A stretch of DNA of 50,147 nt from Planctomycetaceae bacterium (GTDB taxonomy: Bacteria > Planctomycetota > Planctomycetia > Pirellulales > PALSA-1355), in the NCBI GenBank assembly GCA_003153375.1, contig PLYM01000260.1, forward strand, positions 1 through 50,147, given 5' to 3'. Shown in pieces: positions 1 to 50,147 of the stretch; position 1 is the first letter of the stretch; the number at the start of each line of letters is the position of its first letter. The translations under genes were made by a program, and so were the position numbers. Below the pieces are notes generated by a model, which saw nothing but the letters and a program-made list of their open reading frames with translations, made no database searches and had not been told where the DNA came from.

Positions 1-56
1 CAGCACGAACGGTAACCAATTACTCTTGCGGTTCGTTGCATGGTGATTTCTGCAAG

Positions 57-1358
57 CTACTCGGCCACGATCTCCACATCCAACGTGCCGGCGTTATCGG
101 CCAGGCTGCCGGCCGAGTCGTTGACGCGCAGATAGAGGGTGCCGGTGCGCGGCGATTCAAACGTGGTTTCCAGCCCGACCACGATGGGCTTCAGCAGGCC
201 GTTGGAACCGGTGGCCTTGGCGTCGTCGGAGCGAACGGCCGCCAGCAGGATTCCCAGCGGCTGACCATGGTAGTAGCGAATCGTCACGCCGCCCGGTTCG
301 CACATCCAGGCCCGGGGTTCCAAGGCGATTTGATAGCGGCCGCTGGCCCGCAAGTGATACTTGCGGCCCGCTTGCAGTTGCACGCCGCTCGATTGCCAGC
401 CCCGGTCGGCGGCCACCGAAACCCGCGCGCTGCCGTCGCCCAAGGGCTTGCCGGCCACCAGGTCGACATCCATCCGGGCGAAGTCATAACCGTAGTCGAG
501 GTTGGCCACGAACAGTTGCCAGTCTTCGTTGAGACGGTCGGCATCGGCGGCAAAGAGCTTGTTCACCCGCTGGGCAAAGTCCGGCTCCCGTGCCCAGCCA
601 CTCAACTGGCGAAAGCGCTCGCGATAGCGCGGATGGCCATCCAAAAAGGCCGCGGCCGCCCAGCACCAGCCGTAGGGCTCGTTTTGAAAGTGGGCCGTCT
701 GGTCGTAGGCAAGGATTTTGGCCAGGCTCATCGCCCGTCGGGCCGCGTAGCCGGCTTGCACGATCTCGATGCGGCCCAGCTTGGGCACTTCCTCGCGCGA
801 GCGCGGAAAATAGCCCAGCGTCAACTTGTCGCTGTCCAAGCGATGCGTGGCCAACAGTTCGGCGACGCCCTCGAAGTACCAAGGCGAGCAAGCCGCGCCG
901 ACCAGGCCATACATGAAGGCGTGCGTTCCTTCGTGCAGCAGCAGATGCCGGCGATAGTATTCGCTGCTCTGGTCCACGAGCCAGATCTGATCGCCGCGCG
1001 TATAGCCCGATTTGAACTCAGGCACGTCAGCCGGCAGCAAGCCGGCCGCCTTGAATCGCTCGGACGATCGCATCAGATAGCAGCGGGCCCGCCAGTCCTC
1101 GTGCTGCTCTGCGTCGACGCCGAAATAGGCGCACCACTGAGCAAACGCCTGATCGAAATAGCCCGGCAGCGCGTCGACTTGCTTGCTGGCCGGCAAATCG
1201 GTCTCGAGCGTCAGGTGCTTCGACTGGAGCTTCCGGATTCCGGCGGCCGGAGACGCCGCTTCTTCGGCGGCGACCGTTGCGTTGGCGGCCGACAGAAGTA
1301 GACCGAGCGCGAGCAGCAAGCTCCCGAATCGCACCGGACGTGACTCCGTGGTCAGCAT
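57..1358 (-). CDS. Secreted HEGTH metalloprotease-like protein (DUF1570-like)
   Basis: 433 residues. The N-terminus is a signal peptide (basic start, leucine-rich core around residues 11-23, Ala-rich cleavage region near 30), so the protein is probably exported. Residues 142-146 are HEGTH, which fits the HExxH zinc-protease motif, and about 17 residues later comes WYFEGVAE, where Glu163 fits the third zinc ligand of gluzincins. This resembles the planctomycete DUF1570-type secreted proteins. The C-terminal 150 residues look beta-rich and could be a binding domain. It is the last visible minus-strand gene at the left edge, after the DEAD-box helicase gene (31 bases apart). Peptidase activity is inferred from the motif only; the substrate is unknown. 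Confidence 0.75.
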   Translation of the reverse strand: MLTTESRPVRFGSLLLALGLLLSAANATVAAEEAASPAAGIRKLQSKHLTLETDLPASKQVDALPGYFDQAFAQWCAYFGVDAEQHEDWRARCYLMRSSERFKAAGLLPADVPEFKSGYTRGDQIWLVDQSSEYYRRHLLLHEGTHAFMYGLVGAACSPWYFEGVAELLATHRLDSDKLTLGYFPRSREEVPKLGRIEIVQAGYAARRAMSLAKILAYDQTAHFQNEPYGWCWAAAAFLDGHPRYRERFRQLSGWAREPDFAQRVNKLFAADADRLNEDWQLFVANLDYGYDFARMDVDLVAGKPLGDGSARVSVAADRGWQSSGVQLQAGRKYHLRASGRYQIALEPRAWMCEPGGVTIRYYHGQPLGILLAAVRSDDAKATGSNGLLKPIVVGLETTFESPRTGTLYLRVNDSAGSLADNAGTLDVEIVAE

Positions 1359-1389
1359 CGCGTCCTACAGCCTTCAGCCTACAGTCTCT

Positions 1390-2790
1390 TCAAAGCGCCC
1401 GGCGAATGCGGCGCGGCGGGCGGCCATCGCGGCCGAACATCGGCTTTTTCGGCGCCGGGGCTTCCGGAGCGACCTCGGCGGCCGGGTCGGAGGCTTCGGT
1501 CGCGCCCATCATCGGGGTGCGAGCCGGCGGGGGGCCCGTCGGCGTGCGCGAGACGGCCGCGAAGCCGGGTACGTCGTCGCGCTTCAGCAGACGGTCGATG
1601 CGCATCTCGATGCGCGTCAGTTCGTTGCCTTCCTCGGGCGTGACGAACGTATAGGCCACGCCGTCGCGGCCCATGCGCCCCGTGCGGCCGACACGATGAA
1701 CGTAGTCGTCGCAGAACTGGGGAATGTCGTAATTGAAGATGTGCGAGATCGACGAGACGTCGATGCCGCGGCCCACGACGTCGGTGGCCACCAGGATGCG
1801 AACCTTGCCTTCGCGAAAGGCGGACATCACCCGATCGCGAACGTTTTGGGCCAGGTCGCCGTGGATGCAGGCCACGTCCTTGAACCGCTTGGTCAGCCGG
1901 CGCTCGATCTTGTCGGTGCCGCGCTTGGTGCGGCAAAAGACGATCGCCTGCTGCGGCGTTTCGCGCTTGATCAGGTGTTCGAGCAGATCGAACTTCCGCT
2001 CGCCCTCGACGGTGCAATAGAACTGCTCGATCGTTTCGACCGAGAGGTCCGAGGTCGAAAAATTGAGCGACTCCGGGTTGCGCATGTAACTGCGGGCCAG
2101 CTTTTCGACCGGCGGTGGCACCGTGGCGCTGAGCAGCAACGTTTGCCGATCGCGCGGGCAGCGGCGCAAAATCTTTTCGATGTCGGGCCGGAAACCGATG
2201 TCCAACATCCGGTCGGCCTCGTCCAAAACCACGAACGACAGGTTATCGAGGTTGAGCGTGCCGCGGGCAATGTGATCCAACACCCGGCCGGGCGTGCCAA
2301 TGACGACTTCGGCCCCGCGCGAGAGTTTTTCGATCTGGCCGCGGATCGGCTTGCCGCCATAGAGGGCCACGGAGTGAATCTTGCGGCCGTGCGCCAGCTT
2401 GACCACTTCCTCGCGCACCTGCACCGCCAACTCGCGGGTCGGCACCAGCACGATGGCCTGGGGGCCGTAGCCTTTCCTGGGCGGTTGCACACGCTCCAGA
2501 ATGGGAATCACGAAAGCGGCCGTCTTGCCGGTTCCGGTGCGGGCCTGGCCCAGCACGTCCACGCCCTCGAGCGCGCGAGGGATTAATCCGGCTTGAACGG
2601 GCGTGGGCTCGACATACCCGGCATTCTCCAAAGCCGCCATCATGGCTTCGGAAAGTAAGAGGTCTTTGAATCCTACGGTGGGGCTGGCGGGCGTTTCGTT
2701 CTCTTTCTCGGTAGTTTCCAACACTCGGGGGTCCAATTGATCTGACAGGTGGGAGTGATCCCCCACACCGGGAGATCGGATTGGCGGCAT
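1390..2790 (-). CDS. DEAD-box ATP-dependent RNA helicase (RhlE-like)
   Basis: 466 residues, an RNA helicase that unwinds RNA duplexes with ATP, acting in cytoplasmic RNA remodelling. The motifs appear in order: Q motif region (GYVEPTPVQ), motif I ARTGTGKT, motif Ia PTRELA, motif II DEAD in VLDEADRML, motif III SAT, then the second RecA-like domain with ATDVVGRGID and motif VI HRVGRTGR. The C-terminal tail after about residue 410 is short, rich in Pro/Ala and ends in a basic RRIRR stretch, as in RhlE/CsdA-type enzymes that use the tail to hold RNA. The first ~35 residues precede the family core, so a shorter start is possible. The exact subfamily (rhlE, csdA, dbpA) cannot be fixed from motifs alone. 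Confidence 0.93.
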   Translation of the reverse strand: MPPIRSPGVGDHSHLSDQLDPRVLETTEKENETPASPTVGFKDLLLSEAMMAALENAGYVEPTPVQAGLIPRALEGVDVLGQARTGTGKTAAFVIPILERVQPPRKGYGPQAIVLVPTRELAVQVREEVVKLAHGRKIHSVALYGGKPIRGQIEKLSRGAEVVIGTPGRVLDHIARGTLNLDNLSFVVLDEADRMLDIGFRPDIEKILRRCPRDRQTLLLSATVPPPVEKLARSYMRNPESLNFSTSDLSVETIEQFYCTVEGERKFDLLEHLIKRETPQQAIVFCRTKRGTDKIERRLTKRFKDVACIHGDLAQNVRDRVMSAFREGKVRILVATDVVGRGIDVSSISHIFNYDIPQFCDDYVHRVGRTGRMGRDGVAYTFVTPEEGNELTRIEMRIDRLLKRDDVPGFAAVSRTPTGPPPARTPMMGATEASDPAAEVAPEAPAPKKPMFGRDGRPPRRIRRAL

Positions 2791-2906
2791 TCAATTTGCT
2801 ACCCTAACCCTAGCAGGCAAGAAGGGTTTGGTCAACCGCGGCCCCTCCTGCGGCGAGGCAGCCCCACTTTGTCTGCTACGACAGGATTAACCCGCACCAA
2901 AACAAT

Positions 2907-2938
2907 AGGCCGGCTCACTCCTTGGAGTGAGCCGGCCT
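2907..2938 (-). terminator. Perfect 15-bp stem hairpin terminator
   Basis: A perfect inverted repeat: 15-base arms (2907-2921 and 2924-2938) around a TT centre. It lies 30 bases past the stop of the small histone-like gene on the minus strand, and reading that strand it is followed by ATTGTTTTGG, a T-rich tail. It probably ends the histone-like transcript and insulates the helicase gene downstream. Confidence 0.8.
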
Positions 2939-2968
2939 TTCTCGTCGGAAAAATTCAAAAGCAGAAGC

Positions 2969-3106
2969 TTACTTCTTGCTCTTGGCCTTGTGGGCGGCTT
3001 TCTTCGGCGAACGCTTGGCGACAGCCTTGGCCTTGGCCGGCTTCTTCGGCGAACGCTTGGCAGTCTTCTTCGTGGCAATCTTCTTGGTCGACTTCTTCGT
3101 GGCCAT
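2969..3106 (-). CDS. Histone H1-like Lys/SPKK-rich DNA-binding protein
   Basis: A 45-residue gene, short enough to be missed by length-filtered gene callers. About 40% of residues are Lys and nearly all others are Ala, Thr, Ser, Pro and Arg. It contains two copies of KRSPKK (residues 17-22 and 31-36) and Thr-Lys-Lys repeats at the start. SPKK motifs are known from eukaryotic histone H1/H2B tails, where they bind the DNA minor groove; chlamydial Hc1 and planctomycete lysine-rich proteins are similar in composition. The ATG is preceded by GAGGAG about 8 bases upstream, and a strong hairpin terminator follows the stop, so it looks like a compact single-gene unit. Nucleoid or RNA binding is inferred from composition only. 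Confidence 0.85.
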   Translation of the reverse strand: MATKKSTKKIATKKTAKRSPKKPAKAKAVAKRSPKKAAHKAKSKK

Positions 3107-3833
3107 GTCCGTGGCTCCTCGGTTGTGAGTACCCGCTAGGCTTGCGATAACCTCCCCTTGGGTACCTGACAGGGGAAGCCGCTTCGTGCAAAAATCAAAC
3201 TCGCATCGTCATGAATCCCTCGCGAGATTCAACATCCGCTAACATCCGTGTTACTCGTTTCGGTCGAGTGACGCTCGTTCGTTTGAGCTTTTTTTGATTC
3301 CAGTCGATTGGTTTTGCGAGCCAACTTTTTTTCTTTCGATCGTTCGTCAAACTCGTGTTTCACGCAGGATTGACGCGGTGCAACCGTTTGACTGCGGGGA
3401 TTGAACCAATTTCGGTCGATGCGAGTCAAGGCGAGTTCCCAGTTAAACCAGCCCGAAAAGCAAATGTTTTTTCGCCGCGCCCAGCGTGCGCGGCGCTTCC
3501 GATGACGATGGCGCGCCGCGGCGCGGAACGATTTTCAACGCGTCCAGGCGCGCCACGCGCCAATGCCGGCGCGGTGATTCGAGCGCGCCGGATGGGGCCC
3601 GATCGGGCGCTGCTAGCTGGCATGCAAGTGCGATCATCGGCCCGCCCGCGGCGCGACGATTCCAGCCGGCATTCGGCCGCATTTCGGCCCCTGGCAGCCA
3701 CTTGGAAGCGAACCTGCAAGCTACTATGATTGTCGCACGCTAGTACACGAAGCCCTTGAAGCGATGAGCCTTGGAACGGCCGGCGGAGACCGGTCTTCAG
3801 GGCAGCTAACCTGTTCTGCCGGGAGTTGTTCCG
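3107..3833. other. Long intergenic region with hairpins and GC-rich block
   Basis: No convincing gene in 727 bases between two divergently read genes. Positions 3250-3272 form an 8-bp stem (GTTACTCG / CGAGTGAC, one G-U), followed by GCTC...GAGC (3273-3288) and seven Ts (3289-3295), which resembles a plus-strand terminator although no plus-strand gene lies upstream. From 3475 to 3720 the sequence becomes dense in GCGCG/GGCGC words and is open on both strands, without any recognisable protein. The aspartate aminotransferase start is preceded by GGGAG at 3821-3825. The promoters of both flanking genes should lie here, but I could not identify them. Confidence 0.5.
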
Positions 3834-5030
3834 ATGCCGCCTGCCATTTCACGTATCGTTCAGAATCTCGAGCCTTCGGCGACGTTGGCCATGGCCGCCA
3901 AAGCCAAAGAATTAAAGGCGGCGGGCAAGACCGTCTATGACTTCAGCGTGGGCGAGCCCGACTTCACCACGCCCGAGCACATCTGCCAGGCGGCCGTCGC
4001 GGCGATGAAAGCCGGCCACACCCACTACACCGTGGCCAGCGGCATCCCCGAGCTGCGCACGGCCATTGCCAAACAATATAAATCGGTCCACGGACTCACC
4101 TACACGGCCCAGCAAGTCGTGGTCTCGAACGGGGCCAAGCACTCGCTGCACAATATTTTCACCGCCCTGTGCAATCCGGGCGACGAGGTGATCATTCCGG
4201 CTCCTTACTGGGTCAGCTATGCCGAGCTGGTCAAGCTGACCGGTGCCGTGCCCGTAATCGTGCCGACCCAGGAGTCGAACAACTTCAAGCTGACGCCCGA
4301 GGAGTTGCGCAAAGCGATCACCTCCAAAACGACCATCCTGTTGATCTGCTCGCCGTCGAACCCGACCGGCACCATGTACTCGCCCGAAGAGCTGGGCGCG
4401 CTGGCCGACATTGTGCTAGAGCGCAACCTGACGGTCGTCTCCGACGAAATCTACGAGCGGCTGATTTACGGCAATCATCGCTTTGCCAGCGTGGCCACGG
4501 TGCGGCCCGGCATGCAAGAGCGAACCATCGTCGTCAACGGGGCGAGCAAGGCCTATGCCATGACCGGCTGGCGTATCGGTTGGACGCTGTCACCGGCCAA
4601 CGTGGCCACGGCGATGGCCGACTTGCAGAGCCAGGAGACCTCGAACCCTTCGAGCATCAGCCAGTACGCCGCCATCGCGGCGATCGAGGGCCCCCAGCAA
4701 TGCGTCGAGCAGATGCTCGTCGAGTTCGCCAAGCGGCGCGAGTTCGTGCGGCAGCGCATCGCCTCGATCCCCGGCCTGTCGTGTCCCGACATGGCCGGCG
4801 CGTTTTATGCCTTCGTCAACATCAAGAGCCATCTGGGCCGCAACTACGGCAGCGCCCGGGTCGACAATTCGACTCAATGGTGCCTGACCCTGCTCGAGCA
4901 GCAGAACGTTGCCACGGTGATGGGCTCAGCCTTTGGCGCCGAGGGCTACGCCCGCATCTCGTTCGCCACCGGACTGGAAACGCTGCAGTCGGGCTTCGAT
5001 CTCATCGAAGCGTTTCTCAAGAGCAAGTAG
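3834..5030 (+). CDS. aspC: Aspartate aminotransferase (class I PLP-dependent)
   Basis: 398 residues, the normal length for class Ib aspartate aminotransferases. It transfers the amino group between aspartate and 2-oxoglutarate using pyridoxal phosphate, in the cytoplasm. Visible signatures are SVGEPDFTTPEH near the start, the cofactor-phosphate loop SNGAKHSLHN, CSPSNPTGTMY, the VVSDEIYERLIY region, and the Schiff-base lysine Lys239 in NGASKAYAMTGWRIGW, with a substrate-carboxylate Arg expected near the C-terminus (YARISFATG). ATG at 3834 has GGGAG 8 bases upstream, which supports the start. It stands alone; the next gene has its own promoter. Closely related enzymes can also be prephenate aminotransferases, so the substrate is likely but not proven. 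Confidence 0.92.
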   Translation: MPPAISRIVQNLEPSATLAMAAKAKELKAAGKTVYDFSVGEPDFTTPEHICQAAVAAMKAGHTHYTVASGIPELRTAIAKQYKSVHGLTYTAQQVVVSNGAKHSLHNIFTALCNPGDEVIIPAPYWVSYAELVKLTGAVPVIVPTQESNNFKLTPEELRKAITSKTTILLICSPSNPTGTMYSPEELGALADIVLERNLTVVSDEIYERLIYGNHRFASVATVRPGMQERTIVVNGASKAYAMTGWRIGWTLSPANVATAMADLQSQETSNPSSISQYAAIAAIEGPQQCVEQMLVEFAKRREFVRQRIASIPGLSCPDMAGAFYAFVNIKSHLGRNYGSARVDNSTQWCLTLLEQQNVATVMGSAFGAEGYARISFATGLETLQSGFDLIEAFLKSK

Positions 5031-5089
5031 CGATACTCGCCCCTCGCTTACGACCTTCCGTGACGTTATCTCTCCGGCGAGTCTCTGGA

Positions 5090-5117
5090 TTGCACGGAGA
5101 TTCTCAGGGCGTATAGT
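5090..5117 (+). promoter_or_regulatory. Sigma-70-type promoter for zinc-ribbon/CD225 gene
   Basis: TTGCAC at 5090-5095, a 16-base spacer and TATAGT at 5112-5117. This is a good match to a housekeeping promoter and would give a leader of about 135 bases before the gene at 5260. Confidence 0.55.
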
Positions 5118-5259
5118 ATCTTCCGCCTTCGACGCAACCAAGTTGTTGAAGCAAAACGGAATCAAGGTCGGTTTCTGTGGCGCGGATTCTGTCGCAACTG
5201 TGAGCGCGTCGGTATCGATGACTCGCCTGGCCGACAGGCTTCTCCGATAGGGAGGCACG

Positions 5260-5640
5260 ATGTACTGCGACAAGTGCGGGGCACACAACCCGGATGGATC
5301 GGCAACCTGCAGCGCCTGCGGAGCTTCGTTGACCAGCCCCTATCAATCGCCGGCCGGCGGCGGCTGGGCTGATGTGCCGCGGCCAATTAACAATTACTTG
5401 ATACCCGCCATCTTCGCGACGGTCTGCTGCTGCCACCCCTTGGGCGTTGTTTCGATCTTCTATGCGGCGCAGGTCAACGCCTGGTTGGCCGGCGGCCATG
5501 TCGCGGCGGCGACCAAGGCCGCGCAGAATGCGAAGATGTGGTTTTGGATCGCTCTGGGGCTGGGCCTCGTTTGGCCTGGACTCTACATGCTGGCGATGTT
5601 GCTGGCCGCGCTGGCCGGTATCGCGCACCCAGTCCGATGA
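5260..5640 (+). CDS. Zinc-ribbon CD225/dispanin membrane protein
   Basis: 126 residues. The start is a zinc ribbon (CDKCG at residues 3-7, CSACG about 15 residues on). A Pro/Gly linker leads to a CD225/dispanin domain: NNYLIPAIFATVCCCHPLGVVSIFYAAQV is the first membrane segment with the conserved Cys cluster, followed by a short loop with repeated Ala/Lys and a second membrane helix (WFWIALGLGLVWPGLYML). Dispanins include the interferon-induced IFITM proteins; the bacterial ones are uncharacterised. GGAGG at 5251-5255 sits 4 bases before the ATG. The gene overlaps the DUF2752 gene in ATGA, so the two are probably translated together in the inner membrane. Confidence 0.88.
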   Translation: MYCDKCGAHNPDGSATCSACGASLTSPYQSPAGGGWADVPRPINNYLIPAIFATVCCCHPLGVVSIFYAAQVNAWLAGGHVAAATKAAQNAKMWFWIALGLGLVWPGLYMLAMLLAALAGIAHPVR

Positions 5641-6066
5641 GCGAGCCGCATTCTCTACCCTCGTCGAGGCGGCCCGTTGCGTCGCAGTGGTGCGCAATTG
5701 CGGCGGTCATCGTCGGCCTCGTGATCATTCGCCAGACCGATCCGGCCGACAGTTCCTGGCTGCCTCCGTGTCCCCTGCATTGGCTCACCGGGTGGCACTG
5801 CCCCGGTTGCGGCGCCACACGCGCCCTGCACGCGCTGTTGCACGGAGAAATCGGCGAGGCCTTCTCGCAAAACCCGCTTGCTGGTCAGCTTGGCTCCCGT
5901 CGTTCTGGCACTCTGTCTGTGGCACTGGGCGACCCGCGGCTCGGCGACCGGCTGGACGTTGGCCGTGCCGCCGGCGGGAATCTGGTTGGCGCTATGCGTC
6001 CTGATCGCGTTCGGCGTGCTGCGCAACCTTCCGTTCTATCCCTTCAACTTGTTGGCGCCCCATTAA
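5637..6066 (+). pseudogene. DUF2752 membrane protein, +1 frameshift
   Basis: The reading frame from ATG 5637 encodes a membrane helix then the DUF2752 core: CPLHWLTGWHCPGCGATRA, HGEIGEAFSQNP. After NPL (about 5877) that frame turns into unrelated Arg/Gly-rich sequence. The expected hydrophobic continuation (LLVSLAPVVLALCLWHWA ... RNLPFYPFNLLAPH, stop at 6066) is in the next frame from 5878. Dropping one base at about 5877 joins them into a protein of about 142 residues, the usual size. So this is either a real inactivating frameshift or a sequencing/assembly error. DUF2752 proteins often occur beside CD225 genes, as here, and their role is unknown. Confidence 0.8.
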
Positions 6067-6499
6067 GAGCCGCAGTGGCCAAAGGACGCTCATTGCCGCA
6101 CGGTCGCGGTGCAAGTGTCCGCTCAGCCGGCGCAATCCGTTCGACATCACCGGCCGTTTTAGCAATCGCCCTTGCCGGCGCCGGAACGACTCACTCGACC
6201 TGTCCGATCGACCCGATGGTAAGACTGCGGCAAGCTGGGCTGGCGTCGCAAAGATTGCCGACGCAGCCGCGCAACCCCCGCTGAGCTTTCAATTTTGGAC
6301 CTTTTTGGTAGCCTAGCAGCAGTCGCGTGCCGCACATTTTCAATTTCCACCGACTCGCTTGGCGTACAATAGAGGCGTCGGCTGTGCGAATCATGCGGCC
6401 TGAAGTGGTTGGGCTGGCTGGACCCGGGGGCCTGCGAGCGTACGGAAGTGTGCCACTGAGCACGCGTTGAGGCCGTCGATGGCCAGGGAGCATGCAGGC
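6067..6499. other. Leader region upstream of the glycogen cluster
   Basis: No gene seen. TACAAT at 6365-6370, within GGCGTACAATAG, is a plausible -10 box for the glgA operon; the -35 box (around 6342-6349) is weak. The transcript would carry a leader of about 125 bases before the GTG start at 6500. Confidence 0.4.
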
Positions 6500-7996
6500 G
6501 TGAAGATTTTGATGGCGACGAGTGAAGCCGTGCCGTTCGCCAAGACTGGCGGGTTGGCCGACGTCTGCGGCGCCTTGCCCGTCGAGCTCGAAAAGCTCGG
6601 CCATGAGCCGATCGTCATTTTGCCGGCCTATCGGCAAATGCGCACCTCGGGCATGCCGATCGAACCGACCGGCATCCATTTCGAGGTGCCCATCGGCAAC
6701 AAGATGGTCGAGGGCAGCTTCCTGAAAAGCCACCTGCCCAACAGCTCGGTTCCGGTCTATCTGGTCCATCAAGACCACTACTTCGACCGGCCCGAACTCT
6801 ATCGCGAGAATGCCGAAGACTATAAGGACAACTGCGAGCGATTCGTCTTTTTCTGCCGCTCGGTGCTCGAAGCGATCCGCCTTCTCGACCTGCACGTCGA
6901 CGTGCTGCACGCCAACGACTGGCAAACGGGGCTGCTGCCTGCCTATCTCAAGCTCGAATACCGCGGCGTGCCCGGCTATGAGCAGATCGGGTCGCTGTTC
7001 ACGATCCACAACATGGCCTACCAGGGCGTGTTCTGGCATTGGGACATGCTGCTCACCGGTCTCGATTGGAAGTACTTCAACTGGCAGCAGATGGAGTTTT
7101 TCGGCAATCTGAACCTGCTGAAGACCGGGTTGATCTTTGCCGATCGCATCAACACGGTCAGCCCCCGATATGCCGAGGAGATCCAGTCCGCGCCGTTGGG
7201 TTGCGCACTCGAGGGGGTGCTGCAAAATCGCCGCGAAGTGCTGTCGGGCATTGTCAACGGCGTCGACTATCGCGAATGGGATCCGGCGGTCGACGGCGAC
7301 CTGGTGGCGCAATTCACGCCCGAGACGATCGAGCAGGGCAAGGCGGCTTGCAAAGCCGATCTGCAAAGCAGTTTTGGGCTTCCCGTTTCGCCCCGCACCC
7401 CGCTGGTTGCATTTGTCGGCCGATTGGCCGATCAGAAGGGGGTCGACTTGCTCGTGGCCACGATCCGCGACTGGGTGCAATCGCACGACGTGCAGTGGAT
7501 CGTCCTGGGCACGGGCGACGACAAGTATCAAAGCGCGCTGACCATGCTGGCCGAACGATTTCCCCAGCGCGTCGCCACGCGCTTGGAATTCTCGAACCGC
7601 GCGGCCCATCGCATTGAGGCCGGCGCCGACATGTTCCTGATGCCCAGCCGCTATGAACCCTGCGGGCTGAACCAGTTGTATAGTCTGAAGTATGGCACGG
7701 TGCCCATCGTGCGCGCGACTGGCGGCCTGGTCGACACGATCACCGACGCCAACGACAAGACGATCGCGGCGGGCAGCGCCACTGGTTTTCAATTCAGCGA
7801 ATACAGTCCGCTGGCCCTGGCCGAGGCGCTGCAGCGTGCTTGCAATGCCTATGCGCAGCCCGAGGTCTGGAAGCGCATCGTTCAGACTGGCATGCGGCAG
7901 GATTGGTCTTGGACTGCCAGCGCCCGGCAATATGGAGATTTGTATCGGATGACGGCCAACCAGGTGCGCCGCGGCATGGTGGCGGGCAACACCTAG
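6500..7996 (+). CDS. glgA: Glycogen synthase (GT5)
   Basis: 498 residues from GTG at 6500. I chose this start because AGGGAG (6485-6490) lies 9 bases before it and because the protein then begins V/MKILMATSEAVPFAKTGGLADV, the usual GlgA N-terminus; TTG 6467 and ATG 6479 are alternatives. The enzyme adds glucose from ADP-glucose (or UDP-glucose) to the growing alpha-1,4-glucan chain in the cytoplasm. KTGG near residue 15 is the sugar-nucleotide binding motif, and the second domain has VGRLADQKGVDLL and PSRYEPCGLNQLYSLKYGT with the conserved Glu. It opens a run of four alpha-glucan and sugar-nucleotide genes on one strand. Donor specificity cannot be read from the sequence. Confidence 0.95.
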   Translation: MKILMATSEAVPFAKTGGLADVCGALPVELEKLGHEPIVILPAYRQMRTSGMPIEPTGIHFEVPIGNKMVEGSFLKSHLPNSSVPVYLVHQDHYFDRPELYRENAEDYKDNCERFVFFCRSVLEAIRLLDLHVDVLHANDWQTGLLPAYLKLEYRGVPGYEQIGSLFTIHNMAYQGVFWHWDMLLTGLDWKYFNWQQMEFFGNLNLLKTGLIFADRINTVSPRYAEEIQSAPLGCALEGVLQNRREVLSGIVNGVDYREWDPAVDGDLVAQFTPETIEQGKAACKADLQSSFGLPVSPRTPLVAFVGRLADQKGVDLLVATIRDWVQSHDVQWIVLGTGDDKYQSALTMLAERFPQRVATRLEFSNRAAHRIEAGADMFLMPSRYEPCGLNQLYSLKYGTVPIVRATGGLVDTITDANDKTIAAGSATGFQFSEYSPLALAEALQRACNAYAQPEVWKRIVQTGMRQDWSWTASARQYGDLYRMTANQVRRGMVAGNT

Positions 7997-8096
7997 CCGG
8001 TCGGCGGAACCCACGCGGCCGATAGGCGGCGCCGCGAGTTTTGTGCGAAAACTCGAATCGCTTTGCACGCCTCAATCGGATCGCGGAACAAGTGCC

Positions 8097-10289
8097 ATGC
8101 ACGATTTATCGGTCGCATTCGTCTGGCATCAGCATCAGCCCTACTATCCCGACGACGTTTCGGGCCACAATCCCATGCCTTGGGTGCGCCTGCACGGCAC
8201 CAAGGACTACTGGGGCATGGCGATGCACCTGGACGAGGTGCCCGAGATGCGGGCCACGATCAACCTCGTGCCCAGCCTGCTGACCCAGATCGAAGCCTAC
8301 ACCAAGCAGGGGCGACAGGATGAGCACCTGCGCATTTCGAGCCTGCCGGCCGACAGCCTGAGCGAGACCGATCGGGTCTACCTGCTCGATAACTTCTTCA
8401 TGGCCAATCCGGATCAGATGATCCGGCCGTTCGCCCGCTATCGCGAGCTCTACGACCAGCGCGGACTGGGCGTCGACACCGCGGCCCGCGCCGCGCGGCG
8501 CTTCACCACCCGCGACATCCTCGACCTGCAATGCTGGAACAACCTGGTCTGGTTCCACCCGCTGGCGTTCGAGAAGCATGCGGACTTGGCCGAGTTTCGC
8601 GCCAAGGGCCAGCACTGGACCGAGGACGAAAAGACCTGGCTGCTCGAAAAGCAGATGGAGTTGCTCAAGCAGATCATTCCGTTGCACCGCAAGCTGGCCA
8701 AACGCGGGCAGGTCGAGCTTTCGACCACGCCTTTTTATCATCCGATTCTGCCGCTATTGATCGACAAGCGGCTGGCGCGGCAGGCCATGCCCCACGTCGA
8801 TCTGCCGCGACACCTCGAAGGCTATGCGCAGGACGCCGCCGCGCAAATCCAACGTGCCGTGGAATATCACACCCGGGTGTTCGGCAGCCGTCCGCAGGGC
8901 ATGTGGCCTTCGGAGGGCTCGGTGGCGCAGGCCGTGATTCCGCTGATCGCAGACGCCGGCTTTCAATGGATTGCCAGCGACGAAGAAATTCTCACCCACT
9001 CGACCGACGGTTGGGTGGCTCGCGACGCCCAAGGCCACGTCACGCACCCCGAAGCGCTCTATCGTCCTTGGCGCATCGAGGAAGGCGGCCGGAAGCTGCA
9101 AATGATCTTCCGCGATCACGCGCTGAGCGATCTGATCGGCTTCCACTATCAACGCTACGATCCCGAGCAGGCGGTCGACGACATGATCGGCAAGCTGTCG
9201 GCGATTCACCATTCCACGGCCGCGCACAGCTCGAAGCAGCCGGCCCTGGTGAGCATCATCCTCGACGGCGAAAACTGCTGGGAATATTATCGCAACGGCG
9301 GGCTGGAGTTCCTGCGCGGGCTCTATCGCCGGCTGGCCGAGCATGAGACGATTAGGCCGGTGCGCGTCACCGATCAACTGCGCGAGCATCCGGCCAGCGA
9401 ACCCCTGGGCCGGTTGTTCGCCGGCAGTTGGATCAGCCACAACTACGCGATCTGGATTGGGCATCCCACCTGCAATCGTGCTTGGGATCTGCTTTCCGAG
9501 ACCCGGAACATGCTGGTCGATCGGGCCAGCCGCAAGAAGCCCGCGGCCGAGATCGCGCGCGCCTGGCAGGAGCTGTACATCGCCGAAGGCAGCGACTGGT
9601 TCTGGTGGTTTGACGACCAACACTCGAGCAGCCAGGACGCCTTGTTCGACGAGTTGTTCCGCAAGCACTTGCAAAACGTTTACACCCTGTTGGGCGAAGA
9701 GCCGCCGGTTGAACTGTTGCAGCCGATCAGTCCCGACCGTTTCCAATCGCGGGTCTACACCCAACCGACGGGCCTGGTGGACGTGACGGTCGACGGGCGC
9801 GAGACCTATTTCGAGTGGATTAACGCGGGCGTCTACACCGCCTCGGCCGCGCGGGGCACGATGTCGATGACAGACGCCCAGCGGATCGAGCAGTTGCGGT
9901 TTGGCTTCGATCGCGAGCGACTGTTGTTGCGGTTCGACGTGCGCGGCACCATCAATCAGCGGCTGGCCGACGTCGACATGCTGCGGATCGTCTTCGTCGA
10001 GCCGACTGGCTATGAGTTGCTGGTCAACCAGCCGGGAACGGCACAGCCCACCGTGCAACTGTTCCACAATGAAGTGCCGCTGAGCAAAGCGGGCGCCGAG
10101 GCGGCGTCGGGCCGCATTCTGGAAGTCGCCGTGACCTGGCGCGGGCTGGCGGCCGCGGCCGACGAGCCGTTGCACTTTTATGCCGAACTGATCCGCGACG
10201 GGCAACCGATGGAACGCATTCCGCGCGAAGGCGCGATCGAGACCTTCGTGCCCTCGCCCGACTTCGAACTGATGATGTGGCAAGCCTGA
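8097..10289 (+). CDS. Glycoside hydrolase family 57 (alpha-amylase type)
   Basis: 730 residues from ATG 8097; this start puts the first GH57 motif (WHQHQPYY) at residues 10-17, as usual. The other GH57 regions follow in order: STTPFYHPILPL, GMWPSEGSVAQ with the candidate nucleophile Glu273, FRDHALSDLIGFHYQ with Asp340/Asp345 as acid-base candidates, and LDGENCWEYYRNGG. The last ~180 residues form a beta-rich domain that may bind glucan. GH57 enzymes are retaining alpha-glucanases or transferases (amylase, amylopullulanase, branching enzyme). No signal peptide is visible, so it probably acts on intracellular glycogen. It begins 100 bases after glgA and is followed by galT after 24 bases. Confidence 0.93.
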   Translation: MHDLSVAFVWHQHQPYYPDDVSGHNPMPWVRLHGTKDYWGMAMHLDEVPEMRATINLVPSLLTQIEAYTKQGRQDEHLRISSLPADSLSETDRVYLLDNFFMANPDQMIRPFARYRELYDQRGLGVDTAARAARRFTTRDILDLQCWNNLVWFHPLAFEKHADLAEFRAKGQHWTEDEKTWLLEKQMELLKQIIPLHRKLAKRGQVELSTTPFYHPILPLLIDKRLARQAMPHVDLPRHLEGYAQDAAAQIQRAVEYHTRVFGSRPQGMWPSEGSVAQAVIPLIADAGFQWIASDEEILTHSTDGWVARDAQGHVTHPEALYRPWRIEEGGRKLQMIFRDHALSDLIGFHYQRYDPEQAVDDMIGKLSAIHHSTAAHSSKQPALVSIILDGENCWEYYRNGGLEFLRGLYRRLAEHETIRPVRVTDQLREHPASEPLGRLFAGSWISHNYAIWIGHPTCNRAWDLLSETRNMLVDRASRKKPAAEIARAWQELYIAEGSDWFWWFDDQHSSSQDALFDELFRKHLQNVYTLLGEEPPVELLQPISPDRFQSRVYTQPTGLVDVTVDGRETYFEWINAGVYTASAARGTMSMTDAQRIEQLRFGFDRERLLLRFDVRGTINQRLADVDMLRIVFVEPTGYELLVNQPGTAQPTVQLFHNEVPLSKAGAEAASGRILEVAVTWRGLAAAADEPLHFYAELIRDGQPMERIPREGAIETFVPSPDFELMMWQA

Positions 10290-10313
10290 ACCCTCGAGAA
10301 CAGATCGCCCGCT

Positions 10314-11354
10314 ATGTCCGATTTGCGTAAAGATCCAATCGTTGGCCGCTGGGTGATCATCGCCAAGAACCGCGCCAAGCGCCCGAACGAGCTGAACGAC
10401 GGCCTGCTCGAGCGCGCCAGCGGCTTTTGCCCGTTCTGTGAGGGGCACGAAACCCACACGCCGGGCGAAATCGTCGCCTATCGCCAGGCCGGCACGCCCC
10501 GCGACGCCCCGGGATGGCGCGTGCGGGTGGTGCCCAACAAATTTCCGGCGCTCGAGATCGAGGGCGATCTGAACAAGCGCGGGCAGGGCCTGTACGACCT
10601 GATGAACGGCGTGGGCGCCCACGAGGTCATCATCGAGTCGCCTCGCCACCTGCGCAGCACGGCCGAACTGGACGACGCCACGCTGGGCGACGTGTTCTGG
10701 ATCTACCGCGAGCGGCTGCTCGACCTGAAGCGCGACACGCGGCTGCTCCATGGCATGGTCTTCAAGAACGTGGGGGCCGCGGCCGGCGCCTCGTTGGAGC
10801 ACATCCACAGCCAGCTGATCGTGACGCCCATCGTGCCGATCAGCGTGGTCGAGGAGATTGAAGGGTCGCACGCATTCTACCGATATCGCGGGCGATGCGT
10901 GTTTTGCGACATGATCGAACAGGAGCTGGCCTTCGAACAGCGGATCGTCTTCGACTCGCCGGGCTTCGTGGCCTTCTGTCCGTTCGCCGCCCGGTTTCCG
11001 TTCGAGACCTGGATCGTGCCGACCACCCATGCGAGCCACTACGAGACGCTGTCGCGCGGCGGAGCCGACGAATTGGCTCGCGTGATTCGCCGCGTGATGC
11101 AGAAAATTGAAGCCGCATTAGACCGTCCCGCGTATAACTACATTATCCACACCGCTCCGTTTGACACTCAGGCATTGGACCACTATCACTGGCATATAGA
11201 GATTATTCCGCGCGTCACGAAGACCGCCGGCTTCGAGTGGGGCACCGGGTTCTACATCAATCCGGTACCACCGGAAGAGGCGGCCACGTTCATGCGCGAC
11301 CTTGAGCTCCCTGCACAGACGGCGCAAGAAATTACGCCAACGGCGACTGGATAA
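10314..11354 (+). CDS. galT: Galactose-1-phosphate uridylyltransferase-like
   Basis: 346 residues of the HIT superfamily. GalT swaps UMP between UDP-glucose and galactose-1-phosphate through a uridylyl-histidine. The sequence shows [14 protein letters not shown] at the start, a zinc pair CPFC (Cys39/Cys42), [21 protein letters not shown], and the catalytic HIHSQ (His163, His165, Gln167) after [11 protein letters not shown] second Cys pair, CVFC (Cys195/Cys198), is typical of the archaeal/thermophile-like branch. It sits between two GH57 genes and downstream of glgA, with no galK or galE in view, so it may serve nucleotide-sugar supply for glycogen rather than galactose use; that is inference. 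Confidence 0.88.
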
Positions 11355-11427
11355 ATGGCGGTCTGTTTGCCGATTAAACCTAGTACCCCTAACTCTTCCT
11401 TCCCTCGCGATCGACCTGCCGCCCTTT

Positions 11428-13590
11428 ATGTCGCATAGCATCCGGTTCATTTTTGTTCTCCACGACCATCAGCCCGTCGGAAACTTCGACCACGTTTTCG
11501 AGCAGTCGTATCAAGACAGCTACCTGCCGTTTCTCGATGTCTTCGAGCGCTACCCGACGTTGAAGGCGGGGCTGCACACCAGCGGCTCGCTGATCGAATG
11601 GCTCGACGTCCATCACGGCGAGTATCTCGACCGCGTGGCGGCGCTGGTGGCGGCCGGGCGCATCGAGATCATTGGCGGCGCGTTCTACGAACCGATTTTG
11701 TCGATGATTCCGCGTCACGACCGGATCGGCCAGATTCAGCGCTACACCAAGTTTCTCGAACGCCGGCTTTCGGCCCGCGTGCGGGGGATGTGGATTCCCG
11801 AGCGCGTCTGGGAACAAAACATGACCAGCGACCTGGTGGCCGCCGGCATCCAGTACACGATGCTCGACGATTTCCACTTCAAGAATGCCGGCCTGTCGGA
11901 AGACCAATTGCACGGGTACTACCTGACCGAGGATGACGGCAACCTGTTGGCCGTGTTCCCAGACAGCGAGCGGCTGCGCTACCTGATTCCCTTCGCCTCG
12001 CCGCAAGAGACGATCGACTATCTGGGCCGGTTGAACGATCAACATCCCGGCGCGATTGCGGTCTTTGGCGACGACGGCGAAAAACTGGGCGCCTGGCCCG
12101 AGACCAAGAAGCACGTCTACGACGACGGCTGGCTGACCCGGTTCTTCGACCTGCTGGTCGCCAATCAAAGCTGGATCCAATCGGTCACTCCCGCCGAAGT
12201 GCTCGACAGCGTCCCTCCGCTGGGCAAGGTCTATCTGCCCGAGGGAAGCTATCGCGAGATGACCGAGTGGGTGCTGCCCTCCGAGCAATTGGCCGAATAT
12301 GCCGCGGTGCGCCGTGAGTTGGAGCACGACCCGCGCTGGCCGCGGATTGCGCGGTTCGTGCGCGGCGGCTTCTGGCGCAACTTTCGGGTCAAGTATCCCG
12401 AAGCCAACGAGATGTATTGCCGGATGATGATGATCAGCCGCCGCTTGCAAACGGCCCTCGAAGGGGGAGCGCGGGGCGACTTGATCGAACAAGCCCGCAC
12501 GCATCTCTATCGCGGCCAGTGCAATTGCAGCTACTGGCACGGCGCGTTCGGCGGCGTTTATTTGCCGCACTTGCGCAACGCCATCTACAAGGAGCTGATC
12601 ACGTCCGACAATCTCCTCAACCGGGCGCTCCGCAAGGACGAAGCCTGGGTCGAGCTGACTGCCGACGACTACAATTTCGACGGCCGGCCCGAAGTGCAAC
12701 TGGCCAGCGACAAGCTCGTGGCCCTGGCCGCGCCGGGACAGGGCGGCATGCTCTATGAGCTCGACGTCCGCTCGATCGCGCACAACCTGCTGGCCACGAT
12801 GAGTCGGCGACCCGAAGCCTATCACCGCAAGGTGCAAGCCGGCGCCGACGGCCGCAACGACGTGGCCGGTGTCTCGGACAAGGTCGTGTTCAAGCAGGAG
12901 GGCCTAGAGGGCCGGCTGCAATACGACGCCTATCCGCGCAAGAGCCTGATCGACCACTTTTACGATCCCGCGACCACGCTCGATGCCGTGGTCAGCGGCG
13001 AAGCGATCGAACACGGCGACTTCCTCTCGCGCCCCTACGAAGCGCGGCTGCGGCGCAATCCGAACCGCATGCAGTTGCAGCTTTCGACGCAGGGCACCGT
13101 CGATGGCACGCCGATCCGCCTGACCAAGAGCCTGACGCTCGAAGCCGGCAGCTCGACGCTCGAGATCGCCTACCTGCTGGAGAACCTGCCCAGCCATCCG
13201 CTGCACTTCGCCGTCGAGTTCAACTTCGCCGGGTTGCCCTCGGGCGCCGACGACCGCTACTTCTACGGCCGCGACCGGCATCACATTGGCCAGCTCGGCA
13301 CGCGATTGGACCTGGTCGACTCGCGCGAATTGGGGCTGGTCGACGAGTGGCTGGGCATCGACGTCAACCTGAGCTTGTCGCGACCGACCGGCCTCTGGAC
13401 CTACCCGGTCGAAACCGTCAGTCAGTCGGAAGGGGGCTTTGAACTGGTACACCAATCGGTGGTCGTGGCGCCCCACTGGCTCGTCACCCCCGACGCCGAC
13501 GGACGCTGGCAAGTCGTGATGCACCTGGCCATCGACACCCGTGCTAGCGAGAGTCGCGTCGAACAGCCGGCCGTCGCGCTGACCCACTAG
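11428..13590 (+). CDS. GH57 4-alpha-glucanotransferase/alpha-amylase
   Basis: 720 residues from ATG 11428. An upstream extension of the frame would overlap galT and lacks family similarity, so I left it out. The protein matches the Thermococcus litoralis 4-alpha-glucanotransferase type: an N-terminal GH57 barrel starting IRFIFVLHDHQPVGNFDHV, the nucleophile Glu125 in MWIPERVWEQ and Asp215 in VFGDDGEKLG (Glu123 and Asp214 in the archaeal enzyme), then the DUF1925 middle part and a DUF1926 beta-sandwich from about residue 430. It would transfer maltodextrin segments between glucans in glycogen metabolism. It ends the glucan operon, and its TAG stop overlaps the stop of the convergent gene. Confidence 0.92.
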   Translation: MSHSIRFIFVLHDHQPVGNFDHVFEQSYQDSYLPFLDVFERYPTLKAGLHTSGSLIEWLDVHHGEYLDRVAALVAAGRIEIIGGAFYEPILSMIPRHDRIGQIQRYTKFLERRLSARVRGMWIPERVWEQNMTSDLVAAGIQYTMLDDFHFKNAGLSEDQLHGYYLTEDDGNLLAVFPDSERLRYLIPFASPQETIDYLGRLNDQHPGAIAVFGDDGEKLGAWPETKKHVYDDGWLTRFFDLLVANQSWIQSVTPAEVLDSVPPLGKVYLPEGSYREMTEWVLPSEQLAEYAAVRRELEHDPRWPRIARFVRGGFWRNFRVKYPEANEMYCRMMMISRRLQTALEGGARGDLIEQARTHLYRGQCNCSYWHGAFGGVYLPHLRNAIYKELITSDNLLNRALRKDEAWVELTADDYNFDGRPEVQLASDKLVALAAPGQGGMLYELDVRSIAHNLLATMSRRPEAYHRKVQAGADGRNDVAGVSDKVVFKQEGLEGRLQYDAYPRKSLIDHFYDPATTLDAVVSGEAIEHGDFLSRPYEARLRRNPNRMQLQLSTQGTVDGTPIRLTKSLTLEAGSSTLEIAYLLENLPSHPLHFAVEFNFAGLPSGADDRYFYGRDRHHIGQLGTRLDLVDSRELGLVDEWLGIDVNLSLSRPTGLWTYPVETVSQSEGGFELVHQSVVVAPHWLVTPDADGRWQVVMHLAIDTRASESRVEQPAVALTH

Positions 13591-14486
13591 GCCGGCACGC
13601 GGCGCAGCACGAGCGCCTGGACGTCGAACAGCCGGCCGATTTGGCCGACCTTTTCGGGTCGAGCCACGATCCATTCCCAGCGGCCCCGCTGGGTGATCGT
13701 GAAACGGTTATCGACATAGTCGGCCAAATCCTTGGTGCGCAGCATGCGCCACGTGCCCTCGCTCTTCCACTGGCCCGAGGGGGTCAGCTCGATGTAGCAC
13801 ATCTGCACCGACTCGGACAAATAGATCAGCCCCTGCTCGGCAACCAGCGAGCCCAGATCGTCGATGAATTGTTTTTCGACACGCCGCGCCAGTTGATAGA
13901 CGGCGCCGATCCAACGCTCACTGGCGTCGAGCGTGTGCACATCGTTCGGAAATCGTCTGGCAAACGCTTCGCGGGCGCCGTACACGAGGCCGACGTGCAG
14001 CTGGCTCAACACGCACGACGCCACAACCAGGTCAAACTTGCCGGCCGGAAACATTCCGGCGGCCGCATGTGCTGCCACCAGCGCGGCCATTTGCTCGATC
14101 ACCGCGCCAGTCTCCGTGCCGGCATCGACCGCCGCGCCGATCTTGGCGAGCAAGGCCGCGGTGATGCCTGTCAGGTCGCCGACGTGCGTGATGACTTTCT
14201 GGCGGCTCTTTTGATCGATTTTCGCGGCCGCCATCGTGTGGCCCATCAGTGCCAGCTCGACGTCGTTGAGCGTCACCTGTGCAAAGCGCGCCACCAAATC
14301 GGCCAACGGAATCTCGTCGGCTCGGCCGGCGCCCAGCACCACGGCCCGGCCAGGCGGCACGGCAGCGGCGGCCTCGCCGATCATACGGCGGCTCTCCTGC
14401 TCGTGACGCGAAGCCACGGGCGGCAACAAATAAGGGCCCCGAGAGGCCGCGCCCGACTCGGCCGGCGGATTGGATTCTGCATTCAC
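13587..14486 (-). CDS. Putative SAM-dependent methyltransferase-like protein
   Basis: 299 residues from GTG 14486, which overlaps the bioD stop in GTGA, so the two are translationally coupled. The sequence resembles a Rossmann-like methyltransferase: RAVVLGAGRADEIPL fits motif I, TLNDVE the acidic strand 2, VITHVGDLTGI motif III, and FDLVVASCVLSQLHV motif IV. A helical insert (residues ~115-150) interrupts the fold. The C-terminal third carries conserved-looking Trp/Arg (GTWRMLRTKDLADY). The coupling to bioD suggests a role next to biotin synthesis, where BioC is a methyltransferase, but the sequence is not a clear BioC. The function is unknown. Confidence 0.6.
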   Translation of the reverse strand: MNAESNPPAESGAASRGPYLLPPVASRHEQESRRMIGEAAAAVPPGRAVVLGAGRADEIPLADLVARFAQVTLNDVELALMGHTMAAAKIDQKSRQKVITHVGDLTGITAALLAKIGAAVDAGTETGAVIEQMAALVAAHAAAGMFPAGKFDLVVASCVLSQLHVGLVYGAREAFARRFPNDVHTLDASERWIGAVYQLARRVEKQFIDDLGSLVAEQGLIYLSESVQMCYIELTPSGQWKSEGTWRMLRTKDLADYVDNRFTITQRGRWEWIVARPEKVGQIGRLFDVQALVLRRVPA

Positions 14487-15217
14487 GTGTCTTCATCCTC
14501 TGCCATGATGGTTGCGGTCCGTCGCTTGCCGGCCAAAGCAAACCAATCGATGCCGCCGTCGATCGCAGTCGCCTGATAGGCCACCTCGGCCAGCACCGGC
14601 GGCACGGCGCGGCGGCGAATCTCGCGAGCGTTGAGCGCGATGCTCGGATCGTCGGCCCGCGGCGTCGTTTCGTTCAGCACCACGCCGGCCACGTTCAGCC
14701 CATTGCGAAACGTCGCGGCCGTAATCAGCGTTTGCAGCACGTGGTTGATCACGCCCAAGCCGTTACGGGCGACCACCACGAGCGGAAAACCCAAGTCGTA
14801 GGCCAGGTCGGCCACGAACTCTTCTTCGCCCAGCGGCGACATCAGCCCACCGGCCCCCTCGACCAGCACGATGTCCGAACGGTCAAGCCAAACATCCAAG
14901 CCGCTGCGCAACAGCGCCGCGTCGAGTTCTCGGCCCTCGACGGCGGCGGCCAGGTGAGGCGCCAAGGGCGCGGCAAACATTTGCGGACAAACCTCGGCCA
15001 ACGTGCCGGGCGAACCGGCCGCCCGCCACAGCGCCACGGCGTCGTCGGAGACCAGCGTGTCTCCCTGGCGCTGGCAGCCGCTGGCAGCCGGCTTATAGAC
15101 GCCGACGCGGTGTCCGGCGCTCACGAGCGCTCGAGCGATCAGTGCCGCCACGTAGGTCTTGCCGATCTCGGTGTTGGTGCCGGTGATAAATAGTCCGCGT
15201 GGCGGTTTTCGAGCCAT
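14483..15217 (-). CDS. bioD: Dethiobiotin synthetase
   Basis: 244 residues, about normal for BioD. It closes the ureido ring of biotin: 7,8-diaminopelargonate + CO2 + ATP give dethiobiotin. The P-loop GTNTEIGKT (residues 13-21) is the BioD form, and YKPAASGCQ, the acidic SDDA region, VEGAGGLMSPLGE and the strand VAGVVLNET are all in order. The rest of the biotin pathway is not in the window. The gene's start codon is only 15 bases from that of the divergent aguB gene. Confidence 0.93.
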   Translation of the reverse strand: MARKPPRGLFITGTNTEIGKTYVAALIARALVSAGHRVGVYKPAASGCQRQGDTLVSDDAVALWRAAGSPGTLAEVCPQMFAAPLAPHLAAAVEGRELDAALLRSGLDVWLDRSDIVLVEGAGGLMSPLGEEEFVADLAYDLGFPLVVVARNGLGVINHVLQTLITAATFRNGLNVAGVVLNETTPRADDPSIALNAREIRRRAVPPVLAEVAYQATAIDGGIDWFALAGKRRTATIMAEDEDT

Positions 15218-15232
15218 GGGGCATAAGTTACC

Positions 15233-16138
15233 ATGAACGCGATGACGAGTTCAAACCAGGATCAGCATCCCGCACCGAGCACCGTGGCCGTGGCACTGGT
15301 GCAAATGACCGGCCACGCCTCCAAGCAACGCAACGTCGAGACGGCGCTGGCGCGCATCGGCGAAGCTGCCGCGGCCGGCGCCCAGATCGTCTGCTTGCAG
15401 GAGCTGTTCGCCGGGCAATATCCCTGCCAGACCGAGGACCACCGCCGCTTCGAAGAGGCCGAGCCCATTCCCGGACCGACCAGCCAGGCCCTGTCCGAGG
15501 CCGCGCGGCGGCACGGCGTGGTGGTCGTCGGTTCGTTGTTCGAGCGCCGCGCCCCGGGCTTGTATCACAACACGGCCGTCGTGTTCGACGCCGACGGCAG
15601 CACCGCCGGCATGTATCGCAAGATGCACATCCCCGACGACCCGCTGTACTACGAAAAATTCTATTTCACGCCCGGCGACCTGGGCTTTCGCGCCTTCGAC
15701 ACGCGCTTCGGGCGCTTGGGCGTGTGCGTTTGTTGGGACCAGTGGTATCCCGAAGCCGCGCGGCTCACGGCGCTGGCCGGCGCGCAGATCATTTTTTATC
15801 CCACGGCGATCGGCTGGCTGCCCGACGAAAAAGCCGAATACGGCGCCAGCCAGCACTCGGCTTGGGAAACCATGATGCGCAGCCACGCGATTGCCAATGG
15901 CGTGTTCGTCGTCGCCACCAACCGCACCGGCCCGGAAGGGCAACTGGAATTCTGGGGCGCCTCGTTCGTCTCCGACCCCAACGGCAACCTGCTGGCCCGC
16001 GCCACGCACGACAAAGAGGAAACCCTGCTCGTCGAGTGCCAGCTCGACAAAATCGACTTCGTCCGCACCCACTGGCCCTTCCTCCGCGACCGCCGCATCG
16101 ACGCCTACGCCGACCTCACCAAACGCTACCTCGACTGA
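15233..16138 (+). CDS. aguB: N-carbamoylputrescine amidase
   Basis: 301 residues of the nitrilase superfamily. It hydrolyses N-carbamoylputrescine to putrescine, CO2 and ammonia. The catalytic triad is visible: Glu57 in CLQELF, Lys130 in YRKMHIPDD, and Cys167 in VCVCWDQWYPE. YYEKFYFTPGD and the NRTG region are typical of this subfamily rather than beta-ureidopropionase. The next gene is agmatine deiminase (65 bases on), which makes its substrate, so the pair converts agmatine to putrescine. ATG 15233 is close to the divergent bioD start; ATG 15242 is an alternative. Confidence 0.94.
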   Translation: MNAMTSSNQDQHPAPSTVAVALVQMTGHASKQRNVETALARIGEAAAAGAQIVCLQELFAGQYPCQTEDHRRFEEAEPIPGPTSQALSEAARRHGVVVVGSLFERRAPGLYHNTAVVFDADGSTAGMYRKMHIPDDPLYYEKFYFTPGDLGFRAFDTRFGRLGVCVCWDQWYPEAARLTALAGAQIIFYPTAIGWLPDEKAEYGASQHSAWETMMRSHAIANGVFVVATNRTGPEGQLEFWGASFVSDPNGNLLARATHDKEETLLVECQLDKIDFVRTHWPFLRDRRIDAYADLTKRYLD

Positions 16139-16203
16139 GCTCCTGTTTCTTCTCTCCCGTCTCCTGTCTTCCTTTTCATCCTTCCGCCTTCATCCTTCTC
16201 CTC

Positions 16204-17223
16204 ATGCTTCCCTCCGCTCTCGGATATCGCTGGCCCGCCGAATGGGAGCCGCACGCGGCCACCTGGCTGGCCTGGCCCCACAAACCCGAGACCTGGCCGG
16301 GCAAGTTCGAGCCGATTCCCGGCGTGTGGGCGACGCTGGTGCGCACGTTGGCCGAGTTCGAGCCGGTACACGTGCTGGCCGGAGGCGAGGCGGTGATGGC
16401 CGAGGCCCGTTCGCTGGTGGACGACGTGCCGAATGTCACGCTGCACGACATTCCGACCAACGACGTCTGGGCCCGCGATCACGGCCCGATGTTTCTCTCC
16501 GGCCCCCCGTCGCTCGAGCCGGCGCTCATCGATTGGGAATACAACGCCTGGGGCGGCAAGTATCCGCCGTTCGATTTGGATAACGCCGTGCCGGCACACG
16601 TCGCGCGGTTCACCGGCCGTCGCCGCTTCACGCCCGGCATCATCCTGGAAGGGGGCGCCGTCGACGGCAATGGCGAAGGCACCGTGCTGACCACCGAGCC
16701 GTGCCTGCTCAACCCGAATCGCAACCCGCAACTTTCGCGGGCGGACATTGAACAGTACCTGGCCGACTACTGCTGCGCGAAAAAAATCCTCTGGCTCGCC
16801 GGCGGCATCGAGGGGGATGACACCGATGGGCACATCGACGAGCTGGCCCGCTTTGTCGGTCCCACGACCGTCGTCGCCGCGTTCGAGCCCGACCCCCAGG
16901 ACGTCAATCACGAGCCCCTGGCCGACAACCTGCGGCGGCTCGAAACCATGACCGACGCGCGCGGTCGCAAGCTGGAAGTGATTCCGATCCCGATGCCGCG
17001 AGCGCTCTATTTCGACGACGCGCGGCTGCCGGCCTGTTACATGAACTTTTATATTGCCAACGGCGTGGTGATCGTACCGCAGTTCAACGACCCCGCGGAC
17101 GTCACGGCGGTCGAAACCCTGGCCCGACTGTTTCCCGGCCGGCAGATTCGCGGCCTGGACGCGATCGACCTGGTGTGGGGCCTGGGCGCCTTTCACTGCA
17201 TCACGCAGCAGCAGCCGGCGTGA
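16204..17223 (+). CDS. aguA: Agmatine deiminase
   Basis: 339 residues from ATG 16204; the longer open frame to the left is a shadow of aguB. It belongs to the peptidyl-arginine-deiminase-like family and hydrolyses agmatine to N-carbamoylputrescine and ammonia. The start GYRWPAEWEPHAATWLAWP, DVWARDHGP (acidic catalytic residue), WGGKYPPFDLDN, LEGGAVDGNGEG, GDDTDGHIDELARF with the catalytic His, and Cys332 in AFHCITQQQP near the C-terminus are all family motifs. It follows aguB and probably shares its transcript. Confidence 0.94.
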   Translation: MLPSALGYRWPAEWEPHAATWLAWPHKPETWPGKFEPIPGVWATLVRTLAEFEPVHVLAGGEAVMAEARSLVDDVPNVTLHDIPTNDVWARDHGPMFLSGPPSLEPALIDWEYNAWGGKYPPFDLDNAVPAHVARFTGRRRFTPGIILEGGAVDGNGEGTVLTTEPCLLNPNRNPQLSRADIEQYLADYCCAKKILWLAGGIEGDDTDGHIDELARFVGPTTVVAAFEPDPQDVNHEPLADNLRRLETMTDARGRKLEVIPIPMPRALYFDDARLPACYMNFYIANGVVIVPQFNDPADVTAVETLARLFPGRQIRGLDAIDLVWGLGAFHCITQQQPA

Positions 17224-17238
17224 GTGCCAGGCAGCACC

Positions 17239-18324
17239 TCAGAACAGCCGCAGTTGGCCGCCCGCGAGGCGCGGGGGAGTGAAGCGGCTGGCGTCGAGCG
17301 GCGGCAGCGACGGGTCGAGGCCGGCTTTCTTGCGGAAGACCTTGAAGGCCTGGGCGATTTGCTGGGCGTATTCGCCCTGGCCGCGCATGCGGCTGCCGAA
17401 TTGCGGGTCGTTCATCCGGCCGTCGCGTGTCGAGCGAATCAGCGCCAACACCCGCGGGGCATGATCCGGATAATGGCGCGCGAGCCAATCCTCGAAGATC
17501 GGCCGCACGGCGAAAGGAAGCCGTAGCAGGACATAGCCGGCCGATCGCGCGCCGGCCGAGCGGGCCGCCTGGAGGATGGCGGGAATCTCCTGGTCGTTCA
17601 GACCCGGAATGATTGGCGCCGTCATCAAGCCCACGGGCACGCCGGCTGCGGCCAGCTCTTCGATCGCGCGCAAGCGGGCGCGGGGCGTCGCGGTGCGCGG
17701 CTCCAGCGTGCGGGCCAGTTCGGCGTCGAGCGTGGTGATGCTCAAGTAGACGTGTACCAGGTTTTGCGCGGCCAGCGCGGCCAGCACATCGAGATCGCGC
17801 GTGACGAGCGCATTTTTCGTGATGATGCCCACGGTCTGCCGCGCTTCGAGCATCACTTCCAGGCAGCCGCGCGTCAGGCGGAACTCGCGCTCGGCCGGCT
17901 GGTAGCAATCGGTCACGCCCGAGAGCGTGATGTGCTCGCCCCGCCAACTGGCCGCGGCCAGCTCGGCCCGCAGCAACTGGGGCGCGTCGTGCTTGACCAG
18001 GATGCGGGTTTCGAAATCCAGCCCGGCATTCATTCCCAGCGTTTCGTGCCCCGGCCGCGCATAACAATAAGCACAGCCATGTTCGCAGCCGCGGTAGGGA
18101 TTGATGCTGTAGCGGAAGGGAACATCCGGACTGTCGTTCTCCGTGATCAGCCGCCGCGATTCATTCGGCAGAAAAACCGTCGCCACCCGCCGCGGCTCGT
18201 CGCTCACCTCCGATGCATCGAGCTGCTCCAAATCCTCGTCCGTCCGCACCCGCTCGAACCGATTCGGCGGATTCACCCCCGCCCCCCGGCCGATCGTGCG
18301 CTGGTGTGAAGGATGGGAGTCCAT
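17239..18324 (-). CDS. PA0069-family radical SAM protein
   Basis: 361 residues. The Cys80-x3-Cys84-x2-Cys87 motif (CEHGCAYC, after FRYSINPYRG) binds a [4Fe-4S] cluster that cleaves S-adenosylmethionine. The segment ISGVTDCYQP-like (TLSGVTDCYQPAE), the ITKNALVTRD strand, and the C-terminal LRLPFAVRPIFEDWL match the PA0069 family, related to spore photoproduct lyase. No reaction is established for this family; a role in DNA repair or RNA modification has only been suggested. It is convergent with aguA, with 15 bases between the stops. It has no operon partner. Confidence 0.85.
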   Translation of the reverse strand: MDSHPSHQRTIGRGAGVNPPNRFERVRTDEDLEQLDASEVSDEPRRVATVFLPNESRRLITENDSPDVPFRYSINPYRGCEHGCAYCYARPGHETLGMNAGLDFETRILVKHDAPQLLRAELAAASWRGEHITLSGVTDCYQPAEREFRLTRGCLEVMLEARQTVGIITKNALVTRDLDVLAALAAQNLVHVYLSITTLDAELARTLEPRTATPRARLRAIEELAAAGVPVGLMTAPIIPGLNDQEIPAILQAARSAGARSAGYVLLRLPFAVRPIFEDWLARHYPDHAPRVLALIRSTRDGRMNDPQFGSRMRGQGEYAQQIAQAFKVFRKKAGLDPSLPPLDASRFTPPRLAGGQLRLF

Positions 18325-18793
18325 GGCGAGTGCCGATCTTGCGAAGTCGTTTGATTTTTCCCATTGGGCCTTACCTGAACAAGTATACAGTAATCCATGG
18401 GAATGGCACTAGCTTAAGGGATTGGCCGGTTTCAAAACGGCCACCTCAGCCGAAACGGGATGCGTGCATAGGAGCCCATTGATCCATCGGAATCAGCAAC
18501 CACCGGCAGAGCCGGTGGTATGAGGAAGGCCCCTAAAAGGGGCCATGTTGGTGATGGTTAATCTGCCCCAAACAAACCGCATTCTTGGTCACGCTTCTGC
18601 TCCCTGTTGGCACCGGCGATTTGGGATCAGATGGCCGTGGCTTGCCCGGCCGACGCCCACCGTCTGCTTAGAGATCGGCGTCACTGGAACGTCTTTCCGA
18701 ATTCGTTTCCTCTGGTTCCCTTCAATTTCCTGATTGATCCGTCCGAGTTGCTGCCGCTGACACATGCAGGAAACGGCAGAGCCTTTTCAATTC
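18325..18793. other. Gene-free region between palindromic repeats
   Basis: No protein-coding gene recognised on either strand in 469 bases. Apart from the palindromes listed separately (18499-18544 and from 18771), the stretch has no identifiable content. A small decayed gene or REP-bounded element cannot be ruled out. Confidence 0.5.
18499..18544. repeat. Paired REP-like palindromes
   Basis: Two adjacent perfect hairpins: ACCACCGGC (18499-18507) AGA GCCGGTGGT (18511-18519), and GGCCCCT (18528-18534) AAA AGGGGCC (18538-18544). The shape, GC content and GGTGG end are typical of REP-like elements spread by RAYT/IS200-type transposases. No transposase lies in the window. Confidence 0.6.
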
Positions 18794-18811
18794 TCACCGC
18801 CAGAGGCGGTG
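18771..18811. repeat. Second pair of AGA-loop palindromes
   Basis: AAACGGC (18771-18777) AGA GCCTTTT (18781-18787), with one mismatch, and CACCGCC (18795-18801) AGA GGCGGTG (18805-18811), perfect. Both share the AGA loop with the palindrome at 18499. The second forms the last codons of the small membrane-protein gene at 18794-18985. Confidence 0.55.
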
Positions 18812-18985
18812 GATTAACTTGGATTTAATTGGTTTGTGGTTCCATCGAGTGACTTCCTCGAAAACCCGCTCCCGTTCGCAATAGTTCAAATAGGCTCGCA
18901 TGGGCACTCCCAAGAGAGCGAACGCTGTCACCACCACAAACAGCGTCCGCAGCGAGAAGGACCAGCGGCGTTTATGGGCGGTCAT
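18794..18985 (-). CDS. Small planctomycete membrane protein (FSLRTLF type)
   Basis: 63 residues from the ATG at 18985, which overlaps the upstream gene's stop in ATGA. It begins with a basic stretch then WSFSLRTLFVVVTAFALLGV, one membrane helix; the FSLRTL(L/F)VVVT signature recurs at the N-termini of many planctomycete proteins. The rest (Tyr/Arg/Glu-rich, about 30 residues) is soluble. The last codons and stop lie in a palindrome (18795-18811), so the natural C-terminus may have been replaced. No function can be given. Confidence 0.65.
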   Translation of the reverse strand: MTAHKRRWSFSLRTLFVVVTAFALLGVPMRAYLNYCERERVFEEVTRWNHKPIKSKLIHRLWR

Positions 18986-19236
18986 GGGCGGTCCCAGGCA
19001 TCGTGCTTGTCCATCCATCGAATCGCAAGCCAATAGATCGCAGCTCCCGCGATGGCTAGCCCGGTGGCCACGAAACCCCTAAATGGATCTCCGACGTGCC
19101 AACCGAAGGCTGCAATCGCAACCGCAACGGCGGTCGCCAGACACAGCCAGACGAAGAACCATTGCGCCGCGCGGGAAGAAAACGGCGTCAGTGAAGCCTT
19201 GACCCACCACGGCTTGTCCGGCGCTTCGTCGCTCAT
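18982..19236 (-). CDS. Small two-helix membrane protein
   Basis: 84 residues from ATG 19236; ATG 19245 is a possible start three codons earlier. An acidic N-terminus is followed by PWWVKASLTPFSSRAAQWF, one helix (FFVWLCLATAVAVAIAAFGW) and a second (GFVATGLAIAGAAIYWLAIRWM), ending in charged DKHDAWDRP. Similar short proteins occur in planctomycetes without known function. TACAAT, a possible -10 box on this strand, lies at 19244-19249, so translation could be nearly leaderless. The gene is coupled by ATGA to the next. Confidence 0.6.
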   Translation of the reverse strand: MSDEAPDKPWWVKASLTPFSSRAAQWFFVWLCLATAVAVAIAAFGWHVGDPFRGFVATGLAIAGAAIYWLAIRWMDKHDAWDRP

Positions 19237-19533
19237 GGACGCCATTGTAACACGGGGTCGGGGCGCATGAAAAAGCCGCCCGAAGGTAGCCCGGTTAGCT
19301 CGGCCTGCCAGGGATGCGGCCGGATGGCCTGTCCGGTTAGTCAGAGCATTCTTGAACAAGGCCAGCGAACCCTGATCCGCTGCCGCAGGTGCGCAACGCA
19401 GCGTTTTTTTCGTCGATGCTGGCGCCGCGGGCGAGTTTCAAGCCGGGCGGCGCGGGGGGACGATGGAATACTGGATACGACTTTGCCGTCTTGCCATCCT
19501 TCGAGCGCGGTTGCCGCGATCCCCAGCGACTCC

Positions 19534-20322
19534 ATGCCCGCCAAAACGACTCCCGTCCCCGTTTCCCGGCCCGTTACTCCGCAGCCGTTGCGTGATTATT
19601 GGACGCAATCGCGGCGGCCTTTGGCGGCTTTGGCGTTTGTGCTGCCGTTGCTCGCATTGTATGAGGGGGGCGTGGTGGTGCTGGGGCAGCAGGCGGTGCG
19701 GAATGGGGCGGATGTGTGGCTGCGCCAGTTCCTGGACCTGACCGGCTTCGGTCAATACTTCTTGCTGCCGGTCCTGACGATCAGCCTGCTGTTGGCCTGG
19801 CACCACACGACGCGCGAGCGCTGGCAACTTTCGGCCGCGGTGCTCTATGTCATGTTTGCCGAGTGCGCGGTGTTGGCGTTGGTGCTGGTGGGCGTGGGCC
19901 GATTACAAGGATTGGTCGTGCAGAGAATCGTCGGAGGGCCCGTGCTGCCGCCGGCGACCGAGATGGAAGTGCCCTGGATGATGGCGGGCCGCGGGGCGTT
20001 CTTGGCCCGCATGTTGGGCTTCGTGGGCGCGGGCGTGTATGAAGAGATGTTATTTCGCCTGATGCTGTTGCCGCCGGTGTCGGCCTGCGTCACGCGTTGC
20101 GGTGCCCGCCGGGCGTTGGGCATTGCCCTGACCGTGATCGCCACGAGCCTGCTGTTCTCGGCCGCGCACTACCTGGGCCCGCACGGCGAGACGTTCGACA
20201 GTTTCAGCTTCTGGTTCCGCTGCACGGCCGGCGCGTTCTTCGCGCTGCTGTTCGTGCATCGCGGCTTCGGCATCGCCGCCGGCACGCACGCGCTGTACGA
20301 CATCATGGCCAGCCTGTCGTAG
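19534..20322 (+). CDS. CPBP family intramembrane glutamic protease
   Basis: 262 residues from ATG 19534; the frame is open further left but that part is not family-like. The protein has about seven hydrophobic helices. The CPBP (Abi/Rce1-like) motifs are present: EEMLFR with Glu170, Glu171 and Arg175, then FSAAHYLG with His212, then the HALYD end motif. Family members cleave membrane or prenylated substrates; in bacteria the targets are mostly unknown (some give bacteriocin immunity). It stands alone between two divergent or unrelated genes. Confidence 0.85.
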   Translation: MPAKTTPVPVSRPVTPQPLRDYWTQSRRPLAALAFVLPLLALYEGGVVVLGQQAVRNGADVWLRQFLDLTGFGQYFLLPVLTISLLLAWHHTTRERWQLSAAVLYVMFAECAVLALVLVGVGRLQGLVVQRIVGGPVLPPATEMEVPWMMAGRGAFLARMLGFVGAGVYEEMLFRLMLLPPVSACVTRCGARRALGIALTVIATSLLFSAAHYLGPHGETFDSFSFWFRCTAGAFFALLFVHRGFGIAAGTHALYDIMASLS

Positions 20323-20498
20323 GGCAGACCGATGCTGCCGCGGCATGCACACCGCAGAAGCGCGACTCATGCCGAAAATATTCGCGGCGCCGCAATTTCT
20401 TGATGACGTGCTAGCAGGCAATCGCGTCAGGCGAACTGGCCAAAGTGCAAAAGTCAAGACCTCAATCTTTTCGCGCGAGCGCGGCAAGAAAAAGTCTC

Positions 20499-20546
20499 TT
20501 TGTAGGGTTTCGAGTCCTGCTTATAATGGGCTCTCCCACGAGAGCC
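20499..20546 (+). promoter_or_regulatory. Promoter with 5' stem-loop before DUF2617 gene
   Basis: TTTGTA/TTGTAG (20499-20505) and a perfect TATAAT (20522-20527), 16-17 bases apart. GGCTCTC (20529-20535) CCAC GAGAGCC (20540-20546) then forms a 7-bp hairpin at the expected 5' end of the transcript. Confidence 0.65.
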
Positions 20547-20587
20547 TGATTTGATCGCTCTCGACCGTCGACCGAAGGAGTTTCATC

Positions 20588-21127
20588 GTGCTGTCCGTCA
20601 GACCGAAGGTTGCAGAGCTCGTCTTTCAGCTCTACGGACGTGCCTTACACCCCGAGCTGTTCGTGATTCACAGCAGCCGCACGGTCAAGCGGGGCGACTA
20701 TGAAGCCACGGTCAACATCACCAGCGCCGGTCACGTGGTCACCTGGCGCTATCACGGGTTGACGCTGACCGAAGTGGCCACGAGCGCCCATCACCCGTTG
20801 CCGCAAAAGCGCCGCCTGGTGTCCTATCGTCTGAAGGGCGAGGGAACCGACCAGGTCGAGTGTCGCGGCGGCGCCCGCTACCAGGTCAATTTTCAGCTCG
20901 AGCCGGTGGAGCCCGAGGTTTTCTGGACGTTTCAGCAGGAGTTGGCCTACGACGGCCAGCACCAGGGCATGCTCTATCGTTTCGACTCCAGCGGCCGCAT
21001 GGCCCTGGGCGCGTTGAGCTACATCAACCTCGAAACGCGCAACCGCAGCCTGCTCGTGCAAGCCTTCCACACCTTCCCCGACGATTACGCGATCGTCAAA
21101 AGCCAATCGCTCTTCGAGATTCCGTGA
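20588..21127 (+). CDS. DUF2617 family protein
   Basis: 179 residues from GTG 20588, with AAGGAG (20575-20580) 7 bases upstream and a clear promoter at 20499-20527. The start SVRPKVAELVFQLYGRALHPELF and the end LSYINLETRNRSLLVQAFHTFPDDYAIVKSQSLFE match DUF2617, a family known mainly from planctomycetes. The centre contains ITSAGHVVTWRYHG. No catalytic motif, membrane helix or signal peptide is visible. The function is unknown. It converges on the alpha/beta hydrolase gene 26 bases downstream. Confidence 0.85.
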   Translation: MLSVRPKVAELVFQLYGRALHPELFVIHSSRTVKRGDYEATVNITSAGHVVTWRYHGLTLTEVATSAHHPLPQKRRLVSYRLKGEGTDQVECRGGARYQVNFQLEPVEPEVFWTFQQELAYDGQHQGMLYRFDSSGRMALGALSYINLETRNRSLLVQAFHTFPDDYAIVKSQSLFEIP

Positions 21128-21153
21128 GCGGGGCAAGGGGCGGGGCGGGCGGT

Positions 21154-21966
21154 CTAAACTCGTGCCAGAAATCGCTCGAGCGCCAGGTTGAATTCCGCGG
21201 GCGACTCGACCGGCGTCATGTGGCCCGCGCCGGGGATGAGCACAAACTCCGCTCCCGGAATCGCCTGGGCCATGCTCCGCATCTCGTCGGCCGGCGAAAT
21301 CGCATCGTGCTCGCCGACGATCACCAGGGTGGGCACGGCGATGCGTGGCAGGTAATCGCGCACGTCGGGGCGCTGGGACATGCCCAATGACGCGGCGGCC
21401 ACGCCCGCTGGCTGCGAGGCCAGAATCGTCCGCAGCACGCCTTGAACCACGGACGGACGATTCTGGAGGCTGTGGGGAGCGAAAGCCCGCGGCAGCATTT
21501 CCAGGGCGGGGCCCACTTGCATGCCGTCGCGCAGCACGTCTTCGGCCACTTTTTTCCGCGTCGCCACTTCGTCGGGGGTGTCGGCCACGGCCCGCGTGTC
21601 GCACAGCACCAGCGCCCGCAGCCGCGCCGCATATTTGCGCCAGAATTGAAAGCCAACGTAGCCGCCCATCGACAGCCCGCAGTAAACAATTGGCTCGGTG
21701 ACGTCCAGCGCGTCGAGCAGCGCCGCCAGATCGTCGGCCATTTGCTCCATCGTGACGACCCCGGGCGTGACCTGGCTGGTGCCGCAGCCGCGCAAGTCGG
21801 GCGCAATGACGCGCGCATGAGCGGCCAGCGAGGTGAGTTGCCCGGCCCACATCTGGTGGCTGAGCGGAAAGCCGTGGACCAATAGCAGCGGCGGTCCCTG
21901 GCCGGATTCGGTGACCGAGAGAGCGACGGCTCCGGCTTGCACCGTGCGGGTGGTTCGAGCGTGCAT
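21154..21966 (-). CDS. Alpha/beta hydrolase
   Basis: 270 residues from ATG 21966; the frame is open much further upstream, but that portion is a shadow of the neighbouring gene. The fold's landmarks are LLLVHGFPLSHQMW (oxyanion loop), PDLRGCGTSQ, the nucleophile elbow CGLSMGGYVG with Ser near residue 100, the acid strand VIVGEHDAISP, and the catalytic His in IPGAGHMTPVESP. It resembles 3-oxoadipate enol-lactonase-like and general esterase members; the substrate cannot be assigned. It begins 14 bases after the repeat protein gene, so they probably form an operon. Confidence 0.88.
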   Translation of the reverse strand: MHARTTRTVQAGAVALSVTESGQGPPLLLVHGFPLSHQMWAGQLTSLAAHARVIAPDLRGCGTSQVTPGVVTMEQMADDLAALLDALDVTEPIVYCGLSMGGYVGFQFWRKYAARLRALVLCDTRAVADTPDEVATRKKVAEDVLRDGMQVGPALEMLPRAFAPHSLQNRPSVVQGVLRTILASQPAGVAAASLGMSQRPDVRDYLPRIAVPTLVIVGEHDAISPADEMRSMAQAIPGAEFVLIPGAGHMTPVESPAEFNLALERFLARV

Positions 21967-21980
21967 GAAACCGATCGAGG

Positions 21981-23810
21981 CTATTTGCCGTCGCCCTGCT
22001 GACGCGCCAGGGCCTCGCGAAACACCTTGAGCTGCCGGCCAATGGCCTGGGTGTTGGGATCGAGCACCGCGGCTTCGCTTTGATATTTGACCGCGTTGGC
22101 ATAGTCCTTCTTGGCGAAGTAGCAATGCCCCAGCGTGTCGAGCAGCCCGCCCACTCGTTTGCCTTCGCCGGCCGTGCGGGCCAGCTCGATCGATTTGTGC
22201 GACAGCCGGATCGCTTCGTCGATGTCCCCTTCGGTGTTGGCGATCAGCCAGGCGATTTGGTTGTTGTAGTTCGAGACGTAGCGGTTGTAGTAGGGGTGCT
22301 CTTCGGCGGCGTCGTCGATCTTCGCGCGGCAGTCGTCCAGCACTTCCTTGACCAGTTTGGCCAGCTCGGCCCGCTTGGCCGGCTCGTCGCCGGTCATCTG
22401 ATAAAGGCCGATCAGGGCTTCGATGTTCTTGCGATCTTGCTGCAACGACTTGTCGAGGTACTGCCGCTGGGCGGCCAGGTCCTTCTTGCCGGCGGCATCG
22501 CAAGCCAGGTAGTAGTATATCGTGGCCCGCAGCGAGGCCGGGCTGGTTTCGCCCTGCTGCGTTTGGGAGCGCAGCCGCTGGTTCACGTTGGTATCCTTCT
22601 CGGCCGCGTCCAGCAGGCTCCTGATCGTTTGCGCGGCGTCCTGATCGCGTTGTTGATCGTGCAGCCGCTCGGCCAATTGCCGCCGCGCGTCGACGTCGGT
22701 CTGCGAGCCGATCGGCCCCAGCGTGATGATGTGGCTCCATTCGCGCTGGGCCCAGTCGATCAAGCCCCGGTTCACTAGCGCCTCAGCCGCCGCCGCGTGC
22801 TCCTGAGGGCTGTCGCCATTGAGCTTGAGCGCCCGCTCGGCCAATTGATCGGCCTGGTCGCGATGACCTTCGGCCAGGTGCGCTTCGCAGAGCGTATAGA
22901 GCAGCATCGCGTCGGCATCGAAGCTGGCCGAAAAGCGCGTCGCCACTTCATGAATCGCCGGCCAAGCCTTCCGCTTGACCAGCCACTCGATCAACTCGGT
23001 CAGGCTCGCCGAATCGCCGCGCTCGACCAGGGCCATCTGGTGCATCACTTCGGGCGCCTGGTCCGAGCGGCCCAGGCGATCGAGCAATTCGATTTTGCGC
23101 TTCAGCAGATCCATTACGATCTGGTTTTGCGATTCTTGCGGATGCTGTTCGAGCATTTGCCGCTCGGCATCGGTCAGGGCTGTCCATTTGTCGAGCGCTC
23201 CGGCCGGATCGTCGAGCGACTGCGCATACGTCAACAACCACCGGGCCGCCGGACGCCGTCCGCGTGCCAGGGTTTTTTGAATGGTCGCCACCCGCGCGGC
23301 CTTGGCCGCCTCGTCTCCCTCGAACGACTCGCCGATGATCGCCAGCGCCGCTTGTTTTGAGAGCACCGACGATTTTTCGAACCGCACCAGCCGGCAGAGC
23401 CATTCGAGGCCCTGGTCGCCCGGCAGTTCGGCAAGCTGCTTGATGCGCTGCAACCGCCGGTCGTCGGGTTGCGCTTCGTAGTCCTTGAGAATCTGCTGAA
23501 CCTGTCGCGGATCGCCTTCGCGGGTCCACTCGGCGCGAATCAGCCGTACCAGGTAGCCGGCCTGCATGGCGATTTCCGGATCGTCGCTGGCCTCGGCGTC
23601 AGCCAAGGCGTCGAAAGCGTCGAACCCCAGCTTGACCAACTCCTGCTGGGCCCGCTGTCGCGCAGCGAACTGCTTATCGCCCAACTGCTCGATCAGCTGC
23701 GCGATTCGCCGGTCGATCATGTCGTCCGTCGCGGGCGCATCGGCGAAAGCCTGGCCCACGGCAGCAGCCGCGCCCAGCACGGCGGCGATCATAATCCCTG
23801 GCAGCTTCAT
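21981..23810 (-). CDS. Secreted HEAT/TPR-repeat protein
   Basis: 609 residues from ATG 23810, where GAGG lies 6 bases upstream and a signal peptide follows (MKLPGIMIAAVLGAAAA ... AFADAPA). The first domain (residues ~25-110) resembles HEAT-like repeats found in planctomycete exported proteins: IAQLGDKQFAARQRAQQEL, DPEIAMQAGYLVRLIR. The rest is helical with several TPR-like units, clearest at the C-terminus (LLDTLGHCYFAKKDYANAVKYQSEAAVLDP). It is probably a periplasmic scaffold for protein-protein contacts. No catalytic motif is seen. It is upstream of the alpha/beta hydrolase gene in the same direction. Confidence 0.8.
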   Translation of the reverse strand: MKLPGIMIAAVLGAAAAVGQAFADAPATDDMIDRRIAQLIEQLGDKQFAARQRAQQELVKLGFDAFDALADAEASDDPEIAMQAGYLVRLIRAEWTREGDPRQVQQILKDYEAQPDDRRLQRIKQLAELPGDQGLEWLCRLVRFEKSSVLSKQAALAIIGESFEGDEAAKAARVATIQKTLARGRRPAARWLLTYAQSLDDPAGALDKWTALTDAERQMLEQHPQESQNQIVMDLLKRKIELLDRLGRSDQAPEVMHQMALVERGDSASLTELIEWLVKRKAWPAIHEVATRFSASFDADAMLLYTLCEAHLAEGHRDQADQLAERALKLNGDSPQEHAAAAEALVNRGLIDWAQREWSHIITLGPIGSQTDVDARRQLAERLHDQQRDQDAAQTIRSLLDAAEKDTNVNQRLRSQTQQGETSPASLRATIYYYLACDAAGKKDLAAQRQYLDKSLQQDRKNIEALIGLYQMTGDEPAKRAELAKLVKEVLDDCRAKIDDAAEEHPYYNRYVSNYNNQIAWLIANTEGDIDEAIRLSHKSIELARTAGEGKRVGGLLDTLGHCYFAKKDYANAVKYQSEAAVLDPNTQAIGRQLKVFREALARQQGDGK

Positions 23811-24010
23811 CGGCGACCTCACACCGGGCGCGAAAATGTCGGCAGCTTCTTCTCGGCGGCCCGACCGTTTCTCATCGTTCACAAACCGTCTTTCCGCCAA
23901 TTCCAGCATAGCCCACACCTCGCCCGACCGGCAAGCGAGGGAGCGCGGCGGGGCATGATGTCAAGCGAAAACCGGATGCGGCCGGCACTCGGGCGGCGAA
24001 TCACTCAGGA

Positions 24011-24388
24011 TCAACGGCGCGATCTGCTGGCACGAGCCGATTGGGCCCGTTCCCACCGGCGCACGATCGCGTCGATGATCGCCAGGTTGCGGGCCAGGAG
24101 CGGATCGGCGGCTTCCCGATCGCTCAGCGAGCGACCGAAGGTGGCGCGGACACGAAAGTAAAAGTCCAGCAGACGGCTCGTTCGCGGCAAGTCGCGTTCG
24201 CAGCCGGCTGCCAGGGCGGGACCTTGCTTGGGACACTTCCAGCAGGGCGTGGGGCTGCCGTGGGGACGGCGAACCGGCTGCCCCGCGCGGGTGAGGACGC
24301 GGTGATCGTCGTCATAGAGCCAGACCTGGCAGCGCTGGCAGGTGCGCGGCACGAGATGGGGATGAAACAACAAGAGCTTCACCCCCAT
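24011..24388 (-). CDS. Small zinc-binding protein of phage-like pair
   Basis: 125 residues. CQRC near residue 17 and CWKC near residue 49 could bind one zinc ion; between them lies WLYDDDHRVLTRAGQPVRRP. The C-terminal half is helical and rich in Arg. It begins two bases after the stop of the preceding gene, with which it forms an isolated pair. I associate such pairs with planctomycete genomes, where they resemble short phage structural or assembly genes, but I cannot name the family with certainty. Confidence 0.55.
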   Translation of the reverse strand: MGVKLLLFHPHLVPRTCQRCQVWLYDDDHRVLTRAGQPVRRPHGSPTPCWKCPKQGPALAAGCERDLPRTSRLLDFYFRVRATFGRSLSDREAADPLLARNLAIIDAIVRRWERAQSARASRSRR

Positions 24389-24390
24389 GA

Positions 24391-24828
24391 TCAGTTTTTT
24401 TCGTCGCGCTCCCGTTGCACTTCGCCCACCGGCCGGCCCTCGAGCGCCGCGGCAAGTTCCACCTCCACCGCGGCGTCGCGCGTTTCCGACGGCCAGGCGG
24501 GATCGACGTCCGAAGCCAGCCAGCCGGCCACGATGCGGTGCAGCTTGACGAACAGATCAGGCTGCAGACGGAGCAGGGCCTCGGCCGAGATCGGCACGTC
24601 GCGGCCGCGATCGGTGAGATCCCAGGCGACGATCTTTTGGGCCGTGAACGTCGCGGCGTGACGATCGTAGAGGTGCGATTTCAATCGCCGGGCCGCATCG
24701 GTCAATTGACTCCGCTCCTCGACCATTGCCGGTCGATAGGTGAAGCGCAGCGCGCCGTGAACGAGCGGCACCGCCGCGACGTAGCCGTCTTGGCTGTAGC
24801 CATCATGAAAGTAGTTTGCGCGGATCAT
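24391..24828 (-). CDS. Phage tail-assembly-like small protein
   Basis: 145 residues. It starts MIRANYFHDGYSQDGYVAAVPLVHG and has FTYRPAMVEER, a SWDL-like turn (IVAWDLTDRGRDVPISAE), then LRLQPDLFVKLHRIVAGWLASDVDPAWP. The order 'W-D-L ... V-P-(I/V) ... L-x-P-x-L ... I-V-x-G ... S-D-x-D-P' resembles phage tail-assembly-chaperone-type proteins. No other phage gene surrounds it, so it is either a domesticated pair or a remnant. Alternative: a planctomycete-specific family of unrelated function. Confidence 0.55.
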   Translation of the reverse strand: MIRANYFHDGYSQDGYVAAVPLVHGALRFTYRPAMVEERSQLTDAARRLKSHLYDRHAATFTAQKIVAWDLTDRGRDVPISAEALLRLQPDLFVKLHRIVAGWLASDVDPAWPSETRDAAVEVELAAALEGRPVGEVQRERDEKN

Positions 24829-25153
24829 CGGGCAGTCTCCTTCTGGCCTGTGAGCATCGCGCGCGTCACGCTCGCCGTGCCGGCGAGCCCTCGCGTGCAG
24901 CGTTGGACTATAGCAATCCTCGGCCCCGCGCTCGCTATGTCGATTCGGCCACTTGACAGGCCCGCCAAGGGTCGCGGCGGTTCGCCAGTTTCACGTCGAT
25001 TCGCCAATCGAAAACTGACATGATCGACGCGACCCACCCAGACTGGCTTTGGTCCGAATGATTGAGTAGGCTTGCAAGCTGGCCCCACCGGCTGAGTGAG
25101 TCGCTTCGTTCCGTTGGGCCAGGGAGCGGCAGGCGCGCGAGTTCGCGATTCGT
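24829..25153. other. Divergent intergenic region
   Basis: No gene in 325 bases between the phage-like pair (minus) and the GT4 gene (plus). TTGACA at 24952-24957 has no good -10 partner on the plus strand. TATAGT reads on the minus strand near 24908-24913 and could serve the phage-like pair, with a poor -35. No palindrome stands out. Confidence 0.4.
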
Positions 25154-26482
25154 ATGAAGATCGTCTATTTGGGCGCAGGCGCGGCCGGAATGTACTGCGG
25201 CAGTTGCCTGCACGACAACACGTTGGCAGCCGCGCTGTTGGCGCTGGGCGAAGACGTCCTGTTGATGCCCACCTACACGCCGCTGCGCACCGATGAGCAG
25301 GACGTCAGCGAGTCGCGGTTGTTCTTCGGCGGCATCAACGTCTACTTGCAGCAGCACTCCGCGCTGTTTCGCCACACGCCCTGGTTTATCGACGCCCTGC
25401 TCGATCGGCCGAGCATCATCAACTGGGTCACTAAGGGTGGACCCAGCGTCGAAGCCTCGCGCCTGGGCGACTTGACCGTCTCGATGCTGGCCGGCGAGCA
25501 TGGACGGCAGCGCAAGGAGATCGATAAGCTCGTCCATTGGCTGGCCAGCGACGCCCGGCCCGACGTGGTACACCTTTCGAACGCGATGCTGCTGGGCATG
25601 GCACGCGAAATCCGCAAGCTGGGCATCCCGGTGCTGTGTTCGCTGTCGGGCGAAGACATTTTTCTGGAGAAGCTCGTAGAGCCGTTCTACAGCCAGGCTC
25701 GCGGCATTCTGCGCGAGCGCGGCGGCGAGATCGAAGGCCACGTGGCCTTGAATCACTATTATGCCGACTTCATGGCCGGGTATATGGACGTGCCGCGGGA
25801 GCGGATTCACGTGATTCCGCACGGCCTGAACCTCGCCGGCCATGGCACGCGGCGGGATCGCGGCGACGGAGTGGCCGTGATCGGCTACCTGGCCCGCATC
25901 TGCGCCGACAAGGGGCTGCACAATCTGATCGCGGCGGCCGAGCTGCTGGCCGAAGATCCGAGCGTGCCACCGTTTGCCATTCGTGCCGCCGGTTACCTGG
26001 GCAATTCCGATCGGCCCTACTTGGAGACGATCAACGAGCGCGTGGCCCGCTGGAAGCAACCGGATCGGTTCCGTTATGTTGGCGAGCTGACCCGCGCGGA
26101 GAAGATCGCCTTTTTGCAGGGGCTCGACGTGATGAGCTTGCCAACGGTCTACCACGAGAGCAAGGGACTCAGCGTTCTCGAGGCCTTGGCCAACGCGGTG
26201 CCGGTCGTGCTGCCCGCGCACGGCGCATTTCCCGAGGTCATCGAGCAGACGGGCGGCGGCTTGCTCTACGACCCGCAAGATCCACGTGCGTTGGCCGCGC
26301 AGTTGAAGCGGCTGCTGACGAATCCGGCCGAACGCGCCGCGCTGGGCGCGAGCGGCCAGCAGGCCGTACACCGCGATTTTCAGGCCGCCGAGATGGCCGA
26401 GCGAACCCGCGACCTCTATCAGCAGGTTCTCGCCCAGCGGCAGACCCCACACCGCGCCGCGGCTGACGGGCTGCGCAAGTAG
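25154..26482 (+). CDS. Glycosyltransferase family 4
   Basis: 442 residues. The N-terminal Rossmann domain begins MKIVYLGAGAAGMYCGSCLHDN, and the second domain contains VIGYLARICADKGLHNLI and RYVGELTRAEKIAFLQGLDVMSLPTVYHESKGLSVLEALANAVPVV, in which the E-x7-E motif of GT4 enzymes is visible. Such enzymes transfer a sugar from a nucleotide donor, retaining the anomeric configuration. No membrane helix is seen, so it acts in the cytoplasm. No surrounding polysaccharide genes define the product. ATG 25154 has no evident Shine-Dalgarno site. Confidence 0.9.
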   Translation: MKIVYLGAGAAGMYCGSCLHDNTLAAALLALGEDVLLMPTYTPLRTDEQDVSESRLFFGGINVYLQQHSALFRHTPWFIDALLDRPSIINWVTKGGPSVEASRLGDLTVSMLAGEHGRQRKEIDKLVHWLASDARPDVVHLSNAMLLGMAREIRKLGIPVLCSLSGEDIFLEKLVEPFYSQARGILRERGGEIEGHVALNHYYADFMAGYMDVPRERIHVIPHGLNLAGHGTRRDRGDGVAVIGYLARICADKGLHNLIAAAELLAEDPSVPPFAIRAAGYLGNSDRPYLETINERVARWKQPDRFRYVGELTRAEKIAFLQGLDVMSLPTVYHESKGLSVLEALANAVPVVLPAHGAFPEVIEQTGGGLLYDPQDPRALAAQLKRLLTNPAERAALGASGQQAVHRDFQAAEMAERTRDLYQQVLAQRQTPHRAAADGLRK

Positions 26483-26500
26483 GGCAATTTCGCCCTTTCT
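26481..26500 (+). terminator. Short hairpin terminator after GT4 gene
   Basis: AGGGC (26481-26485) and GCCCT (26492-26496) enclose AATTTC and are followed by TTCT. The stem starts on the stop codon itself. It is a modest terminator candidate. Confidence 0.4.
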
Positions 26501-26666
26501 GGCGAATTGGCGGCTTAGGTGTTGCATTTCAGCGCAAAAGGGCAGAAAATTATGGGGCGGAAATTTTGATCGTGCCCTGGCGCGGTGACCAAACGGGGCG
26601 AACGTCGTCGCGCCTGTTGCCCCGGTGTGAGGGAAAGTCGCCCAGCAGTACACAAGGACCCTTGTG

Positions 26667-27041
26667 ATGGCCAAGAAGATTTACGTCGGTAATCTCCCCT
26701 GGTCGACGACGTCGGCCACCCTGGAAACTCTATTCAGTGCCCATGGGACCGTGACTTCGGCCGAGGTGATTTCCGATCGCGAAACGGGCCGCTCGCGCGG
26801 TTTCGGCTTTGTGGAGATGGAATCTGACGATGCCTGCCAGCGGGCGATCCAAGCGCTGAATGGGGCCGAAGTGGATGGCCGTGCGATCACCGTCAACGAA
26901 GCTCGCGAGCGTGCTCCTCGATCGGGAGGCGGTGGCGGCGGCGGGGGTTATGGCGGTGGCGGCCGTGGTCGCGGGGGCGGTGGCGGCGGCGGCGGCGGAG
27001 GTCGCGGTTACGGCGGCGGCGGTGGCGGCCGAGATTACTGA
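26667..27041 (+). CDS. Glycine-rich RRM RNA-binding protein
   Basis: 124 residues from ATG 26667 (GTG 26664 is the alternative). One RRM domain covers residues 4-80: RNP2 is IYVGNLPW (5-12), RNP1 is SRGFGFVEM (about 43-51). The tail from about residue 85 is almost only glycine with scattered Arg and Tyr (GGGYGGGGRGRGG), like the RGG-type RNA-binding proteins of cyanobacteria (Rbp) and plants. These are single-stranded RNA binders, often cold-induced. The long leader (about 165 bases from the previous hairpin) could hold regulatory elements. Located ahead of the S18 gene but 200 bases away. Confidence 0.93.
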   Translation: MAKKIYVGNLPWSTTSATLETLFSAHGTVTSAEVISDRETGRSRGFGFVEMESDDACQRAIQALNGAEVDGRAITVNEARERAPRSGGGGGGGGYGGGGRGRGGGGGGGGGGRGYGGGGGGRDY

Positions 27042-27241
27042 GCGTTCGCACCCAATTTGGCTCCGCCGTGCTGGCGCTGGGTCAGCCACGCGGATCCAAC
27101 AGGTGGTCCAACCACGCTTTACCGCCCTCAGCGGCTGTGGCAAACCCCGCGCCGAGTTGGGGTCTGGCTTCGTCGGCCAAAGTCGGGTAGGTTATACGGC
27201 TTCGAATCAACTGGCACACATTTCCAGGTCGCTGAAGTTCT

Positions 27242-27511
27242 ATGAAGAAGTTTAAGGGGCCGCCGAAACGGCGATCCAACAAGAACAAGGTCCGGGCGAA
27301 AAAGAAGGATCCTATTTTTGTCGACGGCGAACGCCCTCGTCCGATGTACGTCGACTACAAGGATCTCGACCTGCTGACCAAATTGACCAATCGGCAAGGC
27401 AAGATCGTTGGCCGTCGCAAGAGCGGTTGCACCGCCGCCAGCCAACACGCGGTGACGCTGGCCGTCAAGCGCGCCCGCTTCATGGCCCTGCTGCCCTACG
27501 TCGGCGACTAG
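27242..27511 (+). CDS. rpsR: Ribosomal protein bS18
   Basis: 89 residues. DYKDLDLLTKLTNRQGKIVGRR followed by GCTAASQHAVTLAVKRARFMALLPYV matches bS18 in order and length; the basic N-terminus (PPKRRSNKNK) is a usual extension. It binds 16S rRNA with bS6 in the platform of the small subunit. Unlike many bacteria, there is no rpsF, ssb or rplI beside it. This could be the main copy or a paralogue. Confidence 0.92.
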   Translation: MKKFKGPPKRRSNKNKVRAKKKDPIFVDGERPRPMYVDYKDLDLLTKLTNRQGKIVGRRKSGCTAASQHAVTLAVKRARFMALLPYVGD

Positions 27512-27621
27512 GAAGTCCTCGCAGCTCGTCGTTCCTCAGCTTCACCCCAAGCTCGCAGTTGACCGCTGCGTGTTTTTGCTGCGCGCGTCGTTCTTCATCC
27601 TTACGCCATCCACTCGACTCC

Positions 27622-28044
27622 GTGCCCCAATCCTTCAAAACCACGCGCCGCGTTGAGTTCCGCGACACCGATGCTGCCGGCATCGTACACTTCTCGGTCT
27701 TCTTCACCTACATGGAGCAAGCCGAGCACGACTTGCTGCGGCACCTCGGACTGAGTGTCGTGCTGGCCGATGAGCAGGGACCGATCTCGTTTCCGCGCGT
27801 CGCCACACGCTGCGATTATCAACGGGCGGCAAAGTTCGAGGACCTGCTGGACGTCGAAACCGCGATCGTCCGGCTGGGCAAGAAGAGCGTCACCTTCGAG
27901 TTCAACTTCGCCCACGAAGGCCGGCCCGTGGCCAGCGGGCAGATCACGACCGTCTGCTGCCGCTTCCAGCAAGACGGCAGCCCCAAGTCGATCGACATTC
28001 CCACCTGGATCGCGGAAAAGTTTGCCGTCGCGTGCGTTGAATAA
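27622..28044 (+). CDS. Acyl-CoA thioesterase (4HBT/YbgC type)
   Basis: 140 residues from GTG 27622, the position that brings the family N-terminus to residue 1; the longer frame upstream has no similarity. The hot-dog fold is recognised by RVEFRDTDAAGIVHFSVFFTYMEQAEHDLLR, with Asp17 as the catalytic acid of 4-hydroxybenzoyl-CoA thioesterase relatives. It would hydrolyse short acyl-CoA or aromatic acyl-CoA esters. It precedes the ABC transporter genes by about 87 bases and may be unrelated to them. No Tol-Pal genes, the frequent context of ybgC, are in view. Confidence 0.88.
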   Translation: MPQSFKTTRRVEFRDTDAAGIVHFSVFFTYMEQAEHDLLRHLGLSVVLADEQGPISFPRVATRCDYQRAAKFEDLLDVETAIVRLGKKSVTFEFNFAHEGRPVASGQITTVCCRFQQDGSPKSIDIPTWIAEKFAVACVE

Positions 28045-28131
28045 CGGTTACTCGAGTCCGAACCATCCCGCTAACCTCGCACCTTCTAACCTCCCAACTT
28101 CCAACCTCCCACCTTAAAACGGCGCAGGGCC

Positions 28132-28800
28132 ATGGCCGAGCTCATCGTTCAGGAGGTCGCGAAGTCCTATCCCACGCGGGCCGAACCGCTCAGCGTGCTG
28201 CGCGGCGTTTCGCTGCGTCTGGCGGCGGGAGAGAACATGGCGATCCTCGGACCCAGCGGCTGCGGCAAGAGCACGCTGCTGCACATCATCGGCACGCTCG
28301 ACACGCCCACCTCGGGCCGCGTCTCGCTCGACGGCGCCGATCCATTTACGTTCGACGAACCGCGGCTGGCCGCGTTTCGCAATCACAAGATCGGCTTCAT
28401 CTTTCAAGATCATCACCTGCTGGCACAGTGTTCCGTGCTCGAAAACGTGCTGCTGCCGACGCTGGCCGACGGCGCGCCCCCGGATGCGGCGGTCGAGCGG
28501 GCCCGCGTGCTGTTGAATCGCGTGGGCCTGGCCCATCGTCTCGAACATCTGCCCGCGGAACTCTCGGGCGGCGAACGGCAACGCACGGCCATTGCCCGGG
28601 CGCTGGTGAACCGGCCCGAGTTGCTGTTGGCCGACGAACCGACCGGCAACCTAGATCGTCATACGGCCGCGACCGTCAGTCGGCTGCTGCTCGAGCTGCA
28701 AGCGCAGGAACAGACGATGCTGCTGGTGGTGACGCACAGCCTGGAGCTGGCCGGCATGCTGCAGCGGCGTCTGGAGCTCAACGACGGTCAACTCGCATAG
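28132..28800 (+). CDS. ABC transporter ATPase (LolD/MacB type)
   Basis: 222 residues. Walker [10 protein letters not shown] (40-48), Q-loop FIFQDHHLL, signature LSGGERQR, Walker [13 protein letters not shown] and the His switch VVTHS are all intact. The sequence type ([27 protein letters not shown]) is that of the LolD/MacB/FtsE group, which work with FtsX-like permeases. The next gene, 42 bases on, is such a permease, so the two form a transporter or mechanotransmission complex in the inner membrane. Lipoprotein export (Lol) is one possibility; the cargo is unknown. Confidence 0.93.
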
Positions 28801-28842
28801 TCAATTCGCAGTTCAACCGCCCAGAGGAGCGCACCGCTCACG

Positions 28843-31800
28843 ATGTCGTTCCGTAGATTGATCCTTGCAAGCCTGCGCTATCATTGGCGCACCAATTTGG
28901 CCGTGGCACTGGCCGTGATGGCCGCCGGCGCGGTGCTGACTGGCGCCCTGCTGGTGGGCGACTCGATGCAAGGCAGCCTGCGTCACCTGCTACTCGATCA
29001 ATTGGGCGAGATCGATGACGTGTTGGTGACCGATCGTTTTTTCCGCCCCGAGCTGGCCGCCGAACTGGCCGCAGCGCCGAAGTTTCATGACTTCTTTTCG
29101 CAGGCCGTGCCGGCCGTCATTGTGCAAGGCAGCATCGAGCACCCGCGCGCCGGCGGCGCGCTGCGCGCGGGCAAGGTCACGGCCATCGGCTGCGGACCCG
29201 AGTTCTGGTCGCTGGGCGCCGGCGGACCGGCCCACTCGCCCGGCAAAGGCGAGATCGTGCTCAACGCGCCGCTGGCCGAAGAAATCGCCGCTCGCGTCGG
29301 CGACGAAGTGCTGCTGCGCATCGGCACGGTGAGCCAGATTCCGCCCGATAGCGCCTTGGGCCGCAAGACCGAGACGATTCGCAACCGCCGACTGAAAGTC
29401 TCGGCAATCATTCCGGCCGCGGGGTTGGGGCGATTCGCGCTCAATCCGAGCCAGCAGTCGCCTCACGACGCTTTCGTGGCGCCCGAAACCTTGCAAGATG
29501 CGCTCGAGCAAGCGGGCCTGGTCAATGCGCTCTTCGTGGCCGGCAAACCGGGTCAAGCGCCGAGCGCCGCGGCCGATGACGCCCTGGCGGACGACTTTCA
29601 TCCGACGCTGGCCGACTATGGCATTCGCATCGAGACCAACCCGCTGGGCTTCGTGCAAGTGACAAGCAATCGCATGCTGCTCGAACCGGCCGTCGTCCGC
29701 GCCGTCGAAAAAACCTTTGCCGGTGATCGGCCGCAGGCGGTGTTCACCTACCTGGCCAACACGATTGCCGGCGGCGGCCACGAGATACCCTATTCCACGA
29801 TCTCGGCCATCGATTTCACGGCGCAGCCGCCGCTCGGTCCGTTCACGACGCCCGAGGGGCAGGCCATCGAAGCGTTGGCCGATGACGAAATCGCGCTGAA
29901 TACTTGGGCGGCCGAAGACCTGGGTGTCGAGCCCGGGGTGGAGATTGAAATCACCTACTTCGAGCCGGAGAGCACGCACGCCGAAGTCCGCGAATCCAAA
30001 GCCCGCTTTCGGCTCAAGGCCATCGTGGCCATGACCGGCGCGGGGGCCGACAAGGACCTGACGCCGCAAATGCCGGGCGTGACCGACCGCGCGACAATTG
30101 GCGACTGGGACGCGCCGTTTCCGTTTCACGCTGGACGGGTGCGCAAAAAGGACGAGAAATACTGGGACGACTATCGCACCACGCCCAAGGCTTTCGTTTC
30201 GCTGAACACCGGCCGACGTCTGTGGTCCAGCCGCTTTGGCAATACCACCTCGATTCGCCTGGTGCCGCCTCCGGGTGAATCCGTCCAGCAGCTCGCGGCC
30301 CAATTGAAGCTCGATCCCTCGGCGCTCAGTTTTCAATTCATTCCCGCCAAGCGCCTGGGGCTGGCGGCCGCCGCGGGCACCACCCCGTTCGGCATGCTGT
30401 TTCTGATGTTCAGCTTCTTCATCATGATCTCGGCCGTGTTGCTGATCGCCCTGTTGTTTCGCCTGGGCGTGGAACAACGGGCCGCCGAGATCGGCACGCT
30501 CCGCGCCGTGGGCATCGGCAATCGCCGCGTCGCGCTGCTGCTCGTCGCGGAAGGTGCCGTAGTGGCGATCGTGGGATCGCTGCTGGGCGTCGTGGCCGGC
30601 GTCGGTTACGCCTGGCTGATGCTCTCGGGCCTTCGCACCTTGTGGCTGCAAGCCATCAGTTCACCATTTCTCGAGCTGTACGTCACGCCGCAAAGTCTCG
30701 CCCTCGGCTTTGCCAGCGGCGTGATCGTGGCCCTGCTCACGATTCTCTGGACCACCTGGCGCCTGGGCCATCTCAGCGTGCGCCGCTTGCTGACTGGGCA
30801 GGTGACGGAGACTCGCGGCATCGGCCGCGCGGCGCTCGGCAAGAGTAAAACCTGCGCCGGCGCGATGGCCGTCCTGGCGATTCTGCTGGGAGCCGCCTCC
30901 TTGGCACTCGGCGGCGCCGCGCAAGCCGGCGCGTTTGTCGGCTCGGGCGCGGCCGTGCTCGGCTGCGGATTGACGCTGATTTGGATTCGATTGCGCCGGG
31001 GCACTCGGTCGAATGCGGCGGGCTGGGGCCGCTGGCCCCTGACGCAATTGGCGCTGCTCAATGGTGCCCGCAATCCGAGCCGCAGCACCCTTTCGATCGG
31101 CCTGATCGCCACGGCCAGCTTTTTGATCGTGGCTCTGAGCGCGTTTCGCCTTGATCCAGCCAGTGAGTCGCGGGGCATTGAGAGCGGCAGCGGGGGCTTC
31201 AGCCTGGTGGCCGAAAGCGACCAGCCAATCTATCAAAACCTCGACACCTCGGAGGGCCGCGTCGATATCGGCTTTGGCGACGATGCCAATGCTCTCGTCG
31301 GCCACTGCACGATCGTGCCGCTGCGCGTGCGCCAGGGCGACGATGCCAGCTGCTTGAATCTCTATCAGCCGACGCAGCCCCGCGTGCTGGGCGTGACGGC
31401 CGATTTGATTCACCGCGGCGGCTTCGCCTGGGCAGCCACCGCGGCCACGACCGCCGCAGAAAGACAAAACCCCTGGCTGCTGCTCGAACAAAAGCTGCCC
31501 GACGATGCCGATGGCACGCCGGTGCTGCCCGCGGTGCTCGATTTCAACACGGCCGAATACAGCCTGCACAAGGGCCAGATCGGCGCCCGGCTCGAGATCA
31601 AGGACGGACACGGCCGCCCGGTGCGCCTGCAATTCGTCGGGCTGCTCAAGAACTGCATCTTCCAGGGCGACGTGCTGATCAGCGAGCCGGCACTGTTGGC
31701 ACATTTTCCGCAAGTCAGCGGCTACCGCTTCTTCCTGGTCGACACGCACGACGAAGGGTCCACCGCCGTGCGCCAGGCGCTGGAGAGCTCGCTGGGCGAC

Positions 31801-32241
31801 TACGGCTTCGACGTCGAGTCGAGCTACGAACGTCTGGCCGGCTTCTTCGCGGTGCAAAACACGTACCTATCGACATTCCAAAGCCTGGGCGGACTGGGTC
31901 TGCTCTTGGGCACGCTGGGCCTGGCCACAGTCCAGTTGCGAAGTGTGCTCGAACGGCGTGGCGAGCTGGCCTTGATGCGGGCCGCCGGTTTCCGGCGCGC
32001 ACTGCTGGCCCGGCTGGTGATGATCGAAAACTCGCTGCTGCTGGTCGGCGGATTGGCCGTCGGCGTGATCGCGGCACTGGTGGCCGTGGTGCCGTTCTGG
32101 CTCGGCGGCGGCGCGAGCGTGCCCTGGCTATCCTTGGCGCTCACGCTGGCCACGGTGCTGGCCGTGGGTCTGCTGGCCGGTCTGGTCTCCGTGCGAGCAA
32201 CACTGCGGGCCGAGCTGTTGCCGGCCCTGCGCGAAGAGTAA
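28843..32241 (+). CDS. FtsX-type ABC transporter permease, large
   Basis: 1132 residues. One helix near residues 15-38 is followed by a large extracytoplasmic domain. A first FtsX-type membrane core lies at about 515-640 (FGMLFLMFSFFIMISAVLLIALLFR, then EIGTLRAVGIGNRRVALLLVAEG), further helices at about 675-705 and 745-765, a second extracytoplasmic domain, and a second FtsX core at about 1010-1125 (GELALMRAAGFRRALLARLVMIEN). So both halves of a MacB/LolCE-type permease are in one chain. It pairs with the LolD-like ATPase upstream. Length is about twice that of LolC/LolE. Substrate unknown; lipoprotein or exporter roles are inference. Confidence 0.88.
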   Translation: MSFRRLILASLRYHWRTNLAVALAVMAAGAVLTGALLVGDSMQGSLRHLLLDQLGEIDDVLVTDRFFRPELAAELAAAPKFHDFFSQAVPAVIVQGSIEHPRAGGALRAGKVTAIGCGPEFWSLGAGGPAHSPGKGEIVLNAPLAEEIAARVGDEVLLRIGTVSQIPPDSALGRKTETIRNRRLKVSAIIPAAGLGRFALNPSQQSPHDAFVAPETLQDALEQAGLVNALFVAGKPGQAPSAAADDALADDFHPTLADYGIRIETNPLGFVQVTSNRMLLEPAVVRAVEKTFAGDRPQAVFTYLANTIAGGGHEIPYSTISAIDFTAQPPLGPFTTPEGQAIEALADDEIALNTWAAEDLGVEPGVEIEITYFEPESTHAEVRESKARFRLKAIVAMTGAGADKDLTPQMPGVTDRATIGDWDAPFPFHAGRVRKKDEKYWDDYRTTPKAFVSLNTGRRLWSSRFGNTTSIRLVPPPGESVQQLAAQLKLDPSALSFQFIPAKRLGLAAAAGTTPFGMLFLMFSFFIMISAVLLIALLFRLGVEQRAAEIGTLRAVGIGNRRVALLLVAEGAVVAIVGSLLGVVAGVGYAWLMLSGLRTLWLQAISSPFLELYVTPQSLALGFASGVIVALLTILWTTWRLGHLSVRRLLTGQVTETRGIGRAALGKSKTCAGAMAVLAILLGAASLALGGAAQAGAFVGSGAAVLGCGLTLIWIRLRRGTRSNAAGWGRWPLTQLALLNGARNPSRSTLSIGLIATASFLIVALSAFRLDPASESRGIESGSGGFSLVAESDQPIYQNLDTSEGRVDIGFGDDANALVGHCTIVPLRVRQGDDASCLNLYQPTQPRVLGVTADLIHRGGFAWAATAATTAAERQNPWLLLEQKLPDDADGTPVLPAVLDFNTAEYSLHKGQIGARLEIKDGHGRPVRLQFVGLLKNCIFQGDVLISEPALLAHFPQVSGYRFFLVDTHDEGSTAVRQALESSLGDYGFDVESSYERLAGFFAVQNTYLSTFQSLGGLGLLLGTLGLATVQLRSVLERRGELALMRAAGFRRALLARLVMIENSLLLVGGLAVGVIAALVAVVPFWLGGGASVPWLSLALTLATVLAVGLLAGLVSVRATLRAELLPALREE

Positions 32242-32396
32242 GAAGAAGAGATAAGTCGTGTGCTGGCCGATCACCCGTCGCCTGGGCAAACGGCCGACGA
32301 ACCGCTAAGCTGATTTCGCCCGTGGGGGCTGCCGATTGAGTCGCCCCGCTGAGTGCGCCCACCCCATCCCTGCCGCCGTTTTGGAGTCATGCCGCC

Positions 32397-33407
32397 ATGA
32401 GAGGCACGCTGGCACTTCTCGCATCGATCGCCTTGGCCATGTTCTGCTGGGGCGTTTATGGCCCCGTGTTGCGCGAGGGGCAGCTCGACATGGCGGGCAG
32501 TTCGCTGCGGCCCTTCATCTGCGTGGGCATGGCCTACTTTCTGATCGCGGTTCTCGCACCCGGCGTCTTGATGAAGGTGCGTCCCGAGCCGGGGCACTGG
32601 TCCACGAGCGGCATTTTTTGGAGTCTGGCGGCCGGCGCGGTCGGCGCGCTGGGAGCGTTGGGCATCATCCTGGCGCTGTCATCTGGCGGCAGCCCGGTCT
32701 ATGTGATGCCGCTGGTGTTTGGCTGCGCCCCGGTCGTCAACACGTTCTTGACCATGTATTGGGCTCGCTCGTACAAGCAAGCGGGACCGATCTTCATCGC
32801 TGGCTTGATCCTGGTCGTGTTGGGAGCCGTGACCGTGCTATTGTCGCGACCCCACGGCCATGCCGCCGCCGAGAGTGCTCCGCTGACGCCGCAACAGCTC
32901 ACCGAAATCATCCTGTTCACGGCCATGACCACCGTGTCGTGGGGCGTGTATGGTCCCATGCTCCATCGCGGCCAAATGGGCATGGCCGGCAGCCGGCTGC
33001 GACCGTTGATCTGCGTCGGGCTGGCCTACTTTCTGATCGCGGTGCTCGTGCCGCTGATGTTGCTGACGCAATGGGACAAGCCCGACGCCCATTTCACCTT
33101 CAACGGCACCTTGTGGAGCCTGGGTGGCGGTGCCGCCGGAGCCCTGGGCGCGCTGGGCATCATCATGGCGTTCAACTTTGGCGGCAAGCCGATCTATGTC
33201 ATGCCGCTGGTGTTTGGCGGCGCGCCGGTGATCAACACCTTCGCCAGCGTGTTGCGAGCCGGCACTTTTGGCGAACTGCCGGCCATGTTCTACGCCGGAC
33301 TGATCGTCGTGGCCGCCGGAGCCGTGACCGTGCTGGTCTTCTCGCCCAAGGGGGGCCATGCCCCGCCGACCAAAAAAACCAAGCACGAAGCCGCGCCGGC
33401 CTCGTAG
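32397..33407 (+). CDS. Internally duplicated 10-TM DMT-like transporter
   Basis: 336 residues in two similar halves (about 5-165 and 171-330), each with about five membrane helices. Each half has the shared blocks WGVYGP(V/M)L, LRP(F/L)ICVG(M/L)AYFLIAVL and YVMPLVFG(C/G)AP. Five plus five helices fits the inverted-repeat plan of the drug/metabolite transporter (EamA-like) superfamily, although the halves are more alike than usual for that family. The C-terminus is a short basic tail. Substrate and direction are unknown. It follows the ABC permease gene by 155 bases and may be independent. Confidence 0.8.
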   Translation: MRGTLALLASIALAMFCWGVYGPVLREGQLDMAGSSLRPFICVGMAYFLIAVLAPGVLMKVRPEPGHWSTSGIFWSLAAGAVGALGALGIILALSSGGSPVYVMPLVFGCAPVVNTFLTMYWARSYKQAGPIFIAGLILVVLGAVTVLLSRPHGHAAAESAPLTPQQLTEIILFTAMTTVSWGVYGPMLHRGQMGMAGSRLRPLICVGLAYFLIAVLVPLMLLTQWDKPDAHFTFNGTLWSLGGGAAGALGALGIIMAFNFGGKPIYVMPLVFGGAPVINTFASVLRAGTFGELPAMFYAGLIVVAAGAVTVLVFSPKGGHAPPTKKTKHEAAPAS

Positions 33408-33596
33408 CGGGACTGGTCGGGTGCAGGCGTGCCGCGGGGCGGCCCGGCTGCCAGTCGTTTAACCCGCTGAAACCCGACGGGTTCGCCGGACGGTGGCTCA
33501 AGCACGAGCCGATGCACGCTGAACCCGGATCGAGCGGCCGGCCGCAGGGCGCCGTTTTGCTGGCGCTTTGGGGCCAGGAATTGGGCCGACATCAGG

Positions 33597-33625
33597 TTGG
33601 ACGCGGGCAGGGGGCATGGTATAAA
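33597..33625 (+). promoter_or_regulatory. Sigma-70-type promoter for redoxin fusion gene
   Basis: TTGGAC (33597-33602), a 17-base spacer and TATAAA (33620-33625), about 40 bases before the ATG at 33667. Good match to a housekeeping promoter. Confidence 0.6.
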
Positions 33626-33666
33626 AATGGGGTCCAGGCGAGTCAATTCAAAAAAAGGGCTTTATC

Positions 33667-35493
33667 ATGCAGGCCATGTGCAGAACCTTGGTGGCGATCG
33701 CGATCCTGGTGATTTTTTCGGCGCCGTTGCGTGCTGAAAAGGCCCCCTCGAATCTGGCCGAGCAGACGCCGGTCAAGATCGGTCAGCCCGCCGGCGACTT
33801 CACGTTCAAGGACATTCGCTATCTGCCGCGCAAGCTGGCCGATTTCGGCGACAAGAAAGCCTACGTGATCCTGTTCACGACGCTCGACTGCCCCGTCGTG
33901 CAGCGCTACCTGCCCAAGCTCAAGGCCCTGGACGAAGCCTATCGCGACAAGGGCGTGCAGTTCCTGGCCATGAACGTGGGGCCGAGCGACGATCTGCGCG
34001 AGGTGGCCTATCAAGCCCTGACCGTGGACGCCGAGTTTCCGTTTGCCAAGGACTTCGACGGCCAGGTCGTTCGCGCCGTGGGCGCTTCGCGGGCAGCCGA
34101 AGTCGTGGTGCTCGACGCCGACAAGAAGCTGCGCTATCGCGGCCACGTCGACAATCAGTTTCGCCTCGGCGGCGAAAAGCCCTCGGCCGATCGCGAGGAC
34201 TTGAAGCTGGCGATCGACGACGTGCTGGCAGGCCGCGACGTGGCGGTGAGCCAGACGGCGGTCGACGGCTGCCTGATCAGCTTTCCCAAGCCGCGCACGC
34301 GGTCGACGCCCGTCACCTTTAACGAACACATCGTGCCGCTGCTGCAAAAGCACTGCCAGGGCTGCCACCATGCCGGCGCGCCGGAAGCGCCGTTCGCGTT
34401 GGCCAGCTATCAGGAAACCGCCGACCACGCGGCGATGATCGCCGAGGTCGTTTCCGAGCAGCGCATGCCTCCCTGGTATGGCAGCAAGCAACATGGTGAG
34501 TTTACGAACTATCGCGGCATGACAGCCGACGAGCGAAACCTGTTCGAGGATTGGGTGCGCGGCGACTGCCAGGAAGGCGACTCGGCCAAGGCGCCCCCGG
34601 CCCGCGAATATGCCCGGACCAAGTGGCGAATCGGCGAGCCCGACGTGGTCATCAAGACCAGCGTGCAGAAGATTCCGGCCACGGGCTACATTCCCTATCG
34701 CTACATCAACCTTGCGTCGCACTTCTTCAAGAAGGACACCTGGGTGCAGGGCGTGCAGATTCTGCCCGAAAACGCCAAGGCCATGCACCACTGCAACATG
34801 TTCTTCATGAAGATCGGCGAAAACCCCAGCGCGCAGAATTTCATCACCGGCCAGGTTCCTGGCGGCGATGCGATGATTCTCGACCACAACGTCGCATTTT
34901 TGATTCCCGCCGGCTCGATCCTGGCTTTGCAGGTTCACTACGTGACCTTGGGCCAGGAAACGACCGATCAGATTTCGGTCGGTCTGCGATACGCCCGCGA
35001 GGTGGTGAAAAAGAGCCTCAAGAACACGCAGGTCACGAACCTGAGTTTTCACATTCCTCCCGGTGCCCCGCACTACAAGGTGAGCGCGGTGCGGGAACTG
35101 AAGCACGACGTGACCGGCTATGGCATGTTCTCGCACATGCACGTGCGCGGCGAAGACATGACCTTCCGCGCGGTTTATCCCGATGGCAAGGATGAAACGC
35201 TGCTGGTCATTCCGAACTACAACTTCGATTGGCAACAAGCCTATCGCTGGGCCGAGAACAAGCAGAAGTTTCCCAAGGGCACCAAGCTGGAAGTCAGTGC
35301 CCACTACGACAACTCGCCATTCAATCCCTACAATCCGGACGCGACCAAAACGGTCGAAGAAGGACAGCAAACATTCCAGGAGATGATGTACGGATTCGTG
35401 TTCTACACCGAGGATGACGAGAACCTGAACCTGACGATCGATCCCAAGAACGGCACCGTCGTTCCGGGTGCCGAGGCCTCGGCCGAGAAATAG
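33667..35493 (+). CDS. Secreted redoxin-cytochrome c-copper monooxygenase-like fusion
   Basis: 608 residues with a signal peptide (residues ~1-23). A thioredoxin-like/redoxin domain (about 35-180) has one conserved Cys75 in TTLDCPVV. A cytochrome-c-type segment follows with CQGCH (Cys230, Cys233, His234). The C-terminal ~280 residues resemble the copper type II ascorbate-dependent monooxygenases: MHH pair His374/His375, QVHY-like His424, and HMH His490/His492, matching in order the copper ligands of peptidylglycine hydroxylating monooxygenase. Such fusions are seen in planctomycetes and act outside the cytoplasm. The reaction is not known; hydroxylation or copper-dependent redox work is inference. 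The gene has its own promoter. Confidence 0.8.
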   Translation: MQAMCRTLVAIAILVIFSAPLRAEKAPSNLAEQTPVKIGQPAGDFTFKDIRYLPRKLADFGDKKAYVILFTTLDCPVVQRYLPKLKALDEAYRDKGVQFLAMNVGPSDDLREVAYQALTVDAEFPFAKDFDGQVVRAVGASRAAEVVVLDADKKLRYRGHVDNQFRLGGEKPSADREDLKLAIDDVLAGRDVAVSQTAVDGCLISFPKPRTRSTPVTFNEHIVPLLQKHCQGCHHAGAPEAPFALASYQETADHAAMIAEVVSEQRMPPWYGSKQHGEFTNYRGMTADERNLFEDWVRGDCQEGDSAKAPPAREYARTKWRIGEPDVVIKTSVQKIPATGYIPYRYINLASHFFKKDTWVQGVQILPENAKAMHHCNMFFMKIGENPSAQNFITGQVPGGDAMILDHNVAFLIPAGSILALQVHYVTLGQETTDQISVGLRYAREVVKKSLKNTQVTNLSFHIPPGAPHYKVSAVRELKHDVTGYGMFSHMHVRGEDMTFRAVYPDGKDETLLVIPNYNFDWQQAYRWAENKQKFPKGTKLEVSAHYDNSPFNPYNPDATKTVEEGQQTFQEMMYGFVFYTEDDENLNLTIDPKNGTVVPGAEASAEK

Positions 35494-35554
35494 CGGCGAA
35501 GAATAAGGCCGGGCAGTCGAGGCGCGAAGAATGGGCCGGTGTACGCTCGCGGCG

Positions 35555-35968
35555 TTAGCGCGAGTGACTCGCCAGCGATTCGCCGGCGACGATGGCCAGC
35601 GCTTCCTCAAAATGCGATTGCAGCAGCAGAAAGCGCCGCTGATCGCCGCCGTGGTCGGGGTGCAGTCGCTTGACTTGTTTGCGATAAGCTCGCTTCAAGT
35701 CCTCTTCGCTGCACGGCATCCGCAGGCCCAGCGCCGCGATTGCCTGGGGGGTCTCGCGCTGCACCCAACTCGGCGCTTCCCAAACACAGTGGCTCACCGT
35801 GATCAAGCTGCGCCGCAGGGTCCGCAGATAGGCACGGAAATCGAGCACCATGAACACGTAGCCAATCGCCGGCACGATGACCAGCATCGCCAGAAACGCG
35901 ACGGTCAGCACCGTGTCGAGTGCGTTGGGCCAGACGTGTTGGGAGAGGTCAGTCACCGGATAACCCAT
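35555..35968 (-). CDS. Membrane-anchored J-domain protein
   Basis: 137 residues from ATG 35968; a TTG at 36043 would add 25 residues without family support. One long hydrophobic stretch (ALDTVLTVAFLAMLVIVPAIGYVFMVL) anchors the protein, and the C-terminal ~50 residues form a J-domain with the HPD motif in QVKRLHPDHGGDQ that stimulates DnaK ATPase. The rest of DnaJ is absent, so it is a type III J-protein that would recruit DnaK to the membrane. It ends the minus-strand run, 163 bases after the upstream gene. Confidence 0.8.
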   Translation of the reverse strand: MGYPVTDLSQHVWPNALDTVLTVAFLAMLVIVPAIGYVFMVLDFRAYLRTLRRSLITVSHCVWEAPSWVQRETPQAIAALGLRMPCSEEDLKRAYRKQVKRLHPDHGGDQRRFLLLQSHFEEALAIVAGESLASHSR

Positions 35969-36131
35969 TTGCTCGCAGGCAACCGATTCGTTTTCATGCA
36001 GGCCGTTGGAACGCGACGCCTCCAACAACCCCCCAATCAGCAACTTCCATGCCTATCCTAGAAAGCCCCGTGTTTCGGAGCAAGACCACTCGCCGCCGCC
36101 CCTGTACCATGCACGCGGTCCCTCGCGCTGC

Positions 36132-37175
36132 CTAATCGATAGGCTTCCCGGCCGCCAGGTGCCGGGCCCAGCGTTCGTATTCCTGCTGGCAATCTTCGGG
36201 GCTGACGTAGGCCTTCCAAACCATCCGCGCCCTGAAACCGTAGTCCTGGCCGGCCGCGACGCGGTGAATCACATACTGCCAATCGAAGGCCGGTCGCGGG
36301 AACTTGGGCACCTTGAATTTGAACAGGCTAAAACGAATCTCGTCGCGCTCGCTGGTGCTCTTGTCGAACATCATGATCAACGTCATGCCATGCGCGGCGC
36401 GGCCAAAATAGAAGGGTTGGGTGTAGCGCGGCTGGTCGTAGCTCCACAGGTTGAGCTTGAAGTTGTGATCGGCGTCATACTCCAGCGGCGGTGCGCCGGC
36501 CGCGCGATAGGTGCCGCCGCCGTTGTAGTCGGCATGTCCCGGCGGCGCGTCGGCCGCGATCCACTGCTCGGCCTCGCCCGCTTTGGCCTGGCCCCGGAAG
36601 TTCAGCGCCACCTGCTCGACGTCGTTCATGTAGTTGGCAAAGAACAACACGGCATAGCCGCGCGGACCGAATAGCTCCGGCTGTTGGGCCCGACAGCGAA
36701 AATCGAGATCGATCGCGTTCGGCTCGACCAACGTGTAGGTGAGCGTGCTGGCCAGCTTCCAGGGATCGTCCTGGGCCTCGCGCACCAGCCGCACGGCCGG
36801 CTCGCGCGGCGCGCGCAACAGCGTGTACTGGTGATGCCGGGGCATGAATAGGTTATTGGGTGACTTGTGCCCCGCAATCACATGCTCGAAATTCAAACCG
36901 GCCGACGCGCCCGGCGAATCGGGATCGAACGCGTCGAAGTCCGGGGCCGAGCGCCGATTGAAGAGTGCATCGACGCCGCTGAGCACGCCGGGCGACTGGC
37001 TGTTATCGCGAAACACGGCCTCGAGCTCGCCGTGCTTGACCGTGGTCGTTTCGCAACGCGTCCAGCCCGCGTCATCACTCCGGGCCAGCAACCCGCCGAC
37101 GACGGCCAGCAGGCCGCAAAGACTCGCGACGCGGCACGATCTCAATCGGAACGAGGATGCTGATTCCAGAGGCAT
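36132..37175 (-). CDS. Conserved secreted protein of unknown function
   Basis: 347 residues with a signal peptide (basic start, CRVASLCGLLAVVGGLLA). The mature part looks beta-rich, with blocks such as GLNFEHVIAGH, YAVLFFANYMNDVEQVALNF, AAHGMTLIMMFDKS and FDWQYVIHRVAAGQDYGFRARMVWK. I do not recognise a family; it might be a planctomycete carbohydrate-binding or lectin-like protein. It follows lptB by 39 bases on the same strand and may be cotranscribed with it. Confidence 0.7.
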   Translation of the reverse strand: MPLESASSFRLRSCRVASLCGLLAVVGGLLARSDDAGWTRCETTTVKHGELEAVFRDNSQSPGVLSGVDALFNRRSAPDFDAFDPDSPGASAGLNFEHVIAGHKSPNNLFMPRHHQYTLLRAPREPAVRLVREAQDDPWKLASTLTYTLVEPNAIDLDFRCRAQQPELFGPRGYAVLFFANYMNDVEQVALNFRGQAKAGEAEQWIAADAPPGHADYNGGGTYRAAGAPPLEYDADHNFKLNLWSYDQPRYTQPFYFGRAAHGMTLIMMFDKSTSERDEIRFSLFKFKVPKFPRPAFDWQYVIHRVAAGQDYGFRARMVWKAYVSPEDCQQEYERWARHLAAGKPID

Positions 37176-37214
37176 TCGCGGACGGCTCTTTCGATTGCGG
37201 TCCGCGCGCGGTCC

Positions 37215-37937
37215 CTACAGCTCCATGTCGTCGCCGAAGTAATACTTACGGGCTTCGGGGTTCCGCAGCACGTCCTCGGGACTGCCGTGGCACAGCACGC
37301 TGCCGGCCCGGATGACGTAGCTGCGGTCGGTGATCTGCAGGGTTTCGCGGACCTGATGATCGGTGATTAGAATCGAAATTCCCCGCTGCCGCAAATCGCG
37401 AATGATCTGCTGAATGCTGTTGATCGTCACCGGATCGATGCCGGTGAAGGGCTCGTCGAGCAGGATGATCTTGGGGTTCGAAACCAGCGAGCGGGCGATT
37501 TCCAACCGTCGCCGTTCGCCGCCCGACAGCGAGTCGGCCCGCGCCTTGCGCAGCCGCGTGATGTCGAACTGTTCGAGCAATTCGTCGCAACGGGCCTTGC
37601 GCTGCTTGCTGTCGAGGCCCAGCATCTCCATCACGCCCAGTAAATTGTTTTCGACCGACAACTTGCGAAAGACGCTCGACTCCTGAGCCAGGTAGCCCAT
37701 GCCTTGCTGGGCCCGCTGATACATGGGCAGGTTCGTGACGTCGGCCTCGTTCAACAGCACGGTGCCGGCGTCGGCCTCGATCAGCCCGCAGGTGATGCGA
37801 AAGCTGGTGGTCTTGCCCGCGCCGTTGGGTCCCAACAGGCCGACGATCTCGCCTTGGCCGACTTCGAAGTCGACGCCATCGACCACGCGGCGGCGGCCGT
37901 AGGTCTTGATCAATCCCTTGGCTTCGAGCACGACCAC
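37215..37937 (-). CDS. lptB: LPS export ABC transporter ATPase
   Basis: 240 residues from GTG 37937, with AGGAGG about 9 bases upstream; the ATG at 37985 would add a tail that lacks family similarity. LptB powers lipopolysaccharide transport from the inner membrane through LptFG to the Lpt bridge. Walker A GPNGAGKTT, signature LSGGERRR, Walker B IILLDEPF and the family pattern GIDPVTINSIQQII are present. It begins 52 bases after the first signal peptidase gene. No lptF, lptG, lptC or lptA lies in this window. Confidence 0.92.
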   Translation of the reverse strand: MVVLEAKGLIKTYGRRRVVDGVDFEVGQGEIVGLLGPNGAGKTTSFRITCGLIEADAGTVLLNEADVTNLPMYQRAQQGMGYLAQESSVFRKLSVENNLLGVMEMLGLDSKQRKARCDELLEQFDITRLRKARADSLSGGERRRLEIARSLVSNPKIILLDEPFTGIDPVTINSIQQIIRDLRQRGISILITDHQVRETLQITDRSYVIRAGSVLCHGSPEDVLRNPEARKYYFGDDMEL

Positions 37938-37989
37938 TGGGCTGGTCCTCCTTGACCTTCGAAAGCCGGCATTCAGGGCCGGCAAGGGG

Positions 37990-39771
37990 CTAGCGAATGA
38001 ACCCCATGCCCGGAAAGTTGGGAATGACGCCGATCGAGATATTCGTCAACGGAATGTATAAGTCCAGCGGGTGCGGCCAATAGACGAACAGGGCTTTGCC
38101 CACCAGCAAATCGCGCTGCACATAGTTCTGGCTCGACCACAGCCGGGCGTCGGAACTGGCGGGACTGTTGTCGCCCAGCACGAAAAACTGATCGGGACCA
38201 AAGGGCTCGTCGTCGGAAGGAAACGTGACCTTCTGCCGCAGGTCGAAGACGTTGCGGCCCTGTGGGGTCTGCCACTTTTCGGGCGAGGCGAAAAAGTCGG
38301 CCAACTCCTCCGCGTTCATCTGCACCATGCTCGTATTCTGATCGCGAAAATCGGAGATCACGTTTCGCGCATAGCGCGATTTTTCGGCGATGTAGTAGAC
38401 GTCGCGCAGCACGCGCAAATGGTTCACGGCCAGGGCCGCGCGCCGCGAGCCGATGCCCACCGGCGCCAGGTCGCCCCGGTCGCGCCCCGTGGCCTGCGGC
38501 CGATCGTTATCCAGGTACGGATAACTCGTGGGCTCGTCGAATGCCACCACCTTGTCGTTGACCCACAGCAGCAATTGCTGATCGACATTGGCGAACATCA
38601 CGCGATACTTGCCGCCGCCACGCACGTCGGTCGCGGCCGTGGGCTTCCAATCGGGCACGCCGTCGATGCTCAAGCCGGCCTGCCCCGTGGCCACGTCGAT
38701 CGTGCAGCGGAATTGCCGTCCGCCCTTGCACAAGTTCAACAGCAGCTCTCCCGCGGTGCCTTGCACGTCGACTTCGCAGTCCAGCGTCAGGTCGCCAACC
38801 CAGTGCAATCCCAGCGCGGCGGGAAACGAGCCGCCCTCGCTCCGCACGACGCGCGTATTGAACGCGTAAAAGTCGGTAATCAACTGCGGTGGCGAGGCCG
38901 CCTTGGGGGGCCACCGATCGCGTCCCCAATTGGCCTGGCCCGGCACGATGTGCTGATAGCGAATCCAGGCTTCGCCCGCGCCGCTGCCATCGGTCTGGTA
39001 CGAGCGCGTGTCCTCGGAGACTTGCCAATCGCCCGGCGTTTCCTGTTCGGACCAGACTTGCCAGCGCAAGGGCCAGCCATGAGCGGCCAGCGAGTCGGCC
39101 ACATAGTCGTTGTCGTACACCACCTGCGACATCGCCCGCACCTTGTCCGGCGGCTTGCGCTGAATGACAAAGTCGGCGTCGTCGACCCCCTTGGTGTAGA
39201 TGTCGCCGTGATGAATCTTCAACTGTTCGTTGGGCAATCCGACCAGGCGCTTGATGTAATAGGTTTCGGCTTCCTCGGGAAAGCGAAACACGATCACGTC
39301 CCAGCGGCGCGGCTCCATCAGGTTATAGGGAACCTTGCTGACCCAGATGCGGTCGCCGCTGTAGCTGAGCTTGGCGGCGCGGCCGGCGTTGGCCGGGTCG
39401 CTCGGGTCGACTGACACCGTGTAGCGGCAGTTGGGACAGGTGCAGGCGATCACGTCGTACCTCGGATCCATGCGCAGGGTGCCGTCGCGATCGGCCTCCT
39501 CGCTGCCGCTGGCCGAGTAGCGAAAATCGCACTCGGGACAAACGACGTCCTTGTGCCGACCCATCAACGTCGGCGCCATCGAGCCGGTGGGAATCACGAA
39601 CGCCTCGGCCTCGAACGTCTTGAACAAGAACGCCAGTGCAAAGGCGATCGCCACGCATTCGATCGTCTCGCGCACGCCGCGCGAAAAATGCGACGTGCCG
39701 TGGCCGGTTCCCTCGGGCAAAGTGGGTGGAGGCGCGGCGGGGCGGGCGGGGGCGGAAGTCGGAGTGCTCAT
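37990..39771 (-). CDS. lepB: Signal peptidase I, zinc-ribbon and sandwich insert
   Basis: 593 residues, far above the usual 200-320 of bacterial signal peptidase I. One N-terminal membrane helix precedes IPTGSMAPTLMG with the nucleophile Ser64. A zinc-ribbon-like segment (CPEC at 78-81, CPNC at 112-115) follows, then the general-base Lys146 in GDRIWVSKVPY, so the Ser-Lys dyad is intact. A ~200-residue insert predicted to be a beta sandwich (LTLDCEVDVQG ... LLLWVNDKVV) separates these from the last box, GDNSPASSDARLW. It removes signal peptides at the outer face of the inner membrane. It is third in transcription order of three tandem paralogues and the only one with the Lys. Confidence 0.9.
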   Translation of the reverse strand: MSTPTSAPARPAAPPPTLPEGTGHGTSHFSRGVRETIECVAIAFALAFLFKTFEAEAFVIPTGSMAPTLMGRHKDVVCPECDFRYSASGSEEADRDGTLRMDPRYDVIACTCPNCRYTVSVDPSDPANAGRAAKLSYSGDRIWVSKVPYNLMEPRRWDVIVFRFPEEAETYYIKRLVGLPNEQLKIHHGDIYTKGVDDADFVIQRKPPDKVRAMSQVVYDNDYVADSLAAHGWPLRWQVWSEQETPGDWQVSEDTRSYQTDGSGAGEAWIRYQHIVPGQANWGRDRWPPKAASPPQLITDFYAFNTRVVRSEGGSFPAALGLHWVGDLTLDCEVDVQGTAGELLLNLCKGGRQFRCTIDVATGQAGLSIDGVPDWKPTAATDVRGGGKYRVMFANVDQQLLLWVNDKVVAFDEPTSYPYLDNDRPQATGRDRGDLAPVGIGSRRAALAVNHLRVLRDVYYIAEKSRYARNVISDFRDQNTSMVQMNAEELADFFASPEKWQTPQGRNVFDLRQKVTFPSDDEPFGPDQFFVLGDNSPASSDARLWSSQNYVQRDLLVGKALFVYWPHPLDLYIPLTNISIGVIPNFPGMGFIR

Positions 39772-39780
39772 AGTTGGATT

Positions 39781-41571
39781 CTACCTGATGAAGCCCATGC
39801 GAGCGAAGTTCGGAAAGAATGGGAAGGGAATGCTGGTGCCTGGTAGCACGTCAAACGAGTGCGGCCAAAAGATCAACAAGGCCTTGCCCACCAGCAAGTC
39901 GCGGTCGACGTAAGGCTCGACCTCCCACAGACGTGCGTCCTTGCTGGCCGGGCTATTATCGCCCAGCGGGAAGAACTGATCGGCCGCCAGCGAGAAGATC
40001 GCCTCCTGCCGCTCTTCGAAGGGGCTCGGCCTGCCCGCCGGCCGCCACATCGCGGGGGTCGAAAAGAACTTGACCAGGCTATCGTAGTCCAAGCCAGGCA
40101 GCATGCCCGAGCGGTCATAGTCCGAAATTTGAACCTGCCCCTGTTGGGCCGCGATGTAATACAGGTCGCGCCACAGCCGTAAGTGGCTCACCGCCAGCGA
40201 AGCCGAGCTTGCGCCAATGCCAGCCGGCGCCAGGTCGAGCGGATCGGCCGACGTCGCTTGCGGAATCTCGTCGTCGAGCGGGTCATAGGTCGTGGGCGCG
40301 TTGAACGGAACCGGCGTGCCGTCGATCCACAGCAGCAATTGCCGGTCGACGTTGCCGAAAATCACGCGATGGCTGCCCTTACCGCGCACCGCCGTGCTGG
40401 CCGTGGGATGAAAATCGTCCTGGCCCTCGATCGACAAGCGCACCGTGCCGTCGGCGCAGTCGAGCTGGCAGTCAAAATGCTTGCCGCCTTTGACGAGATC
40501 GAAGTGGACCTGACCTTCGGCTGAGTTGACATCGAGTTGGCACTCGATCATCAGGTCGCCAACCCAGTGCTGCCCGATCAGGGTCGGCCCGCGTTCCGAC
40601 TCGCGCATGCGATAAATGCCTGTGTTGTAGGCACAAAAATCGGTGATCAATTGCGCGGCCGGATGAAAGTCCTCCGGCAACGATCCCTGCTTCAAGCGGG
40701 CCCAATCGTCGAGGGTGGGCACGTAGTGCCGATAGCGCAGCCAGCGGATCGGACCGCCGGCGCTCTCGATCTGAAACTTGCGACCGTCGTCTTGCGTGGT
40801 CCACTGAGCCTGCGGCGCTGCCGGCGCCGCAGGCGAGTTATTCCAGCGCGGCGGCCACCGCTTGTCGGTCATCGACGGCACAACGTAGTCATTGTCATAG
40901 ACGATCTGCGCCATCTCGCGCACCTTGGCCGGGCCGCGGCGCTCGATCTGATACGCGTCGCCCCCCTCGGGCTTGATGTAAATGTCGCCGTGCCAGATGC
41001 GCACTTGCTCGTTGGGCAAACCGATCAGGCGCTTGATGTAATTCTCTTGCGCCAGACCGGGATACTTGAAAATGAAAACGTCCCACCGCCGCGGCTCGCC
41101 AAACTCGTAATTGAACCGCGTGGCCAGAATCCGATCGCCGCCATAGGTCGGATACTCGCGCCCCGTCGCGGTGCGGGGGTCGACCGAGGTCGACGCGCGG
41201 CACAGCGGGCACATCACCGACACCACCTCGCGCGCCTCGGGCGGCAATGTCGAGGGCTGAAGCGGCGACTCGGTTTCCTGGCTGGCGCCCACCTGATAGC
41301 GATATTTGCAGTTAGGGCACAACAAATCCTTGTGCTGCCCCATCAAGGTCAAGGCCATCGAGCCCGTCGGGATGACGAAGGCCTCGGCGACGAACGCGCG
41401 AAACAACAGCGCCAACACTAGCGCGATCGCCATGGCCTCGACCGACTCGCGCACGGCATGCGCCAGCCCGTGTTTCGGCGTCGGGACCGGCACGGTTTTT
41501 TGGGGACTCGCCACCGTTACGCGCGGCGCGCTGGCCGTCGGTTTCGTCGGAGGTGATTTCTTTTTCGCCAT
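39781..41571 (-). CDS. Signal peptidase I paralogue, Lys replaced by Arg
   Basis: 596 residues with the same plan as its neighbour: a long N-terminal Lys/Pro/Thr-rich tail, one membrane helix, IPTGSMALTLMG with Ser71, two CxxC pairs (CPNC at 85-88, CPLC at 121-124), a ~200-residue insert with RLSIEG...RQLLLWIDG, and GDNSPASKDARLWEVE. At the general-base position the sequence is GDRILATRFNY, with Arg152 (codon CGG at 41118-41116) where signal peptidases have Lys. It may be a weak or altered peptidase, a regulator or a substrate-binding partner. It is only 9 bases from the next gene downstream. Confidence 0.88.
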   Translation of the reverse strand: MAKKKSPPTKPTASAPRVTVASPQKTVPVPTPKHGLAHAVRESVEAMAIALVLALLFRAFVAEAFVIPTGSMALTLMGQHKDLLCPNCKYRYQVGASQETESPLQPSTLPPEAREVVSVMCPLCRASTSVDPRTATGREYPTYGGDRILATRFNYEFGEPRRWDVFIFKYPGLAQENYIKRLIGLPNEQVRIWHGDIYIKPEGGDAYQIERRGPAKVREMAQIVYDNDYVVPSMTDKRWPPRWNNSPAAPAAPQAQWTTQDDGRKFQIESAGGPIRWLRYRHYVPTLDDWARLKQGSLPEDFHPAAQLITDFCAYNTGIYRMRESERGPTLIGQHWVGDLMIECQLDVNSAEGQVHFDLVKGGKHFDCQLDCADGTVRLSIEGQDDFHPTASTAVRGKGSHRVIFGNVDRQLLLWIDGTPVPFNAPTTYDPLDDEIPQATSADPLDLAPAGIGASSASLAVSHLRLWRDLYYIAAQQGQVQISDYDRSGMLPGLDYDSLVKFFSTPAMWRPAGRPSPFEERQEAIFSLAADQFFPLGDNSPASKDARLWEVEPYVDRDLLVGKALLIFWPHSFDVLPGTSIPFPFFPNFARMGFIR

Positions 41572-41619
41572 CGATTCATCAACCCGTGCCTGAAATTCGC
41601 TTCCTGGCCTCAGCCGTGA

Positions 41620-42966
41620 TTACCATTTCAACACCCGGCCCACCAGCATCGCGTCGCTCAACCCCGGCGGTGACCAGCCCCGGCTATCCAGGGCGTGGGG
41701 GCTGTTGTCGCCCAGCAAGCAGTATTCGCCCGGGGCCAGTTCAAATTGAGTCGCGGCCGTGCCACGGGGGCCGTCCGTGTAGAAAACATCTCGCCAAACC
41801 TGCAAATCGCGCACCTCGACCTGGGCTCCCTGGGCGCCAATCGCCAGCGGTTCATCCCGCGACGGCGTTTCTCCGCTGGAAAACACAGCCGAAGGCGTGG
41901 ACGGTTGATAGTCGAACTCCACCAGCAAACTGCCATTGAGCGCTAACCGCGCGCACTGGTCGACGACGAACAGCTCGACCGTTGCCATTCGGCTAAATGG
42001 CTCGAAACCTGCCTCGATCAATTGGGTCCGATGCCCGTTGTGGTCCAGATCGCCCTCACCGGTCTCAACGTCCACGCGGACCAGAAACTCGTCGGTTTGC
42101 GAGCGGGCTCGCAGCCAAACCGCTCCATTCCCGCTGGCCTGAATCTGGCAGCGCAGCGCGACGTCGGTCACCGGATTCAACGTGCGCGATTCGTCTTGGT
42201 CGTAGGCACTCTCGTCCATGATCAGCCCCCCTTGCGCACCGCCTGCGAACCGCTGCTGATGGCGGTAGACCAGCCAGTCGACCGGTGTGTTGCGGGGCCG
42301 CCGAGCGGGTCGATCGCGGCGGGGTCTCTCTTTCTCTTTCTCGTTGTGTACATAACCGTCCGCCGTCGGCGACCATGGCTGGCCTTGCGGCGGTTGCCAA
42401 CGCGGGTCGCCCGCCGGGCTGTCGTAAACCAGCACGGCCATCGATCGGCAAGTGGCCAAATCCTTGGTCGCGATCGTGCCGTCGACCACGAGCTCTCCGG
42501 CGCGGATTTGCAGTTTCTCTCCCGGCAAGCCCACCACCCGCTTCACGCACAGCGTGCGCGCATCGTCGGGGCAGCGGAACACGACCGGCTCCCAGCGCCG
42601 CGGCGCGCGCCAATAAAATGCCGAGCGGTCAATCAGCACGCGATCGCCGCGCAGATCCTGCCCGGCTTCGACGTCGTTCTCCGTGCCGCAATTCGGGCAA
42701 ATGGCCGCCGCTCCCGGCGAGGGCAACGACTCCAGCCCACAGTTAAAAGTGCGCTGGCAGCCCGAGCATTGCCACTGGCGATGCGGTCCCAACAGTGCCG
42801 GCGCCATCGATCCGCTGGCCACGATCACCGGCGCGAGCAAGCCCTCGACCAGCCAGGTATCGACCAACAGCACCAGAACGCCGCAACCAACGACCCATCG
42901 CAACAGCCGCCGCAAGGCGCGGCTGCCCAACGTCGCGCGCGACCGGTTTGGCTCGGGGCACATCAT
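41620..42966 (-). CDS. Divergent signal peptidase I paralogue, Lys replaced by Arg
   Basis: 448 residues, shorter than the other two. A membrane helix (residues ~25-45) leads to VASGSMAPALLG with Ser53, a Cys cluster (CSGC at 67-70, CPNC at 90-93), and then GDRVLIDRSAFYW, where Arg114 (codon CGC at 42627-42625) stands in place of the general-base Lys. The family sequence PRRWEPVVFRCP, an insert (residues ~215-400 with VELFVVD, LALNGSLLVEF) and GDNSPHALDSRGW follow. The insert ends with the shared VEVRDLQVWRDVFY block. First of three paralogues in transcription order, 41 bases after lepA. Its activity is doubtful; the fold is clear. Confidence 0.82.
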   Translation of the reverse strand: MMCPEPNRSRATLGSRALRRLLRWVVGCGVLVLLVDTWLVEGLLAPVIVASGSMAPALLGPHRQWQCSGCQRTFNCGLESLPSPGAAAICPNCGTENDVEAGQDLRGDRVLIDRSAFYWRAPRRWEPVVFRCPDDARTLCVKRVVGLPGEKLQIRAGELVVDGTIATKDLATCRSMAVLVYDSPAGDPRWQPPQGQPWSPTADGYVHNEKEKERPRRDRPARRPRNTPVDWLVYRHQQRFAGGAQGGLIMDESAYDQDESRTLNPVTDVALRCQIQASGNGAVWLRARSQTDEFLVRVDVETGEGDLDHNGHRTQLIEAGFEPFSRMATVELFVVDQCARLALNGSLLVEFDYQPSTPSAVFSSGETPSRDEPLAIGAQGAQVEVRDLQVWRDVFYTDGPRGTAATQFELAPGEYCLLGDNSPHALDSRGWSPPGLSDAMLVGRVLKW

Positions 42967-43007
42967 AAGAGCGCTGGGGATCGAGTCGGATTAGCGCCGG
43001 GCCGCGA

Positions 43008-44819
43008 CTACTTTTCGGCGCCGGTGTCGAGCACGGCCAGAAACGCCTTTTGCGGAATGTCGACGCTGCCAATCGACTTCATCCGCTTCTTGCCTTCCTT
43101 TTGCTTGGCCCACAGCTTGCGCTTGCGGGTAATGTCGCCGCCGTAACATTTGGCAGTGACGTTTTTGCGCATGGCCGAGATCGTCTCGCGGGCAATGATA
43201 CGGGTGCCGATCGCGGCTTGCAGCGCGATTTCGAACATGTGCCGGTCGATCTCGGTGCGCAACTTCTTGACGATCGCCCGGCCGCGGCGGTCGGCATCGC
43301 GGCGATCGCAGATGATGCTCAGGGCATCGACCCGCTTGCTGCCGACCAGGATGTCCATGCGCACCAGGTCGGCCTCGAAATAGCCGATCAACTCATAGTC
43401 CATCGTGCCATAGCCGCGGGTCACGCTCTTGAGCTTGTCGTGCATGTCGTAGATCACGTCGGCCAGCGGCAAGTTGAAGGTCAACATGGCCCGCGTCGGC
43501 GACAGATACTCGGTGCGGACGTACACTCCGCGACGATCCGTACACAACTGCATCACCGGACCGATCGACTCGGTGGGCAGCACGAAGTTCACCTTCACGA
43601 TCGGCTGGCGAAACTGCTCGATCTGCCCCGATTCGGGCACCTTCTGCGGATTGTGAATGTGCAGCGTCTCGCCTGTCGTGGTCAGAATCTCGTAGGTCAC
43701 ATTCGGCGCCGTTTGCACCAGGTCGAGATCCGCCTCGCCCTCGAGCCGCTGCTGAATGATCTCCATGTGCAGCAAGCCCAGGAACCCGCAACGGAAGCCG
43801 AAGCCCAGCGCGTCGCTGGTTTCGGGTTCGAACTCGAAGCTGGGATCGTTGATGCTCAGCTTGGTGAGCGCGTCGCGCAATTCCTCGAAGTCCTGACCGT
43901 CCGACGGATAGAGTCCGCAGTAAACCATCCGCTGCGGCACGCGATAGCCTTCGAGCGCCTCGGCGCCGTTCTCGCCGGCGACGGTCACGGTGTCGCCGAC
44001 GTGTACCTGGCCCAGGGACTTGATGTTGCAGATCAAATAACCCACCTGGCCGGCCTGCAATTCGGTACACGAGCGGCGTCGCGGCACGAACTGCCCCAGC
44101 TCGATGACCTCGTGCGTGGTGCCCACGCGAATGAAGCGAATCTTCTGGCCTTTGCGCACCGTGCCATTCATCACGCGCACATAGGTGATCGCGCCGCGAA
44201 ACTCGTCGTAGTGGCTGTCGAACACCATCGCTTGCAGCGGCGCATCGGGGTCGCCGTCGGGCGCGGGCACGCGCTCGACAATCGCCCGCAGCAACTCGTC
44301 GGCTCCCACGCCGGTCTTGCCGCTGCACCGCAGCACTTCGTCGGGATTGATCGCCAGTACCGATTCCATTTCGGCGATCACTTCCTCCGGCCGGGCGTGA
44401 CGCAGATCGACCTTGTTCAGCACCGGCACGACGGCCAGGTTGTGTTCCATCGCCGCGTACGCATTGGCCACGGTCTGGGCTTCGACCCCTTGAAAGGCGT
44501 CGACCAGCAGCACGGCCCCCTCGCAACAAGCCAGGCTGCGCGAAACTTCATATTGAAAATCGACGTGCCCGGGCGTGTCGATCAAGTTCAGTTCGTATTC
44601 ATCGCCGTCGTAGGTATAGCGCATGGCCACGGCGCGGGCCTTGATCGTGATGCCGCGGGCCCGTTCCAGGTCCATGTCGTCGAGCGTCTGCTCGCGCATC
44701 TCGCGCTTGTCGAGCGTGCCGGTTTTTTCCAACAGCCGATCGGCCAACGTGCTTTTGCCGTGGTCGATGTGGGCAATGATGGAGAAGTTGCGAATGTGCT
44801 TGCAGTCGATCTTGGCCAT
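43008..44819 (-). CDS. lepA: Elongation factor 4 (back-translocating GTPase)
   Basis: 603 residues, the normal length for LepA. The start ATG 44819 gives MAKIDCKHIRNFSIIAHIDHGKSTLADRLLE with the P-loop AHIDHGKST. RGITIKA (switch I), DTPGHVDF (G3), NKVD (G4) and SGKTGVG (G5) follow, then domains II and III and the LepA-specific C-terminus with YGGDITRKRKLWAKQKEGKKRMK. It back-translocates stalled ribosomes. It lies 37 bases after the ROK kinase gene and 41 before the first lepB paralogue; lepA-lepB is a common bacterial operon, here expanded. Confidence 0.96.
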   Translation of the reverse strand: MAKIDCKHIRNFSIIAHIDHGKSTLADRLLEKTGTLDKREMREQTLDDMDLERARGITIKARAVAMRYTYDGDEYELNLIDTPGHVDFQYEVSRSLACCEGAVLLVDAFQGVEAQTVANAYAAMEHNLAVVPVLNKVDLRHARPEEVIAEMESVLAINPDEVLRCSGKTGVGADELLRAIVERVPAPDGDPDAPLQAMVFDSHYDEFRGAITYVRVMNGTVRKGQKIRFIRVGTTHEVIELGQFVPRRRSCTELQAGQVGYLICNIKSLGQVHVGDTVTVAGENGAEALEGYRVPQRMVYCGLYPSDGQDFEELRDALTKLSINDPSFEFEPETSDALGFGFRCGFLGLLHMEIIQQRLEGEADLDLVQTAPNVTYEILTTTGETLHIHNPQKVPESGQIEQFRQPIVKVNFVLPTESIGPVMQLCTDRRGVYVRTEYLSPTRAMLTFNLPLADVIYDMHDKLKSVTRGYGTMDYELIGYFEADLVRMDILVGSKRVDALSIICDRRDADRRGRAIVKKLRTEIDRHMFEIALQAAIGTRIIARETISAMRKNVTAKCYGGDITRKRKLWAKQKEGKKRMKSIGSVDIPQKAFLAVLDTGAEK

Positions 44820-44856
44820 AAAAGAGCAATTCACGCCGCCTACGTGCGCGGCGAAC

Positions 44857-45894
44857 TCAAGTTTTTTGAAGTAAATAGGCCCGGCGGGCCAAACCCGCGG
44901 CTCCGATGAATCCGGCGTCGCCGCCGAGCGAGGCATAATCGATCGCGGTCCGCTGGGCCAAAAACGGAAACGCCCGCCGCCCGACTTCTTCCTTGACGCG
45001 CTCCAAAAACCTTCGCCCGGTCGCGGTGGTGTGCTGACCAAACGTCATCGCGCCGCCGATCACCACGCCCTGTGGATCAATGGCGTGCATGGCCGACGTG
45101 ATGCCGATTCCCAAGTACCGCGCCGTATCCAACACGATCTCCAAAGCCAACGCGTCGCCGCGCTCGGCCTCTTCGTCGATCATCAGGGCCGTCAACTCTT
45201 CGCAGGCGGCGGTTCGATCGGCCAGCGAACTGGGCCGCCCGCCGCGCAGCACCTCGTGCGTGCGCTTCACCACCGACGAGGCGCTGGCATAGGCTTCCAG
45301 GTGGCCCGTCTTGCCGCAGGAGCAAAGCCGGGCGTTGTCGTTGCAATCGATGATCATGTGTCCCAGCTCCGAACCCGCGCTGTTCTCACCTTCGACCGAC
45401 AGGTCGCCGATGATAATGCCGCCCCCGACGCCCGTGCCCAGGGTGAACATCACCATGCTGTGCAACACCCTGCCGCTGCCGACCCAAAACTCGCCATAGG
45501 CAGCGGCGCCGGCATCGTTGCCAAACGTCACGCCAGCCCCCGTGGCCTGGCTGAGGGCGTCACGGATCGGAAAATTCCACCATCCGGGCAAATTGCCCGG
45601 TTCGAGCAGGATGCCCCGGGGTACGTCCATCGTGCCGGGCGTGCCCAAGCCGACCCGCGCGATCGCTCCCCATTCCAAACCGGCCTCGCTGACCACTTTG
45701 CGAACCGCCTCGCCCGCGCGGGCGACCGCCGCCTGAGGGCCTTTTTCCACCTGGGTGGCGATGTGCGTGGCGTTCAACGGCCGACCCAGATCGTCGACCA
45801 CGCCAATCTTGATATTCGTTCCCCCGACGTCCACGCCAACGAAGAAGGGGGGGCATGCCTCAGCTAACGGAACAAACTGCCGCGAGTCAGCCAT
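44857..45894 (-). CDS. ROK family sugar kinase (glucokinase-like)
   Basis: 345 residues from ATG 45894. The ATP loop VGVDVGGTNIKIGVVDD opens the fold, GNDAGAAAYGEFW and TLGTGVGGGII follow, and the ROK signature region has GHMIIDC...CSCGKTGHLEAYAS. ROK zinc sites normally read CxCGxxGC; here the last Cys is His198 (with Cys191 and Cys193 kept), so zinc could still bind through His. The active-site His is GHM. ROK glucokinases phosphorylate glucose or related sugars in the cytoplasm, which fits an organism with a glycogen cluster. The substrate is inferred. First gene of the long minus-strand run. Confidence 0.88.
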   Translation of the reverse strand: MADSRQFVPLAEACPPFFVGVDVGGTNIKIGVVDDLGRPLNATHIATQVEKGPQAAVARAGEAVRKVVSEAGLEWGAIARVGLGTPGTMDVPRGILLEPGNLPGWWNFPIRDALSQATGAGVTFGNDAGAAAYGEFWVGSGRVLHSMVMFTLGTGVGGGIIIGDLSVEGENSAGSELGHMIIDCNDNARLCSCGKTGHLEAYASASSVVKRTHEVLRGGRPSSLADRTAACEELTALMIDEEAERGDALALEIVLDTARYLGIGITSAMHAIDPQGVVIGGAMTFGQHTTATGRRFLERVKEEVGRRAFPFLAQRTAIDYASLGGDAGFIGAAGLARRAYLLQKT

Positions 45895-46021
45895 TGCATG
45901 CGCGTGTGGCAAGGAAGGAGGACAAGCTCGTCGGAACCGGACGACAACCAGGGGAAGTATAAGGGGTTACGCCCGGGCCGACAATGCGGACCGGGCGCGT
46001 GAATTCAAAACGTAAGGCATT

Positions 46022-46063
46022 GGCCGCAGGCGACTTGCGACCTGTGGCCGCGAACCTGCGGCC
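46022..46063. repeat. Overlapping inverted repeats
   Basis: GGCCGCAGG (46022-46030) can pair with CCTGTGGCC (46041-46049, one G-U) or with CCTGCGGCC (46055-46063, perfect). It lies directly after the stop of the small zinc-ribbon gene on the minus strand, so it may act as its terminator, without a clear T tract. Confidence 0.4.
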
Positions 46064-46069
46064 CGGCCG

Positions 46070-46207
46070 CTACTTCTTGGGCCGATTGCGCAGCACCTGA
46101 TGGCAGCGGCGGCAACGCTTCACTTGCGGGCTGAGCAGCTTGCCACATTTCGCGCAGCGGCGCGCCTTAAGCTTCTGTACGAATGCACTATGGGGGCGGG
46201 TTCTCAT
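46070..46207 (-). CDS. Small basic zinc-ribbon protein
   Basis: 45 residues from ATG 46207 (the frame is open further upstream, but the family-like part starts here). It is strongly basic and carries CAKCGKLLSPQVKRCRRC, two CxxC pairs about 13 residues apart that fit a single zinc ribbon, as in ribosomal protein L40e-like folds. GAGAAGAG sits about 8 bases before the ATG on this strand. A role in nucleic-acid or ribosome binding is inferred from composition. It is 175 bases upstream of the ROK kinase gene and could be in the same run. Confidence 0.6.
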   Translation of the reverse strand: MRTRPHSAFVQKLKARRCAKCGKLLSPQVKRCRRCHQVLRNRPKK

Positions 46208-46486
46208 CGCAGGACTCTTCTCGGAAAGTTGACCAGAAGCGCGGCTCATGCCGCGTATATGACAAGGGGTTGCGTCAAGATAACAGGTCGACCAAAGCGT
46301 GTCTATCGAGACCCCTTGGAGTCCGCGGAGCCGGCAGCGAAAAACGGCGGAAAAAGGCGTCTCCAAGGCCCAGTGCTACCTCGCTCGCCGTGGGACCGTT
46401 AAGATGGCCGTTGCGCCTCCGGGCGAGCCGGCGGCCCCGAGAGGCAAGAAAACCCCCACCCGGGCTTCAGTTCGAGGAACACCCGC

Positions 46487-47158
46487 ATGATCGAGCAGAT
46501 TCCATTCGGCACGGACAGTTTCGCCGAAAACCCCGAGCCGCGAGTCCCTTGCGTGCTGCTGCTCGACGTTTCCAGCTCGATGTCCGGTGAGCGGATCAGC
46601 GAGCTGAATGCGGGACTGGGTGTCTATAAGGAAGAGTTGATCAGCGACAGCCTCGCCGCCAAGCGGGTCGAGGTGGCTGTCGTGACCTTTGGCGGTGAAG
46701 TCACGACGCAGGTCGACTTCACCACGGCCGCCAACTTCAGCCCGCCCACCCTCGAACCCCATGGCGACACGCCGATGGGCGCGGCGATCAATCGGGCCAT
46801 CGAGATGGTCACGGATCGCAAAGTGACCTATCGCTCCAACGGCATCGCCTTTTACCGACCGTGGATCTTTCTGATCACCGACGGCGCGCCGACCGACGAC
46901 TGGCAAACCGCCGCCGAGCGCGTCAAGCAAGGCGAGAAGAGCAAGTCGTTCTCTTTCTTCGCCGTCGGCGTCGACGGATCCGATTTTGGCGTGCTGGGCA
47001 AGATCGCCACCCGCGAACCGCTCAAGCTCAAGGGACTGCGTTTCCGCGATCTGTTCCAATGGCTCTCCAATTCGCAGCAGTCGGTGTCGCGCTCCACGCC
47101 CGGCGACGACGTTCCGCTGAGCAACCCCACGTCGCCCGAAGGTTGGGCCTCGGTGTAG
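46487..47158 (+). CDS. TerY-like vWA domain protein
   Basis: 223 residues. One von Willebrand A domain with an intact metal-ion site: DVSSSMS (Asp27, Ser29, Ser31), GDTPMGAAI (Thr) and [10 protein letters not shown] (Asp). [18 protein letters not shown] and the C-terminal [15 protein letters not shown] match the TerY/YegL group. vWA domains bind protein partners with Mg2+. It is first of three genes; the PP2C phosphatase starts 14 bases on and the kinase overlaps that, giving the vWA-PP2C-kinase set known as the TerY-P triad. Partner binding inferred. Confidence 0.88.
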
Positions 47159-47172
47159 AGCACCCTCTCGCG

Positions 47173-47931
47173 ATGTGGAAAACCGTCTACCAGAGCGTGC
47201 AGGGAACCTCGCACCAGCGCAGCGGGCAAGTCTGCCAGGATAGCTGCGCGGTGCGCGAGATTTCCCTGGCCGACGAGACCGTGTTGGTCTTGGCCTGTTC
47301 CGACGGCGCGGGCAGTGCCGAGTTCTCCGATGCTGGCTCGCGACTGGCGGTCGACACGCTGATCGATCGCGTGGCCCAGTCTCTGCACGCGTCGCAGCGC
47401 CTGAACCGCATTTCCGGCGAACAAGCACTCGCTTGGGCCAGCCAGGTGCACGATGCGCTGTTGGCGGAAGCCCAAGCGCGGCAAATCGACGCCCGGCAAT
47501 TGGCTTGCACGCTCTTGTTTGCCGTGTTGGGCCGCGCGGGCGCGGTGTTCGGCCAGATCGGCGACGGGGCGATGGTGGTTTGGCAGGACGACGCGTATCA
47601 AAACGTGTTCTGGCCCCAGTCGGGCGAGTACGTCAACACGACCAATTTCATTACGGGCCCCAAGTTCGCCTCCTGTTTCGAATTCACCTGGCGCGATGTG
47701 CCGGTCGATGAGGTGGCGTTATTCACCGATGGTTTGCAAATGCTAGGGCTCAACTTTCGCGAGCGGTTGGCGCATGGTCCGTTCTTCGCGCCGATGTTCG
47801 AGCGGCTCAGGCAGCAAACCGGGCCCGACGAACTGACCGGTCCGCTGCGTGCCTTTCTCGAATCGCCCGGGTTGGCCGAGCGGACCGACGACGACAAGAC
47901 CCTGGTCTTGGCGACCCGCAGAACAAGCTGA
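47173..47931 (+). CDS. PP2C-family protein phosphatase of TerY-P triad
   Basis: 252 residues from ATG 47173; the larger open frame overlaps the vWA gene and has no similarity there. The PPM fold is recognisable from ACSDGAGSAEFSDAGSRLAV (metal-binding Asp, residue ~44), GRAGAVFGQIGDGAMVVWQ, VALFTDGLQML and a final DDDKTLVLA. These Asp residues bind the catalytic metals. It would remove phosphate from Ser/Thr, probably from the kinase encoded next, as in E. coli YegK. The stop TGA overlaps the kinase ATG by one base, so translation is coupled. Confidence 0.87.
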   Translation: MWKTVYQSVQGTSHQRSGQVCQDSCAVREISLADETVLVLACSDGAGSAEFSDAGSRLAVDTLIDRVAQSLHASQRLNRISGEQALAWASQVHDALLAEAQARQIDARQLACTLLFAVLGRAGAVFGQIGDGAMVVWQDDAYQNVFWPQSGEYVNTTNFITGPKFASCFEFTWRDVPVDEVALFTDGLQMLGLNFRERLAHGPFFAPMFERLRQQTGPDELTGPLRAFLESPGLAERTDDDKTLVLATRRTS

Positions 47932-49928
47932 TGGCGCACTACTACGACGCACACGGCCGCCTGATTGCCTTGGGCAAAGAGTTGGGTTCCGGAGGCGAGG
48001 GGGCGGTCTTCGAGGTCGGCGACGATCCGCGGCTGGCGGCCAAGATTTATCATCGGCCGCTCGATGCCGCGAAAGCCGACAAGCTGCGCGCGATGGCCGC
48101 GCTGGCCTCGCCCGAGCTGACAGCGTTTGCCTCCTGGCCGCTGGCCGTGCTGCACAACGGACAGCCGAACGTGGTCTCCGGCATCGTGCTGCCGCGCGTT
48201 AAGGATCATGACGAGATTCACAAGCTCTACAGCCCCGCGCAGCGCAAGTTCGAGTATCCCGACAAGGATTGGGCGTTCCTGGTCCACGCGGCCATGAATT
48301 GCGCGGCGGCCTTCGACGCCATCCACGGCCAGTCGCACGTCATCGGCGACGTCAACCAGGGCAACGTGCTGGTCTCGCCGCGCGGCACCGTGTTCCTGAT
48401 CGACTGCGATAGTTTTCAGGTTCACGCCGACGGGCGGCTCTTCCTCTGCGACGTCGGCGTGCCGCAGTACACGCCGCCGGAGTTGCAAGGTCAGGGCTTC
48501 CGTGGGCTGGCACGCACGGTGAACCAAGACCGTTTCGGTCTGGCCGTGTTGATCTTTCATCTGCTGTTCATGGGCCGACATCCGTTCGCCGGACGTTTTG
48601 CCGGGCCCGGCGATATGCCCATCGAACAGGCGATCGCCGAATATCGCTACGCTTTCAGTGGCGACGCCGCCGCGCTTTACATGGCGCCGCCGCCGCAGAC
48701 CCTGCCGATCGACCAGATCGCGCCGCAGGTCGCTGGGCTGTTCGAGCGGGCCTTCGATCGCGGCTCGGAGCATCCGGATGCCCGGCCGACGGCCGAAGAA
48801 TGGCATAACGTGCTCTCTGGCATGCTCAAGCAATTGCAGGCTTGCCAGGTCGATCGTGGACACAAGTTCGCCGCCGGGCTGACGGCCTGCCCCTGGTGTC
48901 GCTTGATGACCGACGGGGCACCGAACTTCTTCTTGTCGGTGACTTTCCGCGCCACGACGCCCGAGGTGCTCAACGTCACTTCGGCCATCGCCACGCTGTG
49001 GACCGCGATCGAGCGCGTGCCGGCGCCGCGCGATCGGGCATTGCCGCCGGCCCCGCAGGCCGCCTTGCACATCGTCGCCACGCCGCCGCCGCCGGCCGTC
49101 GAGTCGGCGCAATCGCTTTCGACCATGGTTCGCTACGTGGCCCTGACCGGTCTGCTGAGCATGCCGCTGATGTTCTTCGTTCCCGAGTCGGGCTACCTGA
49201 GCGTGCCGATCTTTGGCGTGTTCGCCGTCTGGTGGCTGGGGCTGTTTCTCACCTCGGGGCATCGGCCGGAGCGCAATCGCCGCCGCCGCGTGCTGCGCAG
49301 CCGTCGCGCGCAATTGAAGCAACTGCAACTCGGCTGGCACAACGCCGCGTCGCTGGCCGACACCGAATTCAAACTGGCCCGCAAGGACCTGGCCACGGCC
49401 CGCGAGCAGATTGGCCACCTCAAGGGTTTGTACGAGACCGAGCTGCGGCGGCTGTCGCGCGACGTCGCCCAGCGGCAACTGAAGGCCTTCTTGCAGAGCA
49501 AGTTCATCTGCAACTACAAGATCGACGGCATCAGCGCCGGCCGCCAGGCCACGTTGGCCTCCTATGGCATCGAGACCGCCTACGACGTCGAATACAACCG
49601 CGTGCTCAGCATTCCGGGAATGGGGCCGGCCATGACGAACACGCTGTGCGCGTGGCGCAGCCAGATCGAACGCCAATTCACGCTCAACGCCGCGCAGGGC
49701 ATACCCTCCGCCGAGCGCCAGGCGCTGCTGTTTCAGTATGCTCAATTGCGGCAGCAACTCGAATTCAAGCTGCGCCACGGACCCGACCGCTTGCGCGAGA
49801 TCGACGGCCGTCTCGACCAGACCCTCGCGCAGATGTCACCTCAGATCGCCACCGCCCACATCGCCACGGCCCAAGCCTTCGCTGACCTGGCGGTCATGGG
49901 CACGATCAAGCACCTCGACACGAAGTGA
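47931..49928 (+). CDS. Membrane-anchored protein kinase with HhH domain (YegI-like)
   Basis: 665 residues. Kinase domain in the N-terminal ~300: loop GSGGEGAVF, Lys38 in AAKIY, catalytic-loop GDVNQGN with Asp140 and Asn145, and DCD (Asp158-Asp160) in place of DFG, the pattern seen in YegI relatives. A Cys pair (CPWC, about residue 320), Pro-rich linker, two hydrophobic segments (about 398-440), a basic coiled region, and a helix-hairpin-helix domain (IDGISAGRQATLASYGI ... IPGMGPAMTN, about 530-575) follow. It completes a TerY-P triad. HhH domains often bind DNA; together with the kinase it may couple signalling to DNA or RNA handling. Substrate unknown. Confidence 0.88.
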   Translation: MAHYYDAHGRLIALGKELGSGGEGAVFEVGDDPRLAAKIYHRPLDAAKADKLRAMAALASPELTAFASWPLAVLHNGQPNVVSGIVLPRVKDHDEIHKLYSPAQRKFEYPDKDWAFLVHAAMNCAAAFDAIHGQSHVIGDVNQGNVLVSPRGTVFLIDCDSFQVHADGRLFLCDVGVPQYTPPELQGQGFRGLARTVNQDRFGLAVLIFHLLFMGRHPFAGRFAGPGDMPIEQAIAEYRYAFSGDAAALYMAPPPQTLPIDQIAPQVAGLFERAFDRGSEHPDARPTAEEWHNVLSGMLKQLQACQVDRGHKFAAGLTACPWCRLMTDGAPNFFLSVTFRATTPEVLNVTSAIATLWTAIERVPAPRDRALPPAPQAALHIVATPPPPAVESAQSLSTMVRYVALTGLLSMPLMFFVPESGYLSVPIFGVFAVWWLGLFLTSGHRPERNRRRRVLRSRRAQLKQLQLGWHNAASLADTEFKLARKDLATAREQIGHLKGLYETELRRLSRDVAQRQLKAFLQSKFICNYKIDGISAGRQATLASYGIETAYDVEYNRVLSIPGMGPAMTNTLCAWRSQIERQFTLNAAQGIPSAERQALLFQYAQLRQQLEFKLRHGPDRLREIDGRLDQTLAQMSPQIATAHIATAQAFADLAVMGTIKHLDTK

Positions 49929-50087
49929 GACGCTCTCGTCACTAGCCCGCAGCGCGAGCAGGGGAGGGGAGCCATCGATCAAGATATTCCGCGACGAGCG
50001 AGTAGAATGACCAATGCCCCTTGCTAGAGCTGCGGCCTAGTGTAGTGGGCTCGTGTCGGGATGGACCCTCGCCTGCAAGCTCGGCGG

Positions 50088-50147
50088 TCAGGCCAGAATC
50101 TCGCGGACGACCTCTCCCGACACATCGGTCAGGCGGAAGTCGCGGCC
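50088..50147 (-). CDS. C-terminal fragment of gene running off the window
   Basis: The last 19 codons and the TGA stop (TCA at 50088-50090) of a minus-strand gene, ending GRDFRLTDVSGEVVREILA. The pattern resembles the tail of planctomycete sulfatase-like DUF1501 proteins, but so short a piece cannot be assigned with confidence. Confidence 0.4.
   Translation of the reverse strand, partial: GRDFRLTDVSGEVVREILA

Follow-up and report, generated by a model that had tools for sequence, protein, structure and literature searches.

Signal peptidase I (SPase I) is an essential enzyme and a target for antibiotics; no function is known for its non-catalytic domain (PMC4704075). This domain is highly variable and has been proposed to aid in recognising the mature portion of the preprotein; in SpsB of Staphylococcus aureus it comprises only 53 residues (85-137), and includes neither a cysteine ribbon nor a beta sandwich (PMC4704075). 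In the Escherichia coli enzyme, LepB (PDB 1b12, 1t7d and 3s04), a large non-catalytic domain likewise occupies the position of the insert described here. However, the LepB domain is smaller than and unrelated to the sandwich found in this insert, and LepB has no cysteine ribbon.

The genes examined here lie in a window of 50,147 nucleotides, the whole stretch of DNA that was analysed, from Planctomycetaceae bacterium (GenBank assembly GCA_003153375.1, contig PLYM01000260.1). The original prediction was that three SPase I paralogues follow lepA on one strand, and intact open reading frames were found for all three. They are referred to as P1, P2 and P3, and are listed with their neighbours and their additional segments in Table 1.

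Table 1. Genes and protein segments at the SPase I locus (window coordinates)
Feature	Position	Strand	Evidence
P1, type B SPase I, 593 aa	37990..39771	-	PF10502, TIGR02227
P2, type B SPase I, 596 aa	39781..41571	-	PF10502, TIGR02227
P3, type A SPase I, 448 aa	41620..42966	-	PF10502, TIGR02227, type A clade
lepA, 603 aa, directly upstream of P3	43008..44819 (start 44819, stop 43008)	-	synteny
ROK-family sugar kinase, upstream of lepA	44857..45912	-	co-location across loci
lptB (LPS export ATPase), directly after P1	37215..37985	-	TIGR04406
P1 predicted ConA-like beta-sandwich insert, residues 210-460	38392..39144	-	AlphaFold2 model, VIA-align
P2 predicted ConA-like insert, residues about 216-472	40156..40926	-	alignment to P1, insert profile
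P3 predicted ConA-like beta-sandwich insert, residues 178-395	41782..42435	-	AlphaFold2 model, VIA-align, Foldseek
P1 CxxC...CxxC segment, residues 78-115	39427..39540	-	sequence; AlphaFold2 strands
P2 CxxC...CxxC segment, residues 85-124	41200..41319	-	sequence
P3 CxxC...CxxC segment, residues 67-93	42688..42768	-	sequence

Three intact signal peptidases and their neighbours

P1, P2 and P3 are type I signal peptidases (LepB, MEROPS S26A). They score 93, 90 and 60 bits, respectively, against PF10502 (Pfam Peptidase_S26; cut-off 22.9), and 91, 84 and 60 bits against TIGR02227 (cut-off 47). Boxes B (Ser), C (GDR), D (Lys) and E (GDN..S.D.R) are all present, with the catalytic Ser at Ser64, Ser71 and Ser53 and the catalytic Lys at Lys174, Lys180 and Lys142 of P1, P2 and P3, and the Ser box, the GDNSP motif and the two CxxC pairs that had been noticed in each sequence are indeed there. 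The GDN box reads GDNSPASSDAR in P1, GDNSPASKDAR in P2 and GDNSPHALDSR in P3. P3 thus has Ala at the Ser position of the S.D.R part of box E, and the downstream D.R is kept in all three. Among 159 aligned copies, the catalytic Lys is invariant (159/159) and the Ser, Asp and Arg are found in essentially all, the exceptions being gaps, single misaligned rows and one Arg-to-Lys substitution. As members of this family, P1-P3 would cleave signal peptides. The possibility that the type A copies, the group that includes P3, are dead paralogues lacking a Ser box was discarded, as realignment shows that both Ser and Lys are kept.

The modelled cores were compared with E. coli SPase I using VIA-align, giving Z 14.8 with 36 % identity over 124 residues for P3 and Z 12.5 with 28 % identity over 181 residues for P1. 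A hydrophobic N-terminal helix is predicted at residues 28-54 of P1 and 13-40 of P3. This single membrane helix would anchor each enzyme, leaving the Ser-Lys catalytic domain on the outer side of the cytoplasmic membrane, like that of other SPase I. E. coli LepB has two membrane helices, where the P1 and P3 models have one.

Transcription runs from the ROK kinase through lepA, P3, P2 and P1 to lptB, and the product of the last gene is identified as LptB by TIGR04406 (334.7 bits, cut-off 240). Because the gaps from lepA through P3, P2 and P1 to lptB are only 41, 48, 9 and 4 bases, an operon is likely. E. coli also has lepA upstream of lepB. The arrangement ROK-lepA-lepB-lptB is conserved across the phylum. 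The ROK kinase was also co-located at eight other loci, the order lepA-lepB-lptB was seen again at seven loci in distant families, and lptB directly follows the type B gene, the group that includes P1 and P2, in nearly every class-level locus examined.

The predicted sandwich insert and the probable cysteine ribbon

Structures were predicted with AlphaFold2 from alignments of 119 sequences for P1 (mean pLDDT 90.9, pTM 0.89) and 52 sequences for P3 (mean pLDDT 88.3, pTM 0.86). Both models have the same layout, namely one N-terminal helix, a short-stranded segment containing the CxxC motifs, the SPase core and, located between the Lys box and the GDN box, a beta sandwich. The insert, of about 180-250 residues, had been thought to look like a beta sandwich, and the models agree, in that a two-sheet concanavalin A (ConA)-like beta sandwich is predicted in both paralogue types; P2 aligns with P1 throughout, and the insert profile matches it at 40042-40953 (E 2.5e-91). 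In fold searches with VIA-align, the best matches were to the lectin domain of galactocerebrosidase (Z 13.9 for the P1 insert, residues 210-460, and 16.4 for P3, residues about 170-395), followed by CBM66 (Z 13.3 and 15.7). Foldseek also matched the P3 insert to CBM66 (E 1.3e-6, TM 0.67). Further fold matches were to GH16 enzymes, galectins, ERGIC-53/VIP36 and legume (L-type) lectins. The resemblance to CBM66 is one of fold, with about 12 % identity. As the site of the insert is that of the variable non-catalytic domain of SPase I, the sandwich is an unusual version of a known domain, and its position is not new.

No curated Pfam family scored above its cut-off over the P1 insert, and the ConA-like families (Laminin_G_3, 3keto-disac_hyd and GLEYA) did not match it, the best of 65 members giving E 0.002. 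The insert therefore has no match to a well-described domain family of Pfam. A match of the insert profile to USP28 among the sequences of solved structures (E 0.015) was isolated, covered only part of the profile, and was taken as chance. The open-access literature yielded no account of SPase I carrying a ConA-like or zinc-ribbon insert, nor of the architecture of planctomycete SPases, in keeping with the impression that these inserts are undescribed. A block shared by the three inserts, originally written as (V/L)RDL.VWRD(V/L)(Y/F)Y, reads VNHLRVLRDVYY in P1, VSHLRLWRDLYY in P2 and VRDLQVWRDVFY in P3; its RD.(Y/F)Y part is conserved, but the remainder is looser than proposed.

Relatives of P1 were found in 183 of 199 genomes of the phylum. 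A search of Planctomycetota with a profile built from the insert alone was positive in 284 of 294 genomes, and in 271 of the 280 with completeness of at least 90 % and contamination of at most 5 %. In nine genomes, with up to 116 candidates scored in each, the insert matches coincided only with signal peptidase loci, and no match to the insert was found on plasmids. The insert-bearing signal peptidase is a near-universal trait of the Planctomycetota rather than a peculiarity of this locus.

Apart from the sandwich, each protein has a second insertion, which is located between the Ser box and the GDR box and contains the CxxC pairs; in the P1 model this segment has short strands at residues 73-77, 84-88, 107-111 and 118-120. 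The cysteines had been described as zinc-ribbon-like, and the quartet is present in P1, P2 and P3 and retained as a whole throughout the family, being complete in 149 of 159 copies. In the other ten, all four residues are substituted (two copies, in one of which the quartet is replaced by D-T-D-Y), the segment is missing (five copies) or it is partly gapped (three copies). Such joint loss of the four cysteines is what a shared metal site would predict, although the count carries less weight because the copies are related by descent. Pfam zinc-ribbon matches were below the cut-off; judged by its cysteine pattern, the segment is probably a zinc ribbon. Two loci of another family have three CxxC motif pairs in different loops, one of them just before the catalytic Lys, and at one further locus a CxxC pair sits ahead of the membrane helix.

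Paralogue history and substrate pockets

P1 and P2 are 49 % identical, and P3 shares about 20-40 % identity with them, depending on the region, so the three genes are not recent copies of one another. A carefully built tree of 56 sequences places type A, type B and the sequences from other classes each on one side of a branch, and separates A and B together from the rest with support of 96/93. This grouping fits a single duplication close to the base of the class, giving type A (P3), which adjoins lepA, and type B (P1 and P2), which adjoins lptB. In 31 of 40 further class-level loci, A lies directly upstream of B.

The P1 and P2 orthologues form separate groups, with support of 100/99 and 99/98, respectively. 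Both are found in two other genomes of the same family, in the gene order seen here, and the two orthologue groups are thus distinct in three genomes of the family; no match was found in a fourth, which is 86 % complete. On this phylogenetic evidence, the split between P2 and P1 is assigned to a later duplication of type B that is restricted to the family. The observation of three genes in a row is correct for this locus, but at class level the general arrangement is a pair, with A followed by B, and three copies in tandem were seen only in this family. Close recent duplication is ruled out by the P1/P2 identity, the separate orthologue groups and an A/B split that lies close to the base of the class, and the insert, far from being peculiar to these copies, is conserved across the phylum. 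Tandem copies in two other families (three loci in one and two in the other) appear to be separate duplications.

The residues lining the S1/S3 pocket of SpsB include Tyr30, Ile32, Met37 and Val76 (PMC4704075). The matching positions are Phe, Ile, Met and Ile in all type B sequences (91/91), which also have Pro and Thr ahead of the catalytic Gly-Ser (91/91), and the sequences from other classes have nearly the same, canonical pocket. In type A, the positions are occupied by Tyr/Leu/Val, Ile/Val, Met and mostly Val, and Ser, Ala, Thr or Asp replaces the Pro, while the catalytic Ser, Lys, Asp and Arg are retained. The initial type B loci came from a motif that overlaps the pocket, and its invariance was rechecked on 40 loci recovered with the insert profile alone; the same contrast between A and B was found, bar single Tyr or Val substitutions. 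Four basal type A copies still have the Pro, which indicates that the drift of the pocket grew within the class. The P1 orthologues are distinguished by a Tyr three residues before the catalytic Lys (ahead of Tyr-Ile-Lys), a position at which Asn is found in 86 of the 91 type B sequences.

These patterns suggest that type B is the housekeeping enzyme and type A a specialised one. However, SpsB has Tyr and Val at two of the drifted type A positions and yet cleaves Ala-X-Ala (PMC4704075). As the Tyr (Phe84 position) and the Val (Ile144 position) are thus compatible with Ala-X-Ala cleavage, an altered specificity of type A is put forward tentatively. The division of labour originally proposed for the three genes is borne out to a limited extent, in that A and B are ancient paralogues with differing pockets and conserved catalysis. 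In three type A copies the ribbon is missing or the insert is largely absent, and hence neither addition is needed in every member.

Possible roles of the insert and comparison with known systems

The most conserved residues of the insert, in P1 numbering, are D397 and D457 (entropy-scale score 0.99, each in 156 of 159 rows and in all types), R456 and Y460 (0.96, each in 153 of 159 rows) and D327 (0.95, 153 of 159 rows). Conservation is slightly lower for K206, W249, Y272, D300 and Y/F304 of the insert region, and D300, D327, D397, R456, D457 and Y460 are nearly invariant among very different families. According to the predicted secondary structure, the conserved residues map to the ends of strands and to the vicinity of the two junctions of the sandwich with the core. 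This placement would make them an interface, or a site near the core, and points to positioning or docking more than to a free glycan-binding face. Given the pTM values of both models and the conserved residues near its ends, the sandwich probably packs against the catalytic core.

Our preferred reading, with a probability of about 0.62, is of a signal peptidase I with an added sandwich and ribbon, in which the ConA-like sandwich would replace the LepB-type variable domain and the four-cysteine ribbon, probably zinc-binding, would be inserted behind the Ser box. Type B (P1 and P2), with its canonical Ala-X-Ala pocket, would most likely be the general signal peptidase, and type A (P3), with catalysis kept and the pocket drifted, would probably act on a narrower or altered set of substrates. 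On the mature side of the cleavage site, the sandwich would probably help to position preproteins, or dock a partner in the envelope or the translocon. The architecture, its conservation across the phylum, the history of the paralogues and the divergence of the pocket are read from sequence or prediction; zinc binding, the division of substrates and the role of the sandwich are inferred.

Alternatively, the sandwich might be a true glycan-binding module, acting near envelope polysaccharide or LPS during assembly or reading glycosylated preproteins, with the proximity of lptB reflecting this role. Every close fold match (CBM66, GH16, galectins and L-type lectins) is indeed carbohydrate-active or carbohydrate-binding, and lptB adjoins in nearly all class-level loci and in several other families of the phylum. 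However, the ConA-like fold also has roles that do not involve sugars, so a shared fold does not show function; no Pfam sugar-binding family reached its cut-off, the six nearly invariant residues fit an interface better, and the order lepA-lepB-lptB might reflect nothing more than housekeeping synteny. We therefore regard a glycan-binding module as rather unlikely. That the sandwich and ribbon have a purely structural, stabilising role and bind neither a specific ligand nor a partner, and that the paralogues are redundant dosage copies, is improbable: the insert does sit at the known variable domain (PMC4704075) and type A copies can lose both additions, but charged and aromatic insert residues are 95-99 % conserved phylum-wide, types A and B have been retained together from the base of the class onwards and differ in their pocket patterns, and P1 and P2 are maintained as separate orthologue groups in three genomes.

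Planctomycetes have unusual envelopes and large secretomes, both of which are old puzzles. In a more speculative and doubtful extension, these enzymes would be lectin-like signal peptidases throughout the phylum, the sandwich reading an envelope glycan, a glycosylated preprotein or a translocon partner and coupling cleavage to envelope assembly, with A and B sorting different proteins. Removal of signal peptides would then be tied to assembly of the envelope. The recognisable ConA-like domain with its almost invariant charged residues provides a concrete system in which to study the role of the non-catalytic domain, and the ancient A/B pair makes a division of labour between signal peptidases directly testable in culturable planctomycetes.

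Among known systems, chlamydial LepB is also unusually long. The common Ser-Lys core and boxes B-E are shared with the E. coli enzyme, and the catalytic core is also common to SpsB and other Gram-positive SPase I, the type A pocket being partly SpsB-like (Tyr30 and Val76; PMC4704075). SipW of Bacillus subtilis is an earlier example of an additional SPase that serves particular secreted proteins (PMC10269814); SipW is archaeal-like, whereas type A is a LepB-type paralogue with an intact Ser-Lys dyad. CBM66 of B. subtilis (PDB 4azz and 4b1m) has the same overall sandwich fold, with 148-153 residues aligned, but is attached to a glycosidase, whereas the P1 and P3 sandwich is embedded inside a protease. 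The enzyme, signal peptidase I, is thus well known, and what is new is a version of it with a predicted lectin fold that extends across nearly the whole phylum.

Additional genes in the genome and window

Outside the tandem, the genome to which P1, P2 and P3 belong (G000) contains an additional signal-peptidase-like gene in contig C29, and a fifth signal peptidase (SPase) in contig C35. Both lack the sandwich, the predicted ConA-like beta-sandwich insert. The C29 gene includes an in-frame TAA, has YLGRLVGLP at the position expected for the catalytic Lys, and may be a pseudogene or the result of an assembly fault. In the C35 SPase, the Ser box and the GDQ box are separated by a long insertion, and the N-terminus is extended. 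In the window, the protein following lptB matched no Pfam family, and its position is conserved in G201, a relative in the same family.

Positions of genes described in this section
Gene	Location	Coordinates	Strand	Length (aa)
Signal-peptidase-like	G000 C29 (L058)	54165-54833 (L058 about 6166-6834)
SPase	G000 C35 (L057)	L057 8433-9770
Protein after lptB	window	36132-37175	minus	347
Type A SPase	L120	4496-5206		236
Type A SPase	L217	5025-5735		236
SPase	L072	4767-6284
SPase	L071	4730-6247
Tandem SPases	L076 (G017)	3808-5208, 5340-6737

Type A and type B loci

Two type A copies (P3 and kin, adjoining lepA) are much reduced. In that of Adhaeretor mobilis (L120), the CxxC ribbon is gone and the sandwich mostly gone; the L217 copy was characterised by length and motifs. 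The L114 locus, from a record titled Candidatus Nealsonbacteria, has the A-B-lptB order typical of Pirellulales, and this genome is probably mislabelled or mis-binned.

Placement of the CxxC ribbons

The SPases of L072 and L071 contain six CxxC motifs (three pairs), with one pair inserted immediately ahead of the catalytic Lys. From this arrangement, ribbon insertion into SPases seems to have happened repeatedly, at different loops. In the tandem SPases of L076, the ribbon precedes the membrane helix and is, given this location, probably cytoplasmic.
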